Shown piece by piece: positions 1 through 64,000 of a stretch of DNA of 64,000 nucleotides. This DNA is from Anaerolinea thermolimosa (GTDB lineage Bacteria; Chloroflexota; Anaerolineae; Anaerolineales; Anaerolineaceae): contig NZ_DF967965.1 in assembly GCF_001050195.2 (NCBI RefSeq), positions 2,602,069-2,666,068 of the forward strand. Direction: 5' to 3'. The notes under the pieces were generated by a model, which was not told the origin of the DNA, ran no database searches, and was given only the letters and a program-made list of their open reading frames with translations. Positions within the stretch are counted from its first letter, which is position 1. The number at the start of each line of letters is the position of its first letter. The position numbers and the translations under genes were made by a program.

Positions 1-11
1 TGATGGCGTAA

Positions 12-30
12 CCCTGGTAATTCGCCAGGG
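12..30. other. Small hairpin at window edge
   Basis: Six-base-pair inverted repeat CCCTGG (12-17) and CCAGGG (25-30) with a 7-nt loop. No T tract follows on either strand, so it is not a clear terminator. It may belong to the end of a gene lying outside the window. Confidence 0.3.
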
Positions 31-134
31 GGCAGCCCTCATTCCTGTTCCTTCACCATTGTTTTACCAATACTGGAACGATCACAGAAGGTAGTTTATA
101 ACAAAAAACCTAACACACATCCCTAACATCTGTT

Positions 135-143
135 TGATATAAT
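135..143 (+). promoter_or_regulatory. Extended -10 promoter for the first glycosyltransferase
   Basis: TGATATAAT is a perfect extended -10 element. No convincing -35 lies 16-18 nt upstream. The GTG start at 151 is only 7 nt past the hexamer, so transcription would begin at or next to the start codon, giving a leaderless mRNA. No Shine-Dalgarno sequence precedes 151, which agrees with this. Confidence 0.5.
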
Positions 144-150
144 AACTTTT

Positions 151-1284
151 GTGCCTCAGAAAAAGATACTGATTTGTCGTTCTAACCCGGTTGCACCCGA
201 TCCTCGAGTAGAAAAAGAAGCAAAAGCATTAGTACATGCTGGCTATTCAGTGGATATTCTGGCATGGGACCGTACTGCTATTCAGCCAATGGTAGAAAAA
301 CGCAGCGGGTTTACCATCTATCGAATCCCTATCTGCGCTCGTTATGCTGCAGGAATTTTAAATTTACCCCATTTATTACGCTGGCAGATAGCGCTAACCG
401 GTTGGCTCATTCAACACGCCCGAAATTATACTATTATTCATGCCTGCGATTTCGACACTATATTACCCGTCCTCCGGATAGGACGCCTGTTTAATAAAGT
501 GATCGTTTATGACATTTTTGACTTTTACGCTGATCATCTGCGCCGTACACCCAATTGGATCAAGAACTGGATTCGGCACCAGGACCTGCGCGCCATCGAT
601 CAGGCAGATGCAGTCATCTTGTGCGACGACATTCGCCTTGAGCAAATTTCCGGTTCTAAACCACGTCGTTTGGAAGTGATTTACAACAGCCCTGAGGACG
701 AGAAAGCCTTCCTACCAGCCTATCAACCATCCCCAGAGGGGTTATTACATATAAGTTATGTGGGGTTAATGCACCTGGAGCGCATGCTCTTGGAGATGCT
801 GGAAATCCTTCGCCATCACCCCCAATGGACACTGGATATGGCAGGATTTGGCGGGGATGAGCCGGTCATTCTGGAAAAACTGCATACTTTACCTAACGTT
901 GTATGGCATGGGCGAGTATCTTACCGTCAGGCGTTAGAGCTTTCACACCGCGCTGACGTACTATTTGCACTTTATGATCCCATGGTGATCAATAATCGTT
1001 ATGCGAGCCCGAATAAGCTATTTGAAGCTATGATGCTGGGAAAGCCTATCATTGTAGCAGAAGGCACAAACGTCGATCGAATCGTAAAAGAGTGGGGAAT
1101 GGGCCTCGTTATTCCCTATGGAGACATGGAAGCGTTAGACAAAGCCCTGACTCGCCTCTCCCAAGATACCCTTTTACGAAACCGCATGGGTAAAGCTGCA
1201 CGTCGAGCCTACGAAACACATTTTGATTGGAAAATAATGAAACAGCGCCTGATTAAGTTGTATGAGGAATTAAACGGCGCATGA
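151..1284 (+). CDS. Glycosyltransferase family 4 protein
   Basis: 377-residue GT-B fold glycosyltransferase, probably cytoplasmic or membrane-associated, adding a sugar to a lipid-linked surface glycan. The N-terminus (about 5-40) has the Rossmann-like ILICRSNPVAPDPRVEKEA start typical of GT4. The C-terminal donor site has the ASPNKLFEAMMLGKPII stretch near residue 290, which contains the family E-x7-E-type helix. The start is GTG, directly behind an extended -10. Its stop overlaps the next start by four bases (ATGA), so it is the first gene of a translationally coupled set. Donor and acceptor sugars cannot be read from sequence. Confidence 0.85.
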   Translation: MPQKKILICRSNPVAPDPRVEKEAKALVHAGYSVDILAWDRTAIQPMVEKRSGFTIYRIPICARYAAGILNLPHLLRWQIALTGWLIQHARNYTIIHACDFDTILPVLRIGRLFNKVIVYDIFDFYADHLRRTPNWIKNWIRHQDLRAIDQADAVILCDDIRLEQISGSKPRRLEVIYNSPEDEKAFLPAYQPSPEGLLHISYVGLMHLERMLLEMLEILRHHPQWTLDMAGFGGDEPVILEKLHTLPNVVWHGRVSYRQALELSHRADVLFALYDPMVINNRYASPNKLFEAMMLGKPIIVAEGTNVDRIVKEWGMGLVIPYGDMEALDKALTRLSQDTLLRNRMGKAARRAYETHFDWKIMKQRLIKLYEELNGA

Positions 1285-2402
1285 AGATTCTATTGGTCGC
1301 CAACACCGATTGGTTTTTATACAACTACCGCTTGAATTTTGCCCGCTTTCTACGCGAGCAGGGACACGAGGTAGCATTGGTCTCGCCCAATGGACAGTAC
1401 GCATCTGCCTTGCAGGGAGCCGGTTTCCGCTGGGTGTGCTGGGAGGTGGGCAGGCAGTCCCTGACGCCATGGAAGGAACTGGGTGCCTTATTGCGACTGG
1501 TGAAAATTTATCGAGAGGAACGCCCGGATGTGGTCAACCACCTGACCATCAAACCCGTTTTATACGGAGGGTTTGCCGCTAAACTGGTGGGTGTGCCGCG
1601 GGTGGTGAGTAACATCACTGGCAGGGGGTATGTGCTGGTTTCGGAAGAACGCAAAGCGCGCCTTTTACGCCCATTGGTGTTGACATTGTACCGCTTTATC
1701 CTGCAATCCGCCCGTCAGCAGGCTCTGTTCGAAAATGATTCGGATCGTAATTTTTTCATTAAACAGGGCTTGATTCGCCCAGAGCGGGCTCACCTTCTCA
1801 CGGGGTTGGGTGTAGACATAGAGCGTTTCCACCCCGTGGTTCATAATCACAAAGTGCCATTAGTGCTATTTGCCGGGCGTTTCCTGCGAGAGAAAGGGGT
1901 AGAAGAACTGGTGGAGGCAGGAAAGATCCTGCGTCAGCGTGGAGTGTCATTTCGCCTGGTGCTGACAGGCGATGTAGATCCGGGAAATCCGCTTTCACTG
2001 GAACAGGAGACAGTGCAAACATGGGTCAATACTGGTCTAGCAGAGTGGTGGGGCTTTCAATCAAAAATGGAAGACATTTATGCTCAAGCGGATGTATTTG
2101 TGTTCCCTTCCTTTTACGGTGAAGGCTTGCCCTCTGCCCTGATGGAAGCCGCCGCCTGCGGCTTGCCCATCGTCGCCAGCGACCTACCCGGATGCCGCGC
2201 CGCCGTAGAGGATGGCGTGAATGGCTTTATCGTCCCCGTGCGGGATGTTGAGTCACTGGCAAACCGTCTGGAAGACCTGTTGCGCTCCGAAGACCTGCGC
2301 CGTGAAATGGGGACTGCCTCTCGGCAAATTGCCCTGCAACGCTTCAATCAGAACGCGGTCAACCGTCAGATTCTGGCAGTGATGGAGGGGGAAGAAGGAT
2401 GA
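1281..2402 (+). CDS. Glycosyltransferase family 4 protein (second)
   Basis: 373-residue GT4 enzyme. The N-terminal domain begins MKILLVANTDWFLYNYR and has the KPVLYGGFAAKLVGVPRVV and ITGRGYVL stretches seen in WbpX/CapM-like transferases that act on undecaprenyl-linked sugars. The C-terminal domain has FYGEGLPSALMEAAACG (near residue 276), the EX7E nucleotide-sugar site. It overlaps both neighbours by ATGA, which shows coupled translation with the genes at 151 and 2399. The role in glycan chain assembly is inferred from family and location; the linkage is unknown. Confidence 0.87.
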   Translation: MKILLVANTDWFLYNYRLNFARFLREQGHEVALVSPNGQYASALQGAGFRWVCWEVGRQSLTPWKELGALLRLVKIYREERPDVVNHLTIKPVLYGGFAAKLVGVPRVVSNITGRGYVLVSEERKARLLRPLVLTLYRFILQSARQQALFENDSDRNFFIKQGLIRPERAHLLTGLGVDIERFHPVVHNHKVPLVLFAGRFLREKGVEELVEAGKILRQRGVSFRLVLTGDVDPGNPLSLEQETVQTWVNTGLAEWWGFQSKMEDIYAQADVFVFPSFYGEGLPSALMEAAACGLPIVASDLPGCRAAVEDGVNGFIVPVRDVESLANRLEDLLRSEDLRREMGTASRQIALQRFNQNAVNRQILAVMEGEEG

Positions 2403-3592
2403 GCCGTCTCCCTGTGATCGCCGGAGAGTCTTTGGTTTGCCCACCTCTGGTGCTGGTCAAAACTCTGTGGTGGCGCGCCAAACAAACCCTGCACGCCCTG
2501 CGTTCCCCCCGGCAGGTACAACATATCCGGCACTACCTGATAGAGTGGGCTGATGAAAAGCGGGTGTGGGTGTTTGCTCCCGGACTTTCCTGGCAAAAGC
2601 AACTCTTCCAGCGCCCTCAGCAACTGGCAAAAGCCCTGGCAGATCTGGGCGAACGGGTCATTTACCTGGAACCGGAGTGGGCGTGGCATGGAAAACCTCT
2701 GGTGATACCTCTGGGAGAAAATCTTCTGCTGTGCTGTGCGCCGCCGCAGGCGCTTTCTGGACTGGAACGCCCCTGGCTGTACCTCTTACCGTGGAGTTAC
2801 TCGCCCGCCTTTGCCCTGCGCGGTACCCGACTGATCTATGATATCGTGGACGACTTTTCCACTTTCGAGCAGGTGCATCCCTGCCTTCTGGCGCATCAGC
2901 ACCGTCAGCGCATTACCCGCGCCGAGGTGGTGCTGGTCACGGCACGGCGTCTGCGGGATGCCTTTCAAGCCGAACGGGACGACCTCATCCTTTGCCCCAA
3001 CGGAGTGGATGTGGATTTCTTTGCCTGCAAACCGGAGCACCTTGCGCCGGAAATCGAAGTACTTCGTAAAGAGGGCAAGCCCATTATCGGCTACATCGGC
3101 GCGCTGGCGGAGTGGTTTGATGACAACCTGCTGGAGTCGGTTGCCCGTCTGCGCGCAGATTTGTCTTTCGTGCTCATCGGACCCCAATTGCACGGCGGGC
3201 GGGAAAAACGACCCTGGCAGAAATTGCCTAACGTACACTGGCTGGGGGTGCGTCCCTATGAGAGTTTGCCCGGTTACCTCTACGGCTTCCATGCGGTGAT
3301 GATACCCTTCCGCCTCAACCCGATTACCCACGCCACCTCGCCGCTGAAACTGTTTGAAGCCCTGACGGCGGGCAAGCCGGTGGTGATTACTCCCATGCAG
3401 GAAAGTCTCTACGTTCCGCTGGTCTTCCCTGCCAGCACACCGCAGGAATGGAGCGATCAACTGGATCGTGCGCTGGAGCAGGGAGCACAGGAAACATTTC
3501 AAAATGCACTGCGTCAGGAAGCCGCGCGGCATACATGGCACAACCGCGCCCGGCAAATCCTGGAAGCGGTGGAGCGCATTTCCTCTCGCTAA
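2399..3592 (+). CDS. Glycosyltransferase, RPQQLA-type GT-B
   Basis: 397-residue GT-B glycosyltransferase. Residues about 60-80 carry QLFQRPQQLAKAL, a start typical of a GT group that often acts in surface-glycan loci. The C-terminal half has IIGYIGALAEWFD and SPLKLFEALTAGKPVV, the donor-binding part. It overlaps the upstream gene by ATGA. The whole protein aligns by eye with the C-terminal half of the 762-residue protein at 5890 (RPHHLAAQL, IIGYHGAVATWFD, PLKALEYLSMKIPVV), so the two are paralogous. Composition is GC-rich, unlike that paralogue. Specificity is unknown. Confidence 0.82.
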   Translation: MSRLPVIAGESLVCPPLVLVKTLWWRAKQTLHALRSPRQVQHIRHYLIEWADEKRVWVFAPGLSWQKQLFQRPQQLAKALADLGERVIYLEPEWAWHGKPLVIPLGENLLLCCAPPQALSGLERPWLYLLPWSYSPAFALRGTRLIYDIVDDFSTFEQVHPCLLAHQHRQRITRAEVVLVTARRLRDAFQAERDDLILCPNGVDVDFFACKPEHLAPEIEVLRKEGKPIIGYIGALAEWFDDNLLESVARLRADLSFVLIGPQLHGGREKRPWQKLPNVHWLGVRPYESLPGYLYGFHAVMIPFRLNPITHATSPLKLFEALTAGKPVVITPMQESLYVPLVFPASTPQEWSDQLDRALEQGAQETFQNALRQEAARHTWHNRARQILEAVERISSR

Positions 3593-3704
3593 AAAGGCCG
3601 TCCTCTCATTCTGTCTATGCCTGAGCCTGCTGACGCGAAGGCACCCCTCAACAAACTCGGCGCGCGCTCAAACGCTGGCCTGCCGAAGCGAGTACTTCTC
3701 TGCA

Positions 3705-3735
3705 TTGTTCTGAGCAGGAATGAGAATGGTATAAT
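3705..3735 (+). promoter_or_regulatory. Promoter upstream of the Wzm permease
   Basis: Extended -10 TGGTATAAT at 3727-3735 with a weak -35-like TTGTTC at 3705-3710 (19-nt spacing). It lies between the third glycosyltransferase and the permease. It implies a second transcription start, near 3742, for the exporter genes, and argues against the upstream ATG at 3617 as the permease start. Confidence 0.5.
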
Positions 3736-3778
3736 CGCTCTCAACGACACTTTTGAGAACAGGCTGAGAATTTTTTCG

Positions 3779-4612
3779 TTGAGTAAAGCCCTGACACTGC
3801 TGGCTGATCTGGTGAATGTACCGAAAGCGGTGGCGACACTGATTCGCTACCGCGACGCGATCCGCATCCTCACCTGGCGGGATTTTCGCGCACGTTACCG
3901 CGGCTCGATCTTCGGTATTCTCTGGGCAGTAGCCCAGCCTTTGTTGATGATGCTGGCATACACGCTGGTCTTTTCCTACTTCCTCAAGGTGCGTTTTGGC
4001 TCCAGTGATTCCCCTTTCATCTTTGCAGTGTACCTGCTGTGCGGTCTGGTGCCATGGAACGCCTTTTCCGAGGGCATCAATGCTTCATGCACGTTGATAC
4101 GCACAAGCCCTAACCTGGTTAAAAAGGTGGTCTTCCCGGTGGAAGTCTTACCGGTCAACCTGACCCTGGTGATGATGATTCAGCAACTCATCGGACTGGC
4201 GCTTTTGCTGATCCTGGTGCTGGCAGTTGGGGGAGGCTTGACTCTGTGGGTTCTGTTTCTGCCGTTCTTCCTGTTCTTACAGTTCATGCTTCAAACGGGG
4301 CTTTCATGGTTGCTGGCTTCCTTTTCAGTGTTCATCCCCGATTTTCGCCAGGCAACCAGTCTGCTCACCCTGCTGTTGATGTTCATCACCCCTATCTTCT
4401 ATCCAGAAACGGTTATCCCCGAGCGCTTTCGCTTTCTGGTGACGCTTAACCCTATGGCGCAGATTATCGGTATGTACCGCCGGGTGCTCATGGAAGGTCT
4501 GCCGCCCACACTGGAGCAAATCTTCTGGGCGAGCGGGATAAGTTTGCTGTTCTGGATGACGGGGTTTGTCTGGTTCAGCCGCACCAAACACGCCTTTCCG
4601 GATTACCTATGA
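3779..4612 (+). CDS. wzm: ABC-2 type polysaccharide export permease (Wzm-like)
   Basis: Integral membrane half of an ABC exporter that moves a completed lipid-linked glycan across the cytoplasmic membrane. The protein has the ABC-2 layout: an amphipathic start, LTWRDFRARYRGSIFGILWAVAQPL (first membrane segment, the family hallmark), then five further hydrophobic segments. I chose the TTG at 3779, which gives 277 residues, the usual Wzm/TagG length. An in-frame ATG at 3617 would add 54 residues lacking family character and lies upstream of the promoter at 3727-3735. Its stop overlaps the ATPase start at 4609 (ATGA). Confidence 0.85.
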   Translation: MSKALTLLADLVNVPKAVATLIRYRDAIRILTWRDFRARYRGSIFGILWAVAQPLLMMLAYTLVFSYFLKVRFGSSDSPFIFAVYLLCGLVPWNAFSEGINASCTLIRTSPNLVKKVVFPVEVLPVNLTLVMMIQQLIGLALLLILVLAVGGGLTLWVLFLPFFLFLQFMLQTGLSWLLASFSVFIPDFRQATSLLTLLLMFITPIFYPETVIPERFRFLVTLNPMAQIIGMYRRVLMEGLPPTLEQIFWASGISLLFWMTGFVWFSRTKHAFPDYL

Positions 4613-5880
4613 ACACTGACGAAGTCCTGCATCTGGAGAACATATCCAAAGCGTATCGCCTGTACAACCGTCAAATCGAGCGGTTAAAAACGCTCTTCCT
4701 TACTCCCTTTACTGGTAAGGAATACGCCCGAATCTTCTGGGCACTGCGTGATATCAATCTCTCGGTGCGGCGTGGAGAAGTACTGGGGGTCATCGGAGTC
4801 AACGGAAGCGGAAAAAGCACACTCTTGCAGATCATGGCGGGCACGCTGACGCCAACAACGGGACGCCTGGAGCGTCGCGGACGCCTGACAGCTCTGCTGG
4901 AACTGGGAGCCGGTTTTCACCCCGAATTTACCGGCAGAGAAAACGTCTACCTCAGCGGGGTGACCCTGGGCATCTCTGAGCAAGAGATGCGTCACCGCTT
5001 TGACGAGATTGTGGCGTTTTCAGGCATTGAGGACTTCATTGACCAGCCGGTCAAACTGTATTCGTCGGGCATGTATGTACGCCTGGCGTTCTCCATTGCC
5101 ACCTGTGTAGACCCGGAAATCCTCGTCGTAGATGAAGCCCTGGCAGTCGGCGATGCCGGCTTTGTGATGAAATGCATGAATCGTATGCGCGACCTGCATG
5201 AGAAGGGCACTGCGATTGTACTCGTAACCCACGATGTGCAGACCGTGCGCACACTGTGCGACCGTGCCATGTGGCTTTCGCACGGGGAAATGCGCATGCT
5301 AGGCTCTCCTATGGAGGTGACCTCGCAGTACGTTCAGATGCTGTGGGAGGCACAAACACAATCACCCACTCAAATTGACAATACCAGCCCTTTACAGGCA
5401 GACGAAAATGGCTGGGTTAACCTAGAGGGACGTTCCGACTTAATCCGATGGGGTAATGGGAGCATGCGTATTGAAGCGTTTCGTGTTAAGACTAGACGGG
5501 GCCCCACTTTTATAATGGAAAATGGGGAATTAGTGGAAATTTCCTTACGTTTGCGGGCTCTGGAGAATATACCTGCTGGAGCTAACGGTGCTGGTATCAA
5601 TTTGCGTAATTTAAAAGGATTAGAAATTATCACTGCCACTACCTATGACGAAGGACAAACCTTTCCTGCTTTACAAAATGGGCAGGTAATGGAGGTATCT
5701 TTCCGCTTCGAAAACATTCTTGCTCCAGGTGATTATGGACTGGGGATAAATTTGGAGAATCGGGCGCATTCGAAACCACAGTATTTTGATTTTGTGGAGA
5801 ATGCTGCTTTTCTTAAAGTAATATCCCAGAAGACTATATTCTCTATAGCATATCCCGCGATTCAAGTTACGATCCATTAG
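4609..5880 (+). CDS. wzt: ABC transporter ATPase with C-terminal glycan-binding domain (Wzt-like)
   Basis: 423-residue ATPase that powers the Wzm channel. The nucleotide-binding domain has Walker A GVNGSGKST (63-71), signature YSSGM (151-155), Walker B ILVVDE (171-176) and the switch histidine in LVTHD (near 208). Residues from about 250 form an extra beta-rich domain of the Wzt C-terminal type, which in studied O-antigen exporters recognises the glycan terminus. Codon use and base composition change sharply near 5360 (residue 250): the ATPase part is GC-rich and the tail AT-rich. The tail therefore looks acquired separately, together with the next gene. Confidence 0.88.
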   Translation: MNTDEVLHLENISKAYRLYNRQIERLKTLFLTPFTGKEYARIFWALRDINLSVRRGEVLGVIGVNGSGKSTLLQIMAGTLTPTTGRLERRGRLTALLELGAGFHPEFTGRENVYLSGVTLGISEQEMRHRFDEIVAFSGIEDFIDQPVKLYSSGMYVRLAFSIATCVDPEILVVDEALAVGDAGFVMKCMNRMRDLHEKGTAIVLVTHDVQTVRTLCDRAMWLSHGEMRMLGSPMEVTSQYVQMLWEAQTQSPTQIDNTSPLQADENGWVNLEGRSDLIRWGNGSMRIEAFRVKTRRGPTFIMENGELVEISLRLRALENIPAGANGAGINLRNLKGLEIITATTYDEGQTFPALQNGQVMEVSFRFENILAPGDYGLGINLENRAHSKPQYFDFVENAAFLKVISQKTIFSIAYPAIQVTIH

Positions 5881-8335
5881 GAATTATGTATGTTAATTAG
5901 AAATCTCTTAAGGACGCTTTTTGTGATTTTACAAAAAATCAAGAATAAACTTTTCCAAAAAATTAAGCAATTAATTTTCCTGCTAGATTTGCGACTGAGA
6001 AAGCAAATCCCTTTCCCTCATCAATTTTTGATTTTTCCTTCTGAACGTAAACGTGTGCTATTAATATCTCATAAATTTTTTGGTTTTGATGGGAAAGAAA
6101 TTTATCTGGGTGGAGCTGAGAGATATTTGATTGAGCTTTCCAAAATAATCCGTGAAATAGGTTATGAGCCTGTCATTGTTCAAGCTGGAGATCATGATTG
6201 GATGCATTTCTACCAGGGTATTTGGGTAGTTGGTTTGGATACCCATGTCAACCTTTTGGACCCTACTCTTTTTATTAAAGTATTAGAATATTTACAACCC
6301 AAGTCTTCTTTAATCATTTATTCCCCCTTTTCTCTATATACACCCCGCTTATCCACCCCTTCAGTTGGGATCAGCCATGGAATTTACTGGGATAGTTACC
6401 AAAACCTGATAGGATTATCGTGGAGATTCAGGAAGTTAATCTCATCTATAAAAGGGGTGAAGATACTCGTTTCGGTGGATACCACTACCATAAATTGGAT
6501 TCGCACCCTAAGTTATCCTTTAGGTAACAAAGTTCGATATGTCCCTAATTTTGTCGATCTGCAATCCTTCTCTCCCAACGAGGCGAATACCCAAGACGAT
6601 ACAATTACAATTTTATATCCTCGACGTTTATATCCTCCTCGGGGATTCTGGCTTGTAGCTGATTGTCTTCCTAATATCCTACAAAAATACCCTCAAGTCA
6701 GGTTTGAGTTCGTTGGGCAAGCAGAATTCGAGGAAAAAGTCAAAGTAAATGAATGGCTTCACACTTACCCTGAACAGGTCAAATGGTATTCTTTACCGCC
6801 AGATAAAATGCCGCTCGCTTATCAAAGCGCTCACATTGTACTGATACCGACTCTTCATAGCGAAGGCACTTCACTCTCCTGTCTAGAAGCCATGGCCTGT
6901 GGTAAAAGTGTGATAGCCACAAATGTAGGGGGACTTCCCGATTTAATTATTAGTGGTTTTAATGGGATATTGATTGAACCTTCTTCTTCTGAGTTACAAA
7001 AAGCAATCGAATGTTTGGTTGAAAATCCGGATCTACGCCGGGAATTGGGGAAGAATGCTCGTTTGGTGGCTGAATATTCCTTTAGCTTATCTAGGTGGCA
7101 AGATCATTGGCGCTCTATCCTTCTCTCTATGATTCCCCGCCTTGATCTCCCTTCTCAACATACTGGAATAGTTGTTTTCCCTTATTCAGGAATTCCATGG
7201 GACAAGATGACCCAGCGACCTCACCATCTCGCAGCTCAACTAACCTCTCACGGATACATTGTTCTTTGGAGTGATCCAGGTGTGCGGATGCTAGAGCCTA
7301 TTCCTAATCTATTCGTCCTCCCACATAATGGACCGTATCATTGGACATTGTCCAATCCTATCTTATGGATTTATTATCCTTTTAACCTAGATGAGATCAA
7401 AAAATACGAAAATTCGCTAGTTGTTTATGATGTGCTAGACGATATTGATATCTATGAGGAAATCGGCCATGAAGTTGCCCAACAAGCACGAGAGAAACAA
7501 AAGCGGTTATTGGAACGAGCCGATATAGTGCTTACTTCCTCTCAGGTGTTATGGAGAAGAATTCGTAGATTTCGATCCGATGCTCTATATATACCAAATG
7601 GAATTGATCTTCAACACTTTAACCCACAAAACCCACTCCTCTCTCAAGTAACACTTCCCTATTCTCATCCAATTATTGGGTACCATGGAGCGGTGGCGAC
7701 TTGGTTTGATGCACAACTTCTTGTTGAAGTCGCCCAAATACGCCCTACTTACTCTTTTGTTGTCATTGGCCCGATTTCTGATGATTCTGCACAACAATTA
7801 CTGGATGCTGTTCCCAATATTCACCTTGTCAAAAGTCTTCCGTATGAAATTCTTCCGGCTTACCTTCTTCATTTTGATGTCGGAATTATTCCCTTCAAGA
7901 TAAATAATGTTACCCATGCTGTCCGTCCTTTGAAAGCATTAGAGTATCTTTCTATGAAAATTCCAGTAGTAGCAACACCTCTAGAAGAGCTTCAAGGATG
8001 GCATGGTGTTTTGACTGCAGCAAATGCTCAGGAATTTGCGCAAAAAATAGATGAGGCATTAACCAATCGTCTTGTTTTAACAGAAAGCGGAGAAGTAAAA
8101 AGACTTCTTATCGAATCGAACTGGTCTTATGTGGTCCAACCCCTTATTGATGTTTTAAAAAAGAAATCGAAATCCTAAAGCATATAAAACTCGATGAAAA
8201 TTCTGATGCGTTTTTTTTCTTTTTTATTCATTACCCTATTCCTCTTCGTTTTTTACTTTCTTTGGGCCTCTGCATTTTCGAAAGATGTTTTTTGGTCTTT
8301 AGATGAAGGGGGAAAATACATCTATCTGCAATCCA
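5360..8335. other. AT-rich mosaic block inside the glycan locus
   Basis: Base composition drops abruptly near 5360 and recovers near 8335. As samples, I count 22 G/C in the 60 bases 6001-6060 and 38 in 9121-9180. The block covers the sugar-binding tail of wzt, the whole double glycosyltransferase gene and the first 45-50 codons of the next membrane protein. Both edges fall inside genes, as expected for homologous exchange of an internal segment, not insertion by a mobile element. No insertion sequence or repeat was seen at the edges. Confidence 0.7.
5890..8178 (+). CDS. Two-domain glycosyltransferase (GT4-GT fusion)
   Basis: 762-residue protein made of two complete GT-B glycosyltransferases. 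Residues 1 to about 415 form a GT4 enzyme (VLLISHKFFGFDGKEIYLGG at about 55-75; a donor site with HSEGTSLSCLEAMACGKSVIA near 325). Residues about 425-762 form a second enzyme that resembles the protein encoded at 2399 (RPHHLAAQL, DVLDDIDIYEE, IIGYHGAVATWFD). The fusion could add two sugars in sequence to one acceptor. The gene is strongly AT-rich throughout and lies 9 nt after wzt, so it may share origin with the wzt tail. The start ATG follows a weak AGGA. Confidence 0.85.
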   Translation: MLIRNLLRTLFVILQKIKNKLFQKIKQLIFLLDLRLRKQIPFPHQFLIFPSERKRVLLISHKFFGFDGKEIYLGGAERYLIELSKIIREIGYEPVIVQAGDHDWMHFYQGIWVVGLDTHVNLLDPTLFIKVLEYLQPKSSLIIYSPFSLYTPRLSTPSVGISHGIYWDSYQNLIGLSWRFRKLISSIKGVKILVSVDTTTINWIRTLSYPLGNKVRYVPNFVDLQSFSPNEANTQDDTITILYPRRLYPPRGFWLVADCLPNILQKYPQVRFEFVGQAEFEEKVKVNEWLHTYPEQVKWYSLPPDKMPLAYQSAHIVLIPTLHSEGTSLSCLEAMACGKSVIATNVGGLPDLIISGFNGILIEPSSSELQKAIECLVENPDLRRELGKNARLVAEYSFSLSRWQDHWRSILLSMIPRLDLPSQHTGIVVFPYSGIPWDKMTQRPHHLAAQLTSHGYIVLWSDPGVRMLEPIPNLFVLPHNGPYHWTLSNPILWIYYPFNLDEIKKYENSLVVYDVLDDIDIYEEIGHEVAQQAREKQKRLLERADIVLTSSQVLWRRIRRFRSDALYIPNGIDLQHFNPQNPLLSQVTLPYSHPIIGYHGAVATWFDAQLLVEVAQIRPTYSFVVIGPISDDSAQQLLDAVPNIHLVKSLPYEILPAYLLHFDVGIIPFKINNVTHAVRPLKALEYLSMKIPVVATPLEELQGWHGVLTAANAQEFAQKIDEALTNRLVLTESGEVKRLLIESNWSYVVQPLIDVLKKKSKS

Positions 8336-9864
8336 TTTTGCAATGCGGGCAAATTAATACCCCGCTCATCTACCCGGCGCACGCTTTCGATCCCAACCTG
8401 GAGCGCGTCCCACTTTACTTTTACATTCTCCGCGATCATCAAATTCATTCCTGGTGGCCTATCGCCTTGCCACTGGTTTCACTGCCTTTCTACAAAGCCT
8501 TTGGCTGGCTGGGGCTGTTCCTTCTCCCTGCCGCCGCGGGGACGCTGACAGCCTGGTTGAGCGGCATCCTGGCGCAAAAACTCAGCGGCTCTGTGCGGGT
8601 GTGGCGGCTGGCGATTGTACTCACCGGTTTGGCAACGCCGGTGGCATTTTACGCCACACGTTTCTGGGAGCACACCCTGAGCACCGCCGGAGTGCTGGGC
8701 GCTCTACTGAACATGCTGGAAGCGGACGAGCATCAACGAGCCCGCTCCGCTGTGCTTGCGGGTATCAGCGGTTCGCTGGCAGTATTCTTTCGCCCGGACT
8801 CCGCCTTCCTGCTCATAGGGTTTGGATTGGTATTGCTGGTGCGACGTCCCCGCCTTGCAATCCATACCGTCCTCAGTGCAGTGCTGACTTCTCTGCCATG
8901 GATGGTGTTGAACCTGTGGACGGCGGGACACCCGTTCGGTCCGACTTTTGGCAAACTATTGGAAGCCGATGCCTTTTCCGGCTGGCAAAAAGCCGGAGTA
9001 AAACTGCTGGCGTATGCCCTGTTTAACCCGCCCCGGGTTGATGCGTTCATCTTTCCCCGCTGGGCGCTTTGGACGGCAAGCCTCTCCCTCCTGGCAGGAG
9101 TGGCGCTCGCGTTTTTCCCGCGCCTGCGCTGGCTCTCGCTGACTGCCTTTGGCGGAGTAATTGGGGTTTGCGGGTGGGTAGCATTTCAACCAACCTGGTA
9201 TCAGGCGGTGCACGGCGCGGTACTGGCAGCGCCGCAGGTGCTTTTCGGGCTGTACTACCTGTTTCGCAAACAGGCATGGAAATCATCTGCTTTCTCTGCC
9301 ATGCTGGCGGCAAGCTTACTGGTGTACGGGGCGGTGTATCTCTGGCGGGCGTGGGTGGGGGCGGGCGGTTTGCAGTGGGGACCGCGCTACCTGCTCTCAT
9401 TCTATCCTTTGCTGGTGATTGCGGCTTTGCTGGAATTGCAAGCCTTGAGGCATGCAGAAAACCGCCGCCTGTACTCTGGTGCGCTGGCTTTGTTTGTAGT
9501 GGCGTCCCTTATTGGATTAAGCCTTTCGATCCGCGGCTTGCTCACCGCTCGACAACTCACCGAGTGGTACGCGAGGGGGAAAGAAGTGTTGTTGAATCTG
9601 GATGCTCCGCTGGTGTTGGAATGGCAGGGCTACGTTATGGATGTTCCTGATCTGTATCTGAGCGGAAAGGTAGTGACTATCCCCGCTCTGCCCGAGCCGC
9701 GCCAGCAGTGGGAGACCTTTCTTCGCGGGCAGGGGTACAATCATTATTACTCCGGCACCTTGTTGACGGTGGATAATGCTCCTCTGGAAGTAATTGCCGA
9801 ACGCCTGAAAGAGCATCCTTCAGGGGTGGTGATTACCCGCGTGGACCTGACGGGGAGGCCATGA
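8194..9864 (+). CDS. Polytopic membrane protein, GT-C glycosyltransferase-like
   Basis: 556 residues with about 10-12 hydrophobic segments. The first outer loop after the N-terminal membrane helix contains an acidic pair in WSLDEGGKYIY, as in ArnT/PMT-type GT-C enzymes that use a lipid-linked sugar at the outer membrane face. This supports, but does not prove, a glycosyltransferase role. The first 45-50 codons are AT-rich like the upstream gene and the rest is GC-rich, so the gene is a chimera at about 8335. No clear ribosome site precedes 8194; a second ATG at 8206 is possible. It overlaps the next gene by ATGA. Confidence 0.65.
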   Translation: MKILMRFFSFLFITLFLFVFYFLWASAFSKDVFWSLDEGGKYIYLQSILQCGQINTPLIYPAHAFDPNLERVPLYFYILRDHQIHSWWPIALPLVSLPFYKAFGWLGLFLLPAAAGTLTAWLSGILAQKLSGSVRVWRLAIVLTGLATPVAFYATRFWEHTLSTAGVLGALLNMLEADEHQRARSAVLAGISGSLAVFFRPDSAFLLIGFGLVLLVRRPRLAIHTVLSAVLTSLPWMVLNLWTAGHPFGPTFGKLLEADAFSGWQKAGVKLLAYALFNPPRVDAFIFPRWALWTASLSLLAGVALAFFPRLRWLSLTAFGGVIGVCGWVAFQPTWYQAVHGAVLAAPQVLFGLYYLFRKQAWKSSAFSAMLAASLLVYGAVYLWRAWVGAGGLQWGPRYLLSFYPLLVIAALLELQALRHAENRRLYSGALALFVVASLIGLSLSIRGLLTARQLTEWYARGKEVLLNLDAPLVLEWQGYVMDVPDLYLSGKVVTIPALPEPRQQWETFLRGQGYNHYYSGTLLTVDNAPLEVIAERLKEHPSGVVITRVDLTGRP

Positions 9865-10832
9865 CAAAAAGACACTCTTCTTCTGCTATGGGGCTGATTA
9901 TTCTCTCGCTGGCGCTGGCGCTGGGGTACATGTATTACCTCAATATCGAGAAGAACACCCTGGATATGCGCCTTGATTTGCACCGTCAGATTGTTCAAGG
10001 AAGCGCGCCCTCGCCTTACCAGTACCGCGTGCTGGTGCCTTTCCTTGCCGAGGGACTCTTTCGGGTGGAACGGCTCTTCTTTCCCGACTACCGCGCGTTT
10101 GCGCTTTCCTACATTGTACTTAACGTTGGGGCGCTTTTCCTGTGGCTGTGGGCGGGTTTTCGTCTGCTGAGGGTCTGGTATTGCACCGAGTACGCACTCA
10201 TCGGCACACTGTTTGTGGCGGCAGTGACGCCGCTGACCTTCTACGACCATTACTTTCAACCCTGGTCGTTCTGGGAAGCGTTTTTCTATCTTCTGGCACT
10301 GTTCCTTATGGTAAAGGGATATTGGGGTTGGCTGGCGGGAGTAGTTTTGCTGGCGTCGCTTAACCGCGAAACGGCGGTGCTGATTCTGCCGGCTTTTGCC
10401 CTCACCGTGCTGGCGGGAGAGCGCCTGCTCAACCTGCGCGGATGGCAATGGACATGCACCGGCTGGCTGGTGCTGTACTCCCTGCTCTGGGGCGGGGTGC
10501 TTTTATTACTGCGCTGGTTGCGTCCTGGTATGCCTCATGTGGAAACGTTGGCACAGATATGGCAATTCAATATCCAGCCCGCTCATTTGTTCAGGGCGGG
10601 GGTCCACTGGGGGCTCTTCCTGGGGGGATTCTGGTTGCTGGCGTTCCTGGCTTACCGCCGCGCGCCGCTGTTTCTTCAACGAGTGGCATGGGTACTAGGC
10701 ATTCATCTGCCATTGATCCTGGTATGGGGTTACTGGCAGGAAGTACGGATGTTGTTACCCCATATCTTCGTATTTGTCGGTTTGGGGCTGGCAGCGTTCC
10801 CTGAGGCGCTCAACCCTTCCCCCAATCTCTAG
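9861..10832 (+). CDS. Polytopic membrane protein of unknown function
   Basis: 323 residues with an N-terminal membrane helix and about seven more hydrophobic segments. PYQYRVLVPFLAEGLF (near 50-65), YDHYFQPWSFWEAFFY and LASLNRETAVLILPAF resemble motifs of poorly characterised GT-C-like membrane proteins in bacterial glycan clusters. It overlaps the upstream membrane protein by ATGA and ends the plus-strand arm of the locus, facing the convergent sugar-transferase gene. I infer a part in glycan synthesis or modification from position only. Confidence 0.6.
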   Translation: MTKRHSSSAMGLIILSLALALGYMYYLNIEKNTLDMRLDLHRQIVQGSAPSPYQYRVLVPFLAEGLFRVERLFFPDYRAFALSYIVLNVGALFLWLWAGFRLLRVWYCTEYALIGTLFVAAVTPLTFYDHYFQPWSFWEAFFYLLALFLMVKGYWGWLAGVVLLASLNRETAVLILPAFALTVLAGERLLNLRGWQWTCTGWLVLYSLLWGGVLLLLRWLRPGMPHVETLAQIWQFNIQPAHLFRAGVHWGLFLGGFWLLAFLAYRRAPLFLQRVAWVLGIHLPLILVWGYWQEVRMLLPHIFVFVGLGLAAFPEALNPSPNL

Positions 10833-10956
10833 CACCTGTCGCCGCAACAGAAAGCTCAGTCTGGCCATTACTTGCTCATAAATCAAAACCCATTTATCTC
10901 TTCATTTCACGGGCAGCCAATCTATCTTTCCACTCCCATCTTTCAAAAGCCAATAT
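10833..10956. other. Convergent intergenic spacer without visible features
   Basis: 124 bp between the ends of two converging gene sets. I see no reading frame, hairpin with T tract or repeat in it. Confidence 0.5.
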
Positions 10957-12366
10957 TCAATACGCTCCCTTGCCTTGCAAAACCACCCACACCGTACGGG
11001 CCAAAATTTTCAGATCCAACCAGAGGGAATAGTTCTGCACATAATAGAGGTCTTCATCGGTATGCAGGTGCATGGGTTTATCACTGCGCCCGTTGACCTG
11101 CCACCAGCCGGTGATTCCCTGAGGAACCGTAAAACGCCGTCTTTGCCAGAGATCATACCGCTCAACCAGTTCCGGCATCTCTGGCCGTGGACCCACCAGA
11201 CTCATTTCTCCGCGCAACACATTAAACAACTGAGGGAGTTCATCCAGGCTGGATCGCCGCAGGAAGCGCCCCACCCGGGTTACGCGCGGATCATCCGGCC
11301 GTTTATGGAGAATATGGCCTTCATCGTCCCTCCAGATTACCTGAGCCTGGAGTTTATCTGCACCTTGAACCATGGTACGGAATTTCATCATCCAGAATAT
11401 CCGTCCATTCTCTCCTACCCGCCGCGCCCGATACAAGACCGGCCCGGGGCTATCCAATCGGATCAGCAGAGCAATCAGGCCCATCAAGGGTAAAGCGAAT
11501 AGTAATAATAGAAGCGTTACTCCCAAATCAAAAGCACGCTTCACCATGCGCTGATATTCATTCAAAGCCGGAGCACGTAAATCAAGCATGGGTATTCCCG
11601 CAAATTCTTCAACCTTCGCCCGGTGTAACGTCAGCGAAAAATAATCTGGAATGACCCAGACCCTCACAGGCAAATCATGTAAAACATTAACGATCTCAGC
11701 CAATCGTTGATGTTCAGATCGGGGAAGGGCGATCACCACATCATCTACTCCATGCTCGATGATCACCCGACGAGACACATCCAGCGAACCAAAAATATCC
11801 GCATGATCGGCCTGACGTTGCCAGTCATCATCAAGAAATCCGACTACTCTCAAGCCAAGGGCGCTGTTGTCGCGTATATTCTTCTCCAATTCTCGGCCAG
11901 TTTCTCCAGCTCCCAAAATTAATACCTGGCGTATCCGAGAGTGTATGCCATTTTTTCTAAATACCACCCGTGCAAGCAACCGCCAGCTCAACAGCCAGCT
12001 ATATGCAGTTCCAGTGGCCATCAGGAATAAAAATCTTGAGACCTCACGGTACGTCAGGTAAAGAATTCCGGCCAGAGAAAAAGTAGCCAGTAATGATCCA
12101 AGCGTCAGGCCAGCGAATTCATCGGTAAAGCGAAAATTTTTTCGTCCATCATACACAGAAAACAACAGCAAAACACCTGCCCACAACAAAGGAAAAATTC
12201 CATAGAGACTCCAGGGCAACCTGACAGGCTCCAGAACTTTGAGGAAAGGTAAATAACCTGTCAGCGGTTCGCGCAACTCAGCAGCCAGAAAAAGCGCCGC
12301 ATCCACAAGCATCATATCCAGAACGATGGAAAAGAGGGCAAAGTTGACAGAAAAGCGCCGGAACAT
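10957..12366 (-). CDS. Undecaprenyl-phosphate sugar-1-phosphate transferase (WbaP/EpsL family)
   Basis: 469-residue polyprenol-phosphate sugar-phosphate transferase that would start glycan repeat synthesis by loading the first sugar phosphate on undecaprenyl phosphate. The N-terminal part has about four or five membrane segments. It is followed by a nucleotide-binding-like domain (RQVLILGAGETGRELEKNI, about 155-175), a re-entrant hydrophobic helix (near 275-300) and the catalytic core with KFRTM, RRSSLDELPQLFNVL and GEMSLVGPRP. I prefer the ATG at 12366, one base after the upstream stop. An ATG at 12393 would add nine residues and overlap the upstream gene. It is the last gene of the minus-strand operon. 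Confidence 0.9.
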   Translation of the reverse strand: MFRRFSVNFALFSIVLDMMLVDAALFLAAELREPLTGYLPFLKVLEPVRLPWSLYGIFPLLWAGVLLLFSVYDGRKNFRFTDEFAGLTLGSLLATFSLAGILYLTYREVSRFLFLMATGTAYSWLLSWRLLARVVFRKNGIHSRIRQVLILGAGETGRELEKNIRDNSALGLRVVGFLDDDWQRQADHADIFGSLDVSRRVIIEHGVDDVVIALPRSEHQRLAEIVNVLHDLPVRVWVIPDYFSLTLHRAKVEEFAGIPMLDLRAPALNEYQRMVKRAFDLGVTLLLLLFALPLMGLIALLIRLDSPGPVLYRARRVGENGRIFWMMKFRTMVQGADKLQAQVIWRDDEGHILHKRPDDPRVTRVGRFLRRSSLDELPQLFNVLRGEMSLVGPRPEMPELVERYDLWQRRRFTVPQGITGWWQVNGRSDKPMHLHTDEDLYYVQNYSLWLDLKILARTVWVVLQGKGAY

Positions 12367-12367
12367 G

Positions 12368-13180
12368 TTACAGTCTCTCGTGCCTAAACTCATCTTCCGG
12401 GTGTTTTGGGAGAATCCCCAAAATTTGGAGGAGAACCAGAATTGTAAATGAAGGAATGATATAAAAATACCGCTTCCATAATCGCTTAGGTTCGGTTAAT
12501 AATCTAAACAACCATTCGAGTCCCGAGCGTTGCATCCACAGAGGAGCCTGAGGTTTCACCCCTGCATGGAAATCAAACGCGGCTCCCACTCCTATCATGA
12601 CTGGAGTTGTAATTTCAGGGCGGTGTGCCGCCATCCACAGATCTTGTTTTGGGGTACCCAATCCAACCCAAAGAATATCCGCATTGGAGGCGTTAATTCG
12701 CTCCACAGCCCAATGATCCTCCTCCTCACTTAAAGGTCGAAAAGGCGGGGATTCCATTCCAGCCACTTTAAGTTCCGGAAATCGCCTTTTTAAATTACGA
12801 ACCAGCCTCTCAGGTACTCCCTCGGCTCCGCCATAAAAATAATGAGACCAACCTGTTTTCATAGAGCGTTCGCACACTGCCAAAAGCAAATCAGGCCCAT
12901 AAACCCGTGAGACCTGAGAGTATCCCTTGAAGCGCAGAAACCAGACTAATGGCATCCCATCGGGTGTCACTAAACCAGCCTGGTTTAGAGCTTTTTTTAC
13001 CTCTCGATTCTTCCAGGCTTCCATCACTCCATGCACACCAGTGGCACAAATGTAGTGCGGTTCTCGCTTCTGAATCCAGGTTTCAATTTCATGAAGAGCT
13101 ATCGCTGGGTTAATCGCACAAACATTGACCCCGAGTAAATCCTCACGAGAAATTCCGGGAGCCGGGTCTAGCGAAACCAT
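12368..13180 (-). CDS. WecG/TagA/CpsF family glycosyltransferase
   Basis: 270-residue GT26 enzyme. Relatives transfer N-acetylmannosamine or its uronic acid, or related sugars, to lipid-linked GlcNAc. The conserved core VTPDGMPLVWFLRFKG (about 73-90) and the family signature WVGLGTPKQDLWM (about 170-182) are present. The C-terminus carries a short hydrophobic tail (FTILVLLQILGIL) that could bind the membrane. It overlaps the upstream GT2 gene by 13 nt and is followed after one base by the initiating transferase, so the three are likely co-translated. Confidence 0.9.
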   Translation of the reverse strand: MVSLDPAPGISREDLLGVNVCAINPAIALHEIETWIQKREPHYICATGVHGVMEAWKNREVKKALNQAGLVTPDGMPLVWFLRFKGYSQVSRVYGPDLLLAVCERSMKTGWSHYFYGGAEGVPERLVRNLKRRFPELKVAGMESPPFRPLSEEEDHWAVERINASNADILWVGLGTPKQDLWMAAHRPEITTPVMIGVGAAFDFHAGVKPQAPLWMQRSGLEWLFRLLTEPKRLWKRYFYIIPSFTILVLLQILGILPKHPEDEFRHERL

Positions 13181-14127
13181 TCTAATAACTCCTCCCCAGA
13201 AACTCGTCTCCGCCTCATAATTTCATGTCGCCATTGCTTTGCATTAGGAATAAGCTGTCTGATTCTGGTAAAGCCCCTTAAAGAAGTCTGCTCGAATAAC
13301 AACATATATCCTAAAATCTGTAAATCGTACCATAAGATTGGAAGCCAATCTCTCCTCCAACCTTCCGGTGTTTCATTTTTTAGGAGTAAAAGATATCGGT
13401 TTTTAACCGCTTCTTGTCTGATCTCACATGCCATACCCTTCCGCCGTCCTGGCCGAAAAGAGCGCCGATGATATCCAATGGCCTTTGGAGTATACATGGC
13501 CCGCCAACCTAACAAACGGGCTCTCCACGCAAGATCTACATCCTCCTTATGGGCGAAAAACGTTTCATCAAAGTATTCTCCAAAAACCTTTATGTCTTCA
13601 AGCATATCCCGTCGGTATAAGGGTGCAGCCCCATCAACTCCAAACACCTCTGTTTCCAGGTCATACTGCCCCACATCTACCTGCCGATGCCCGCGAAGGT
13701 ATTGCCTCCTCCTGCGATCCATAAACAGCCCTGTTGTGTCAATCTTATTCATACTATCCGAGTCAACCAGCATCAATTTTCCCCCTGACATCCCAATATT
13801 TTTATCTTTGCTGCACATTTCCAGCATACTTTCGATGTAATTTGCCTCTAATCTCACATCAGGGTTGAGAGGAAGATAATACTCCCCACGAGCAAGACGG
13901 ATAGCCTGGTTGTGCCCTTTACAAAAACCTTCATTCCTGGAATTGACTATTATTTTAGCTTGCGCAAACCTGCTTCGAATTAAGTCCACAGAACCGTCTG
14001 TAGAACCGTTATCTACAATAATCAGCTCAAATGGAACAGTTTGCCTTGCTAACCCATCCAGGCAGTCAGGTAAATCTCGTAAGCTATTCCAGGAAACAAT
14101 GCCGACAGAAACCAGGGAGTATCCCAT
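13168..14127 (-). CDS. Glycosyltransferase family 2 protein (rhamnosyltransferase-like)
   Basis: 319-residue GT-A fold enzyme. VSVGIVSWNSLRDLPDCLDG is the nucleotide-sugar binding start, IIVDNGSTDGSVDLI follows (about 36-50), and the LPLNPDVRL motif supplies the metal-binding aspartate. A catalytic-loop HKEDVDLAWR (near 190) is typical of RfbF/WbbL-type rhamnosyltransferases. The order and short spacing place it in the minus-strand operon between a GT4 and the WecG-like enzyme. Rhamnose as donor is a family-based guess. Confidence 0.85.
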   Translation of the reverse strand: MGYSLVSVGIVSWNSLRDLPDCLDGLARQTVPFELIIVDNGSTDGSVDLIRSRFAQAKIIVNSRNEGFCKGHNQAIRLARGEYYLPLNPDVRLEANYIESMLEMCSKDKNIGMSGGKLMLVDSDSMNKIDTTGLFMDRRRRQYLRGHRQVDVGQYDLETEVFGVDGAAPLYRRDMLEDIKVFGEYFDETFFAHKEDVDLAWRARLLGWRAMYTPKAIGYHRRSFRPGRRKGMACEIRQEAVKNRYLLLLKNETPEGWRRDWLPILWYDLQILGYMLLFEQTSLRGFTRIRQLIPNAKQWRHEIMRRRRVSGEELLEWFR

Positions 14128-14131
14128 CTCT

Positions 14132-15313
14132 CTATCCCATGAGAGCTTCTACCAGTTGCAGAAGTTTTTGTTGTTCTGTTTCTGCGTTTAAAAATCGCCT
14201 GGCTTGCATAGCAGCCTGTTTCATCTGGTTAATCTGATTGACCGATAGAGCATTCAGCGCGGCTGCAACTTTTTCTGGCTCTTCTGTTTCTGCAACCACA
14301 CCACACGAAAATTGATGGATCAGCCTCGCCATTTCTGGCATAGGCCCAACACATACCGGCAGACAGGCAGATAAGTACTCAAAAAATTTATTTGGTAATG
14401 AGTACCGTAAACTGTATCCCTTTGAAGGAATGACAAAAATCCCCATATCATATTGGTTCAGTACCTCAGCCAAATCGCTTGGCGGAACGAAATCTCGAAA
14501 GAAAACCCTACCGGGGGCAATCTGTTTTGCGATTTTTTCTAGAAACCGACGATATTGAACATTCCCTCCCAGGAGAAATGTCAAGGTAAATCGCCGATCA
14601 AGGTATCCAACAATTTCGATCATTCTTTCAAGCTGTCGCTCCGGTGAGGCATAACCATGATGGACCAATTTCACTTCGTTTTCCAATGTAGGTTTAAAAG
14701 AAACACGTTCATTCAGTTTCGGAGCATTCATAACTACAATGGGATTGATACCAAATTCGTTATGATAACGATGAGCAACTGAAGGGTTAACTACAATCGT
14801 AGCATCAGCCTCAGATAGGTATCTTTGAAATTGATATTCAATCATAGGTTGATACAGGTGTTTCAGCCAGCCTCGATCTGTAAACTCATCCAGAGCGTAC
14901 TCATGTAAGTCCAGAATGATTTTTGAGGACCGTTTTGTTTTATACTGTGAGGCAACTGGCATTGACCACCAGTTATTGGCGAGCACCAGATCCACATCGA
15001 GACTATTTAAAATTTCGAGGGCTTTTCGATGTCCTGGACGATACCAATACCAATACTCATATCCCCAACGCGGTAAAAATCGGCCAATTGAAAGAAAAAA
15101 TGCCGTCATTAATACTCTCGGCAACTTTGGAGCCGAAAGAGAGCCGACTATATGGATTGCACTCGCAGGTAAAGCTTCAATTTCTTGTTGCGAACCATAG
15201 GCTATCACATGCATAGGAGATCTACATCCGAGTGTCTGAATTTGTCTTAAAACTCGGGAATGAATTTGTAAATCGATACTTCCTAAGGACAAAAAAGCTA
15301 TCTTTTTTTTCAT
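14132..15313 (-). CDS. Glycosyltransferase (GT4-like)
   Basis: 393-residue GT-B enzyme. The N-terminal domain holds KIAFLSLGSIDLQIHSRVLRQ and DVDLVLANNWWSMPVA. The C-terminal domain has VHHGYASPERQLERMIEIV and GYSLRYSLPNKFFEYLSACLP, in which N-K-F-F-E-Y-L is the usual donor-binding helix. It lies 4 nt upstream of the GT2 gene and about 13 nt after the flippase gene. AT content is a little above the flanking oxidoreductase region but not as extreme as in 5360-8335. Sugar specificity is unknown. Confidence 0.8.
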   Translation of the reverse strand: MKKKIAFLSLGSIDLQIHSRVLRQIQTLGCRSPMHVIAYGSQQEIEALPASAIHIVGSLSAPKLPRVLMTAFFLSIGRFLPRWGYEYWYWYRPGHRKALEILNSLDVDLVLANNWWSMPVASQYKTKRSSKIILDLHEYALDEFTDRGWLKHLYQPMIEYQFQRYLSEADATIVVNPSVAHRYHNEFGINPIVVMNAPKLNERVSFKPTLENEVKLVHHGYASPERQLERMIEIVGYLDRRFTLTFLLGGNVQYRRFLEKIAKQIAPGRVFFRDFVPPSDLAEVLNQYDMGIFVIPSKGYSLRYSLPNKFFEYLSACLPVCVGPMPEMARLIHQFSCGVVAETEEPEKVAAALNALSVNQINQMKQAAMQARRFLNAETEQQKLLQLVEALMG

Positions 15314-15326
15314 ATTTTCCTGGTTC

Positions 15327-16817
15327 CTACGGCTTCCGCTCGGTGATATTAAAACGAAACAGCCAGAGAATTCTTTTAATCATCGCTTTCCGGTTTTCTT
15401 TACCCAGCAAAAACACCCCAAGAGTGATCATTACAGGAACCCAGATCACAATACTGAAAAAATAAGCCGTTCCTTCCAACCGCAAGAGGAACAAAGCGGT
15501 CAACATTATCACCCCTAAAAAATACAGAATAAGGCCTCCTGTTATTCCCGATGATATCCCGCGCTTTTTCATAAAAAAGCCCATCATTCCAGCCAGAAGT
15601 GTAAAGGAAAGAATATAAGCATACATTGCACCTTCAATCTCCCACCAGGGTATAAACAGGCGAGAAAGCCCGGTAAAAATAAAACCCCAGAGAAGGTTGA
15701 ATACCGTCAGAGACCAAATATATCCCTTTCCGGTTAGAATAGCCGAAAAAATCGACGTAGTCATTGCCATTGGAATAGAAGCAATGGAATAAAGGAAAAC
15801 AGCATAAGCTGCCGCGAGGTAATGGGTTCCAAAAAGAGCAGGAATCAAAGCTCTAGCTATCACACCTATTACCATTCCAACCACAAAACTCAGAAACCAG
15901 CTTATTTGAAGGTAGTTTTGGAATTCCTCTCTTTTTCCCTCAGATTCGGAAGACATGATTGGCAAGAGAGGAACACTCATGGCTACCGGAATAAACAAAA
16001 CCACCTGTCCCAGTGAGCGAGCAATGTACATCCACCCTACCTGCTCAAGGTGAGACGAATATTTTTTAAGAAGAATATCTCCTACCCAATAAAAACCATA
16101 CACTGAAATTACAGTCAGAAATAAAGGGAATGCAAATTTTAAAATTTCCTTAATGGTTTCTGCATTTAGTGAAGCCATTTTCTTTCTGAATCCACCAAAC
16201 CCGATCACTTTCCAGAGTACAAGGAATGAAATGATAAAGGAGATGACTCCTTCTACAAAAAACGCCATAGCAACCCCAATCACTGAAAAGCGATTCACCA
16301 AAAGAACCATTAAGCCCAATCCAAGCAACGAATCTATGATTTCCAGCGCGCTTCGTTGATAATAAAGGGAAAATCCTTGAAGCAAAGACATATTAATCGC
16401 AAACAGAGATTGAAAAAAAACAGCTCCCCCCATCCAGCGAATGGGTTGGCCAAGCAACGGCTCTTGATAAACCCGGGAAGCAATAAAGTGAGCCAGTAGA
16501 TACACTCCCGCACCCACCATTAAAGCAAAACAACCCACCAAGAAATAAAGGTTTACAACAAATTTTGTTATATCACTATGCCTGCTCCGTAACGAAGCGA
16601 TATACTTTGCAGAAGTTGCCGGAAAACCAAAAATCGCTAGATTCAATACAAAATAAAAAAAAGAAAATAACAGTGAAAATAAACCAAAATCCAGGGCAGA
16701 GAGCAATCTTGCCACAAGAATAGTGCGAAATAAATTGAGCCCTTTGGCAAAAACAAGGCTAAATAAGGAGATTAATGTCCCGTTGATCATCTGGGATGCA
16801 AAGGTTTTGGTGTTCAC
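15327..16817 (-). CDS. Polysaccharide flippase (Wzx/MATE-like)
   Basis: 496-residue membrane protein with 12-14 predicted segments, of the polysaccharide transporter family that flips undecaprenyl-linked repeat units. Family features are QMINGTLISLFSLVFAKGLN at the N-terminus and a central GWMYIARSLGQVVLFIPVAMS stretch. I chose GTG at 16817: it overlaps the ligase stop as GTGA and is preceded by GGAAGGA. The ATG at 16841 would add eight residues and include that ribosome site. Together with the ligase-like gene it suggests a Wzx/Wzy-type route next to the Wzm/Wzt route. Confidence 0.85.
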   Translation of the reverse strand: MNTKTFASQMINGTLISLFSLVFAKGLNLFRTILVARLLSALDFGLFSLLFSFFYFVLNLAIFGFPATSAKYIASLRSRHSDITKFVVNLYFLVGCFALMVGAGVYLLAHFIASRVYQEPLLGQPIRWMGGAVFFQSLFAINMSLLQGFSLYYQRSALEIIDSLLGLGLMVLLVNRFSVIGVAMAFFVEGVISFIISFLVLWKVIGFGGFRKKMASLNAETIKEILKFAFPLFLTVISVYGFYWVGDILLKKYSSHLEQVGWMYIARSLGQVVLFIPVAMSVPLLPIMSSESEGKREEFQNYLQISWFLSFVVGMVIGVIARALIPALFGTHYLAAAYAVFLYSIASIPMAMTTSIFSAILTGKGYIWSLTVFNLLWGFIFTGLSRLFIPWWEIEGAMYAYILSFTLLAGMMGFFMKKRGISSGITGGLILYFLGVIMLTALFLLRLEGTAYFFSIVIWVPVMITLGVFLLGKENRKAMIKRILWLFRFNITERKP

Positions 16818-19096
16818 CGATCCTTCCCCAACTCTTGCCATAAGGTCTCTATAGGTAAATATGGCACCGGTAAATTTTCCCTCTGAAAATATCCTTGGCT
16901 GAAATCATCATAGCCAAAAGACAACCACGTTGTAATAAACGCAAGGGCTTTCTCATCACAGCCAGAAGCCTGAGAGAACTTCCCTTCAGCCTCATATACT
17001 TTACCAAGAGCTTTATACATTTCTACGGATGGAGGTCCAATAAACAACGCCGTTTGGAGTGCTTTCTCCGCCTTTGTCCATTGACCAAGTCTCATAAAAG
17101 CTATTCCCAGGCCAAAATAACCCTGTGCATCATTCAAACCAATGGTCTTTTGAAAATACTCCACTGCGCCAGCCGCATCCCCTGCCTCAATCATCCGCCA
17201 CCCTTCCCCTTCATAAGGGAACCTCTGGGATTCGCTCTCCACGATCTGATTCCACATCGGAGAAGCAGGCAATACTTCCCATAATGATAAGGAAGGCTGT
17301 AAGAGTAAGGCCTGACGATATGCTTTCTGTGCCTCGTCAATCTCGCCCTGGGCTTCGTATAAAGAGCCGACAAGCAACTGAAGCCCTGCCGATCCAGGGG
17401 CACGCTTAACAGCCTCATCAAGGCTGGCAAACGCCTCCCGACGGTCACCCGCCCACCATTGCAATACCGCCAGGTTTGCCCAGCCCAATGCAAATTCAGG
17501 CTGAGCATAAACCATCTGTTGGACGTCCTGTATCGCTGCCTCCAGCAGAGACGAATTCACAACCGCACCCTGGGCATCAATGGCCAGCTTTGCTTCTGCA
17601 ATTCCCTTCTGGAAACGATAAAAGCTCAACCCCGGATCTTTTTCCACTGCCTCAGTAAGCTCCTCCTGAGCCAGCGACCAGTGATCAACCCGGACAGCGT
17701 CCATAGCTGTCTGATAATGGCTCCAGCCCCTGAGCATATAGATACCCCATCCTGCCGCAATGCCCCAACCTGCCAGCAGTAGCACACCTTGCCAGCATAA
17801 TTTCTTCCGCGTGTTTCCACTCTGATTATTTGAAGGGGGCATCAGGCTCACCAAAAGCGCGGCCGTCAGATGGTTAATCAAGAAGGTATCCTGAGGTACA
17901 TCAAACTGACTATGCACAGCTAACCCGACCAGGGCCGCCAGCGCTCCGGCGAGCATGGTTCGTTCTCCCTTTTTCCCGGTTCTCCAGCGGCGCCAGCCAC
18001 TCCAGACCACCACCATCCCCAAACCCAGAAGGATAAGCAGGCTCAGGAACCCGCTCTCACCCAAAACATCTAAAAAGTACTGGTGGGCATGAGATAACAA
18101 AACGCCAGGTGGAATTGAAAAAAATTGCATAAAATATCTTGGAAAGGTTCCCGGCCCCGTGCCCAACCATGGGCGTTGAGCGAACATCTCAATGGCCACA
18201 TGCCAGATGTAAAAACGCGGGTTCCCCGGTGGGTGGGTTGGATGTTGAGACTGGCGCAGAAAAAGCCCGCCAGCCACACCAGCAAGAGCCATTATTACAA
18301 TCACCCTGGCCATAAGCTTCCAGCCTGTAATCCTTAATTGCTGCCATGCCCTGGAAATCTTTTCTCGCCGGTCTACTGCGAGAAGTATGCCCAGGGTGAT
18401 CGTTGCCGCCAGAGCACTCAACCACCCTCCCCGCGAGGATGTAAAATACAGCAAGGCCAGGCACAGGCCAGTATAAACCCCGAGAATCCACCTCAGCCAT
18501 TTTCTGGGGCTTGCCAGCAGGCGTACCGCCGCCAACGGCCAGAGACAGTTTAAATAAGCCGCAAGAATATTGGCATGCCTAATAGTTGCCTGTATACGAA
18601 CCGTAGCCGGAGGGATGGGTTGCTCCCACCCCCCGATGGAAAACCATTGCCTGTACCATTCCAGTAATTCCTTAAAACCAAAGACAAGGAAAATCCCCCC
18701 TGCTGCAATCGTCATTTGGAGCCAGATTTCTACTCTTTTACCCGCCCTCTCCAGATCGACCATCATATAAAATACAAGCACGCATACCAGCTCATATCCC
18801 CAACGTTCCAGACTCACCCGTGGATCTATGGAGGCCAGAGCACTGAAAAGGCATACAATCACCCAGAGAAGTAATGGCCAATCAAGGGGAGTGGATGGAA
18901 AAGGTCTCCTTCGTAGAAATCGCCAGACCATCCAGCCCAGCCCCCCCAGAACAATCAGCCAGGTATTGATCCACACCAGGGGATAAAGAATTCTCCCGGA
19001 ATATTTTCCCCCTGCGAAGGCAAGATAAAATGCAAGAAGGAGTAAACCTGATCGAGTGAGTACCCGGTCCCAGGAAACTTGAGATAGATGCTTCAA
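16814..19096 (-). CDS. O-antigen ligase/polymerase-like membrane protein with TPR domain
   Basis: 760 residues. Residues 1 to about 430 have 10-12 membrane segments with the Wzy_C/WaaL-family signatures RHANILAAYLN (near 180), FTSSRGGWL (near 220) and GTGPGTFPRYF with LLSHAHQYFLDVLGESG (about 305-345; the histidine/glutamate loop). Residues about 470-760 form tetratricopeptide repeats with alternating A-x-G-x-x-Y/F patterns. The protein would join or polymerise lipid-linked glycan at the outer membrane face. It is the first gene of the minus-strand operon and is coupled to the flippase by GTGA. Whether it is ligase or polymerase cannot be told from sequence. Confidence 0.85.
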   Translation of the reverse strand: MKHLSQVSWDRVLTRSGLLLLAFYLAFAGGKYSGRILYPLVWINTWLIVLGGLGWMVWRFLRRRPFPSTPLDWPLLLWVIVCLFSALASIDPRVSLERWGYELVCVLVFYMMVDLERAGKRVEIWLQMTIAAGGIFLVFGFKELLEWYRQWFSIGGWEQPIPPATVRIQATIRHANILAAYLNCLWPLAAVRLLASPRKWLRWILGVYTGLCLALLYFTSSRGGWLSALAATITLGILLAVDRREKISRAWQQLRITGWKLMARVIVIMALAGVAGGLFLRQSQHPTHPPGNPRFYIWHVAIEMFAQRPWLGTGPGTFPRYFMQFFSIPPGVLLSHAHQYFLDVLGESGFLSLLILLGLGMVVVWSGWRRWRTGKKGERTMLAGALAALVGLAVHSQFDVPQDTFLINHLTAALLVSLMPPSNNQSGNTRKKLCWQGVLLLAGWGIAAGWGIYMLRGWSHYQTAMDAVRVDHWSLAQEELTEAVEKDPGLSFYRFQKGIAEAKLAIDAQGAVVNSSLLEAAIQDVQQMVYAQPEFALGWANLAVLQWWAGDRREAFASLDEAVKRAPGSAGLQLLVGSLYEAQGEIDEAQKAYRQALLLQPSLSLWEVLPASPMWNQIVESESQRFPYEGEGWRMIEAGDAAGAVEYFQKTIGLNDAQGYFGLGIAFMRLGQWTKAEKALQTALFIGPPSVEMYKALGKVYEAEGKFSQASGCDEKALAFITTWLSFGYDDFSQGYFQRENLPVPYLPIETLWQELGKDR

Positions 19097-19202
19097 CGTA
19101 TTCTCCCGATAACCTCTAGATTAATTCCCATTTTATAGGATTTTCACCTCAGCGCACCTTGCGGTTGGCTTGCACCTCTCCGAATCATGGTCAAATTCTG
19201 GC

Positions 19203-19208
19203 TATAAT
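19203..19208 (+). promoter_or_regulatory. -10 element upstream of the bi-domain oxidoreductase
   Basis: TATAAT hexamer in the 145-bp divergent gap. I see no good -35. The gene start at 19242 is preceded by GGAGG at 19224-19228, farther away than usual (13 nt). Confidence 0.4.
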
Positions 19209-19241
19209 AGCCATAACCTTGATGGAGGGTAACCCTTTTTC

Positions 19242-21383
19242 ATGAAACAATTAATTCAGAACATTCGCAACGGAAAGGCTGAGGTTGCTGAAGTGCCCTG
19301 CCCTGCACCGCGGCGTGGAACTGCCCTGGTGCGTACCGCTGTTTCCCTGGTCTCGGCAGGAACGGAACGTATGGTCGTGGAATTTGCCGAAAAAAACCTC
19401 CTGGAAAAAGCACGTTCCCGCCCCGACCTGGTGCGCCAGGCCCTGGAGAAAGCCCGCCGCGAAGGGTTCCTTTCCACCGTGCAATCCATTTTTAATCGCC
19501 TTGACCAGCCAATGGCGTTAGGCTATTCCGCCGCCGGTACCATCCTTGCGATCGGTGAAGGGTTGCAGGGCTTCCAGCCCGGCGATCGAGTGGCCTGCGC
19601 TGGCGGAGGTTATGCCGTCCATGCTGAATATATCGTTGTTCCGCAAAACTTAATGGTAAAGCTCCCCGACCATGTAGGTTTCGAGTCCGCCGCGTTTACC
19701 ACCCTTGGAGCCATCGCCCTGCATGGTTTCCGGCTGGCTTCTCCCCAGGTTGGAGAGTCGATCGCCGTCATTGGGCTCGGGTTGCTCGGTCTGCTGACTT
19801 GCAGCATTGCCCGTGCCGCTGGCTGCCAGGTGTTCGGGGTAGATCGGGCCTCAGAGCGCGTGGCCCTGGCAGAAAAGCTCGGAACTCCCGCCTCCCTGCG
19901 TGAAAACGCCGAAGCCACCGCAAGGACTTTCACCAGAGGACGCGGTTTCGACGTCGTGCTCATCTGCGCGGATACTCCTTCCAGCGATCCTGTCGAGCTG
20001 GCCGGTGAGATTGCCCGTGACCGGGGGAGAGTGGTAGCCATTGGGAATGTGGGCCTGAATATTCCCCGAAAATTGTATTACCAGCGAGAACTCACCTTTC
20101 AGGTTTCTCGATCGTATGGGCCGGGGCGGTACGACCCCGTCTACGAAGAGAAAGGGCAGGATTATCCCATCGGCTATGTGCGTTGGAGTGAGGGACGTAA
20201 CCTGGAAGCCATTGTCGATCTCATGTCCACAGGCCGCCTCGACCCGCACCCGCTGATCACCCATCGCTTTCCCATCGATGAAGCCCCCGCAGCTTACGAA
20301 CTGATCACCGGCCGGAAGCGCGAACCTTTTCTGGGGGTACTGCTCACCTACCCGACCGCTGAGGGCACTCACCCGCAACGAAGGGTGGATCTCCGGCCAG
20401 GCTCATCGCTTCCCGTAGCACGTCCAACAGTGGGCGTACTGGGGGCGGGGAATTATGCCATGGCCGTCTTTTTACCGATCCTTCAAAAAGCGGGAGGCAT
20501 CGAATTGGCCGGCATTGCCTCGGCCTCAGGCCTTTCTGCACGTCATGCAGCTCAAAAGTTCGGCTTCCGGTTTGCCGCCTCTGACGAAAGCGAAATCCTC
20601 GATCGCCCTGAAATCAATACCGTGGTTGTGCTCACCCCGCATCATCGCCATGCCGATCAGGTGCTTCACGCTCTCCGCGCCGGGAAACACGTTTACTGTG
20701 AAAAACCCCTCGCATTAAGGCAGCAAGCGCTGGACGAAATTGAAACTGTATTACAGGCAGATGGAACCCCTCGATTAATGGTTGGCTTCAACCGGCGTTT
20801 TGCTCCACTCGCAGGGCAACTCCACGCCGCCCTGCAGCGCCGGAGCGAACCCCTTATGGCCCATTATCGGGTCAATGCTGGCTTCCTCCCCGCCACCCAT
20901 TGGACACAGGACCCGGAAACAGGCGGTGGACGCATGGTCGGTGAAGGGTGCCACTTTATCGACTTCCTCACCTTCCTCGTCGGTCAGCCTCCGGTCAGCC
21001 TTGAAGTTCGCGCCTTGCCCGATGCCGGAGTGTATCATCAAGACAACGCATTGGTTACCCTGACTTTTCCTGATGGTTCTATTGGAACACTGGCCTACCT
21101 GGCCAATGGAGACCGCGCTGTTCCCAAAGAGCGCCTTGAAGTCTTTTGCGGTGGCATGGTCGCCATTCTGGACGATTTTCGCCAGCTTGAAATCACCTCC
21201 AAGGGCAAACGTACCGTTACCCGTTTACCCTTCGGCCAGGACAAGGGGCATCGAGCTGCCTGGAGCGCATTTATGGAGAGTATCCGCACCGGTGGCCTCC
21301 CTCCCATTCCTTACGATCAACTCCTGGCGGTTAGCCGTGCCGCCATTCAGGCACAGTCAAAGTTATCCGGAGCGCAGAACTGA
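19242..21383 (+). CDS. Bi-domain oxidoreductase (MDR-like plus GFO/IDH/MocA)
   Basis: 713-residue fusion. Residues 1 to about 375 resemble medium-chain dehydrogenase/reductases, with the cofactor fold VIGLGLLGLLTC (near 178). Residues about 395-713 are a GFO/IDH/MocA-type sugar oxidoreductase with VGVLGAGNYAMAVF at the nucleotide-binding start and the catalytic YCEKPLAL (near 485). Such fusions often sit beside heparinase II/III-like genes in glycan loci, as here (24 nt to the next gene). They are thought to modify nucleotide sugars or glycan intermediates, but the reaction is not established. The gene is GC-rich and intact. Confidence 0.85.
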   Translation: MKQLIQNIRNGKAEVAEVPCPAPRRGTALVRTAVSLVSAGTERMVVEFAEKNLLEKARSRPDLVRQALEKARREGFLSTVQSIFNRLDQPMALGYSAAGTILAIGEGLQGFQPGDRVACAGGGYAVHAEYIVVPQNLMVKLPDHVGFESAAFTTLGAIALHGFRLASPQVGESIAVIGLGLLGLLTCSIARAAGCQVFGVDRASERVALAEKLGTPASLRENAEATARTFTRGRGFDVVLICADTPSSDPVELAGEIARDRGRVVAIGNVGLNIPRKLYYQRELTFQVSRSYGPGRYDPVYEEKGQDYPIGYVRWSEGRNLEAIVDLMSTGRLDPHPLITHRFPIDEAPAAYELITGRKREPFLGVLLTYPTAEGTHPQRRVDLRPGSSLPVARPTVGVLGAGNYAMAVFLPILQKAGGIELAGIASASGLSARHAAQKFGFRFAASDESEILDRPEINTVVVLTPHHRHADQVLHALRAGKHVYCEKPLALRQQALDEIETVLQADGTPRLMVGFNRRFAPLAGQLHAALQRRSEPLMAHYRVNAGFLPATHWTQDPETGGGRMVGEGCHFIDFLTFLVGQPPVSLEVRALPDAGVYHQDNALVTLTFPDGSIGTLAYLANGDRAVPKERLEVFCGGMVAILDDFRQLEITSKGKRTVTRLPFGQDKGHRAAWSAFMESIRTGGLPPIPYDQLLAVSRAAIQAQSKLSGAQN

Positions 21384-21406
21384 TTTTTCCTCAGAGAGTA
21401 CCCTCC

Positions 21407-23395
21407 GTGAATGGATTTCAGTCCGCGGTGAAATACCTTAAGGTTGCCCGTGTACTCGGGCTCCGCGCAATTGGATGGTACCTGGTTTATCAGGCCGGGC
21501 TGCGCAGTGGGCATTATCGCCGTTCTACTCCCTCAAAGAGGGAGACTCGTACTCTCTCCCTGCGTCCGGCCTGGCCTCTTCCGCCTGTTGAACTGGTTAA
21601 AGGGGTCCTGGGAGACGCTGGCTGTTCCGATCTCCTGGCCGAAGCGGACGAAATTACAGAGGGGCGCATACGGCTCTTTGGAGGGCCATCCGTGAACATA
21701 GACCTCGCCCCACCCTCTCCTCTGCACCACTGGACGGATTACGAACAGCGAAAGGCCTCTCCCGGCGCTGAAGACGTGAAGCTCATCTGGGAGCCCGCCC
21801 GATTCGGTTTTGCCTACACCCTTGGGAGGGCCTACCATATCACTCATGATGAGCGTTATGCTGAAGCCTTCTGGACCTTTTTTGAAGCTTTCGATCAGGC
21901 TAACCCGCCCAACCTGGGGCCGAATTGGGTTTCGGCCCAGGAAGTGGCCTTACGGCTGCTGGCCCTGGCATTTGCCAGCACAGTGTTTTCTACCTCACCC
22001 CACAGCACCTCTGCCCGGCAAGTACGGCTTGCCCAGTCGGTAGCCGAACACGCCAGCCGCATCCCTCATACCCTTCCCTATGCGCGCGCTCAGCAGAACA
22101 ACCATCACCTGAGCGAAGCCCTTGGCCTCTATATGGCAGGGGTAGTTCTTCTAGACCATCCTCTGGCCGCTCGCTGTCGAGAACTGGGCTGGCGTGAGCT
22201 CAACCAGGCTTTGCAGAGTCAGATCGAACCTGACGGCACCTACACGCAACATTCTACCAATTACCACCGCCTGATGCTCCAGGCAGCCCTGCTGGCAGAT
22301 ACCATCCGGCGTTCGCAACAGCGAGCCTGGCCTTCTCTGACTCTCCAACGCCTGCAGGCAGCCTCTGGCTGGCTGTACCATCATCTCGACCTTCTCAGCG
22401 GGCGCGTGCCTAATCTGGGGCACAACGATGGCGCATACATCCTCCCGCTTGCCTCTGGCGGCTTCTCGGACTTTCGTCCGACGATCCAGGCGTGCGCCCG
22501 GGCTTTCGGTTCCCCACTGCTCCTCCCCCCTGGCCCCTGGGACGAGCTTTCCCTCTGGCTTGGTTTAGAGAATGCCCACCCGGCAGAGCCAGCCACCCCA
22601 TATGTTTCCCCGCCCTCGCCCATGCCCAGGCTCACCCATCCCGGTGGGAAGGGCTGGGCCAGCCTGCGTGCAGTGCACCTGAAAAACCGTCCATCTCATG
22701 CCGATCAGCTCCATGTAGAGATCTGGTTTGAAGGCGAAAACCTGGCCATGGATGCCGGAACGTACCGCTATAACGCCCTCCCACCCTGGGACAACGCCCT
22801 GGCCTGTACAGCTGTCCACAACACCGTCACCGTGGATGACATTGATCAGATGACCCGCGCCGGTAAATTCCTCTGGGTCGATCTGGCTCAGGCAAAATAT
22901 ACCGCTCTTTCTCCGCAATCCATCTGTGCCGAACAGGACGGCTATCACCGGCTGGGAATCCGGCATCGTCGTGAAATCTTCAGCACAGAAGGGGGATGGA
23001 TGATTCATGATGACCTTCTGCCATCCCCTTCTGGAACCCCCCATCGGCACCGCTTTACCCTGCACTGGTTGTTACCTGACTGGCCCTGTGAAATGCCTTC
23101 TCAGAATGCGCTTACCCTGTATGGAAAATCCTTTCTTTTGACCGTGCAGGTCACAGTCACCTCCCCCGTGCAAAATCCCGGAGAAGAACCTTTACTGCAA
23201 CTGATTCGCGCCAGCGAAAGCCTGGTCGGCCCACCCTCTCCAGCACCCATCTTTGGCTGGGTTTCGCCAACGTACAATCTGCGCCAGCCAGCCCTCAGCT
23301 TACGATTAAGCCTGAATGCTATGGCTCCGGTGCATTTCACCACCTCCTTCATCATCCAGAATCAACCCACGGCCTCTGCCCGGAGGTCAGGATGA
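21407..23395 (+). CDS. Heparinase II/III family protein
   Basis: 662 residues in two parts: an alpha/alpha-barrel region (about 60-370), with YARAQQNNHHLSEALGLYMAG and the STNYHRLMLQ stretch typical of the superfamily, and a beta-sandwich region (about 400-640) containing HLKNRPSHADQLHVEIW and GTYRYN, which hold conserved metal/substrate residues of heparinase II/III and alginate lyases. No signal peptide is visible, unlike secreted lyases, which fits the intracellular or membrane-associated homologues of EPS loci. The start is GTG at 21407. It is probably co-transcribed with the oxidoreductase. It may cleave or edit the glycan; this is inferred. Confidence 0.82.
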   Translation: MNGFQSAVKYLKVARVLGLRAIGWYLVYQAGLRSGHYRRSTPSKRETRTLSLRPAWPLPPVELVKGVLGDAGCSDLLAEADEITEGRIRLFGGPSVNIDLAPPSPLHHWTDYEQRKASPGAEDVKLIWEPARFGFAYTLGRAYHITHDERYAEAFWTFFEAFDQANPPNLGPNWVSAQEVALRLLALAFASTVFSTSPHSTSARQVRLAQSVAEHASRIPHTLPYARAQQNNHHLSEALGLYMAGVVLLDHPLAARCRELGWRELNQALQSQIEPDGTYTQHSTNYHRLMLQAALLADTIRRSQQRAWPSLTLQRLQAASGWLYHHLDLLSGRVPNLGHNDGAYILPLASGGFSDFRPTIQACARAFGSPLLLPPGPWDELSLWLGLENAHPAEPATPYVSPPSPMPRLTHPGGKGWASLRAVHLKNRPSHADQLHVEIWFEGENLAMDAGTYRYNALPPWDNALACTAVHNTVTVDDIDQMTRAGKFLWVDLAQAKYTALSPQSICAEQDGYHRLGIRHRREIFSTEGGWMIHDDLLPSPSGTPHRHRFTLHWLLPDWPCEMPSQNALTLYGKSFLLTVQVTVTSPVQNPGEEPLLQLIRASESLVGPPSPAPIFGWVSPTYNLRQPALSLRLSLNAMAPVHFTTSFIIQNQPTASARRSG

Positions 23396-23455
23396 AACCA
23401 TCGAGACCGCGTGCAACAGAAAGTGGGATTTTCTATCCGCCCCATATGAATACGA

Positions 23456-23461
23456 TATAAT
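23456..23461 (+). promoter_or_regulatory. -10 element of the GmhB-like gene, leaderless arrangement
   Basis: TATAAT ends 6 nt before the ATG at 23468. Transcription would start at the ATG. No -35 and no ribosome site are visible. Confidence 0.45.
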
Positions 23462-23467
23462 GTTTTT

Positions 23468-24025
23468 ATGCACAGGGGATTGTTCCTTGATCGTGATGGG
23501 GTCATTATCGAAAACCGTGAAGAGTATGTGCGTTCCTGGGAAGATGTTGAAATTTACCCCCAGGCTCTGGAGGCCCTTGCAAGCCTCTCATCCACTCCCC
23601 TCAAAGTCGTCATCGTCACCAACCAGGCCGCCATCGGCAAAGGCCTGCTCACAATCCACAAAGCGGAAGAGATTAATCACCGGTTGATTGAGATTATTCG
23701 CGCTGCGGGCGGCGTGGTAGATGGCCTGTATCTTTGCCCGCACACCGCAGAAGACCACTGTACCTGTCGAAAACCACAACCTGGGCTCATCCTCCAGGCC
23801 GCCCGCGAATTGGGAATTGATCTGAGCCGCTCGGCGCTCATTGGAGATGCGCTCACCGATCTTCAGGCTGGCCAGGCGGCCGGCATTCCACAGTTAGCGC
23901 TCGTACGCACCGGACGCGGCGCCGCACAGGAGCCACTGGTACGCTCCAATGGATTCCCAAACGTCTCAGTCTTTGACCACCTTAAAGCGGCGGTGCATTT
24001 TTTACTTCCAACCCTGAGCGATTAA
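23468..24025 (+). CDS. gmhB: HAD-IIIA phosphatase (GmhB-like, D-glycero-D-manno-heptose 1,7-bisphosphate 7-phosphatase)
   Basis: 185-residue HAD hydrolase. The catalytic motif FLDRDGVII (6-14) supplies the two aspartates, IVTNQAAIGKG (about 48-58) is motif II, and KPQPG with IGDALTDLQAG gives motifs III and IV. The loop CPHTAEDHCTCRKP (near 87-100) matches the zinc-binding insert of GmhB and histidinol-phosphatase relatives. Placement at the end of a glycan locus suggests heptose precursor supply, although no other heptose genes are present in the window. Related substrates are possible. Confidence 0.8.
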   Translation: MHRGLFLDRDGVIIENREEYVRSWEDVEIYPQALEALASLSSTPLKVVIVTNQAAIGKGLLTIHKAEEINHRLIEIIRAAGGVVDGLYLCPHTAEDHCTCRKPQPGLILQAARELGIDLSRSALIGDALTDLQAGQAAGIPQLALVRTGRGAAQEPLVRSNGFPNVSVFDHLKAAVHFLLPTLSD

Positions 24026-24257
24026 TCCCCCCTCTCTCCTTTCCAGGCCGCAACTTTTCCACCCCTTTTTCGACCAAGAGAATAGAACTCACTTAACGGG
24101 TGAAGCTTTCTGAGATTTTCCGAGATAGCCGGACGAAATCCTTAATCGGTACCCAATAATTGCTTGCGCAACGGTTGTTTTTCCCTGTGCCATAACCAAC
24201 CGCATCCCTCCCAGCCACAGGAAAGCATCCTGAGGTTCAAGCCTGGAGTGTTTGCGG
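24026..24257. other. Intergenic gap before the secreted protein
   Basis: 232 bp without a credible reading frame, terminator or consensus promoter. A small palindrome TTGCGCAA occurs near 24168. Confidence 0.35.
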
Positions 24258-25709
24258 ATGTTCAAAAGAAGGAAATCTCTGTTCTGGTGCCTGCTGGCAG
24301 CTCTCTTTATTCCCTCTCAAATTGTGCTGGCCGTTGCCGGGCAGCAAGGGAGCGGCGGGTACTACAATTACCTGCCGGCTATCATGAATCGCTACGTGCA
24401 ACCCTATTCGGTGCGCGTCAACGTACCCTATTTTTCAGGCAACGCCTCTGATCATTTTTCAGAAGCCGCAATCTTCTGGTTTGGCAAAGTCACACCATCG
24501 GAAAATTATGCCGATATCCGTTTTGCCTATGATCAAACCAAACTTTGGGTTTACGTGGCCGTTTTCGATCAGTATCTCTGGTACAACCCCTCTCAATCGA
24601 ACCCTTCTACCCTCACCGACTGGGACGCCATCACCCTCTTAATCAATCTGAACGGCAACACGGGGAACTTTCCTGATACCAGCTCCTACCGCTTCATTGG
24701 CGCAATGAGCTGGACGAGCGATTATTCCGAACCCCGCTACCAGGCCGCTTATCAGGGAAACGGAACGGGATGGTCTCTGGCCTCGATTATTTTCAAAACC
24801 CGCCCTGGCTATCGAAGCCCCTTCAATGACAATACTAAGAGCGGGCGCGGATGGGCCATGACTTTTGAAATTCCCTTCTCCAGTCTGGGCTTTCCCGGGA
24901 AGCCCCCCGATGGCACCCTGTGGGGCGTGGGTGTGCAAATGCACGATCGAGACTCTCAGGCCGGGCCACCTCAACCCGTCAAGAACTGGCCCGATTTCAT
25001 GCAACGAGACACCCCCTCAACCTGGGCGCAGCTCCGCTTTGGCCTGCCAGCGTACGGCGCCCAGCCCGGCAGTCCCGCCGGTACAACCCTCATTCGCGAA
25101 GACGCATCCAGAGGCATTAACGTTCCAGATGCCGGTGTAGGAGGAACGCTCGGTAACCTTTGCCCGGGGGATGACAACTTTATCTGGAATCAATGGGGGA
25201 ACCTCAATTTTGGATCGGGAACGGGCGTCAACATCCAGAACCAGTCAGACGTAGCCGACTGGCCCTGCTTTTCAAAGTATTACATCACCTTCCCCCTTAA
25301 CGCCGTTCCATCGGGGAAGACCATCCTCTCAGCAAAACTGATCCTGCATCAATGGGGAGGGTCGGATGGAACACCCAAACCGGTAGCCTCGTTGATTCAG
25401 GTATTTACGGTTAAAGATGACTGGGGCGAGGGAAGTATCACCTGGAACAATGCCCCCCCTCCGCTTGAAAACGTGAGCCAGGCCTGGGTTGATGTGTATT
25501 TCATGCCAACCAACGCCTGGCCCGGGGCTGCCCGCGTGTGGGATGTAACCTACGCCGCCTCCCGTGCTTATGATACCGGGCAACCCCTGCGGCTAGCTCT
25601 CTATGAGGCCGACAGTAACTACCATTCGGGGAAACACTTCACCACCTCCGATGCAGAGAGCTGGAACATTGAAGGCCGGCCAGCACTGGAAATTAAATGG
25701 GGGAACTGA
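24258..25709 (+). CDS. Secreted protein with CBM9-like and DNRLRE-type domains
   Basis: 483 residues. A signal peptide (RRK then a hydrophobic core FWCLLAALFIPSQIVLA) is followed by NYLPAIMNRY. Residues about 55-270 resemble the DOMON-like carbohydrate-binding module 9 fold (DIRFAYDQTKLWVYVAVFDQ; DWDAITLLINLNG). Residues about 320-483 resemble DNRLRE/CBM96 modules, with DDWGEGSITWNNAPP and VWDVTYA. No catalytic domain is seen, so it probably binds a polysaccharide outside the cell. I prefer the ATG at 24258, preceded by GGAG; a TTG two codons upstream is possible. It stands alone between the glycan locus and the PEBP gene. Confidence 0.75.
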   Translation: MFKRRKSLFWCLLAALFIPSQIVLAVAGQQGSGGYYNYLPAIMNRYVQPYSVRVNVPYFSGNASDHFSEAAIFWFGKVTPSENYADIRFAYDQTKLWVYVAVFDQYLWYNPSQSNPSTLTDWDAITLLINLNGNTGNFPDTSSYRFIGAMSWTSDYSEPRYQAAYQGNGTGWSLASIIFKTRPGYRSPFNDNTKSGRGWAMTFEIPFSSLGFPGKPPDGTLWGVGVQMHDRDSQAGPPQPVKNWPDFMQRDTPSTWAQLRFGLPAYGAQPGSPAGTTLIREDASRGINVPDAGVGGTLGNLCPGDDNFIWNQWGNLNFGSGTGVNIQNQSDVADWPCFSKYYITFPLNAVPSGKTILSAKLILHQWGGSDGTPKPVASLIQVFTVKDDWGEGSITWNNAPPPLENVSQAWVDVYFMPTNAWPGAARVWDVTYAASRAYDTGQPLRLALYEADSNYHSGKHFTTSDAESWNIEGRPALEIKWGN

Positions 25710-25719
25710 TACACTGGAA

Positions 25720-25725
25720 TATAAT
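25720..25725 (+). promoter_or_regulatory. -10 element upstream of the PEBP lipoprotein
   Basis: TATAAT in the 63-bp gap before 25773, without a recognisable -35. Confidence 0.4.
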
Positions 25726-25772
25726 CAAAATCAATCGGTGCAGAAACGAGCGACCTTTCTGCCCTGGCACTT

Positions 25773-26324
25773 ATGGTGAAACTGTTCCTCTCGCTTATCC
25801 TCGTGCTTGGCATCACGGGCTGTAGTGCAATGGAGACCAGCTCCACAACGCTGCCGTCCATTGAGCTCTCATCGCCTGCTTTTCAGGCGGAGCAGCCCAT
25901 CCCTCCCCGCTATACCTGTGATGGCGAAGACAGCTCCCCTCCTCTGCAGTGGGGCGATCCTCCCGAAGGCACGCGCTCGTTTGCATTAATCATGGATGAC
26001 CCCGATGCCCCAGCTGGCACCTGGGTACACTGGGTGGTATACAACCTGCCCGGCGAAGTTCGAGAACTTCCTGAGGGGGCTTCACGCGCACGGGCCAGTG
26101 AGTTCTCCCTCCCTCAAGGGGCTGTTCAGGGTAAAACCAGTTTCAACCGCACCGATTACGGCGGCCCTTGCCCTCCTTCCGGGCAGCACCGATATTTCTT
26201 CCGTCTTTACGCACTCGATACCACCATAGAGGACGGCATCCTGGATAAAAAAGCCCTCCTGAAGGCCATGGAAGGCCACATCCTGGCTCAGGGAGAACTC
26301 ATGGGAGTATACCAACGCCAATGA
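25773..26324 (+). CDS. YbhB/YbcL family (PEBP-like) lipoprotein
   Basis: 183 residues of the phosphatidylethanolamine-binding-protein fold. A lipoprotein signal ends in LGITGC (cysteine near residue 17). Family motifs are PRYTCDGEDSSPPLQW (near 48), MDDPDAPAGTWVHWVVYN and YGGPCPPSGQHRYFFRLYAL, which shape the anion-binding pocket. The bacterial family's function is poorly known. It is coupled by ATGA to the Nudix gene at 26321. Confidence 0.88.
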   Translation: MVKLFLSLILVLGITGCSAMETSSTTLPSIELSSPAFQAEQPIPPRYTCDGEDSSPPLQWGDPPEGTRSFALIMDDPDAPAGTWVHWVVYNLPGEVRELPEGASRARASEFSLPQGAVQGKTSFNRTDYGGPCPPSGQHRYFFRLYALDTTIEDGILDKKALLKAMEGHILAQGELMGVYQRQ

Positions 26325-26893
26325 TTCCCTGGAAAACCCTTCAAATTCAACCTGTTTTTTCTTCAGACCGCTGGCTTACGGTAGAAGACCGCACCGTTCA
26401 GACGCCTGACGGCCAGGTCATTGAGCACTGGCCCTGGGTGATCACTCCAGACTACATCAATGTGCTGGCGGTAACCCCTGATGGCCGGTACCTGGTGTTT
26501 CGCCAGGGCAAGTATGGCCTGGAAGGGGATTCCCTGGCCCCCGTCGGAGGGTACCTTGAACCGGGAGAAGACCCGCTCGCCGCGGCACAGCGCGAGTTGC
26601 TTGAAGAAACCGGTTACACCGCCCGGCAATGGCACCACCTGGGCCATTTTCTCGTCGATCCAAACCGCGGTGTGGCACGCGGAGACCTCTTCCTGGCCAG
26701 CGACGCCTTCCAGGTGGCTCAACCGGTGCCGGATGATCTGGAAGAACAGGAACTCCTTTTACTAAGCCGCGCTGAATTAGAAACCGCCCTGCGCCGGGGG
26801 CAATTCAAAGTGCTGGCATGGGCGGCAACGGTGGCTTTTGCCTTGCTGAGCAACCCGCAGGATGAGCAGAGTTTCACCACCAGCCCCGGGTGA
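26321..26893 (+). CDS. Nudix hydrolase (ADP-ribose pyrophosphatase-like)
   Basis: 190 residues. The Nudix box runs from about 78 to 102: GGYLEPGEDP, then REL and EETGY, matching G-x5-E-x7-R-E-U-x-E-E-x-G-U. The N-terminal beta strand with ITPDYINVLAVTPDGRYLVF and the LVDPNRGVARGDLFLA segment fit ADP-ribose/NDP-sugar pyrophosphatases. It hydrolyses a nucleoside diphosphate linked to another group; the exact substrate is unknown. It overlaps the PEBP gene by four bases. Confidence 0.88.
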   Translation: MIPWKTLQIQPVFSSDRWLTVEDRTVQTPDGQVIEHWPWVITPDYINVLAVTPDGRYLVFRQGKYGLEGDSLAPVGGYLEPGEDPLAAAQRELLEETGYTARQWHHLGHFLVDPNRGVARGDLFLASDAFQVAQPVPDDLEEQELLLLSRAELETALRRGQFKVLAWAATVAFALLSNPQDEQSFTTSPG

Positions 26894-26920
26894 CCCATTC
26901 AACGCGCCAGCCCCGCCTCC

Positions 26921-28102
26921 TCAGCGCCCCTGTTGCACCTGAGGAAGAAGCTCCTCCAGCCCCCGGCAGAGAGCTTCCACATCTTCCCGGGTGTTATAAC
27001 CCTGCACCGAAACCCGTACAAACTTATTCCCATTCCACTCAATGAATGGCACTTCTACCTGAAACTCATCGTAAAGGCGATCCTTCAACACCTGGAGGTC
27101 AGTTGTTTCAGGCAGGGGGGCAATGGCCATCTGGTAATAAAGATCAGAATCCAGGGGGTAGAGCGGGCTCTTGCCGACCAGAGCGCAAAGGTGTTCCACC
27201 GTCCATCTTAACCGATCGTGGCAGGTTTTTCGCACTTCGCCCCAGCGATATTCTTCCATAAAACGAATCGCTGCCGGAACCGCAAGAGCAGCCGCCGGAT
27301 CATGAGTGCCTGTCCATTGCAGGTAATCGACCAGCGGTGAACCTGTCCTGTTCCGATAGCCCCAGCTCACCACCAGCGGCTCGATCAACCTCTGCATTTC
27401 CGGGCGAGCGTAAAGGAATCCCGCACCTTTCGGGCTGAGCATCCATTTGTGACAGTTCCCGGTGTAAAAATCTGCTCCAATGGCCTCCAGGTCGAGGTCT
27501 ATCTGCCCGGGTGCATGAGCTCCATCCACGATGGTTAAAACCCCTTGCTGCCGGGCACGGGCACAAATTTCTTTCACCGGCAGGGTAAGCGCAGTGGGAG
27601 AGGTGATGTGACTGAGGAAAATTACCCGCGTGCGCGGGGTTACCCCCTCCCAGAACTGATCCAGAAGTTCATCTTTCGAGGCGACTGGAAGACGAAGGGG
27701 TTGTCGCACGTACTTCGCCCCCATCCTCTGACAGTAGAACTCCCACGTTGCCTCACAGGCACCGTACTCATGGTCTGTGGCCAGCACCTCATCTCCTGGA
27801 GCGAGGTGGAGAGAATGCGCCAGAATATTCACCCCGTGCGTGGCGTTTGGAACCAGAGCCAGGTTATCGGCCCGGGTATGCAGGGCTTCTGCCAGCACCT
27901 CTCGAACCTGGCGATCCAGAGCGGGATAATTCCGCCCCAGGAAAAGCACCGGTTGCCGTTCCAATTCTCGCTGCCAGGATTGATAATCCTCAAAAACCGG
28001 GCGCGGGCAGGCACCGAAAGAACCATGGTTGAGAAAATGGATGTGAGGATCCAGCAAAAAAAGGGTACGAAGCTGTTCCGGGTCACAGGAAGATGTCATC
28101 AT
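26921..28102 (-). CDS. Class V aminotransferase (isopenicillin N epimerase-like)
   Basis: 393-residue fold-type I PLP enzyme. FLNHGSFGACPRPV (about 22-35) is the start typical of isopenicillin N epimerase/cysteine desulfurase-like proteins. HGVNILAHSL binds the cofactor phosphate region, VDGAHAPGQIDLDL carries the aspartate that contacts the pyridine nitrogen, and the lysine in NCHKWMLSPKGAGFLY (near 222) would form the Schiff base. It is convergent with the Nudix gene and stands alone. The substrate is unknown; a true epimerase role should not be assumed. Confidence 0.85.
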   Translation of the reverse strand: MMTSSCDPEQLRTLFLLDPHIHFLNHGSFGACPRPVFEDYQSWQRELERQPVLFLGRNYPALDRQVREVLAEALHTRADNLALVPNATHGVNILAHSLHLAPGDEVLATDHEYGACEATWEFYCQRMGAKYVRQPLRLPVASKDELLDQFWEGVTPRTRVIFLSHITSPTALTLPVKEICARARQQGVLTIVDGAHAPGQIDLDLEAIGADFYTGNCHKWMLSPKGAGFLYARPEMQRLIEPLVVSWGYRNRTGSPLVDYLQWTGTHDPAAALAVPAAIRFMEEYRWGEVRKTCHDRLRWTVEHLCALVGKSPLYPLDSDLYYQMAIAPLPETTDLQVLKDRLYDEFQVEVPFIEWNGNKFVRVSVQGYNTREDVEALCRGLEELLPQVQQGR

Positions 28103-28205
28103 AGAACCTCAAGTCATCGGCAAAGATCCATTCAATGATACCAGCCGGAAGCGGGTATTTTCACCTTTGGTGACTTATAACGCCCGCTCAGGTGAAATTT
28201 ATCCG

Positions 28206-28234
28206 TTGACTGAGCCACGTCTATTCGATATAAC
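28206..28234 (+). promoter_or_regulatory. Consensus promoter of the SNF transporter
   Basis: TTGACT (28206-28211), 17-nt spacer, TATAAC (28229-28234). Transcription should start near 28241, more than 110 nt before the likely start codon. This is one of the best housekeeping-type promoters in the window. Confidence 0.7.
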
Positions 28235-28240
28235 TACCGC

Positions 28241-28377
28241 GCCTGATGGGGCCTTACCGGTCAATGCCCCATGTCCTGTTGTATTGGCACAGGGAGCGCA
28301 AGAAATCCCCGGCAAATGTACCGGGGTTTTTTCTGGCTTCACCAGGGATCAATTTTTCTATGAATAAGGATAGCTTG
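28241..28377 (+). promoter_or_regulatory. Structured 5' leader with attenuator-type terminator
   Basis: The leader can fold three successive hairpins: ATGGGGC/GCCCCAT (28246-28252 with 28266-28272), CCTGT/ACAGG (28275-28279 with 28289-28293) and CCCCGG/CCGGGG (28307-28312 with 28321-28326). The last is followed by six T. It ends about 45 nt before the start codon, as in transcription-attenuation leaders. It matches no riboswitch class I recognise. The leader also keeps an open frame with the transporter from ATG 28246, so an N-terminal extension or leader peptide is an alternative. Confidence 0.5.
28307..28332 (+). terminator. Rho-independent terminator inside the transporter leader
   Basis: Six G/C pairs (CCCCGG with CCGGGG), 8-nt loop, then TTTTTT. 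It lies downstream of the promoter and upstream of the coding region, so it would act as an attenuator. The four-base palindrome CCGG recurs in the loop of the first hairpin, which could allow alternative pairing. Confidence 0.55.
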
Positions 28378-29772
28378 ATGGATACCCTGAAAAACGATAA
28401 AAACCTTTCTTCACCTGCCCGGCGCATCGGTTTTACCACCGCACTGGGTACGCTGTTTGCCACCCTCGGATCGGCCATTGGCCTCGGGAATATCTGGAAG
28501 TTCCCCTACCTCACCGGTGCCAACGGCGGTGCTGCCTTTATCCTGGTTTATATCATCAGCACACTCCTGGTTGGATTGCCCGTCATGATCGCAGAAATTA
28601 TGCTGGGACGGTCTGCCCGCGCCGACGCTATCAATACCCTGCGAAAACTCTCTCCGAGCCCTCGTCAGCCCTGGTGGCTGATTGGTGCCGGTGGAGCACT
28701 TGCAGCCTTTTTGATTATGGCGTTTTATTCTGAAGTGGCCGGATGGGTGCTGGCATATATCTTCAAAGCCGCCTCCGGTAGCATTCTTTCTACCGATCCG
28801 TCTGTGACCTCGCAGGCTTTCCAGTCGCTGGTGACCAACCCATGGCAGGCGCTTCTCTGGCAATGGATCACCCTTGCCCTGGTTGCCGTCATCCTCATCC
28901 GCGGTGTTTCCAGAGGGATCGAAGCCACCACCAAACGGCTCATTCCCCTGCTTTTTGCCCTCCTGATCCTGGTCGATATTCGCAGTCTCACCCTTCCTGG
29001 CGCATCACAGGGTCTGGCCTTCCTGTTCACTCCCGATTTTTCTCGCCTTACTGCAGCCAGTGTGCTCACGGCCATGGGGCTGGCTTTCTTTAAGCTTTCC
29101 ATCGGCATGGGCACCATGATCACTTATGGGAGTTATTATGGAGAGGAAGAAAACATTCCTTCCAACACAGCGCGGGTAATGCTCTCTGACCTGGTGGTTT
29201 CTATCCTGGCCGGACTGGCGATCTTCCCGGCGGTGTTTGCCTTTGGCTTCAAACCAGAGGCCGGGCCTTCCCTGCTGTTCATTACCATCCCGGCAGTATT
29301 CTCAGCCATGCCGCTGGGAAACATCTTCATGGTGCTCTTTTTCATCCTGGCCGCCATCGCAGCCACTGGCGCCATGCTCTCACTGGTCGAGGTACCGGTA
29401 GCATTTCTTCATGAACAGGTTGGGCTTTCACGCCGCAATGCCACTTTGCTTACCACCCTTCTGCTGGCACTCGTCGGGGCTACAGCTGCTCTCTCCAACT
29501 CAACCCTGGCTCACTGGACTTTCTTCGGAAAAAACCTCTTTGATCTGTATGACTTTATTACCTCAAACCTCCTCATGCCCATTGGGGGTTTCTTCGTGGC
29601 CATTTTTGCCGGTTGGGTCTGGGGCACGGGGAAAATCCGCGAAGCACTCAGCAACCACTCCCGGCTTTCCAACCGCTGGGTGGTTAACGCCTTCATCTTT
29701 GTCCTTCGGTATATCACACCACTGCTGGTATTGATCATCCTTCTGCGTGGACTGGGTCTCCTTCCAGCCTGA
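28378..29772 (+). CDS. Sodium-dependent transporter, SNF (NSS) family
   Basis: 464-residue symporter of the neurotransmitter:sodium symporter family, which in bacteria imports amino acids. Transmembrane segment 1 has the sodium/substrate site LGSAIGLGNIWKFPYLTGANGG. About eleven further membrane segments follow, with YGSYYGEEENIPSNT in the middle. I chose ATG 28378 because AAGGA lies 8 nt upstream; ATG 28360 is next best, and 28246 would translate through the terminator hairpin. The gene is monocistronic, with a terminator at 29792-29830. The substrate cannot be told. Confidence 0.88.
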   Translation: MDTLKNDKNLSSPARRIGFTTALGTLFATLGSAIGLGNIWKFPYLTGANGGAAFILVYIISTLLVGLPVMIAEIMLGRSARADAINTLRKLSPSPRQPWWLIGAGGALAAFLIMAFYSEVAGWVLAYIFKAASGSILSTDPSVTSQAFQSLVTNPWQALLWQWITLALVAVILIRGVSRGIEATTKRLIPLLFALLILVDIRSLTLPGASQGLAFLFTPDFSRLTAASVLTAMGLAFFKLSIGMGTMITYGSYYGEEENIPSNTARVMLSDLVVSILAGLAIFPAVFAFGFKPEAGPSLLFITIPAVFSAMPLGNIFMVLFFILAAIAATGAMLSLVEVPVAFLHEQVGLSRRNATLLTTLLLALVGATAALSNSTLAHWTFFGKNLFDLYDFITSNLLMPIGGFFVAIFAGWVWGTGKIREALSNHSRLSNRWVVNAFIFVLRYITPLLVLIILLRGLGLLPA

Positions 29773-29791
29773 ATCCTTGCCTTTCGCCCTG

Positions 29792-29830
29792 AAAGCCCCC
29801 AAAGGATAGCTTGTCCTTCGGGGGCTTTTT
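29792..29830 (+). terminator. Rho-independent terminator of the SNF transporter
   Basis: AAAGCCCCC (29792-29800) pairs with GGGGGCTTT (29820-29828), with an inner AAGGA/TCCTT stem and a T tract. Confidence 0.85.
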
Positions 29831-29921
29831 AATTTCGCCAGACCTCACTTACCTGGGGTTCCCTGAGGGCTGCTCTTTGTGACGTCTGACAATCCATACC
29901 CCAGAAGATGACTTTTCTCGC

Positions 29922-29949
29922 TTGCTTTATTTCCGTTTTCCTTTATGAT
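29922..29949 (+). promoter_or_regulatory. Promoter of the arsR-acr3 operon
   Basis: TTGCTT (29922-29927), 16-nt spacer, TATGAT (29944-29949). The expected transcription start is near 29956-29957, at the ATG I prefer, giving a leaderless mRNA. The operator-like repeat begins two bases after the -10. Confidence 0.5.
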
Positions 29950-29950
29950 T

Positions 29951-29970
29951 ACATTCATGGACGCGAATAT
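29951..29970. promoter_or_regulatory. Probable ArsR operator, imperfect copy
   Basis: ACATTCA-N6-CGAATAT: the right half is identical to the perfect site at 33656-33675 and the left half matches 5 of 7. It covers the transcription start of arsR, the right place for autorepression. Confidence 0.5.
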
Positions 29971-30388
29971 ATCGTTAGAACCGGTTGCAATTTCTACACT
30001 GTCTGTCTTTTTCGATGCCATTGGCCAGCCCACCCGCCTGAAAATCCTCCTCGCCATCGGGAAAGGGGAAGCCTGTGTCTGCCATCTGGAAAGTCGCCTG
30101 GGGATACGGCAGGCTGTAATATCTCAGCACCTCATGGTTCTGCGGGATGTTCAGCTTGTCGAAGCTGAACGGAGTGGGCGCAACATTTTTTATCACCTGA
30201 CCCACCCCGAAATAATCGAACCCATCATCCGCCTCGGAGAAATCCTTGGCATACCGGCCGAAGAATTATTATCGCTCTCCCAGAAGCCCTTCCCGGGCTG
30301 TCCATGCCCGCAATGCAACCCTTCTGAGAATCCGCTTCTCTCCTGTGCCAGAAAACCTTCTGAACCAAACCATACCCATTCAAGTTGA
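29957..30388 (+). CDS. arsR: ArsR-family metalloregulator
   Basis: 143-residue winged-helix repressor. [27 protein letters not shown] contains the alpha-3 C-V-C pair that binds As(III)/Sb(III) in ArsR. Recognition helix [22 protein letters not shown] and wing [10 protein letters not shown] follow. The C-terminus adds a cysteine-rich GCPCPQC and one more cysteine, possibly a further metal site. I prefer ATG 29957; ATG 29945 lies within the -10. Operator-like repeats at its own promoter and at 33656 suggest it controls both the acr3 gene and the opposing permease operon. Confidence 0.85.
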
Positions 30389-30443
30389 GGCCTCTCTTCA
30401 TTCTTTGACCCGATTTTCCGCTATGAGGAGTAATAAACCAGCT

Positions 30444-31535
30444 ATGGAAGACATCAGTGTAACCAAACGTTTATCCTTTCTGGATCGCTTCCTGACTCTA
30501 TGGATTTTTCTCGCCATGACGGTCGGGGTAGGATTGGGATACTTCTTGCCAGGGGTAGAAAACTTCATCAATCGCTTTGCCGTAGGAACCACCAACATCC
30601 CCATTGCTATCGGCCTGATCCTGATGATGTACCCCCCGCTGGCCAAAGTACACTACGACGAGCTGGGGGATGTTTTTCGAAACTGGAAGGTCCTGGGGCT
30701 TTCTCTGCTTCAGAACTGGATTGCAGGCCCTATTCTCATGTTTATCCTGGCCATTCTCTTCTTGCGGGCGTATCCCAGTTATATGGTGGGGCTGATCATG
30801 ATCGGCCTGGCACGTTGTATTGCCATGGTCATTGTGTGGAACGAGCTGGCCAAAGGCGATACCGAATACGCCGCCGGACTGGTGGCCTTCAACAGCATTT
30901 TTCAGGTGCTGTTCTACAGTGTGTACGCTTACGTCTTTATCACTGTGCTCCCGCCGCTCTTCGGGTTGCAGGGGAGCATCGTCGATGTCACCATTGGTGA
31001 AATTGCGCGCAGTGTGTTCATTTACCTGGGTATTCCTTTCATTGCAGGCTTTCTGACCAACAGGGTGCTCATTCGCACCATGGGGAAGGACTGGTATTAT
31101 CAAAGGTTTATTCCGCGCATCAGCCCCATCACACTGGCGGCTCTCCTTTTCACCATTGTGGTAATGTTCAGCCTGAAAGGAAACCTGATCGTTACCATTC
31201 CCATGGATGTAGTGCGGATTGCCATCCCACTGCTCCTCTACTTTGTCATCATGTTCCTGATCAGCTTTGTGATGGGCAAGGTGGTTGGAGCCAACTACAA
31301 ACAGACCACCACCCTGGCCTTTACCGCCGCCAGCAACAACTTTGAGCTGGCCATTGCTGTAGCGGTGGCCGTGTTTGGCATCAATTCTGGTGAGGCCTTT
31401 ACCGCTGTCATCGGCCCGCTGGTCGAAGTACCGGTGATGATCGGGCTGGTCAATGTTGCCTTCTGGCTCCAGCGGAAATACTTTGGGGTGGAGCGAGCAC
31501 CTGCCACCGCACCGGCCAGGATTACTCCGGATTAA
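30444..31535 (+). CDS. acr3: Arsenite efflux transporter, ACR3 family
   Basis: 363-residue, ten-segment membrane protein exporting As(OH)3. The family hallmark [16 protein letters not shown] (near 125-140) has the conserved cysteine needed in ACR3 pumps. [20 protein letters not shown] and [11 protein letters not shown] near the C-terminus are also conserved. I prefer ATG 30444 (13 nt after GAGGAG); ATG 30423 is an alternative, and the longer frame from 30246 overlaps arsR and lacks family character. It lies 55 nt after arsR, in one operon. No arsenate reductase (arsC) is visible in the window. Confidence 0.9.
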
Positions 31536-31557
31536 GCACCATTCACACCTTCAAATC

Positions 31558-31589
31558 CAGGAGAGGGGCGGCTGACCGCCCCTCTCCTG
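31558..31589. terminator. Strong bidirectional hairpin between converging arsenic genes
   Basis: A 14-bp perfect stem with a CTGA loop (31558-31571 with 31576-31589). No T tract on either side, so termination is likely but not of textbook form. Confidence 0.5.
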
Positions 31590-31665
31590 AATTCTCTATC
31601 CTGAGTTTATTCGATCATCCCTCTGCTTTCGCCGGGATCTTTTTCCACTCATGATCCCAACTGCG

Positions 31666-31869
31666 TCAGGAATATTCAATCGCCTGCCCACAGCAGGCCT
31701 GCACACAGGCGCCACACTCATCACATCGTTGCTCATCGATCACAATCTTCCCTCCCAACGGCGCGTCTTCATCCACCTCATAACGAATAGCACCGTTCGG
31801 GCAGGCCGGAATTGCCCTGCAGATCTGCTCCTGCGCCGGGCATTTACGTTGATTCACCTTCACAGGCAT
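31666..31869 (-). CDS. Ferredoxin-type 4Fe-4S protein
   Basis: 67-residue small iron-sulfur protein. The C-terminal cluster motif CDECGACVQACCGQAIEY provides C-x2-C-x2-C-x3-C-type ligands; the N-terminal half has a degenerate set (C10, C17, CP near 23-24) that may bind a second cluster. It follows the permease gene on the same strand after about 48 nt and converges on acr3. An electron-transfer role in metalloid handling is inferred from context. Composition matches its neighbours. Confidence 0.8.
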   Translation of the reverse strand: MPVKVNQRKCPAQEQICRAIPACPNGAIRYEVDEDAPLGGKIVIDEQRCDECGACVQACCGQAIEYS

Positions 31870-31917
31870 CTGACACCTCCAAAACCAATCCTTCTCCAGT
31901 CCTTCGGGCAGGCAGAT

Positions 31918-33249
31918 TTACAGGCCGGCAACCACCAAACCAAAGATATATCCGGCCAGGGTACTCAAAACTGCCACCAGAGAAACATAGACGGCTGTTT
32001 TCTTCCTTCCCATCACCCCGTTCAATACCAGAATGGACTGAAGCGAAAGCTCAGGATCAGCAAGCAAATACGCCAGTAATGGTCCTCGCGCCATCCCCAA
32101 ATCGAGGAACATACGGGCTACGGGCACCTCTACCAGTGTGGGGAAGTACATGAAAACTCCAAAGAGCACCCCAACCAGGTTTGCCCAGAGGGTATTCTGC
32201 CCGGCAATGGTGCGTACCCAGGATTCGGGAAGAATGCCTTTTACCACCCCCGCGGTAAATACACCCACAATCAACAGCGGGAAAATCTGTTTGATAAATT
32301 TCCACGTCTCCCAGATCCATCCCGCCAACTCGTCCCGGCTGAAAAAGCGCCTCCCTACCACGCCGATCGCCCCCAGCAGCACCATTTCACCGATCAACCG
32401 CCCATTGATCCCGATCATTAATGAGCCGGGCTGTTCACTCGGAGCGGCGATTAAAATGGTGAGCCCAACCAGAATGATCGCCGCATAAGCCCAGGATGAA
32501 AACCGTTCAAAGATGGTTTCAAAACCTTTCCACGCCGTTACTGCGATCGCCACCAGCATCACAATGAGCAGAGCGCCCTGCACACTCAGATTCATCGAAG
32601 AAAGAGCAGATTTCACGCCCTCCGAAAGGTCAATCGGCAACCGTACACTGGCATAGACATGGGTAAGCAGGCTAACCTGTAACGTGCCCACAATCAACAC
32701 CCCCACCAGCAACACAAACAGCACCCAAACCGCCGGTCTGACGTGCGCTTCCTGGTCAAAAACCCCGCTTTCCACCATTTCTACCGTTCGAGCCGCTTCT
32801 TCTTTACGGAACACCCGGGCCATAATCATTCCAATGACAATCCCAAAACCAATAGAAAGCACCAGCCGTGAAACAGCCACGTCAAAACCAATCGCCGCTC
32901 CGGTATAGGTGATCGCCAGGATGTTGATCGCCGGGCCAACAAAAAGAAACGTGATTGCCGGCCCAAGCCCTGCACCGCGTTTCCAGATCCCCGCAAACAG
33001 GGGCAAGATGGTGCAGGAACACACCGCCAGGATAAACCCCCCAAAAGCCGAAGCCGGATAACTGATCCATTTTGAAGCCTTTGGCCCAAGGAACCGGGTA
33101 ACAGCCTCTTTAGGGATCATGGAACTCATAAACCCGGCGAGGATAAAAGCCGGTACCAGACACAGGAGAACATGGGCCGCAAGATAATCTAACAGGCCTG
33201 TCCAACCGGACCAGAGCAGGCTTCCCAGATAACTTAAAAAATTGACCAT
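31918..33249 (-). CDS. Permease of the UPF0718/ArsP (DUF318) family
   Basis: 443-residue membrane protein with two blocks of about four or five segments joined by a soluble loop. Conserved stretches are ISYPASAFGGFILAVCSCTILPLFAGIW (containing the C-S-C hallmark) and FVGPAINILAITYTG. ArsP members export trivalent organoarsenicals, but many relatives are untested. I chose ATG 33249, with GAGAGAG upstream; the longer frame to 33297 adds 16 residues. A terminator-like hairpin separates it from the thioredoxin gene. Pairing with a thioredoxin-like gene and an ArsR site fits metalloid export. Confidence 0.82.
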   Translation of the reverse strand: MVNFLSYLGSLLWSGWTGLLDYLAAHVLLCLVPAFILAGFMSSMIPKEAVTRFLGPKASKWISYPASAFGGFILAVCSCTILPLFAGIWKRGAGLGPAITFLFVGPAINILAITYTGAAIGFDVAVSRLVLSIGFGIVIGMIMARVFRKEEAARTVEMVESGVFDQEAHVRPAVWVLFVLLVGVLIVGTLQVSLLTHVYASVRLPIDLSEGVKSALSSMNLSVQGALLIVMLVAIAVTAWKGFETIFERFSSWAYAAIILVGLTILIAAPSEQPGSLMIGINGRLIGEMVLLGAIGVVGRRFFSRDELAGWIWETWKFIKQIFPLLIVGVFTAGVVKGILPESWVRTIAGQNTLWANLVGVLFGVFMYFPTLVEVPVARMFLDLGMARGPLLAYLLADPELSLQSILVLNGVMGRKKTAVYVSLVAVLSTLAGYIFGLVVAGL

Positions 33250-33297
33250 TGACGAAGCTCTCTCATAATAGTTTTGATATCCAAAATCAACCAGCAT

Positions 33298-33324
33298 AAA
33301 AAAGAAAGGCGGTGAACCTCCGCC
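33298..33324 (-). terminator. Intra-operon terminator between thioredoxin-like and permease genes
   Basis: On the minus strand GGCGG (33324-33320) pairs with CCGCC (33312-33308), followed by TTTCTTTTTT. It could lower permease expression relative to the thioredoxin-like protein. Confidence 0.6.
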
Positions 33325-33341
33325 CTTCTGGAACAGCAGGA

Positions 33342-33584
33342 TTAACTGGCCTGCTTAAGCCAGCCTTCAATCTCAACCAGCGCGGGAATCCGTCCGGAAG
33401 AAACTACTTTTTCGTTGATCACCAGACCGGGGGTCGCCAGGATAGGGTATTTCATGATCTCCTGGTAATCGGTCACCTTCTCAAACTCCGCCTCCACACC
33501 AAGCTTCTCTACCACCTGACGGGTGATGGCTTCCAGACGTTTACAATTGGCACATCCACTCCCAAGAATTTTAATTTTTAACAT
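33342..33584 (-). CDS. Small thioredoxin-like protein (redox-active disulfide protein 2 family)
   Basis: 80-residue protein with the thioredoxin fold. GSGCANCKRLEAI (9-21) carries a C-x2-C pair; the cis-proline region is LATPGLVINEKVVSSGR. This short family is often found beside ArsP-like permeases. It is first in the minus-strand operon (thioredoxin-like, permease, ferredoxin) behind the ArsR-type operator at 33656-33675. It may reduce a substrate or permease cysteine; this is inferred. Confidence 0.88.
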   Translation of the reverse strand: MLKIKILGSGCANCKRLEAITRQVVEKLGVEAEFEKVTDYQEIMKYPILATPGLVINEKVVSSGRIPALVEIEGWLKQAS

Positions 33585-33655
33585 GCGTCATTTCTCCTTC
33601 AATGAATTTTCGTCTCGGATAATGGCTTCTTCCTGCCATCCCGAAGCGCACAAAC

Positions 33656-33675
33656 ATATTCGCCGACACGAATAT
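33656..33675. promoter_or_regulatory. Perfect ArsR-type operator
   Basis: ATATTCG-N6-CGAATAT, 7-bp perfect arms. On the minus strand it begins directly after the -10 and covers the transcription start of the thioredoxin-permease-ferredoxin operon. The same half-sites recur at the arsR promoter. Confidence 0.6.
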
Positions 33676-33703
33676 ATTATATCCTCCTCCCAATCCCTCC
33701 CAA
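33676..33703 (-). promoter_or_regulatory. Promoter of the thioredoxin-permease-ferredoxin operon
   Basis: Minus strand TTGGGA (33703-33698), 16-nt spacer, TATAAT (33681-33676). It lies in the 357-bp gap 33585-33941 that separates this operon from the divergent protease gene. Confidence 0.55.
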
Positions 33704-33879
33704 GGCCAGATGTCACTGGTTTTCAATGCATAAAGTAATCATCCCCCTCTTCTGGTCTCTCACGTTCTGGAAACGGTTGAAAATGACTTTCTGTGTACAA
33801 TCTTCCAGATGAACAGGGCATCTCGTTTTTAAATCGGAGGGAAGGACGGGTACAGACCACCGATACCCGTATTGAGAAC

Positions 33880-33888
33880 TGGTACAAT
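33880..33888 (+). promoter_or_regulatory. Extended -10 promoter of the M16C protease
   Basis: TGGTACAAT in the right part of the 357-bp gap. No clear -35. AGGAG at 33934-33938 is the ribosome site for ATG 33945. Confidence 0.45.
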
Positions 33889-33944
33889 CCATACGCGAGC
33901 ATTGCATACCATTTGAGCGATTAGAATCCTTACAGGAGTTCATG

Positions 33945-36854
33945 ATGGAAAGAACACATGGTTTTGAATTGATCAAAGAAGAACGCCTGCCCGAAGTCAA
34001 CAGCCTCGCCCGGCTCTACCGGCACATTCCGACCGGGGCTGAGGTGTTCTCTCTGATCAACGATGATGAGAACAAAGTATTCGGAGTCACCTTCCGCACC
34101 CCGCCCCCTGATTCCACCGGCCTACCGCACATCATGGAACATTCGGTGCTGTGCGGATCGAGAAAATACCCCGTCAAAGAGCCCTTCATCGAACTGGCAA
34201 AGGGTTCTCTCAATACGTTTCTCAACGCCATGACCTATCCCGATAAAACCTGCTACCCGGTCGCCAGCCAGAATCTGCAGGATTTTTACAACCTGGTTGA
34301 TGTATACCTCGATGCTGTCTTCCATCCCCTTCTTGATCCGTTTACCCTGCAACAGGAAGGATGGCACATCGAACTGAACACCCCGGACGGGGAAATGACC
34401 TACAAAGGGGTGGTATTCAACGAGATGAAAGGCGCCTATTCTTCGCCAGAAGACCTGCTCAACCGTGAAAGCCAGATGCACCTTTACCCGCAATCACCCT
34501 ACGGGTTAGATTCGGGCGGCGACCCCCGCCACATCCCCGACCTCACCTACGAACAATGGGTTGCCTTCCACCGTCAGATGTATCATCCATCCAACGCTCG
34601 CTTTTATTTCTACGGCAACGACGACCCCGAAAAAAGGCTGGAAATTCTGGCGGCTTACCTGAAAGATTACTCCCGTGCTGAGGTCAACACCCAGATTCCG
34701 CTCCAGCCGCGCATTGAGCAACCCCGCCGAACAGTGGTCCCTTATGCGGCCTCGGTTGACGAAGAACGTCACCTTCTCACAGTATCCTGGATGCTCCCTC
34801 CAAGACCTGACCCGCGGCTTTCCATTGCCTTGATGACCCTGGAACACATCCTCATCGGCACTCCCGCTTCGCCCCTGCGTAAAGCCTTGATCGAATCTGG
34901 CCTGGGAGAAGACCTCACCGGCCGCGGCCTCGACCTGAGCCTGCTTCAGCCGCTTTTCTCGGTAGGAATGAAAGGTGTTCCCCGGGAAAACCTCGAGAAA
35001 GTGGAGCACCTCATTCTTGAGACCCTCACTACCCTGACCCGCGATGGAATTGATCCCGATACTGTTGCCGCCTCATTGAACACGGTGGAATTTCGCCTGC
35101 GCGAATTGAACACCGGACGTTTCCCGCGCGGACTGGCGATCATGCTCGGTGCTCTGGATGCCTGGCTTTACGATGGCGATCCTTTCAGTGCTCTGCGTAT
35201 TGACCCACCCTTGAAGAAGATCAAAGAAGAACTGGCACAGGGTGCACTTCTCTTTGAAAACCTCATCGATGAGCATCTGGTGAAAAACCTACATCGGGTT
35301 ACCGTCATTTTACAGCCCGATCCCTCCCTGGCGTCCGGGCTGGAGGCTGCAGAACGGGAACGACTTGCCCGCATACGCGAGGGCCTCTCTCAGGCTGAAC
35401 TCGCCAGGCTGGTAGAAAATACCCTTGAGCTGCAACGCCGTCAGGAAACCCCCGATCCGCCTGAAGCCCTGGCGTCCATTCCATCTCTCCGGCTGGAAGA
35501 CCTGGAGCGGCCAGTGAAAACTGTTCCCGGTGAATGGATGGAAGGCACACCTGCCCCCGTCTTTTACCATGACCTCTTCACCAACGGCATCGTTTATCTT
35601 GATCTTGCCTTTGATCTTCATACCCTCTCACAGGATCTGCTCCCCCTGGTTCCTCTCTTTGGTCGTGCTCTTACCGAGACCGGTGCTCATGACCAGAGCT
35701 TCGTTCAGCTGCTTCAACGCATCGGACGCGCCACGGGTGGAATTCACGCCTACCCCTTTGTATCTGCGGCACAAGGGCGCCCTCAGGCTGAGGCCTGGCT
35801 GATGGTACGCGGCAAGGCGATGCTTCCTCAGGCGGGTGAGCTTTTCTCCATTCTCAAAGATATCCTCACAGGTGCTCACCTCGATGACCGTGAGCGCTTC
35901 AGACAAATGGTGCTGGAAGAAAAAGCTTCTCTCGAAGCCGGGTTAATACGCGCCGGGCACCGACTGGTGAATACCCGCCTGCGCGCACACTTTGACGAAG
36001 CCGGATGGGTGAATGAACAAATGGGTGGAGTGAGTTACCTTCAGTTCCTGCGCGATCTCAGCCAGCAAATCGATCGTGACTGGGCAGAGGTGCAGGCCAG
36101 GCTTGAACGCATTCGCCAGCTTCTTGTAAAGCAGGGCGGCGTGGTGGCCAATGTAACCCTCGATGCCGGTGGCTGGCAGCAGGTGCGCCCGGCTCTGATA
36201 GACTTTCTGGCTGCTCTCCCCCCCGGCAAAACCCGGCGTGAGGCGTGGCAACAGAGTAACTTTCCTGCCGTTGAAGGCCTGGCCGTTCCCTCACAGGTCA
36301 ACTTCGTGGGTAAAGCCGGTAATCTGTACACCACCGGCTACCAGTTGGATGGCTCGATTCTGGCCATCCTCAACTACCTCAATGCCACCTGGCTCTGGGA
36401 GCGGCTCCGTGTGCGCGGCGGTGCTTATGGTGGGTTTGCTACCTTCGACCATCATTCCGGATACTTCTCATTCCTCTCTTACCGCGACCCCAACCTGCTA
36501 GAAACGCTGGTGAATTATGACCAGACGGCTCACTTCCTGAAGGAGCTTTCGCTCTCCGAGGCCGAACTCACCAAGGCCATCATCGGAGCGATTGGCGAAC
36601 TGGATGCCTATCAGCTTCCTGATGCAAAGGGCTTCACCGCCATCGTGCGGCACCTGCTCGGTGTGACCGATTCGTGGAGACAGGAATTTCGCAATCAGTT
36701 GCTCGAAACACGTCCTCAGCACTTCCGGCAACTGGCAGAAGCCCTGGAGATACTCAATCCGAACGGACACATTGCTATTCTGGCCGCGCAGGAGGTGTTA
36801 CAAAAAGCTTCGGTTGAACATCTGAAGGGGATGCGTATCGCACAAATCCTGTAA
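33945..36854 (+). CDS. M16C family zinc metalloprotease (PreP/falcilysin-like)
   Basis: 969-residue presequence-protease-type enzyme, about the usual size, forming a closed chamber from four domains. The inverted zinc site HIMEH lies near 62-66, followed by CGSRKYPV and FIELAKGSLNTFLNAMTYPDKTCYP; FNEMKGAYSSPEDLLNRE (near 145) supplies the distal glutamate. The second half carries the M16C-associated domain. It degrades oligopeptides, probably in the cytoplasm since no signal peptide is visible. ATG 33945 has the better ribosome-site spacing (6 nt) than ATG 33942. Monocistronic by spacing. Confidence 0.92.
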   Translation: MERTHGFELIKEERLPEVNSLARLYRHIPTGAEVFSLINDDENKVFGVTFRTPPPDSTGLPHIMEHSVLCGSRKYPVKEPFIELAKGSLNTFLNAMTYPDKTCYPVASQNLQDFYNLVDVYLDAVFHPLLDPFTLQQEGWHIELNTPDGEMTYKGVVFNEMKGAYSSPEDLLNRESQMHLYPQSPYGLDSGGDPRHIPDLTYEQWVAFHRQMYHPSNARFYFYGNDDPEKRLEILAAYLKDYSRAEVNTQIPLQPRIEQPRRTVVPYAASVDEERHLLTVSWMLPPRPDPRLSIALMTLEHILIGTPASPLRKALIESGLGEDLTGRGLDLSLLQPLFSVGMKGVPRENLEKVEHLILETLTTLTRDGIDPDTVAASLNTVEFRLRELNTGRFPRGLAIMLGALDAWLYDGDPFSALRIDPPLKKIKEELAQGALLFENLIDEHLVKNLHRVTVILQPDPSLASGLEAAERERLARIREGLSQAELARLVENTLELQRRQETPDPPEALASIPSLRLEDLERPVKTVPGEWMEGTPAPVFYHDLFTNGIVYLDLAFDLHTLSQDLLPLVPLFGRALTETGAHDQSFVQLLQRIGRATGGIHAYPFVSAAQGRPQAEAWLMVRGKAMLPQAGELFSILKDILTGAHLDDRERFRQMVLEEKASLEAGLIRAGHRLVNTRLRAHFDEAGWVNEQMGGVSYLQFLRDLSQQIDRDWAEVQARLERIRQLLVKQGGVVANVTLDAGGWQQVRPALIDFLAALPPGKTRREAWQQSNFPAVEGLAVPSQVNFVGKAGNLYTTGYQLDGSILAILNYLNATWLWERLRVRGGAYGGFATFDHHSGYFSFLSYRDPNLLETLVNYDQTAHFLKELSLSEAELTKAIIGAIGELDAYQLPDAKGFTAIVRHLLGVTDSWRQEFRNQLLETRPQHFRQLAEALEILNPNGHIAILAAQEVLQKASVEHLKGMRIAQIL

Positions 36855-36872
36855 TAAAGGTGCCAGCCTCTC

Positions 36873-36901
36873 TTGACAGATGGTGATTAATTCAATACAA
36901 T
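36873..36901 (+). promoter_or_regulatory. Consensus promoter of the lacI-GH65-pgmB operon
   Basis: TTGACA (36873-36878), 17-nt spacer, TACAAT (36896-36901). The palindromic operator begins at the last base of the -10. Confidence 0.8.
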
Positions 36902-36934
36902 CAATGCGAACGTTCGCACGAACGTTCGCATTGA
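36901..36934. promoter_or_regulatory. Double palindromic LacI-family operator
   Basis: Two copies of CGAACGTTCG (36907-36916 and 36919-36928), centres 12 bp apart, inside a longer near-perfect 34-bp dyad (TCAATG... at one end, ...CATTGA at the other). CG-centred palindromes of this form are typical LacI-family sites. It covers the transcription start of the regulator's own gene, so autorepression is expected. Confidence 0.78.
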
Positions 36935-36953
36935 CGGATTCATGAGGCACCTC

Positions 36954-38000
36954 ATGCCCTCCTCCCGCCGCGTCACCCTTAAAGAAGTTGCCCGCCAGGC
37001 AGGTGTCAGTTATCAGACCGTTTCTAAATTATTGAACGGGCAGGTACGCCTTTTGCCCGAGACAGAAGCTCGGATCCGTGAAGCCGTGGACCGCCTGGGA
37101 TACCGCCCTCTCTATCCTGCCCGCAGCTTGCGGTCACGCACCAGCCGCACCCTCGGCTACTCCTGGACACCTGCCACCCCTGATTCCCCCAACCAGATTC
37201 TCGATCTCTTGCTCCAATCCATGCTCTCGGCAGCCGAAGCAAGTGATTATCACCTTCTCTGCTTCGCTCACCATTTTGATGTGCGGCGTGAACTGGAAAC
37301 TTATCTGACTCTCTATGAGACTCGTCGAGTAGATGGGTTCATCCTCTCCAGCGTCGAATATGACGACCCGCGTATTCTGTTTCTCCTTGAGCGAGAAATT
37401 CCTTTCGTGGCTTTTGGGCGCTCCAACCCGGAACTCCAGTTCCCCTGCATTGATGTCGATGGTTGCGAAGGGTTGCGCATGGTTGTCAATCACCTTTTGG
37501 AATCAGGTCACCGTCGTATTGCCGTCCTGGCCTGGCCAGAAACCTCACGGGTTGGCAACAACCGCCTTGAGGGATACCTTCAGGCCATGCATTCAGCCGG
37601 TCTTGAACCCGACTCGCTCTGGATCCAACGGGGAGAAGGGCAGGTTGCCTTTGGCGAAGAAGCCACCCGGCGGCTTCTAAACCTCCCTCCAGAAAGACGC
37701 CCCACAGCCATTGCCGCGCTGAACGACCTCATGGCCTTTGGCGCTCTGAGAGCCGCACAGCAATCAGGACTCCACGTGGGAAGTGATATTGCCATCGCCG
37801 GGTTTGACGATACCCCTGCGGCACGCTATGTCCATCCCCCCTTAACTTCTGTCCGGCAACCCATCTGGCAAATTGGGCAACAATTGATCGCCATGCTTCT
37901 GGAGGTTTTAAACCATGCGTATACCTCTCCACCTGAATGTGTCCTCCTGGCTCCCGAATTGATCGTTCGCGCATCCACCTCACCCGAAGCCAGCGAGTAG
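36954..38000 (+). CDS. LacI-family transcriptional regulator
   Basis: 348-residue repressor. The helix-turn-helix VTLKEVARQAGVSYQTVSKLLNG is at residues 6-28, followed by a hinge and a periplasmic-binding-protein-like sugar domain (IAVLAWPETSRVGNNRLEGY; AIAALNDLMAFGALRAAQ; AIAGFDDTPAARYVHPPLTSVRQP). ATG 36954 has GAGG 6 nt upstream; ATG 36942 lies 12 nt before it. The gene leads an operon with a GH65 phosphorylase and beta-phosphoglucomutase, so the inducer is probably an alpha-linked glucose disaccharide or a phosphorylated derivative. Confidence 0.9.
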   Translation: MPSSRRVTLKEVARQAGVSYQTVSKLLNGQVRLLPETEARIREAVDRLGYRPLYPARSLRSRTSRTLGYSWTPATPDSPNQILDLLLQSMLSAAEASDYHLLCFAHHFDVRRELETYLTLYETRRVDGFILSSVEYDDPRILFLLEREIPFVAFGRSNPELQFPCIDVDGCEGLRMVVNHLLESGHRRIAVLAWPETSRVGNNRLEGYLQAMHSAGLEPDSLWIQRGEGQVAFGEEATRRLLNLPPERRPTAIAALNDLMAFGALRAAQQSGLHVGSDIAIAGFDDTPAARYVHPPLTSVRQPIWQIGQQLIAMLLEVLNHAYTSPPECVLLAPELIVRASTSPEASE

Positions 38001-38037
38001 TCCGATCCATCTCATAGAAATGATGAGGAAACAGAAA

Positions 38038-40260
38038 ATGCAATTGCCTGACCCCGCCTGGTGTATTACGCAAAATTCATGGGAACCTGCCCATCAGCGC
38101 CACAGCGAGACCATCTTCACCATCGGAAACGGCTATCTGAGCACACGCGGTGTGTTTGAGGAAGGGTATCCGCGCGAAAGCCGCGCCACATTCCTGCATG
38201 GCGTGTTCGACGACGTCCCCATTGTCTTCACCGAGCTTGCCAACATACCTGACTGGCTGGAGCTAACCATTCTGTTAGACGGCGAGCACTATTGCCTCAA
38301 TATGGGGGAAGTCCTCTTTTTTGAGCGTTCCCTTGACCTGCGCAACGGTTTGCTTACAAGGCGGGTACGCTGGCGCAGTCCTCAGGGGAATATCACCCTG
38401 CTGGAGTTTGAACGCTTTGCCTCGCTGGCTGACTCCCATTCCACACTCCTTCGGGTAAAGATTACTCCTGAAAACTACTCTGGCACGGTTGAAATCCACG
38501 CCGGGATTAATGGCGAGGCCGATAACGAAGGGTATAAACACTGGGAATGGCTGGGGCAGGCCGCTCACAATGGTAGTCTCTGGTTACACACACGCACCCG
38601 GGCTTCTCAGATTGAGCTGGCCGCAGCCGCCCGCCTCTCCCTGAAAAGTCAATCCGATATTCAGATGGAATCGTGGAACGTCCACAACCACCCGACCCTC
38701 GTACGTCGCACGGCTCTGAGAGCAGGAGAGTCCATCGAGATCGAAAAAGTGGTGGTTTATTACACTTCACGAGATACTTCCCATCCACTGGATGCTGCCC
38801 GTCAGCATCTGGCGGAGCTTCCCAACCCGGCCTGGGATTCTCTCTGGCGGCCTCATCAGGAAAACTGGGAAAAGGAATGGCAGACCTGTGACGTAGAAAT
38901 CGAGGGCGACCCCGAAGCCCAGATCGCAGTTCGCTTCAGCCTCTTCCAGCTTCTCATTGCCGCACCCCGCCAGGACGAACACGTCAGTATTGGGGCAAAA
39001 ACTTTAAGCGGGTATGGGTATCGCGGGCATGTCTTCTGGGACACCGAAATCTTCATGCTCCCCTTTTTCACCTACACTCAGCCAGCCATTGCTCGCAACC
39101 TTCTTTCTTACCGCTACCACAACCTCGATGGCGCCAGGCGTAAAGCACGTGCTAATGGGTTTGAGGGTGCCCAGTACCCCTGGGAAAGCGCCGCTACTGG
39201 CGACGAAGTGACCCCCACCTGGGTGCCTCATTTTGCCGATCGAACCAAGATGGTACGTATTTGGACTGGCGACATTGAGATTCACATATCCGCCATGATC
39301 TGTTACGCTCTCTGTCAGTACTGGAAAGCCACCGGAGACGATCATTTTATCCTCCACCGTGGCGCTGAGATTTTCTTCGAGGTAGCCCGCTTCTGGGCCA
39401 GCCGCGCCGAATGGAATAAAGAGCACTCCCGTTATGAATTCCATGACGTTATTGGCCCGGATGAATACCACGATCATGTGGATAACAACGCCTTTACCAA
39501 CGCTTTCGCCCGCTGGACTCTCCAGAACGCCATCCGGCTCTATTCCTGGTTAACCCGGAATCACCCCGATATTGCTGCAACTTACTGTGAAAAGCTCCAT
39601 CTCATGCCCGCGGAATTACAGCAGTGGCAGGATGTGGCCGAGAAGATTTACTTCCCTTACGATCCACAGACCGGCCTGATCGAGCAGTTTGACGGATACT
39701 TCCAGAGGCGAGATGTAGACTTACAGGCTCTGGAACCCCGCAGCGAGTCAATCCAGTCCATTTTTGGCATTGAAGGCGCAAACCTCACCCAGGTGCTCAA
39801 ACAGCCCGACGTGCTCATGCTGGCCTATCTCTTACCCGAATTACTCGACGAGCGCAGCCTGCAAGCCAATTATGACTACTATACTCCCCGAACCGATCAC
39901 ACATACGGCTCCTCCCTTGGGCCTTCCATTCAGGCAATTATGGCCTGTCGGTTAGGAAAACAGGAAGATGCCTACGAACATTTCATGCGCGCCGCCCGGG
40001 CTGACCTGCGCGATGTGCGCGGCAATGCCGGTGATGGTATCCATGGCGCTTCCGCGGGAGGCGTCTGGCAGGCGGTGGTCTTCGGCTTCGGTGGACTTCA
40101 CATGGATCAACATGGCTGGCACATTGTGCCTCGCCTGCCTTCCCACTGGAAGCGCCTGAAGTTCCACTTCACCTGGCGCGGACACCCCTACCTCATTGAC
40201 CTGCCCAACCATGGGCCATTTTCTTCAGAGGCACAGGATGATTCGCGGGTTTCTCTTTGA
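38038..40260 (+). CDS. Glycoside hydrolase family 65 disaccharide phosphorylase
   Basis: 740-residue GH65 enzyme (kojibiose/maltose/trehalose/nigerose phosphorylase family), which splits an alpha-glucoside with phosphate to beta-glucose 1-phosphate. An N-terminal beta-sandwich ([18 protein letters not shown] at about 27-45) is followed by an (alpha/alpha)6 barrel. The general acid glutamate is in [18 protein letters not shown] (near 476). The phosphate-binding region holds [12 protein letters not shown] and [16 protein letters not shown] 38038 has GAGGA 8 nt upstream, better than 38020. Coupling to beta-phosphoglucomutase fits. The exact disaccharide is unknown. Confidence 0.9.
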
Positions 40261-40882
40261 TCTGGATGGGGTGTTAACCGACACCTCAGAGTATCATTAC
40301 CTGGCCTGGAAACGCCTGGCCGATGAACTGGGAATTCCCTTCAACCGGCAAGAAAACGAAGCCCTGCGCGGTGTCTCCAGACGCGAATCGCTCCTTTTGC
40401 TCCTCAAAGGCCGGCCTGCCAGCGAAGAACAGATGAACGCCTGGATGGAACTCAAGAATCAGTTTTACATTCAATTCATCCAGCAGATGACGCCCACCAG
40501 TCTGCTCCCCGGTGCCCGCGAACTGCTGGAAGAATTGCGCCAGGGAGGGTATCTCTCTGCCATTGTTTCATCCAGTAAAAATACACCTCTGGTTCTGGAG
40601 CGGTTGCAAATTGCGCCGCTTTTCGATGCCATCGTGGACGGGAACACCCCCGTTCGCAGTAAACCTGCGCCCGATCTTTTTCTCCTGGCCGCCCGGAAGT
40701 TAAGCCTCCTCCCGGCGGAATGTGTGGTTGTCGAAGACGCCGCCGCCGGGATTGACGCTGGAAAAGCCGCCGGTATGCGAACGATCGGGTTAGGGCCACG
40801 TGAACGCGTGGGTCATGCCGACCTGGTGCTTCCAGACCTGCAACAGGTTCACCTCGCCGAGATTCTCACCAGGCTGGGTTGA
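40238..40882 (+). CDS. pgmB: Beta-phosphoglucomutase (HAD superfamily)
   Basis: 214-residue HAD mutase converting beta-glucose 1-phosphate, the GH65 product, to glucose 6-phosphate. [21 protein letters not shown] (5-25) holds the nucleophile and acid/base aspartates; [13 protein letters not shown] (about 46-58) is the cap substrate loop; SSSKNTP and [11 protein letters not shown] are motifs II and [20 protein letters not shown] is motif IV. ATG 40238 overlaps the GH65 stop by 23 nt, which indicates coupling. The longer frame from 40196 is unlikely. The terminator hairpin at 40910-40939 follows. Confidence 0.92.
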
Positions 40883-40909
40883 CCCTCTCAATATGGCCAG
40901 CTTAACGTT

Positions 40910-40939
40910 AAGGCTCCGCCCGTGACCGAGCGGAGCCTT
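40910..40939. terminator. Hairpin between converging pgmB and ABC permease genes
   Basis: Ten-bp stem AAGGCTCCGC (40910-40919) with GCGGAGCCTT (40930-40939). Little T tract on either strand; probably a shared terminator. Confidence 0.6.
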
Positions 40940-40962
40940 CATTCTCCCGGCAGATGTTCAGA

Positions 40963-43518
40963 TTATTCGTAGCGCAGAGCCTCCACTACATCCAGCCGGG
41001 TAGCCTGGCGGGCGGGAGCCATGGCCGCCAGAGCGCCAAAGATGATACCGATGGCCACAGTGGATAAGATGCCCGAGGCCGGGAAGATGTAAGTCATCGG
41101 GAAGCCCAGGGCTTCAAAAGTCTTGACTGCCATATAACCCATATACAACCCGGCCAGGATGCCAAACGCCGTACCAATGGCCGAAAGGATCAGCGCTTCA
41201 GAGAGAATGACAGTTCGCACCTGTCTGCGGGTTGCCCCAACCGCACGCAACATACCAATCTCACGTGTGCGTTCAAGCACCCCGATCGCCAGGGTGTTTA
41301 CCATCGCAATGAGAGACGGGATCGCCAGGAAAGCGGCCATTGCATACATGCTGAAAAAGACCGCATCAAACATCTTACGGTTTTCTTCAACGTAAGCCTT
41401 CCCGTTGAGAAGTTTAAATTGCGGATAATTTTTAAGCAACCGGGTAAAAGCTGCCTCTACCTCAGCGCGATCGGCGCCGGGCTTCAGGTTGATCTGGTAG
41501 AACACGTCCTCATCACGACCAAAATCGGCGGCTATGTTTTTCTGCGATATATAGCCCGTGGTCGTCTTGGCATTCAAGTAGTCCGTAGCGATCCCCACCA
41601 CCCGGTAGGTTTGCTCACCGGTAGGGGTCACAAGCGTCACCTCATCACCAAGATGGATGCCTGCTGCTGAAGAAAGCACCCCGTTGACAATGATGGCGCG
41701 TTCCTGCTCCAGCGCCGTGAACGCACTATCGGGGTCTCCAGAGGTGAAAGTCAACCCGTCCAATTGCCGGTAGGCTTGCGGGTCAATCCCCAGCACTCCT
41801 ACAGCCACATCTTTAATTTGCGAGCCAGCAAAACGCAGCGTACTCACCAGCGCCACCCCGGGGATTTCGCGCAGTTTCTGAGCCAGATCAGGCGCCGCCC
41901 CGGTGTTCGAGCCCCATACTGCCAGGGTAGGCGGCATGAGCAAATAATCGCTTCCCAGGCTCTTTTCCATAATATTCACAAATGTAAGGGAAAGCGAAGT
42001 AAGCACTGAGGCCATCATCACCACCACAGCCATTGCGATCATCGTCGTCGAGGCAGTCACCGTGGCACGGCCAGGTTGGCGGCTCAGGTTCCCTTCCGCA
42101 AGCTGGGCTGTTCCGTTGCGGGCAAAGATCAGCGCCAGCAGATAACCAAACAGGTTGGCAATCGGGTTAATCAGTGCCGGGGCCATCAGGATAAGCGCCA
42201 CCGACATCAAAATCGCACCCAGCCCAAGCAGAGCGGCCTGCCGACTGACGAGAATACCCGCCGCCAGTGCCAGCAGCACCACCCCTGCCCAGAAAGAAAA
42301 GCCCGCAATCCGCCTGAAGGAAACCCCGCCTACCGAAGGTCGGAGGGCTTCAAGGGGTGTCACCCGCGAGGCAGATTGCGCCGGCAACAAACCGGCCAGA
42401 ACCGTAACCCCTACTCCCAGAATAATGGATGTAACTACCAGGCTGGGAGATACCTCGGGGGCGCCCACTTTAATGTTGAGATACTGCTGGCCGATGGGCA
42501 CAATCAGTTGCAAGATGAGATAACCGAATACATAGCCCAGTACCAGGCCCGCCGCAGTTCCCACAATACCCTGGATCAGTCCTTCAGCCAGGATCATCCA
42601 TCGAATGGTTGAACGGCTGGCGCCCAGCGCGCGTAACATGCCAATATCCCGGCGGCGTTCTGCCACAATGGTGCGGAAGGTGTTAAAGATGATGAACCCT
42701 CCCATCAGCAATGCCAGGAAGCCCATCAGGTTAAAGATCATCTGAGCATTGCGAATGTTGGTGAGAATCTCTGAACCGCTTTCCAGAGCCCCAACCTTAT
42801 AATTGCTCCCCACAGCTTCGATAATCCGCTGTTGAATTTCTGCCCGTCGAGCTTCATCCATGGTATTGAGGTTGGCATCGATAATGTTGATCTTTCCAGG
42901 CATATTGAGGAGCTGTTGTGCCTCCGAAAGCGTAACCAGCACCTCTTCATTTCCGGGCATCATCCGTTCGGGAAGAATCCCAACCACCTTCAGGTCAACC
43001 ACACCAATGGCGGTCGGCAAAGAAAGGGTACCCCCCAGTTGTACACCGACCTCTCGCGCCAGCGAACGGGTAATCACAGCCGCATGGGTATCTCCAGGCT
43101 CAAGAAAACGCCCTTCGACAATGTTATAGGCAATCATTTGCCGGGCAACCTCGGGGTCAATTCCCTTGAGCACCACCGCACTGATGCGGTCCACAGCATT
43201 CGGATCGCGGTCAAAATAATCGGCTGGCAGGTTAATCACCCGTTCCAGAGAACCCGCGGCCACTTCCACACCATCTACTGCGCGCACCTTCTCTAAAACC
43301 GATGGGTCGAACGCCTCACCAATTTTATGCGTCAGCGTCACATCAACCTGACCGGCAGCAGCCATCACCTGCGTCTGAAAAGCTTTCACAAAGGTGGGCA
43401 TGAAAGTGTTCATGCCAAAAATGACCAGCACCCCAAAGACAATCGCCAGGGTAGTCAAAATGGTGCGCTGTTTCCGGCCCATTAAATAACGCCAGGCAAG
43501 AAGCCACTGGAAAGTCAT
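40963..43518 (-). CDS. ABC transporter permease, MacB/FtsX type
   Basis: 851-residue permease with two FtsX cores. Each has one N-terminal helix, a large extracytoplasmic domain and three clustered helices (EIGMLRAVGATRRQVRTVILSE near the C-terminal core; DIGMLRALGASRSTIRWMILAEG at the first). This duplicated arrangement is that of LolE/MacB-like export or mechanotransmission systems. The first bases overlap the ATPase gene (ATGA). With PadR upstream, a role in export of an antibiotic-like or lipid substrate is possible but not shown. Confidence 0.88.
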   Translation of the reverse strand: MTFQWLLAWRYLMGRKQRTILTTLAIVFGVLVIFGMNTFMPTFVKAFQTQVMAAAGQVDVTLTHKIGEAFDPSVLEKVRAVDGVEVAAGSLERVINLPADYFDRDPNAVDRISAVVLKGIDPEVARQMIAYNIVEGRFLEPGDTHAAVITRSLAREVGVQLGGTLSLPTAIGVVDLKVVGILPERMMPGNEEVLVTLSEAQQLLNMPGKINIIDANLNTMDEARRAEIQQRIIEAVGSNYKVGALESGSEILTNIRNAQMIFNLMGFLALLMGGFIIFNTFRTIVAERRRDIGMLRALGASRSTIRWMILAEGLIQGIVGTAAGLVLGYVFGYLILQLIVPIGQQYLNIKVGAPEVSPSLVVTSIILGVGVTVLAGLLPAQSASRVTPLEALRPSVGGVSFRRIAGFSFWAGVVLLALAAGILVSRQAALLGLGAILMSVALILMAPALINPIANLFGYLLALIFARNGTAQLAEGNLSRQPGRATVTASTTMIAMAVVVMMASVLTSLSLTFVNIMEKSLGSDYLLMPPTLAVWGSNTGAAPDLAQKLREIPGVALVSTLRFAGSQIKDVAVGVLGIDPQAYRQLDGLTFTSGDPDSAFTALEQERAIIVNGVLSSAAGIHLGDEVTLVTPTGEQTYRVVGIATDYLNAKTTTGYISQKNIAADFGRDEDVFYQINLKPGADRAEVEAAFTRLLKNYPQFKLLNGKAYVEENRKMFDAVFFSMYAMAAFLAIPSLIAMVNTLAIGVLERTREIGMLRAVGATRRQVRTVILSEALILSAIGTAFGILAGLYMGYMAVKTFEALGFPMTYIFPASGILSTVAIGIIFGALAAMAPARQATRLDVVEALRYE

Positions 43519-44255
43519 AGCACCTCCATTTTTTCCCGCACTGTCCGGGTATCTTCCTGAGCATTGCCGTTCAAATGGGTCTGATCGACGATTTTTCCGT
43601 CCTTGAGGAAGACGATTCGGTCGGCATAGGCAGCAATGCGCGGGTCATGGGTAACCATAAGAATCGTGCGCCCCCACTCGCTGGAAATCTGCCGCAGCAG
43701 GGTAGCAATTTCGTCTCCGGCGCGCGAATCGAGGTTGCCGGTTGGTTCATCGGCCAGAATGATCAGCGGTTCGTGAGCCAGCGCCCGGGCAATGGCCACT
43801 CGTTGTTGCTGGCCTCCCGAAAGCTCGGCCGGGCGATGATCCAGCCGATCGCTCAAACCCACTCTTTCCAACCATAATCGTGCTCGTTCATGTGCCCTGG
43901 CCACAGGCACACCATCCAGAATCATCGGTAAGGCGGCATTTTCAAGCGCACTGAGAACAGGGATAAGATTGTAAAACTGGAACACGAACCCCATTTTGCG
44001 GCGGCGGATTTCAGTCACCTGATTATCGGTGAGGGTGCTCAATTCCTGCCCATCCAGATATACCTTCCCCTCAGTGGGGCGGTCAAGCCCGCCGATTAAA
44101 TACAACAGGGTTGACTTTCCACACCCGCTGGGGCCCATGACAGCCACAAACTCGCCCTGGCCAATCGAGAGATTAATGCCCTTAAGAGCGGTGACCGCCG
44201 TTTCGCCTTTCCCGTAAACTTTGGTCAGATTTTCTGTGACGACCATTGATTCCAT
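43515..44255 (-). CDS. ABC transporter ATPase (LolD/MacB type), downstream copy
   Basis: 246-residue ATPase of the permease at 40963. Walker A is GPSGCGKST, the signature LSGGQQQR, Walker B IILADEPTGNLD and the switch MVTHDPR. ATG 44255 has GGAGGAA just upstream; the frame extends to 44288. The C-terminus is AQEDTRTVREKMEVL and its stop overlaps the permease start, so this copy keeps the ancestral junction. All but the last residues are identical to the copy at 44304-45032, because a 777-bp unit is exactly duplicated. Confidence 0.9.
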   Translation of the reverse strand: MESMVVTENLTKVYGKGETAVTALKGINLSIGQGEFVAVMGPSGCGKSTLLYLIGGLDRPTEGKVYLDGQELSTLTDNQVTEIRRRKMGFVFQFYNLIPVLSALENAALPMILDGVPVARAHERARLWLERVGLSDRLDHRPAELSGGQQQRVAIARALAHEPLIILADEPTGNLDSRAGDEIATLLRQISSEWGRTILMVTHDPRIAAYADRIVFLKDGKIVDQTHLNGNAQEDTRTVREKMEVL

Positions 44256-44329
44256 GCTTTCCTCCATCGAATAATCCATCCTTCGCAATCAGCTGTTTAT
44301 GAGTCAGCTGTCAGCTTCATTTATCCTGC
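43553..44329. repeat. 777-bp tandem direct repeat, unit 1
   Basis: Identical by reading to 44330-45106. One extra base (C at 44330/45107) is shared at the joint. The unit carries the whole ATPase start, ribosome site and nearly all of its coding region, plus the last codons of padR. Identity includes silent positions and the intergenic part, so the duplication is very recent or an assembly artefact. Confidence 0.85.
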
Positions 44330-45032
44330 CTTCCTGAGCATTGCCGTTCAAATGGGTCTGATCGACGATTTTTCCGTCCTTGAGGAAGACGATTCGGTCG
44401 GCATAGGCAGCAATGCGCGGGTCATGGGTAACCATAAGAATCGTGCGCCCCCACTCGCTGGAAATCTGCCGCAGCAGGGTAGCAATTTCGTCTCCGGCGC
44501 GCGAATCGAGGTTGCCGGTTGGTTCATCGGCCAGAATGATCAGCGGTTCGTGAGCCAGCGCCCGGGCAATGGCCACTCGTTGTTGCTGGCCTCCCGAAAG
44601 CTCGGCCGGGCGATGATCCAGCCGATCGCTCAAACCCACTCTTTCCAACCATAATCGTGCTCGTTCATGTGCCCTGGCCACAGGCACACCATCCAGAATC
44701 ATCGGTAAGGCGGCATTTTCAAGCGCACTGAGAACAGGGATAAGATTGTAAAACTGGAACACGAACCCCATTTTGCGGCGGCGGATTTCAGTCACCTGAT
44801 TATCGGTGAGGGTGCTCAATTCCTGCCCATCCAGATATACCTTCCCCTCAGTGGGGCGGTCAAGCCCGCCGATTAAATACAACAGGGTTGACTTTCCACA
44901 CCCGCTGGGGCCCATGACAGCCACAAACTCGCCCTGGCCAATCGAGAGATTAATGCCCTTAAGAGCGGTGACCGCCGTTTCGCCTTTCCCGTAAACTTTG
45001 GTCAGATTTTCTGTGACGACCATTGATTCCAT
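44304..45032 (-). CDS. ABC transporter ATPase (LolD/MacB type), upstream duplicate copy
   Basis: 242-residue second copy of the ATPase, with the same Walker A, signature and Walker B as its neighbour. The last residues differ (AQEGRINEADS in place of AQEDTRTVREKMEVL) because the joint of the duplication replaces the native end by sequence from the padR-ATPase gap. Motifs are complete, so it may be active. The same ribosome site GGAGGAA precedes ATG 45032. It lies directly after padR. It may raise ATPase dosage or form heterodimers with the native copy. Confidence 0.85.
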   Translation of the reverse strand: MESMVVTENLTKVYGKGETAVTALKGINLSIGQGEFVAVMGPSGCGKSTLLYLIGGLDRPTEGKVYLDGQELSTLTDNQVTEIRRRKMGFVFQFYNLIPVLSALENAALPMILDGVPVARAHERARLWLERVGLSDRLDHRPAELSGGQQQRVAIARALAHEPLIILADEPTGNLDSRAGDEIATLLRQISSEWGRTILMVTHDPRIAAYADRIVFLKDGKIVDQTHLNGNAQEGRINEADS

Positions 45033-45106
45033 GCTTTCCTCCATCGAATAATCCATCCTTCGCAATCAGCTGTTTATGAGTCAGCTGTCAGCTTCATTTA
45101 TCCTGC
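44330..45106. repeat. 777-bp tandem direct repeat, unit 2
   Basis: Second unit of the duplication at 43553-44329. The length is a multiple of three and the unit contains a whole start region, so no gene is broken. No insertion sequence or long flanking homology is visible at the joint; only one base is shared there. Confidence 0.85.
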
Positions 45107-45688
45107 CCGTTTTCCAGGCGGACGGCCCCGCGGGCGCATTTCTGGCTCCGGCAGAGGCTGACGGGCAACCTCATCCAAACGCGCTTCGATCATATCCATC
45201 CAGCGTAAATCGGCCTCGATATGCATGATGGCCTGATCGAGCAGCAAAATATGCGCCAGGTCCCGGCGCGGGTCAAGCGTCATACGGCGTTCAGTCAAGT
45301 CGTGTAATTCCTGATACAGGCTCGAACGCTGGGCATAAATGACCTCTCGCGGGTCAACATATCCGGTGGCCACCGCCAGCATCAATTTGATGAAAAACTC
45401 ATCCCGCTGGCGTTCACTGCGTACGGGTTGCTCAAACCACGACTTTAACTCATCCCGCCCGGCAGGGGTGAGAGCATACATCTGCCGTTCGTTTCCGTTC
45501 TCATCCCCCGAGGGAACCTCAACGATCAGACCATTTTCTTTGAGCCGCGCCAGCGTAGTATAGACCTGGGCAGGTTTGACCTCCCAAACCTCCCGTCCCC
45601 CGGCCATGGTTTCAAAAGCTTGCAAAAGCTCATACCCATGACGGGGACGCTGACTGAGTAAGCCTAACAGAGCATTACGAACGCTCAT
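45098..45688 (-). CDS. PadR-family transcriptional regulator
   Basis: 196-residue PadR protein: winged helix SVRNALLGLLSQRPRHGYELLQAFE (2-26), then VYTTLARLKENGLIVE (recognition region) and a long C-terminal helical part for dimerisation. It is first in the operon with the two ATPase copies and the permease. The 20-bp inverted repeat at 45693-45751 flanks its promoter, so it probably represses its own transporter operon until a ligand, likely a transported drug or phenolic compound, binds. The last codons lie within the duplicated unit. Confidence 0.88.
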   Translation of the reverse strand: MSVRNALLGLLSQRPRHGYELLQAFETMAGGREVWEVKPAQVYTTLARLKENGLIVEVPSGDENGNERQMYALTPAGRDELKSWFEQPVRSERQRDEFFIKLMLAVATGYVDPREVIYAQRSSLYQELHDLTERRMTLDPRRDLAHILLLDQAIMHIEADLRWMDMIEARLDEVARQPLPEPEMRPRGRPPGKRAG

Positions 45689-45692
45689 AATA

Positions 45693-45751
45693 AAAAAATA
45701 TTAACTCGTTTTCTAATTTCTGTAATAATATAAAACGAGTTAATATTTTTT
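45693..45751. promoter_or_regulatory. 20-bp perfect inverted repeat at the padR promoter
   Basis: Arms 45693-45712 and 45732-45751 are exact reverse complements, separated by 19 nt. The core of each arm is TATTAACTCGTTTT or its complement. One arm lies between -35 and -10 and the other after the transcription start. This is a probable PadR operator pair, although it does not show the classic ATGT-N8-ACAT pattern. Confidence 0.65.
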
Positions 45752-45756
45752 GTCAA
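45727..45756 (-). promoter_or_regulatory. Promoter of the padR-ABC operon
   Basis: Minus strand TTGACA (45756-45751), 18-nt spacer, TATATT (45732-45727). It is interleaved with the inverted repeat. Confidence 0.68.
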
Positions 45757-45774
45757 GGGGATTCGGAAGCCGAT

Positions 45775-46824
45775 TTATTGAGCAGCTTCGTAAATACGCT
45801 GAACTTCTTCCTCGAATTGCCGGGCCAGTTTTGCATCCCGAATGATTAATAAATTCTCATCGTTGGTCTCATCCGCGCTTCGGGTGAAATTATATGAACC
45901 CGTAACCACCGTTTCACCATCGATCACCAGGACTTTTTCATGCATTAACCCCGGGTTGCCATCCAGGCGCACATCCAGCCCGGCACGGCGCAAAGCAGTA
46001 TAATCACTCCCGGCGGCATCCGACTGATCCGCGTCGAAAACCCCGCGAACCTGCACCCCCCGCCGGGCCGCCTCGATCATTGCATCGCGCAGATCATCAC
46101 GGGTGAAGGTATAGGCCAGAAAGTCAATCCTCTCTCTGGCCCCCTGAACGCGCTCCACAAGGGTACGTCCCGGGCGGTCATCCGGCGCAAAACAGACCTC
46201 CACCTCCATTCCATCCACATTCACCTGTCGGTCTTTCAACGGGAGAGCCTGACCTCCTCCAAACAGGTGCGCCGTAAACATTTCCTCAAATTCTGCCCGG
46301 TAAAGCGCAACCAGTTTACCCGAACGGATGCGAAGGAACACGTTGTGGTCTTGATCCAGGCTGGCCGGCGTGAGGTTGAGCGACCCACTCCACAGAATCT
46401 CATCATCGATGAGAATGAACTTGTTATGCATCAACCCTTCTCGACGATCTCCTATCAGCGGAATCTTTCCCTGTTGCAGTCGTTGAACCGCCCTGTTATC
46501 GAGCGCATCACTGTCAATCACCATCCTTACTGCCACCCCCCGCTCCGCTGCCGCAAGAAGCGCGTTGGCAGCTTCCAGCCAGGAGAAATTGTACATGGCA
46601 ACGTCGATGCGAACCCTGGCACTGGCAATTGAATCCAGCAACGCCTCACGCAAAGCCTGAGAACCATCTGGTTTTCCCGGTGAGGTAAAAAACACTGCAA
46701 CAGGTTCTGCCTCCGCGCTTTCTTGAAGGGTGGGCTGATCCCCGGAAAGTGAAATGAACTCACAACCTGTCAGGAATGAGAGCAAGAGAACCAGAGCAAT
46801 GGCCTGGCAAAGCCCTTTGTTCAA
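45775..46824 (-). CDS. Phospholipase D-family lipoprotein with two HKD motifs
   Basis: 349-residue exported protein. The signal ends in the lipobox SFLTGC. Two PLD-like half-sites are present: MHNKFILIDDEILWSGSLN (near 150) and MHEKVLVIDGETVVTGSYNFT (near 290), each with H-x-K-x4-D and a downstream serine/asparagine set. The protein could be a phosphodiesterase (lipid or nucleic acid) at the outer face of the membrane. I chose TTG 46824 with GGGAG upstream; the frame extends to 46923 into the preceding gene but without a signal-like start. It is the last gene of the zinc-ribbon operon. Confidence 0.8.
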   Translation of the reverse strand: MNKGLCQAIALVLLLSFLTGCEFISLSGDQPTLQESAEAEPVAVFFTSPGKPDGSQALREALLDSIASARVRIDVAMYNFSWLEAANALLAAAERGVAVRMVIDSDALDNRAVQRLQQGKIPLIGDRREGLMHNKFILIDDEILWSGSLNLTPASLDQDHNVFLRIRSGKLVALYRAEFEEMFTAHLFGGGQALPLKDRQVNVDGMEVEVCFAPDDRPGRTLVERVQGARERIDFLAYTFTRDDLRDAMIEAARRGVQVRGVFDADQSDAAGSDYTALRRAGLDVRLDGNPGLMHEKVLVIDGETVVTGSYNFTRSADETNDENLLIIRDAKLARQFEEEVQRIYEAAQ

Positions 46825-46858
46825 AGATCGCTCCCGTGCTTCATGGAATGTTTTTACT

Positions 46859-47398
46859 TCAGGGGAGTATCCACAACTGCGGCGAGTCGAGCCCGATTTC
46901 AAACCGAAATTCTCGAAGGGCATCCTTGCGTTCCGCTTCGATGTTCATCACCATAAATTCAGCCAGCGGCACAAGATCTTCAGGTGAGACCACCACCGGT
47001 TTGAAAGGCACCGGGCTGCCCACTTCCATGCGCACTGGCTGAAGCAGATACTTCACCCCCAATGCCACACTTTCTTCAATTTTCAGGCGGAATGCCGGGA
47101 TGAAAAACAGCCGGGGCACCGCCCACCAGGTATGCATCTCCTGGCTCGCATCGCCCTGATACGTCTGTCGAACCAGAGGGCGTACCACCCCCCGTGCCAC
47201 CCAGAAGGGATTTCCCACCTTTCCCGAAGGAACCGCACTGGAGAAAAAAACATCCAGCCGCTGTACACCCTCTTCATCCGACAGGAGCATTCCCTGCCCG
47301 CATTGGGCACACACCCACGCCACTTCATCGGGCTGGGCAGCCACCGGCGTAGAGCAACGCGGGCATTGCAACGGGATCAACCGCACTCGCTCGCTCAT
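46859..47398 (-). CDS. Zinc-ribbon protein, unknown function (third of three)
   Basis: 179 residues. An N-terminal zinc ribbon is CPRCSTPVAAQ ... CAQCGQGM (near 12-36). The rest has no membrane segment I can see, but includes WAVPRLFFIPAFRL, which resembles the VHVPIF/VHIPFW segment of the two upstream proteins. It overlaps the gene at 47395 by ATGA. I do not recognise a named family. The three proteins look like products of duplication with loss of the C-terminal membrane part in this one. Confidence 0.7.
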   Translation of the reverse strand: MSERVRLIPLQCPRCSTPVAAQPDEVAWVCAQCGQGMLLSDEEGVQRLDVFFSSAVPSGKVGNPFWVARGVVRPLVRQTYQGDASQEMHTWWAVPRLFFIPAFRLKIEESVALGVKYLLQPVRMEVGSPVPFKPVVVSPEDLVPLAEFMVMNIEAERKDALREFRFEIGLDSPQLWILP

Positions 47399-48447
47399 TC
47401 GATGAACCTCTGAACTTCTCGCACAATATCCTTCACGTCCAGCAAATCACCACCCAAACCCGATGCCGATTCCTGGTTTGCCTTATACCGATGGTATTCC
47501 ACCTGCTCACCATAACGGAATTTTTGCCAGCCAGCAACCATTAACCCGATCCCTGCTGCCAGGCTGATCAGAGCTATACCGAGAATGTCGCTGTCATCCG
47601 AGAGGGATACGATCAACGCCGGAACATCCACCGCCACAAAAGCCCCCACTGCCATTCCGCCAACCAGCATAGCGGCCCGGTACAGAACATTCCCCGGCGC
47701 TTTACCATACAGAACCTGGCCATCAAAACCATCAATCACCACCTGAAAGGCCCGTCCGCGATAGAGGTAGCGCAACACCCAGACCGGATAATAGACCAGC
47801 CCCAGCCTCGCGCCAAGAATACGTGTAAAAAGTTGAGAGGTTCGGCTGAGCTTTACTCTGGAGGCTACCCACTCCTCAAAGGATTTGCGGGCCGATTCCA
47901 GGGCTCTCTCAGGTGAGCCTACCGGTTCAAAAACCATGCCGCTGTAATGGAGCTGATCACTATTGAAAGGCTCCAGAGGGCGCCCCTCCAGAGAGATGCG
48001 CCGCACCCCGAACTCGCCCACATCACAGGCCACTTCGTTCCAGCTCACCTCGCTGAGTGCACGCTTCTCCCGCGGAACGTACCGCTTGTTCTCACCACTT
48101 CCAACCCGTTCCTGGCCGAAAGCCCAGGCCACCCCTTGCCCCCATGCCGCCCAGAAGGGTATGTGCACTAAAAAAGCCTCACTGATTTCCGCCCTGCGTA
48201 AAGTATCTCTTGCAATGGCCACACCACGGGTAAGAAACTGGCGCAAAGACTCCAGCGCCTGTTCTCGCTTCACCCGCAGAGGAACCTGATACCGGCGTAC
48301 TCCCCTTTCACCGCTGACGACGGAGCGCATCTCACAAAAAGGGCAAATGACCAGTGCCTGCCCTTCGGGAACGGGCACCGTACCCCCGCAGCGCGGGCAG
48401 GTAAGGCCGAGTAAACCTTTTTCGCTCATACTCTTGCCGCCACCCAT
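47395..48447 (-). CDS. Zinc-ribbon membrane protein, unknown function (second of three)
   Basis: 350 residues. A zinc ribbon CPRCGGTVPVPEG ... CPFCEMRS lies near 15-40. A middle domain follows with FLVHIPFWAAWGQG and, near 220, YYPVWVLRYLYRGRAFQVVIDG. Two or three membrane segments (GGMAVGAFVAVDVPALIVSL; ISLAAGIGLMVAG) lie near the C-terminus. The same layout appears in the protein at 48426. It overlaps both neighbours. I suspect a membrane sensor or scaffold, but no function can be given. Confidence 0.7.
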   Translation of the reverse strand: MGGGKSMSEKGLLGLTCPRCGGTVPVPEGQALVICPFCEMRSVVSGERGVRRYQVPLRVKREQALESLRQFLTRGVAIARDTLRRAEISEAFLVHIPFWAAWGQGVAWAFGQERVGSGENKRYVPREKRALSEVSWNEVACDVGEFGVRRISLEGRPLEPFNSDQLHYSGMVFEPVGSPERALESARKSFEEWVASRVKLSRTSQLFTRILGARLGLVYYPVWVLRYLYRGRAFQVVIDGFDGQVLYGKAPGNVLYRAAMLVGGMAVGAFVAVDVPALIVSLSDDSDILGIALISLAAGIGLMVAGWQKFRYGEQVEYHRYKANQESASGLGGDLLDVKDIVREVQRFIE

Positions 48448-49229
48448 CCTGCCCAGGCCATAAGAATCGGGGCAGCGATCAATCCAAGGCCCGAACAGAG
48501 CAAGAAACCAGCTATGGCACCACCATCATGATCAGCGAGCCCCCCAATTACCGGAAAGCTGGCCAGGCAGAGAAACACCACCGCCGCCACCCCACCCACC
48601 AAGCGGTAAGGAAGTTCCGCCTTGGCCGGGTAAACATTGGCCAGCACTGACCCCGTCGCCGCATCCACCACCGCGGTGTACGTCTCTCCGCGATAGAGGT
48701 ACTTGAATTCAAAAATGGGTACATGCACCAGAGCCATCTCCTCTACCTTCGCCCCGGCATGACTCTGACGGAACCAGTCCAGGCCTGCCTCAAGGGGCAC
48801 GCTGGGCGGCTCAGAATCGCCTTCCAGGGAGGGGGCATACGGCCGCAGATCGCCCGCCAGCAGGCTAAGGTGTGCCAGCTCGGTTACTGAGGTAGCGGCT
48901 GCCGGTTCCAGAGCAACACGCTCCTGACCATCGCTCTTCCAGCGAAAATACCACAGAGGGAAATACCGAAACGAACGGTTGACAATCTGGGATTTCTGAT
49001 CCAGGTCTTTCACCGTCTCACTGCCCGACATCCAGCGCTTTAATGCCGCTTCTGCCTGTTCCCCATTCAGGGTGGGGGTCAGAACCCAGTGAAACACCGT
49101 TCGCGATTTATCCACAAAGACCGTGGCTCCGCAATAAGGACAGATGATAAAAATCTGTCCCTCGTCGGGGTGGAGTTCTCCCCCACACTGCGGACACGAT
49201 AAAACAGAAAGTGTGTTTGGAGTATTCAC
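48426..49229 (-). CDS. Zinc-ribbon membrane protein, unknown function (first of three)
   Basis: 267 residues, GTG start. A zinc ribbon CPQCGGELHPDEG ... CPYCGATVF (about 11-36) is followed by VHVPIFEFKYLYRGETYTAVVD (near 180), paralogous to the segment in the next protein, and then by three membrane segments. The -10 TATAAT at 49242-49237 sits 7 nt before the GTG, so the operon mRNA seems leaderless. Together with 47395, 46859 and the PLD lipoprotein gene it forms an overlapping operon. Confidence 0.72.
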   Translation of the reverse strand: MNTPNTLSVLSCPQCGGELHPDEGQIFIICPYCGATVFVDKSRTVFHWVLTPTLNGEQAEAALKRWMSGSETVKDLDQKSQIVNRSFRYFPLWYFRWKSDGQERVALEPAAATSVTELAHLSLLAGDLRPYAPSLEGDSEPPSVPLEAGLDWFRQSHAGAKVEEMALVHVPIFEFKYLYRGETYTAVVDAATGSVLANVYPAKAELPYRLVGGVAAVVFLCLASFPVIGGLADHDGGAIAGFLLCSGLGLIAAPILMAWAGWVAARV

Positions 49230-49236
49230 GCCCTTT

Positions 49237-49242
49237 ATTATA
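49237..49242 (-). promoter_or_regulatory. -10 element of the zinc-ribbon operon, leaderless arrangement
   Basis: Minus strand TATAAT ends 7 nt upstream of the GTG start at 49229. No convincing -35 and no ribosome site. Confidence 0.5.
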
Positions 49243-49383
49243 GCGGAAGCCGCCCGGTTTCTTACACGGATCAGGTAAAGGATTAATCAAAATTATCGGA
49301 AAGATCTCAGATGCAACACCCACGGGAATGGAATGAATCCGGGTCACCTGTCTGTGAACCCGCGATACCCAATCAACTCCAAT

Positions 49384-49416
49384 AAAAAAGTGGGCGGCTG
49401 CAAGGAGCCGCCCACT
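49384..49416 (-). terminator. Rho-independent terminator of the Hsp20 operon
   Basis: Ten-bp stem AGTGGGCGGC/GCCGCCCACT (49407-49416 with 49389-49398), followed on the minus strand by TTTTTTATT. Confidence 0.88.
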
Positions 49417-49427
49417 CTGTCGATGGA

Positions 49428-49937
49428 TCAACCGCGTGTCACCGTGATACGCTTGCCAGTGACCTCCGGACGGGTGGACTTGGGCAAAACGACCGTCAAG
49501 ACCCCCTTCTTAAAGGTCGCCGTGATCTTGTCCTCATCCACTTCAGTCGGCATCACAATTTCACGCCGGAACGAGCCATAGCTGCGCTCAACCCGATGAT
49601 AACGGCGGTCTTTTTCTTCTTTTTCGGCGCGTTTTTCACCCTGGATGACCAGAACGCCCTTGTTGAAAGTCACCTGGATGTCGTTCTCGTCCATTCCAGG
49701 CACCTCCGCCGTAACGATGACTTCTTTGTCATTCTCACTCACGTCCACCGACGGTAAGAAGGAGCCACCATAGAAGTTAAGCATGCGCGAGGGCAGCAGG
49801 CGGAAAGGATCGGTGAAGAAGTCCTCAAACATCCGGTTCATTTCCTCCTGCATGGCCAGGAAGGGATCTTCCCGCCGGCGAACTACCAGGTCACGCTCTT
49901 CATTGCGTCTCCAGGGCAGTAAATCGGTAATGGGCAT
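49428..49937 (-). CDS. Hsp20 family small heat-shock protein (third in operon)
   Basis: 169-residue alpha-crystallin-type holdase. The ACD runs from about 60 to 155, with the strand FLPSVDVSENDKEVIVTAEVPG, the L9-like ATFKKGVLTVVLPK near 145 and a C-terminal I-x-V tail (ITV) used for oligomer contacts. GGAGG lies 9 nt upstream of the ATG. It is last of three consecutive Hsp20 genes and followed by a terminator. It probably prevents aggregation of unfolded proteins. Confidence 0.93.
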   Translation of the reverse strand: MPITDLLPWRRNEERDLVVRRREDPFLAMQEEMNRMFEDFFTDPFRLLPSRMLNFYGGSFLPSVDVSENDKEVIVTAEVPGMDENDIQVTFNKGVLVIQGEKRAEKEEKDRRYHRVERSYGSFRREIVMPTEVDEDKITATFKKGVLTVVLPKSTRPEVTGKRITVTRG

Positions 49938-49995
49938 ATCGATCCACCTCCTTTGCTATAGAATAACGCTTACAAAAGCCTCCGAAAGCCAGTGA

Positions 49996-50406
49996 TCACC
50001 CGGCTTTCACATCAATTTTGGTCGGTTTAGCAGCGCCAGCCTTGGGCAAGCGCAGATATAACACGCCATTCTTGACTTTCGCTTCGATGTGCTCGCGATC
50101 CACCTCGTCTGAAAGGGCAAAGGATCGCTTGAAATCACCCTCGCCGTATTCAGCGTATGCCAGGGTGAACCCCTCAGGGCGCTCGAAAGTCGGCATGGCG
50201 TTAATCGTCAGTACGTTTTTCTCCAGCACCACATCCACATTCTTCTCATCCGCTCCGGGCAGGTCTACCACCAGCACCAGCTCGTTGCTGGTTTCGTAGA
50301 TATCGGTGCGCGGAGTATAAACCCGCCGATCGCGGATACGTTCGGTCTGTTGTTCGGCCAGAGGAGCTTCCTGTTTCACTTCAATGGTCTTGGTTTCTTC
50401 GGCCAT
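49996..50406 (-). CDS. Hsp20 family small heat-shock protein (second in operon)
   Basis: 136-residue Hsp20 with a short, charged N-terminus (AEETKTIEVKQEAPLAEQQ) in place of the hydrophobic MEMNRMFEDFF-type arm of its neighbours. The ACD covers about 30-130 with YETSNELVLVVDLPGADE and VKNGVLYLRLPKA. The C-terminus has IDV. GGAGG lies 7 nt upstream. The unlike N-terminal arm suggests a different oligomer form or client range from the flanking paralogues. Confidence 0.92.
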   Translation of the reverse strand: MAEETKTIEVKQEAPLAEQQTERIRDRRVYTPRTDIYETSNELVLVVDLPGADEKNVDVVLEKNVLTINAMPTFERPEGFTLAYAEYGEGDFKRSFALSDEVDREHIEAKVKNGVLYLRLPKAGAAKPTKIDVKAG

Positions 50407-50430
50407 ACTACCACCTCCATTCCGGCAATG

Positions 50431-50871
50431 TCACGAAGCTTTCACACTGATCTTCCGCGGTTTATCAGCTTCAGCGCGCGGTAATACAACCTTGAGAATG
50501 CCATTCTCGTAACTGGCGGTTACCTTGTCGCTATCCACAGGGAACGCCAGCTGGATGCTCCGGTTGAACTTACCACATACGCGCTCGCGCCGATGATACC
50601 GAATGTCTTCCGCCGGATCTACCGGTTTGCGCTCACCGCTGATCGTGAGCACATCATTGACAATGGACAGATCAATATCCTTGGGATCCACCCCCGGCAA
50701 TTCGGCAGTGACGATTTCCTCCTCATCATTCGTCCAGGCATTGATCGCCGGGAAAGTGGAAGTGACCCGTCCACGCTCCGGCATGAAGGCATTCATCAAT
50801 CGATCCAGTTCTCGCTGCATACGATCCATCTCTTCCCAGATGCTCGGTAGCGTATATCTGCGATAAATCAT
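50431..50871 (-). CDS. Hsp20 family small heat-shock protein (first in operon)
   Basis: 146-residue Hsp20. The N-terminal arm IWEEMDRMQRELDRLMNAF is followed by an ACD with AELPGVDPKDIDLSIVNDVLTISG and VTASYENGILKVVLPRA, and an ISV tail. ATG 50871 has GGAGG 5 nt upstream; a longer frame to 50895 includes that site. Upstream, I see no CIRCE-type inverted repeat; a 10-bp palindrome GTGTTAACAC at 50957-50966 is the only dyad. Confidence 0.92.
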   Translation of the reverse strand: MIYRRYTLPSIWEEMDRMQRELDRLMNAFMPERGRVTSTFPAINAWTNDEEEIVTAELPGVDPKDIDLSIVNDVLTISGERKPVDPAEDIRYHRRERVCGKFNRSIQLAFPVDSDKVTASYENGILKVVLPRAEADKPRKISVKAS

Positions 50872-51012
50872 ATCAACCTCCTTCCAAATCTCCATCGGTG
50901 TACCAGAGATGGGTATTTGTTGTTTTTTTCAGGTACGCCCTAAGTGTATGCGGATCGTGTTAACACAAAATAAGTGGTTTATTGGAGATGTATAAGAAAT
51001 GGTCATCAATCT

Positions 51013-51021
51013 TGATATAAT
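51013..51021 (+). promoter_or_regulatory. Extended -10 promoter of the GT2-methyltransferase operon
   Basis: TGATATAAT, identical to the element at 135-143. The mRNA would start near 51028, 27 nt before ATG 51055. There is no Shine-Dalgarno sequence in that leader. Confidence 0.5.
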
Positions 51022-51054
51022 CCAGGCACCGAAGCTCACCTTCCACCTGCCCTT

Positions 51055-51759
51055 ATGACTTCTTCTCCCTCGCCTCGCGCCATCCTTGCCATTATTCCGG
51101 CTTATAACGAAGCCAGCCGCATTGCGCCTGTCATCCATGCCGCGCTTAAGCATCTTCCCGTTCTCGTGGTCGACGACGGATCTTCCGATGGCACAGCTCA
51201 GGTAGCCGAAGAAGCAGGTGCAACTGTAGTTCGGCAAACCCCCAACCAGGGCAAGGGGGCCGCCCTGAAGGCAGGGTTCCGTTATGCTCTTGAACACGGC
51301 TTCGAAGCCATGCTCACGCTTGACGCCGACGGTCAGCACGATCCCGCTGAAATACCCCTCTTTCTTGATGCGTATGCACAAAGCCAGGCCGATTTAATAA
51401 TCGGAGCAAGGGATTTCAGCCAGATGCCTTTTTCTCGCCGCCTGGCCAACACACTGGGTCGGGTACTCTTCTCCCGGGCAGTCGGGCAACCTGTCCGCGA
51501 TAACCAGTCGGGCTACCGGCTGGTGAGCCGTCGCATGGCCGAGGCTGCGCTGGAAAGCCCGGTTGGGGGTTTTGAATTTGAAGTAGAGATGATCGTTCTC
51601 TGCCTCAGGCAGGGCTATCGCCTGGGCTGGGTACCCATCCGCACCATTTACGCCGGAGAGAACAGCCACATCAGTCCGTTGCAACATGTGCGGCGTTTCA
51701 TCCAGATGGTGCACCGCGCACGCCGTATCATCCGTACCAGAGAAAGAAGAATCCAATGA
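51055..51759 (+). CDS. Glycosyltransferase family 2 (dolichyl/polyprenyl-phosphate sugar transferase-like)
   Basis: 234-residue GT-A enzyme. IIPAYNEASRIAPVI (about 10-24), VVDDGSSDGTAQVAEEAG and LTLDADGQHDP (the D-x-D region near 92) are the core motifs. The latter half has RDNQSGYRLVSR, typical of DPM1-like enzymes making polyprenyl-phosphate sugars. No C-terminal membrane helices are seen. It is coupled by ATGA to a methyltransferase gene. Confidence 0.88.
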   Translation: MTSSPSPRAILAIIPAYNEASRIAPVIHAALKHLPVLVVDDGSSDGTAQVAEEAGATVVRQTPNQGKGAALKAGFRYALEHGFEAMLTLDADGQHDPAEIPLFLDAYAQSQADLIIGARDFSQMPFSRRLANTLGRVLFSRAVGQPVRDNQSGYRLVSRRMAEAALESPVGGFEFEVEMIVLCLRQGYRLGWVPIRTIYAGENSHISPLQHVRRFIQMVHRARRIIRTRERRIQ

Positions 51760-52637
51760 CCGAATCTCAGAACTCCGACGCAGGCCAGGAACGCATCGAA
51801 CCCTTCGCACACAGCCCCGAAGAGGTCCGCGCCCGGCACGAATCCAACCGTCGCGGCTGGAATGAAGGTGCTGCCGCTGGCTACACCCCTGAGATTGAGA
51901 ACACGATCCGTTTCATTCGTGAGGGGCAAAGCAACCTTCACCCGGTAGAACGTACCTACCTGGCAGAAATTCTTCCCCATTGCGACCTGGCCATTCACCT
52001 GCAGTGCGCTTCAGGAAAGGACACCCTATCTTTGCTCAACGAAGGGGTGAAGCGCGTAGTAGGCATCGATATCTCCGACGTCCATATTGAAAACGCCCGC
52101 CGCACCAGTGCGGCTCTGAATCTGCCCGCCACCTGGATACGCTGTGATGTGCTCGATGCCCCCCATGAACTGGATGATTCAGCCGACCTGATCTATACTG
52201 GCCGGGGTGCGCTCTGCTGGCTTCACGACCTGGACGCCTGGGCGCGCGTCATCTTCCGACTGCTCAAACCCGGTGGCTATGCCTCCATCTTCGATGACCA
52301 CCCCATTACCTGGTTATTTGATCCGCAGGTCAGCACACTTCAGTATTCAGGATACGATTATTTCCATTCCTGTGTCTCAGAAGTGGGATGGCCCGACACC
52401 TATATTGGGGATATTGGTATTCCGGTAGATCAACAGAGTCGTAAGTACGAATGTCTGTGGCCCATTTCACGGGTCTTCCAGGCTCTCACAAAGGCCGGAC
52501 TGGTAGTGGTGCACCTGGGTGAACACCCCGATCCTTTCTGGGAGCAATTCCCCCATCTGCCAGAGGAAATTCGTCGGAAGATTCCCAACACTTTTTCCAT
52601 GCTTGCTCGAAAGCCCCGGTCAGAAGTGCCCGGCTAA
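51756..52637 (+). CDS. SAM-dependent methyltransferase
   Basis: 293-residue class I methyltransferase. The SAM site is AIHLQCASGKDTLSLLNEGV with VVGIDISDVHIENARR (about 73-115); DLIYTGRGALCWLHDL (near 147) holds the motif IV region. The tail (HPITWLFDP; KYECLWPISRVFQAL; FPHLPEE) resembles small-molecule methyltransferases. Substrate unknown. It overlaps the GT2 gene by ATGA. Confidence 0.87.
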   Translation: MTESQNSDAGQERIEPFAHSPEEVRARHESNRRGWNEGAAAGYTPEIENTIRFIREGQSNLHPVERTYLAEILPHCDLAIHLQCASGKDTLSLLNEGVKRVVGIDISDVHIENARRTSAALNLPATWIRCDVLDAPHELDDSADLIYTGRGALCWLHDLDAWARVIFRLLKPGGYASIFDDHPITWLFDPQVSTLQYSGYDYFHSCVSEVGWPDTYIGDIGIPVDQQSRKYECLWPISRVFQALTKAGLVVVHLGEHPDPFWEQFPHLPEEIRRKIPNTFSMLARKPRSEVPG

Positions 52638-52653
52638 AGCAGACCGCAACAGG

Positions 52654-52659
52654 TATAAT
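52654..52659 (+). promoter_or_regulatory. -10 element of the cyclophilin gene
   Basis: TATAAT; AAGGAGT at 52684-52690 is a strong ribosome site 7 nt before GTG 52698. Confidence 0.5.
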
Positions 52660-52697
52660 AATCCCATCTCGTCTATATTTTCCAAGGAGTATTTCTC

Positions 52698-53180
52698 GTG
52701 AAACAGTGGAAAACACCCCCTCCCATGACCATTGACCCCAAAAAGCGGTACGTTGCCACCATCGAAACCCCGCGTGGAGCCATTGAGGTAGAGCTCTATC
52801 CTGAACACGCCCCTGTCACCGTTAACAATTTCGTCTTCCTTGCCAGAGAAGGTTTCTACGATGGGATTAAGTTCCATCGGGTTATTGCTAATTTTGTGAT
52901 TCAGGGCGGTGACCCCACCGGTACCGGTGCTGGCGGACCTGGATACCGCTTCGAAGATGAAGTCAAGAACAACCCGCTCAAACACGAGCGAGGGGTCATT
53001 TCCATGGCCAATGCCGGCCCCAACACCAACGGAAGCCAGTTTTTCATCACCCATTCGCCCCAGCCCCATTTGAATGGAAGGCACACCGTATTTGGAAAGG
53101 TGATCAAGGGAATGGAAGTGGTGGATGCCATCCAGCAGGGAGACGTAATGACCCGGGTGACCATTGCCGAGAGCGAATAG
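52698..53180 (+). CDS. Cyclophilin-type peptidyl-prolyl cis-trans isomerase
   Basis: 160-residue cytoplasmic PPIase, GTG start. The cyclophilin core is complete: [22 protein letters not shown] (about 52-75, with the catalytic arginine), [19 protein letters not shown] and [15 protein letters not shown]. No signal peptide. It aids prolyl-limited folding. Probably monocistronic or followed by the small membrane protein at 53215. Confidence 0.95.
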
Positions 53181-53214
53181 GCCGGCTCTTACCTGAATCA
53201 CGGTTCTCTCCACC

Positions 53215-53730
53215 ATGAGCAAGGCACCCGATTCGCCCGACTATCCGGGCCAGATCGAGCCACCTCTCCTCATCCTGGCAGTGGTATTCGTCGGGGCGGG
53301 GCTGTTGTTCACCTACCTGTTTGGACAGCAAACCACCCTCACCTGCACCCGCCTCAACACCCTTGAGCAATGCACCCTGCAAACCAGCTGGATGAACCTG
53401 GTGCCGCTTCACCACCGTTCCATTGAGGGCATTCGCTCGGCCTCTGTAGAAGAAAGCTGTGATGAGGATGGTTGCACCTACCGGGTGCTCATTCGCACCG
53501 AACAGGATGAAATTCCGCTCGGTCAGGCCTTCTCTTCGGGGATGGCTCCCAAGCAGCGCAAAGCAGACCAGATTAACGCCTTTGCCAGCCAGCAGAAAAA
53601 TGAGCTGAAGGTCAGTGAAGGAGGCGGATGGTGGGTCCTGTTTCCCCTCATTTTCGTGATCATCGGGATTGGGATCATCTACCGCCCCCTGTGGGCAACA
53701 CTCCGGCCCATGCTCCAGCGACCCTCTTGA
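53215..53730 (+). CDS. Membrane protein of unknown function
   Basis: 171 residues with two membrane segments (LLILAVVFVGAGLLFTYLFG near 20-40 and WWVLFPLIFVIIGIGIIYRPL near 140-160). Between them lies a soluble domain with two cysteine pairs (LTCTRLNTLEQC; SCDEDGC), probably disulfide-linked outside the cell. I do not recognise the family. It lies 34 nt after the cyclophilin gene and ends at the bidirectional terminator. Confidence 0.7.
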   Translation: MSKAPDSPDYPGQIEPPLLILAVVFVGAGLLFTYLFGQQTTLTCTRLNTLEQCTLQTSWMNLVPLHHRSIEGIRSASVEESCDEDGCTYRVLIRTEQDEIPLGQAFSSGMAPKQRKADQINAFASQQKNELKVSEGGGWWVLFPLIFVIIGIGIIYRPLWATLRPMLQRPS

Positions 53731-53737
53731 ATTGAAA

Positions 53738-53769
53738 AGGGTGGGGAGTTCTGTTTTACTCCCCACCCT
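53738..53769. terminator. Bidirectional terminator
   Basis: Twelve-bp stem AGGGTGGGGAGT (53738-53749) with ACTCCCCACCCT (53758-53769) and an 8-nt loop. The minus strand continues with TTTTC. It serves the converging genes at 53730 and 53784. Confidence 0.85.
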
Positions 53770-53783
53770 GGTTGATTCAGGCG

Positions 53784-54716
53784 CTATCCATTTTTATCTG
53801 AGAGGCTTTCAACCCCCGGCAGAGCCCCCGGCCAGAGAAAGAGGATAAGCCCGGCGAGGGTGAAACCAATTCCCCCAACCAGTCCGGCGGCCGTTGGGCC
53901 AATGAGAAGGTTGGGTTGTCCGCTAACCCAGATCATCCCCAGACCTGCCACCGCGTTGACAATGGCATGACCGATCACTGCGGGCCAAACACTGCCCCCT
54001 CGCAACACCAGCCAGGAGAAAAACACCCCCAGCCACAGGGTAAACCAGGTCATGACCAGAATTCCCAGCCAGGGTGCACCGGCATAATTCAGGCCATAAT
54101 TGTGCCCCATCGCGATCATGGGCCAGTGCCAGAGTCCCCAGATCACTCCACTAATCACCACTGCCCAACGAGGCCCCAGAGGAAGGAGTTTCTGCAGCAA
54201 ATAGGCCCGCCAGCCAAATTCCTCTCCAAAAGTGAAGAAACTGTTTATCACCAGCCCCACCAACAAGACATTCGGAAGTTGAAGCAGTCCATATACCCAT
54301 GAGGGAATGTTCAACGTCACCCCGCTGGCTTCCAGCTGCTCACGAACGAGAGGCATCGTAGCATCATAATGTTCAGGGAACACTACGAAGTAAACCACCA
54401 CACCTGCCACTGTCAGCACCACCGGTCCCAGCCAGGCAATGAGCCAGTAGGGCCACCCCCGCCGAAAATTCGGGCGCAGAAAGGCGCCGCTCCACCCCTC
54501 ACGGGTGAGTATGCGGGTGAGGATATTTGCCAGCGCCGGCCCCCACATATACCCGAACCCTACCATCAGGGTAACCACCACCTGCCCTGAGACAGCGCTG
54601 AACGCTGTGTTCAACCTTCCCTGCGTGAGGTAAAGCCCCAAAGCCACCAGCCACGAAATACCACAGGCTATCGCCAGGAAGATGAAAAGACGCTTTCGCT
54701 CCAATGAAGTATGCAT
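53784..54716 (-). CDS. CPBP family intramembrane metalloprotease (Abi/CAAX-like)
   Basis: 310-residue membrane protein, about eight segments. EEFGWRAYLLQKL (near 165) gives the E-E-x3-R motif, GLWHWPMIAMGH (near 195) gives the second histidine, and VIGHAIVNAVAGL the third. This is the metal site of CPBP/CAAX-type proteases. Members cleave prenylated or bacteriocin-related substrates, and many are of unknown role. Monocistronic, between two terminators or gaps. Confidence 0.9.
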   Translation of the reverse strand: MHTSLERKRLFIFLAIACGISWLVALGLYLTQGRLNTAFSAVSGQVVVTLMVGFGYMWGPALANILTRILTREGWSGAFLRPNFRRGWPYWLIAWLGPVVLTVAGVVVYFVVFPEHYDATMPLVREQLEASGVTLNIPSWVYGLLQLPNVLLVGLVINSFFTFGEEFGWRAYLLQKLLPLGPRWAVVISGVIWGLWHWPMIAMGHNYGLNYAGAPWLGILVMTWFTLWLGVFFSWLVLRGGSVWPAVIGHAIVNAVAGLGMIWVSGQPNLLIGPTAAGLVGGIGFTLAGLILFLWPGALPGVESLSDKNG

Positions 54717-54821
54717 TCCAACCCTGCCTTTCTATGGTTCTTGATTTCCTCTTGATTGTATCATTGTATCACAACGGTTGAGGTCAAGAATCCATCAAGA
54801 GAGCCGCCTGAACGGTTCCTC

Positions 54822-57527
54822 TTACAGAAGGGCCTCCAGCTGTCCCTTCAACCGCGCGGCGGTTTCCTGCCACACGGCCAGCTTCTGGCGCTCTTTTTCC
54901 ACCACCGCCGGAGGGGCTTTCTCGGCGAAGGAACTGTTCAGCAACTTCTCCAGCCGTTCGATCTGCCCCTGTGCCTCGGCAAGCTCCTTTTCCAGGCGGG
55001 CACGTTCTTCGTCCCGGTCAACCAGACCGGCCAGCGGCAGATACAGCTCCACTCCGGCAACCACCAGCGAGATAGCCGGGTTGGGTTTCTCTTCCAGGGT
55101 GTGTTCAAAGATCAGCTGCGCCGGGTCGAGTACAGCCAGATGGGCAACCACTGCCGCCTGAGCTTTCAGCACATCCAGGCGCTCGCCGCAAACAATCACA
55201 GCCGGAATGCGCCGCGAAGGGGGAACCTTCTTTTCGGTGCGCAGATTACGAATACCACGGATGATCTCCTGCACCAGGGCAAAGTCTTCCAGAGTCTGGG
55301 CTTCCCACTCTTCTGGTTCGCGAGGCTCCGGGAAATGTGCCACCATGAGCGCCTCTTCCCAGCCTCCTCTGGGGGAGAAAGCGATCGACTTCGCCATGCA
55401 GGCCTGCTTCAGATACCCCCACAGTTCTTCCGTTACAAACGGTGTGAAGGGGTGAAGCAACCTCAGGCTCATATCCAGCACCCGTGTGAGGGTATAAGCC
55501 GTCCAGAAGGCACGGTCGCCGCCCTCGGCCAATTGTTGCTTGGCAATTTCAACATACCAGTCGGCGAAATCTCCCCAGATAAACTCATAAATTTGCCGCC
55601 CGGCTTCACCATATTGATAGGCATTGAACAACCGGTCCACCTGACGCACCAGGTCTTGCAGGCGCGCCCAGATCCACGAATCAGGTAGCGTCCAGATCGG
55701 TTCACGAAGGGGTGTATCAGGAGCCTGCTCCAGCGCCCCCAGGACAAAACGCCCGATATTCCAGAGCTTATTGGCGAAATTCCGGTTGGCCTCTACCTTC
55801 TTCAGACTCAGGTTGACGTCATTACCCGGGGTAGAACCCACCAGCAGAGTAAAACGCAGGGCATCGGTGCCCATCTGGTTCATCACTTCCAGTGGGTCAA
55901 CCACGTTGCCTTTCGATTTGCTCATCTTTTGCCCGTGTTCATCGCGGATCAATCCATGCAGGTACACTGTATGGAAGGGAACCTGGCCGGTAAACTCCAG
56001 CCCCATCATGATCATGCGAGTCACCCAGAAGAAGAGAATATCATAGCCGGTTTCCAGAACCGAGGTGGGATAAAAATACGCCAGGTCAGGGGTTGGGTCG
56101 GGCCACCCGAGCGTGGAAAATGGCCACAACCCTGAAGAAAACCATGTATCGAGCACATCCGGGTCCTGTTCAATCCGCGGACTGCCGCAATGGGCACACC
56201 GGGTCGGATCCACCCGCGAGACGGTCATTTCCCCACAATCGCCGCAGTACCACACCGGGATGCGATGCCCCCACCAGAGCTGTCGGCTGATGCACCAGTC
56301 CTGAATGTTCTCCAGCCAGTTGTAATAGACTTTGACAAACCGCTCGGGGATAATCTTGATCCTTCCATCGCGCACGGCTTCCAGGGCCGCTTCTGCCATG
56401 GATTGAATCCGCACGAACCACTGGGTAGAGATCATCGGCTCAATGGGTTCACCACCCCGCTGGCTGCGCGGCACCGACATCATGTACGGCTCGGTTTTAA
56501 TCGTCAACCCCGCGGCTTCCATGTCTGCCCAGATCTTCTTGCGGCACTCAAAGCGGTCCATCCCGGCATACGGCCCCCCATTTTGATTAATCCGGGCGGC
56601 TTCATCCATGATGCTGATGAACTCCAGGCCGTGCCGTTGACCGAGCTGATAATCATTCGGATCGTGCGCGGGAGTCACCTTCAGGCCACCCGAACCAAAG
56701 CTTCGATCCACATACGGGTCAGCAATGACCGGAATCTCCCGTCCGAGAATGGGCACAATGACCTTTTTGCCAATAAAGCGCTGATAACGTTCGTCTTCCG
56801 GGTGCACTGCCACTGCCGAATCACCCAGGATGGTTTCCGGGCGGGTGGTGGCCACCGGAATATATTCACCACTCCCGTCAGCCAGCATATATTTGAAATA
56901 ATAAAGCGTGCCCTGCTCCTGAGAGTACTCTACCTCCAGATCAGAAACCGCCGTGCGTAACCCTGGCGACCAGTTGATCATCCGGGGGCCACGGTAGATC
57001 ATCCCTTTCTCATACAGGCGCACGAATGCTTCACGCACAGCCTTCGAAAGCCCCTCGTCCAGCGTAAAGCGCTCCCGCTCCCAGTCGCAGGAAGCTCCCA
57101 GGCGGCGAATCTGACGGGTGATGATGCCTCCGTACTTGTTTTTCCATTCCCAGGCACGCCGCACAAATTCTTCGCGCCCGATCTGATCCCGGGTAAGCCC
57201 CTCTCGAGCCAGCATCTTTTCCACCTGTAATTGCGTGGCAATACCGGCATGGTCGGTGCCGGGCACCCAGAGCGTGGGAACTCCTTTCATGCGATGGTAA
57301 CGGATCATCAGGTCTTCCATTGAAACGAACATCGCGTGCCCAAGGTGCAGCTCGCCGGTCACATTCGGCGGTGGAATAGAAATCACAAACGGCTTCCGGG
57401 AAGGATCAAAACCGGGTTTGTTCGGGTCATTGGACGGTTTAAAAAAGCCGCTTTTCTCCCACCAGGCATAAATCCGTTCTTCGACGGCAGAAAAATCATA
57501 GGTTTTTGGCAAAGAAATCTCAGGCAT
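54822..57527 (-). CDS. valS: Valyl-tRNA synthetase
   Basis: 901-residue class Ia synthetase charging tRNA-Val. The HIGH-type motif PPPNVTGELHLGHA is near 43-56. A large editing domain follows, a CxxC pair (CGDCGEM; CAHCGSP) near 420-440, GQKMSKSKGN near 540 as KMSKS, the anticodon-binding domain, and the C-terminal Val-specific coiled coil (RARLEKELAEAQGQIERLE). ATG 57527 has GAGGAGA 3-4 nt upstream; the earlier ATG 57539 lies within that site. Expression is controlled by the T-box leader at 57600-57883. Confidence 0.97.
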   Translation of the reverse strand: MPEISLPKTYDFSAVEERIYAWWEKSGFFKPSNDPNKPGFDPSRKPFVISIPPPNVTGELHLGHAMFVSMEDLMIRYHRMKGVPTLWVPGTDHAGIATQLQVEKMLAREGLTRDQIGREEFVRRAWEWKNKYGGIITRQIRRLGASCDWERERFTLDEGLSKAVREAFVRLYEKGMIYRGPRMINWSPGLRTAVSDLEVEYSQEQGTLYYFKYMLADGSGEYIPVATTRPETILGDSAVAVHPEDERYQRFIGKKVIVPILGREIPVIADPYVDRSFGSGGLKVTPAHDPNDYQLGQRHGLEFISIMDEAARINQNGGPYAGMDRFECRKKIWADMEAAGLTIKTEPYMMSVPRSQRGGEPIEPMISTQWFVRIQSMAEAALEAVRDGRIKIIPERFVKVYYNWLENIQDWCISRQLWWGHRIPVWYCGDCGEMTVSRVDPTRCAHCGSPRIEQDPDVLDTWFSSGLWPFSTLGWPDPTPDLAYFYPTSVLETGYDILFFWVTRMIMMGLEFTGQVPFHTVYLHGLIRDEHGQKMSKSKGNVVDPLEVMNQMGTDALRFTLLVGSTPGNDVNLSLKKVEANRNFANKLWNIGRFVLGALEQAPDTPLREPIWTLPDSWIWARLQDLVRQVDRLFNAYQYGEAGRQIYEFIWGDFADWYVEIAKQQLAEGGDRAFWTAYTLTRVLDMSLRLLHPFTPFVTEELWGYLKQACMAKSIAFSPRGGWEEALMVAHFPEPREPEEWEAQTLEDFALVQEIIRGIRNLRTEKKVPPSRRIPAVIVCGERLDVLKAQAAVVAHLAVLDPAQLIFEHTLEEKPNPAISLVVAGVELYLPLAGLVDRDEERARLEKELAEAQGQIERLEKLLNSSFAEKAPPAVVEKERQKLAVWQETAARLKGQLEALL

Positions 57528-57599
57528 GGTTCTCCTCATTCATTCCAGCATCAGGATTCCGGTAAACGATCCGTTCGTGTCATCATTGCTGTAGCCCTC

Positions 57600-57883
57600 T
57601 CCAAAATAAAAAACCCTCTCATCCATTGAGGACGAAAGGGAACCTTCCGCGGTACCACCTCACTTCGCCTGCTCTGATTCAGGCGCACTTATCCCGGACG
57701 CCATCATCCGGAGGATGCGATAACGGGCTCACCCGTGCCGTTCTACTCCCATCCAAAAGGAGGATGGTTTCTTCGGCCAGCCAGCCAAGCGACTTCAACC
57801 CCGAACCACCGCGGAGGCTCTCACCTGTTCCTCCTTCTCTGCCGGTGTGTCAGTGGGTTTACTCCTCCTGACTCATGCCTTAT
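57600..57883 (-). ncRNA. T-box leader of valS
   Basis: Minus-strand leader beginning near 57883. It has a stem I region with GGAGGAGTAAA and GGTGAGAGCC, and the conserved T-box AGGTGGTACCGCGG (57660-57647), which forms the antiterminator that binds the tRNA acceptor end. A terminator stem (57614-57624 with 57630-57640) follows, ending in a T run. It should sense uncharged tRNA-Val and let transcription proceed. A GTC at 57793-57791 is a candidate valine specifier, but I could not fold stem I well enough to be sure. Confidence 0.9.
57608..57640 (-). terminator. T-box terminator
   Basis: Eleven-pair stem (with two G-T pairs) GGACGAAAGGG/CCCTCTCATCC, 5-nt loop, then TTTTTT ATTTT on the minus strand. 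Confidence 0.88.
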
Positions 57884-57889
57884 GACTTG

Positions 57890-57918
57890 ATTATAGCCGA
57901 ACTTACTCCAATCGTCAA
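57890..57918 (-). promoter_or_regulatory. Consensus promoter of the valS T-box transcript
   Basis: Minus strand TTGACG (57918-57913), 17-nt spacer, TATAAT (57895-57890). Transcription should start near 57883. Confidence 0.82.
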
Positions 57919-58003
57919 ACCGGCTTCACGGTTCATGGTTGTTGCCCTGTTTCCGCACACCAGGGGTTTTCCGGCTGAAACAGCGTGGCTTTTTCTGCTG
58001 ACT

Positions 58004-59455
58004 TTATTCCTCCTCCAAAATCATTCGCCCCGCACCATCCAGCCGGTAAGAAAGCCTCCCCTGGGGCACCCGGGAATCTATCATCAGTGATCCATCATCC
58101 ATGGCCTCCCAGATCACCTGGAACGGCGCTTTCCCTTCCACCCATTTCTCCACAATCACCACTCCATGACCGGGAAGAATGGTAAAAACAATTTGTCGAG
58201 GGTCGCCGGGGTTTTGTAGAGCCTGCGAATGAGAAAATGCCTCACAGATTGCCCGGGCCTGGGCCTCGGTAGAACAGGAAACCGGGTAACGATAATAGGG
58301 AGCCGGGAGGTAAACATGTTCTACACGCTGTGGGTCAAACGAACGCACCCCGCGATGGCCATGCAACTTTGATCGTGCCACCGGCACCAGAGCTCCAGCA
58401 CCCGCCCCCCACGAAAGGGTGATTCGAGGCAAGGGAGCATCCATTTCAACCAGCTCCACCGCTTCAGAAGAAGGTGGATCATTCCGTTTCCCTTCCACAT
58501 GGCGCACCCGTGCCCCAAGTCCATCAGGGCGCACCCCGGTAATCACGGCCAGCTCATCCTCAGTGAGCCGCCCCTTATTGACAGGCCGGGCGCTTCCTGT
58601 AATGGTGGTGATCAGGGCTTCCAGACGTGGCTCCCAGGTGGCAAAACATCCCTCGCTATACTGCCTCGAAATAGCATGGTTCAACATGGGTACAGCAACC
58701 AGGTTGCTCACCACCACCATATCGGTGAAAAACTGCCGTTTTCCAAATTCCAGCCCGGCTACCTGCATCGCCGCAGGGGTGCTCAGGGCCTTCCAAACCA
58801 CCTGCGGAATATCCGGGGTTACCCGCTCATGAGCAGTGATTTCTCGCGTAGATACTGCCGTCACAATCCGCAGCATGAGGTCCTCATAAAAAGCCTCCAG
58901 CTGACCGGCAACCGTACGCGGATGAGCCCCGACCAGATCACAGGTATATGCTTCCAGGGGGTAATCTTCACCAACCAGAACCATGAGCCGGACACACATC
59001 GTCTGGCATTGAAACAAGCGGAGGGCCGCAAGGAGTGGGCCGCCGCGGCGCCCCTGTTCGTGGAGGGTGGTAAAAGCCCTCGGAGAAAGGCCTGCAAAAG
59101 GATAATCTGCCGGGTCCGCGGTCTCTTTGTTCAAAACTCTGCCCAGGTGGGCAAGAAGATCATTCAGCTGACTGGGGCGGATGTGGAGCAGGGTAAAAAC
59201 CGTCGGTTGAGTTTGCAACCCCAGGCTCCGCTTCGCGTTGAAAAAAAGAGCATCACGCCAGTTGATCGTCTCTCCATAAACAGCCGTCGTAAGCAAAACA
59301 TCTACCTCGCCGTGTGGAGCTGAGAGCACAACATGGCCCTTTTTAACGAACTGTTCCAGCACTCCTCGTGCCGCTCCTTCCAGCAGAGGGGTTGTAACCC
59401 GGGGAACATATCCCACACGGATTTTCCGCAACCAGTCATGCACAGAAGATCCCAT
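58004..59455 (-). CDS. Unrecognised protein, no known domain
   Basis: 483 residues without membrane segments or signal peptide. I do not recognise a family. Visible features are KKGHVVLSAPHGEVDVLLTTA (a GHVVLSAPHG turn), FFNAKRSLGLQTQPTVFTLLH and ATWEPRLEALITTITGSARP, followed by a beta-rich C-terminus with VARSKLHGHRGVRS and IVFTILPGHGVVIVEKWV. I chose ATG 59455, preceded by GAGGAA; the frame runs to 59566, overlapping the SDR gene. The two genes probably form an operon, so the protein may share a pathway with the SDR enzyme. Confidence 0.7.
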   Translation of the reverse strand: MGSSVHDWLRKIRVGYVPRVTTPLLEGAARGVLEQFVKKGHVVLSAPHGEVDVLLTTAVYGETINWRDALFFNAKRSLGLQTQPTVFTLLHIRPSQLNDLLAHLGRVLNKETADPADYPFAGLSPRAFTTLHEQGRRGGPLLAALRLFQCQTMCVRLMVLVGEDYPLEAYTCDLVGAHPRTVAGQLEAFYEDLMLRIVTAVSTREITAHERVTPDIPQVVWKALSTPAAMQVAGLEFGKRQFFTDMVVVSNLVAVPMLNHAISRQYSEGCFATWEPRLEALITTITGSARPVNKGRLTEDELAVITGVRPDGLGARVRHVEGKRNDPPSSEAVELVEMDAPLPRITLSWGAGAGALVPVARSKLHGHRGVRSFDPQRVEHVYLPAPYYRYPVSCSTEAQARAICEAFSHSQALQNPGDPRQIVFTILPGHGVVIVEKWVEGKAPFQVIWEAMDDGSLMIDSRVPQGRLSYRLDGAGRMILEEE

Positions 59456-59469
59456 TGTTAATTTATTCC

Positions 59470-60255
59470 TCAGGAGGGATTTTCTTCCCGGCCTTCCAGC
59501 CAGAGAAGTCGGCCGATCCAGTCGGCCAGAGTGGGCGAAAGTGTATTCACCAGTGAGAGCAGCCACGCCTGCGGCGGCAAAACAACCGTGGCCTGCTTCC
59601 GCTCGATGGCGCGGAGGATGGCCTGCGCCACCGCCCCGGGAGAAATTTTGGCCGAAAGCGGGTGAAACTTCATGCCAGCAACCATGGGAGTGTCCACCCG
59701 GCCAGGCAACACGTTGGTCACCGAGACGCCGCTGCCATGCAGTTCCTTCCGTAGAGTATCCCCAAACCCCAGCAGAGCTGATTTCGCCGCGGTGTAGGGG
59801 GCATCAAGAGGTAAAGCCAGCCGTGCATCCATGCTCGAGACCAGCACAATATGCCCGCTCCGCCGGGCCAGCATTCCGGGGAGCACCTCCAGCACCACCG
59901 ATATTGCACCGTAAAAATTCACCCTGAGCGATTGTTCCACCAGAGAAAGAGTGAGATCTCGAATCGGGCATCGAATGTACTGCCCACTGCTGACCACCAG
60001 CACATCGATCCTGCCCCAATCGCTCAAAACTTTGCCGATCATTGCATGGATCTCTTCGGGCCGGGATACATCGGTCGGGCAAACCAGCGCCGCCTGCCCC
60101 AGTTGTTCGATCTCCGCCGCCAGCCTCTCCAGCGCCGGTACATTGCGCGCCGCCAGAACCACCCTGGCTCCCTTTCGCGCCAGAGCCAGCGCTGTGGCTC
60201 TGCCGATTCCGCTGGAAGCTCCCGTCACAACCGCAACAGCACCGTACCACTTCAT
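59470..60255 (-). CDS. Short-chain dehydrogenase/reductase
   Basis: 261-residue classical SDR. VVTGASSGIGRATALALA (near 9-26) binds NAD(P); the VVSSGQY-like strand replaces the usual NNAG; catalytic serine is in VLVSSMDARLALP, and YTAAKSALLGF (near 155) holds Tyr and Lys. A hydrophobic C-terminal stretch (WLLSLVNTLSPTLADWIGRLL) could bind a membrane. Substrate unknown. It lies 14 nt upstream of the unrecognised gene. Confidence 0.9.
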   Translation of the reverse strand: MKWYGAVAVVTGASSGIGRATALALARKGARVVLAARNVPALERLAAEIEQLGQAALVCPTDVSRPEEIHAMIGKVLSDWGRIDVLVVSSGQYIRCPIRDLTLSLVEQSLRVNFYGAISVVLEVLPGMLARRSGHIVLVSSMDARLALPLDAPYTAAKSALLGFGDTLRKELHGSGVSVTNVLPGRVDTPMVAGMKFHPLSAKISPGAVAQAILRAIERKQATVVLPPQAWLLSLVNTLSPTLADWIGRLLWLEGREENPS

Positions 60256-60332
60256 CCTTCAACCTCTGAATTGAGAGATGCGGCCTATTTTTTTGAAAAC
60301 CCGCCACTCTCCGAATCGTTACACCCAATGAC

Positions 60333-60367
60333 AGACAGGCCGACCCCTGGAAAGAGTCGGCCTGTCT
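60333..60367. terminator. Strong hairpin between the SDR and coiled-coil genes
   Basis: Twelve-bp perfect stem AGACAGGCCGAC with GTCGGCCTGTCT, 11-nt loop. No T tract, so the terminator role is uncertain. Confidence 0.45.
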
Positions 60368-60389
60368 GCCACCGAGAAGAGAGATATCC

Positions 60390-60776
60390 TTATTTCTGAT
60401 CCATTTGCTCGATTAATTTCTGTAATTCTTCATTCACCTTCTTAAGCGCGGTAAGCAGCTGTGGGCGAACTTCGTCTACCGTCTGCTCACCGGCTACCCG
60501 CAGCGATTCTACTGCCCGTTTTGCCTCTTCTTTTACTTTCCGGGCTTCCTCAGTACTGGCAGCTTCCTCAATCGCCTGCCCAACCTCACGCACCATCGAC
60601 TCGAGACCCTCTTTGACCTGCCGGGCTTCCGGTTTTGATTCCACATGAGTCCAGGCCGACCGAAAAGCCTGCGCCAGAGCGCTTCCCAGCGCTTCAAACT
60701 GTCGTCCTACCTCGCGCCAGCTCTCATCGACATTTTGCGTTTTCTGCTCATGGTTTTCACCTATCGATTCGCTCAT
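60390..60776 (-). CDS. Small coiled-coil protein of unknown function
   Basis: 128 residues, almost wholly helical and charged, with no cysteine and few aromatic residues. Repeats of the type KVKEEAKRAVESLR and QVKEGLESMVREVG resemble late-embryogenesis/apolipoprotein-like amphipathic helices. No signal or membrane segment. It may protect proteins or membranes, but this is only a guess from composition. It is separated from its neighbours by a hairpin downstream and a 73-nt gap upstream. Confidence 0.7.
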   Translation of the reverse strand: MSESIGENHEQKTQNVDESWREVGRQFEALGSALAQAFRSAWTHVESKPEARQVKEGLESMVREVGQAIEEAASTEEARKVKEEAKRAVESLRVAGEQTVDEVRPQLLTALKKVNEELQKLIEQMDQK

Positions 60777-60849
60777 TTCATTGCTCCTCTTTTTCTACAA
60801 ACTCCCAATGGATATACGCTGTGAGGTTTTCAAAGTTGCGATCAACCTT

Positions 60850-62847
60850 TTACCAGAATCTCAGAGCCCCGACCGCCAGATAAAGGCCGATACAACTCAG
60901 CGCCACCAGGGTGAGCAGAAGGAAATAGACTTTCCGCCACAGACGCCAGTACCCCCGGCGCAACCCTGCCACAGCCTGCACCACCATCACCAGCGTAAGA
61001 GGCACTGAAAGAACCGGGAAGGTAAAGATCCAGCGCCACCGGGCTGGTATCCCGAAGAAAATACGGATGTCATTCTCCGTAACCATTCGAAAGCCAGCTA
61101 CAGCCAGCCCGCCCAGGAAAAATACCCCAAACAACGCCAGAAAACCTGCCACCCACGGAGCTAACCGCAACAGCCATGGAGCAGGTGCCCCTGCACGCCC
61201 GCTAACGAGCCGCGCCAGCCATGCCAGCGGGAAAACCACCCACGCGCTGAGCAGTCCGGTTACCCCAAGGATCAATCCTCCCAGCAGTACCAGTGCCCAC
61301 GGGTCAAGATTGAGCGCCCGCATCAACACCGGAAAATCCACCACGTCCTGCGTGGTGACAAAGTCCACTTTCGCCTCTTTCAGACAGGCCGCTTCAGGCC
61401 GGTGTGAGGGATCATCGAGAAACTCCACCATGATCTGGTCCGCACAGGCATCTCCAATGGCACCATGGCCGGTGTTTGGAAAGGTGAACAAATAACTGTT
61501 GGGCAACGTCTGCGCCACCATCTCCCCATACGTTTCCGGGGTAATGGGATCAAAACGCCCATTGAGGATCAATACAGGAAGATCACTGAAGACCGGCTCG
61601 TCGGCTTGCTTCCCCAGCTGGCGCACATTCCAATCCCGGCAGACCTGCACAAAGGTCTCATTTCCTTCCTGTTCCCCCTTCACCAGGCGCGGACGAATGC
61701 CATCATACTTCACCGAGCGCGGATCAAAATCGCCGTCTTCGGCACAAACCACCGCATAGTACATCCCCTCAGCCATGGTTCGATCAAATGTGATCAGCGA
61801 CTGCACGCGCTCTATGAGAGTGAAACGGTTGGCGCGGACATCGTAAATCATCTTGGGCAAGAGCGGGATTAACTCACTGGAATACAGGGTTTGAAACAAC
61901 GTCTGAATTAAACCATCCCCATTCAAGAGCGCCCTGTGGCGTTCTCCCGTCTCGGGGTCCATCAGCTGAATCATGACTGGATGTGCATCCAGGCGATCGA
62001 CCTCCTCGAAAAAAACCTTTTCAAGGTTCGGAAAATCGCGGTTGCATTCAGCATCGGCGGCGCAGGCGTTGAAAAGCTCCGTAAAGGCACGATCCATCGT
62101 CCGGGCACTCTCGGGGTTAAAGTCAATCTGGGGTGGCACCACCGCATCCAGAATAAGGCTTCTCAACCCTTCTGGATGTTCACGAAGGGCATGCAGTGCC
62201 AGTAAAGTGCCGTATGAAACCCCATACAGGTTAATCTTCTCCAGCCCAAGTGCCACCCGCAGACTTTCAATATCATGAGCATTCTCAAGACTATTAAAAG
62301 CAGATAAGTCGACTCCTTCTCGAAGCAACCGATCCCGGCAGGCATCCGCCGCCTGTCGGAACAGGCGGTTCTCTTCTTCATCGCTCAGGTCTTTGTCCAG
62401 CACCTTGAGGGTTTCATCCAGAAACTCAGGACACATTAACGCCGGTTCAGAATAGAGGGTGCCGCGCTGGTCGAAAAGCACCAGATCCCGCTCTGCTCGC
62501 AAAGGGCTGTCGAATAAAACCTGCGAAAAGTAATCAATCGTCGAGCCGCCCGGCCCACCCTGGTTGAATACAAGAGCATCCCGCCGCGGGTTGGGCGATG
62601 TGCTCCGAATCACGGCCACCGCCAACCGCAAGGTTTCCCCTTGAGGATCCTCGTAGCGCTGGGGAACGATCAGATAGGCACAATCCACATCCACCCCTTC
62701 CGTCACCCCTTCAGGCAAGGGAAACATGCAACTGGTCTTTTCCAGCCGGGGAACCTCAGCCTGAGCCTGTACAGTACGGGGAGAAAAGAATCCGCAGGCA
62801 ATGACCGTGAGGCACAGGGCCACCAGAAAACGGGAGAGAATCTTCAT
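60850..62847 (-). CDS. Exported alpha/beta hydrolase with C-terminal membrane domain
   Basis: 665 residues. A signal peptide (MKILSRFLVALCLTVIACGFF) precedes a tripeptidyl-aminopeptidase-like alpha/beta hydrolase: FNQGGPGGSTIDYFS (oxyanion region), LYGVSYGTLLALHAL (nucleophile serine near 210), ILNGRFDPITPETY (aspartate) and NTGHGAIGDACADQ (histidine). A TAP-like C-terminal region follows, then about four membrane segments from residue 535 on. Such hydrolases usually end after the TAP-like part, so the membrane tail is unusual. ATG 62847 with GGAGG upstream is preferred over the frame start at 62898. Confidence 0.85.
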   Translation of the reverse strand: MKILSRFLVALCLTVIACGFFSPRTVQAQAEVPRLEKTSCMFPLPEGVTEGVDVDCAYLIVPQRYEDPQGETLRLAVAVIRSTSPNPRRDALVFNQGGPGGSTIDYFSQVLFDSPLRAERDLVLFDQRGTLYSEPALMCPEFLDETLKVLDKDLSDEEENRLFRQAADACRDRLLREGVDLSAFNSLENAHDIESLRVALGLEKINLYGVSYGTLLALHALREHPEGLRSLILDAVVPPQIDFNPESARTMDRAFTELFNACAADAECNRDFPNLEKVFFEEVDRLDAHPVMIQLMDPETGERHRALLNGDGLIQTLFQTLYSSELIPLLPKMIYDVRANRFTLIERVQSLITFDRTMAEGMYYAVVCAEDGDFDPRSVKYDGIRPRLVKGEQEGNETFVQVCRDWNVRQLGKQADEPVFSDLPVLILNGRFDPITPETYGEMVAQTLPNSYLFTFPNTGHGAIGDACADQIMVEFLDDPSHRPEAACLKEAKVDFVTTQDVVDFPVLMRALNLDPWALVLLGGLILGVTGLLSAWVVFPLAWLARLVSGRAGAPAPWLLRLAPWVAGFLALFGVFFLGGLAVAGFRMVTENDIRIFFGIPARWRWIFTFPVLSVPLTLVMVVQAVAGLRRGYWRLWRKVYFLLLTLVALSCIGLYLAVGALRFW

Positions 62848-62942
62848 CGCGACCTCCAGTGTATGACAATTATAACCTTTCGGGGTGACAGATCGCACTG
62901 GATGAAACTATCTCCTCGACTTACAATAACCCTGCCATCTAA

Positions 62943-62984
62943 TTGCAAATGTTTTGCAATATCGTTATTGCAAATGACTTGCAT
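62943..62984. promoter_or_regulatory. Two Fur/Zur-type boxes upstream of fur-feoB
   Basis: The first site TTGCAAA-TGT-TTTGCAA (62943-62959) is a perfect 7-3-7 inverted repeat. A second copy TTGCAAA-TGA-CTTGCAT (62968-62984) starts 25 nt later. Between and across them lies another perfect dyad TTGCAATA-TCGT-TATTGCAA (62954-62973). They lie 16-57 nt before the regulator's start and are probably its binding sites. No confident -35/-10 pair was found. Confidence 0.6.
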
Positions 62985-62999
62985 CAGAAGGGTTAACCC

Positions 63000-63461
63000 A
63001 TGGAATCATTCATTGATCAGGTAACCAGCAAGGTGCGTGCCGAAGGCGGGCGGATGACCGCTCAGCGGCGGTTGATTCTCGATGCCCTCGAAGACTTACG
63101 CGGCCACCCCACCGCTGAAGAAATTTTTGACCACGTGCGCAACGCCGATCCTGATATTAACCTTTCCACGGTGTACCGTACGTTACGCTGGCTGGAAGAG
63201 AATGGATTTGTCTCTCCTCGCTGGTTTGAGGATGAGAAACGCCGGGAACGCTTCGATCCGGTAGACCGCCCCCATGCCATCACCGAGCATTTTCATTTTC
63301 GCTGCCGGGTATGCAACCGGATCATCGAGTTCGACGAGCCGCTGATCCACGAACTCAGGCGTAAATATGCCGCCGACACCGGCGCAGAGATCGAAAGCGT
63401 CTCTTTCACTTTATACGGCGTCTGTGCTTTATGCAAGAAGGACACCCCGGAGCAACCATGA
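63000..63461 (+). CDS. fur: Fur-family metalloregulator
   Basis: 153-residue winged-helix repressor. Recognition region RMTAQRRLILDALEDLRGHPTAEEIFDHV and INLSTVYRTLRWLEENGFV (about 18-70). The dimer domain has HFHFRCRVCNRIIEFDEP (metal histidines, CxxC pair near 99-102) and a C-terminal CALCKKD pair for the structural zinc. It could sense iron (Fur) or zinc (Zur); coupling to feoB favours iron. Its stop overlaps the next start (ATGA). Upstream boxes suggest autoregulation. Confidence 0.9.
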   Translation: MESFIDQVTSKVRAEGGRMTAQRRLILDALEDLRGHPTAEEIFDHVRNADPDINLSTVYRTLRWLEENGFVSPRWFEDEKRRERFDPVDRPHAITEHFHFRCRVCNRIIEFDEPLIHELRRKYAADTGAEIESVSFTLYGVCALCKKDTPEQP

Positions 63462-64000
63462 GCGCCAGCCACACACTCTCTCCTGCCATGCCTACCACCG
63501 GTGGACGCATTGCCCTTGTCGGCAATCCCAACGTTGGCAAGTCCATCCTTTTCCATCGCCTCACCGGGCAGTACGTCACCGTGTCCAATTACCCCGGCAC
63601 CACGGTTGAAATCACGCGGGGTGTCACCCGTGCCATACCCGGAGCAATGATCATTGACACCCCGGGCATTGTGACTTTCCCCGCCCGCAGTGAGGATGAA
63701 GCCGTCACCGCGCGAGTTTTATTGCAAGACCCATTACAGGCAGTGCTTCAGGTCGGTGATGCGAAAAATCTGCGGCGTACCCTGCACCTCACCGTTCAAC
63801 TTGCCGAGATGGGTCTTCCGATTGTCCTGGCACTAAACATGATAGACGAAGCCGAAGCCCGCGGACTGAAACTCGATCCATCCAGTATCGCCGACGCTCT
63901 GGGAATGCCAGTGATCTCAACCATTGCTACTCGTGGCCAGGGCATGCATGCCCTGGTTGAAGCCCTCAAGCAGGCTCCCGTCTCTTCACTTCGGCTGGAA
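63458..64000 (+). CDS. feoB: Ferrous iron transport protein B, N-terminal GTPase part (runs off window)
   Basis: First 181 codons of a FeoB-like protein; the frame stays open to the window end. The G-domain is complete: G1 GNPNVGKSILFHRLTG, G2 PGTTVE, G3 DTPG, G4 NMID and a G5-like STIATRGQG. FeoB imports Fe(II) through a membrane domain that would lie beyond the window. The usual G1 serine/threonine position is occupied by KSI. It overlaps fur by ATGA. No feoA is visible between them. Confidence 0.88.
   Translation, partial: MSASHTLSPAMPTTGGRIALVGNPNVGKSILFHRLTGQYVTVSNYPGTTVEITRGVTRAIPGAMIIDTPGIVTFPARSEDEAVTARVLLQDPLQAVLQVGDAKNLRRTLHLTVQLAEMGLPIVLALNMIDEAEARGLKLDPSSIADALGMPVISTIATRGQGMHALVEALKQAPVSSLRLE

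Follow-up and report, generated by a model that had tools for sequence, protein, structure and literature searches.

What does a row of three short zinc-ribbon genes, followed by a gene for a phospholipase D (PLD)-fold lipoprotein, do in Anaerolinea thermolimosa, and do the four genes belong together? We addressed this question in a window of 64,000 nucleotides, the whole stretch of DNA analysed here, to which all positions refer. We call the three genes A, B and C; in the open-licence literature we found no published description of such a trio.

Gene organization of the locus

The four genes reported by the initial annotation are all present on the minus strand: gene A (48426..49229; 267 amino acids, GTG start), gene B (47395..48429; 344 amino acids), gene C (46859..47398; 179 amino acids) and the PLD-fold lipoprotein gene (45775..46824; TTG start, two HxKxxxxD motifs). 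A and B each combine a zinc ribbon, a YdjG-type middle domain and a C-terminal transmembrane hairpin; C joins a zinc ribbon to a globular domain without an assigned family and has no transmembrane segment. The A/B and B/C junctions both read ATGAGC, giving overlaps of 4 nt (ATGA). An alignment of relatives, made without the split B fragments L058 and L059, places the start of B most likely at ATG 48429 and not at 48447, and the sequence suggests TTG 46824, ahead of a lipobox LTGC, as the most likely start of the PLD gene in place of ATG 46923. With this start the PLD gene does not overlap C. A TATAAT hexamer resembling a -10 element was noticed by eye 7 nt 5' of the GTG of A (49237..49242, minus strand), and the promoter scanner called no promoter-like site at this hexamer.

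Three Hsp20 genes (PF00011) do lie upstream of A, as had been remarked, but they are probably not part of the module, since a terminator-like hairpin of 13 pairs (49387..49418, minus strand) stands between the last of them and A and since only 3 of the 35 related loci have an Hsp20 gene nearby. The terminator scan returned 2 sites against 4.6 expected from shuffles, a count that is uninformative, so the case depends on the length of the 49387-49418 stem. The hairpin and the rarity of Hsp20 near the trio argue against a common transcript of the two, and on the same grounds Hsp20 was rejected as a functional partner.

Conservation of the three genes

Two peptide patterns from B were used to collect 43 loci, a search by which only near relatives of B can be found, and all 43 carry Chloroflexota titles. 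Mutual linkage of the genes had been set beforehand as a test, and it holds: A precedes B in all 40 loci with room for it, and C follows B in 40 of 41. The exception and sole locus without C (L089) is, by its record title, Candidatus Aquidulcis of the class Limnocylindria. With starts as inferred, A and B overlap or lie at most 30 nt apart in 35 of 37 loci, and B and C do so in 39 of 40. Linkage of this kind far exceeds what chance would give. Strong matches to A were found in 13 and to C in 14 of 61 Anaerolineae-order genomes; the single genome with C and no A (G054) has a contig end falling inside B, and in another (G030) A lies on a separate contig, away from B, C and the PLD gene. Sampling across the phylum found C in 4 of 400 genomes. 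We take A, B and C to be a genuine three-gene unit of Chloroflexota, mostly of Anaerolineae. For the alignment sets drawn from the 43 loci, sequences below 235 (A), 300 (B) or 150 (C) amino acids, or of 420 amino acids or more after trimming, were excluded, which removed one A (L100), two B truncated by contig ends (L109 and L111) and no C.

The middle domain of A and B

Extracts of the literature present Bacillus YdjG as partnering PspA and a flotillin-like protein at the membrane, and its architecture is described in a passage of PMC11237479. We compared profiles from which ribbon and transmembrane segments had been removed, using residues 42-206 of A (48612..49106, minus strand) and 44-246 of B (47692..48300, minus strand). 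A matched B at 97.1 % (score 72.2). Against 15 Anaerolineae YdjG-type proteins B reached 98.3 % (score 94.8) and A 95.3 % (score 56.7), and against five named YdjG-type proteins B reached 98.3 % (score 97.0); set against these five alone, A matched weakly (score 32.4 over 29 columns, 40.1 %). The reversed and shuffled controls all stayed at or below 23.0, and the scores of A and B against X2, the second-copy set of a tandem pair described below, lay near this control level (23.3 and 21.9). These profiles show A and B to be paralogues, both with a YdjG-type middle domain, and a descent of the trio from YdjG-type proteins is well supported by the same comparisons. The link to YdjG is drawn through a protein of locus L066 and five plasmid proteins with their gene neighbours, not through the B. 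subtilis YdjG sequence, and the named set represents 5 of the 12 plasmid records found. The YdjG-type protein of L066 adjoins a TPM gene (PF04536, E 3.9e-26), and each of the five plasmid homologues has an SPFH gene directly upstream, one of them with TPM downstream as well.

Two motifs, HVPIF and HIPFW, had been read as equivalent positions of the middle segment; the alignment contradicts this, since the counterpart of HIPFW (B) is YFPLW (A) and that of HVPIF (A) is YYPVW (B). Neither Pfam nor NCBIfam yielded an above-cut-off assignment for A, B or C, and no such model covers the middle domain that A and B share. This domain can nevertheless be placed in a described family, that of the YdjG-type proteins, which counts against the reading of the initial annotation. 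PepSY (PF03413) has a match to A below its cut-off (E 0.017), in keeping with the 'YpeB-related' label published for YdjG but proving nothing. An internal repeat in B was considered and rejected: it scored 18.6 over 9 columns, where the reversed control gave 15.5. With the AlphaFold2 model of B (pLDDT 86.8), Foldseek found no convincing fold (best E 0.033, TM 0.11) and VIA-align reached at best Z 6.7, with 59 residues at 2.6 Å lying mostly in the transmembrane hairpin; the B profile searched against PDB sequences returned nothing under E 0.066, and mostly ribbon stretches.

The globular domain of C

Whole-length profiles relate C to B (90.7 % over 73 columns) and to A (85.5 % over 106 columns). 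Once the ribbon was removed, comparison of C with the A, B and YdjG-type profiles gave control-level scores only. C is related to A and B through the zinc ribbon alone, and the middle segment thought to be common to all three proteins is recovered for A and B but not for C. Its AlphaFold2 model (pLDDT 95.1) gave no convincing fold in Foldseek (best E 0.27) and a best VIA-align Z of 3.6 (RapA, 113 residues at 6.0 Å); in a structure search the ribbon of C resembled LysW (probability 0.84). The lack of a structural match for B or C does not show that either has a new fold.

Zinc ribbons and membrane segments

A CxxC...CxxC zinc ribbon stands at the N-terminus of A (C12/C15/C30/C33; 49131..49196), of B (C11/C14/C29/C32; 48334..48399) and of C (C12/C15/C30/C33; 47300..47365), all on the minus strand, and its four cysteines are invariant in alignments of 40 A, 42 B and 41 C sequences. 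This confirms the C-x2-C ribbons first noticed in the three proteins, and hydropathy likewise confirms C-terminal membrane helices in two of them. Two such segments are predicted in all 40 A sequences (here residues 210-257; 48459..48602, minus strand) and in 41 of 42 B sequences, the remaining one having three; in the window's B, the AlphaFold2 model places the helices of the hairpin at residues 248-276 and 282-306 (47512..47688, minus strand). For C, hydropathy gave no transmembrane segment in 39 of 41 sequences and one in the other two. YdjG and the SPFH- and TPM-linked 'TFIIB-type zinc ribbon-containing' proteins resemble the trio in the middle domain (of A and B), in the N-terminal ribbon and in the C-terminal transmembrane anchor, a feature of the family that is present in A and B. 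They have two tandem ribbons, as seen in L066 and the named set, whereas A, B and C have one each, and the trio further differs in the transmembrane hairpin of A and B and in consisting of three different genes in a row.

The ribbons could suggest that A and B are membrane-tethered regulators, binding DNA or RNA polymerase and sensing stress through their membrane part. The YdjG ribbon is Pfam TF_Zn_Ribbon, on which ground a regulatory role was suggested (in a passage of PMC9239133), and models of TFIIB and of RNA polymerase subunit P match the A ribbon weakly; the ribbon matches of A, B and C are nevertheless all under the curated cut-offs, no other DNA-binding domain was matched, and B. subtilis YdjG appears in published work as a membrane recruiter, needed to bring PspA and YdjI to the membrane (excerpts of PMC8581546). 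We consider such a regulatory role quite improbable. PF08271, the ribbon family named for YdjG, had no match in the window's genome.

PspA, TPM and SPFH partners

Neither PspA nor TPM gave a match in the window's genome, which is 99.99 % complete (control matches in 9 of 14 and 8 of 14 genomes, respectively). The PspA cut-off was passed in 2 of the 61 genomes and the TPM cut-off also in 2, and none of the 14 trio genomes has either above the family cut-off; in one of them (G046) a TPM match falls just under it (21.5 against 22.1 bits). Band_7 gave five matches in the genome of the window, none inside the window. Beside the trio, five SPFH queries matched no ORF of the 43 loci (E 1e-3), in a search without a positive SPFH control, and two TPM queries had none in the 43 loci and recovered the control locus L066. 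The trio thus departs from YdjG-type loci in its neighbours and in the PspA and TPM content of its genome. It also departs from Psp systems, which it resembles in a YdjG-type component and a possible envelope role: these have PspA/IM30, of which none was found in the window's genome. Since the usual partners of YdjG are missing in the bacteria that carry the trio, the trio scaffold probably works on its own.

Chaperone-like roles have been proposed for the band-7, CesT/Tir and TPM partners of PspA (in a passage of PMC11237479), and the gene coupling of the trio suggests a fixed stoichiometry. Both would suit an assembly chaperone for one specific large membrane complex, respiratory or secretory for example, instead of a general envelope scaffold. 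No conserved client gene adjoins the trio, however: besides PLD, present in 26 of the 43 loci, no neighbour family occurs in more than 13, and we think a dedicated chaperone unlikely.

The PLD lipoprotein

The PLD protein matches PF13091 in two stretches with 184.4 bits against a cut-off of 27. Two HxKxxxxD motifs are present in 25 of 26 related PLD genes, the remaining one (L075) reaching a contig end, and a lipobox-like motif in 15 of 26, by a loose pattern and with uncertain starts. The PLDc_2 fold and the paired motifs are shared with NucT, the bacterial endonuclease 1byr and mitochondrial cardiolipin hydrolase, the latter two being its best PDB sequence matches; unlike these three it is a two-domain lipoprotein, and it stays under the curated cut-offs of both NucT and DrmC (84.4 against 133 bits for the DISARM DrmC equivalog). 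Of 39 loci, 24 have the gene no more than 3.5 kb downstream of C, and in 19 the distance is at most 300 bp. Among the 61 genomes, 46 carry a PLD of this type and 14 the trio; 32 of the PLD-bearing genomes lack the trio. Three trio genomes (G041, G046 and G059) hold it only on contigs other than that of the trio, one PLD of G054 lies 7 kb from the trio on the opposite strand, and none was found in the two loci of family f20. That a PLD gene completes the operon is accurate in so far as it follows C and is a frequent neighbour, but it is not specific to the trio, and as an obligatory subunit it was rejected.

These counts bear on a possible lipid repair or remodelling module, in which the PLD would be the enzyme of the outer face and A-B-C would sense the state of the membrane from inside and control it. 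We regard it as improbable, given the many genomes with PLD and no trio, the displaced or missing copies, a lipobox-like motif in 15 of 26 related genes and a PLD sequence that cannot separate nuclease from lipase, even though the proximity to C, the cardiolipin hydrolase and endonuclease matches and the PLD genes in some PspA/band-7 operons of Proteobacteria (an excerpt of PMC11237479) speak in its favour. Very unlikely in our view is an anti-phage module with the PLD as nuclease effector, joined in some loci by a HerA-type ATPase. Such a HerA/DUF87-type ATPase, with HerA-like and mad8 matches, was seen downstream of the trio in 13 of the 43 loci, immediately behind PLD in 7 of them and behind C in 4, and the PLD has DrmC-like matches; yet the latter fall short of the DrmC cut-off in a protein that carries a lipobox, and all 43 loci are titled Chloroflexota. 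A defence module found no support from PADLOC (no match for A, B or C at E 0.01) or from 50,697 phage records (no match for B at E 1e-5).

Proposed function

With roughly even confidence we propose that A, B and C form a membrane-anchored, YdjG-derived complex that serves as an envelope scaffold or assembly platform without PspA, the scaffold function being what we infer for the trio. Hydropathy and the model suggest that the ribbons and middle domains of A and B would face the cytoplasm, as these proteins have no N-terminal signal peptide and end in a transmembrane hairpin. C would dock on A and B, and the complex would help to keep the cell envelope intact. The PLD lipoprotein would act across the membrane, on its other side, as a frequent genomic neighbour and not as a core subunit. 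The initial annotation had guessed at an envelope stress module; this is compatible with the YdjG homology, but Hsp20 probably lies outside, the PLD is not specific and C does not share the middle domain. More tentatively, the trio may represent a three-subunit, PspA-independent zinc-ribbon machine for envelope maintenance in Anaerolineae, often accompanied by an extracytoplasmic PLD enzyme and including in C a domain without recognised relatives. If this were true, YdjG-type proteins would act in their own right, independently of PspA, and the trio offers a defined three-protein set for testing PspA-independent function of the family.

Related tandem arrangements

The 61 Anaerolineae-order genomes contain at least two tandem arrangements of YdjG-type proteins. 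In a pair that we label X1-X2, two ribbons and a YdjG-type domain are followed by a second copy, and X1 in some cases bears an N-terminal TPR-like part. The pair resembles the trio in the middle domain of X1 and in being made of tandem paralogues; it differs in the two ribbons of X1, and loci L135-L142 gave no match to the C profile. X1-X2 was found both with and without the trio, and in locus L085 A-B-C is immediately preceded by an X1 gene.

As a separate observation, the HerA-type ATPase downstream of the trio in some loci was kept as a lead.

Organization and linkage of the zinc-ribbon trio

The three zinc-ribbon genes of the window lie on the minus strand in the order A (48426-49229, GTG start), B (47395-48429) and C (46859-47398), with ATGA overlaps at both junctions, A/B and B/C. 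A gap of 34 nt separates C from PLD, a phospholipase D-like lipoprotein gene (45775-46824, minus strand, TTG start, lipobox LTGC). By eye we found a TATAAT 7 nt upstream of the GTG of A, so that the A transcript may be almost leaderless; a promoter scanner gave no promoter-like site there. Between A and the last Hsp20 gene lies a 13-pair terminator-like hairpin, whose case is its stem length only, the region holding 2 terminator-like sites against 4.6 expected from shuffles.

A species-level genome collection was scanned with a B profile, which gave 181 stretches with a pattern match, 43 of them encoding a relative of B. All 43 loci belong to Chloroflexota groups by record title, mostly Anaerolineae (Longilinea checked), with one titled Candidatus Aquidulcis, of the class Limnocylindria. 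A is upstream of B in 40/40 loci with room for it, and C is downstream of B in 40 of 41 (the exception is L089). In 22/38 loci the predicted ORF closest to A on its upstream side is oppositely oriented, and A is therefore usually the first gene of the unit; Hsp20 occurs within 3.5 kb upstream in 3 of 35.

We also compared 61 genomes, namely the window's own (4.17 Mb, 99.99 % complete, of one genus with G003) and 60 relatives. A is strong in 13 (E 6.4e-79 or better), its weaker matches being B itself and YdjG-type proteins, and C is present in 14 (E 6.1e-35 or better). In the genome that has C without A (G054) the contig ends inside B, where A would sit, and in G030 A and B-C-PLD are on separate contigs. 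An extra weak C match in G029 (E 7.8e-4) covers residues 7-64 only. Of 400 genomes sampled from the phylum, 4 gave a match to C: two share the window's genus, and two come from a different family of the same class. These last two carry A-B-C in order, and the 17-kb stretches around their loci gave no PLD match.

PLD and HerA-type neighbours

PLD follows C within 3.5 kb in 24/39 loci and within 300 bp in 19/39. A PLD gene of the same kind is present in 46 of the 61 genomes (E 1e-20 or better), 32 of which have no trio, and in three trio genomes (G041, G046, G059) the PLD matches are solely on contigs other than that of the trio. Within the order PLD is thus a common gene, which in many lineages is found beside the trio. 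Two HxKxxxxD motifs are present in 25 of the 26 related PLD genes from the 43 loci, and the remaining one reaches a contig end; with a loose pattern and uncertain starts, 15 showed a lipobox-like motif. In 13/43 loci (L076, L077, L086, L095, L104 and eight others) the same stretch encodes a HerA/DUF87-type ATPase downstream of the trio or PLD; its gene immediately follows PLD in 7 of these and C in 4. The one HerA-type ATPase scanned with PADLOC matched mad8 (E 6.4e-13).

Relationship of A and B to YdjG

The Anaerolineae reference protein, from locus L066, has two ribbons, with Zn_Ribbon_TF above the Pfam cut-off, and a hydrophobic C-terminus; a TPM-domain gene adjoins it (PF04536, E 3.9e-26). 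We inspected the neighbours of five of 12 plasmid proteins found, those of Enterococcus, Comamonas, Vibrio, Tsukamurella and Paracoccus. An SPFH gene is directly upstream in all five, the Enterococcus gene has a TPM gene next downstream, and the Comamonas protein is annotated as a "TFIIB-type zinc ribbon-containing protein". This gene make-up is that of the B. subtilis pspA-ydjGHI operon and, because ribbons and SPFH/TPM neighbours match it, the reference family is the YdjG family. Published work describes YdjG as combining two zinc ribbons and a YpeB-related domain with a TM segment (PMC11237479) and as a transmembrane protein with a TF_Zn_Ribbon (PMC9239133).

In hhalign, A and B matched at 99.6 % across almost the whole of both proteins, and the match persisted at 97.1 % (score 72.2) once ribbon and TM had been cropped off. 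Against 15 Anaerolineae proteins found via the L066 protein, the cropped domains gave 98.3 % (score 94.8) for B and 95.3 % (score 56.7) for A, with controls of at most 19.1 (reversed) and 20.8 (shuffled); the X2 set, second copies of tandem YdjG-type pairs, reached only 23.3 with A and 21.9 with B. When compared with the five plasmid-borne proteins, cropped B reached 98.3 % (score 97.0) and cropped A only 40.1 % (score 32.4), with shuffled controls of at most 23.0. Whole-length C matched B at 90.7 % and A at 85.5 %. Since cropped C stayed at control level (15.2 to 19.7 against the other sets, 15.7 against the plasmid set), these whole-length matches rest on the ribbon.

The AlphaFold2 model of B (pLDDT 86.8, pTM 0.78) runs from the ribbon through two units of a helix with long strands and a helical hairpin (248-306) to a C-terminal helix; that of C (pLDDT 95.1, pTM 0.88) is a compact mixed domain. 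We found no convincing solved structural relative of either model.

L066-protein matches occur in 34/61 genomes, cross-hits to A and B counted, in several of them as a tandem pair, and at L085 an L066-like gene is directly upstream of A-B-C. At L135-L142 (Anaerolineae) the tandem pair consists of a two-ribbon gene, X1, followed by a second copy with a hydrophobic C-terminus; after the pair comes a fatty-acid hydroxylase-type gene (PF04116) in L135 and its relative in L140. An EcoRV-type restriction endonuclease gene (L068:10203-10991, PF09233, E 1.2e-98) directly adjoins an X1-type zinc-ribbon gene.

A possible role at the membrane

PMC8581546 reports that deletion of ydjG or ydjH abolishes YdjI and PspA foci and membrane recruitment, and that the cells are then misshapen when shocked with alkali. 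A and B have no N-terminal signal sequence by eye and both end in two TM segments, which would place their ribbons and middle domains on the cytoplasmic side, and C likewise. That the three coupled genes stay together suggests that A, B and C form one complex. By analogy with YdjG, a step from family to function, the likeliest task of the trio would be that of a membrane scaffold or assembly platform supporting envelope integrity, with the PLD lipoprotein working outside the membrane. The open-licence literature yielded no paper on the A-B-C trio.

In the window's genome we found neither PspA (control recovered in 9/14 known genomes) nor TPM (8/14); its five Band_7 matches all lie outside the window. 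Across the order each of PspA and TPM is above its family cut-off in only 2/61 genomes, no trio genome among them; single matches below cut-off are PspA in G029 and TPM in the trio genome G046 (21.5 vs 22.1 bits). Among the ORFs of the 43 trio loci, two TPM queries had no match at E 1e-3, the control locus being recovered, and neither had five SPFH queries, run with no SPFH positive control.

Other features of the region

A PadR-family gene (45098-45688, PF03551) is preceded, within 45687-45756, by a promoter-like TTGACA-18-TATATT and, by eye, an inverted repeat, ACTCGTTTT / AAAACGAGT; these are probably the gene's own operator. The sequence at 43553-45107 repeats exactly in tandem with a period of 777 and an identical run of 778 positions, so that an ABC-transporter ATPase gene (PF00005) is present twice on the minus strand, at 43515-44288 and at 44304-45065; either the region was duplicated very recently or the repeat is an artefact of assembly.
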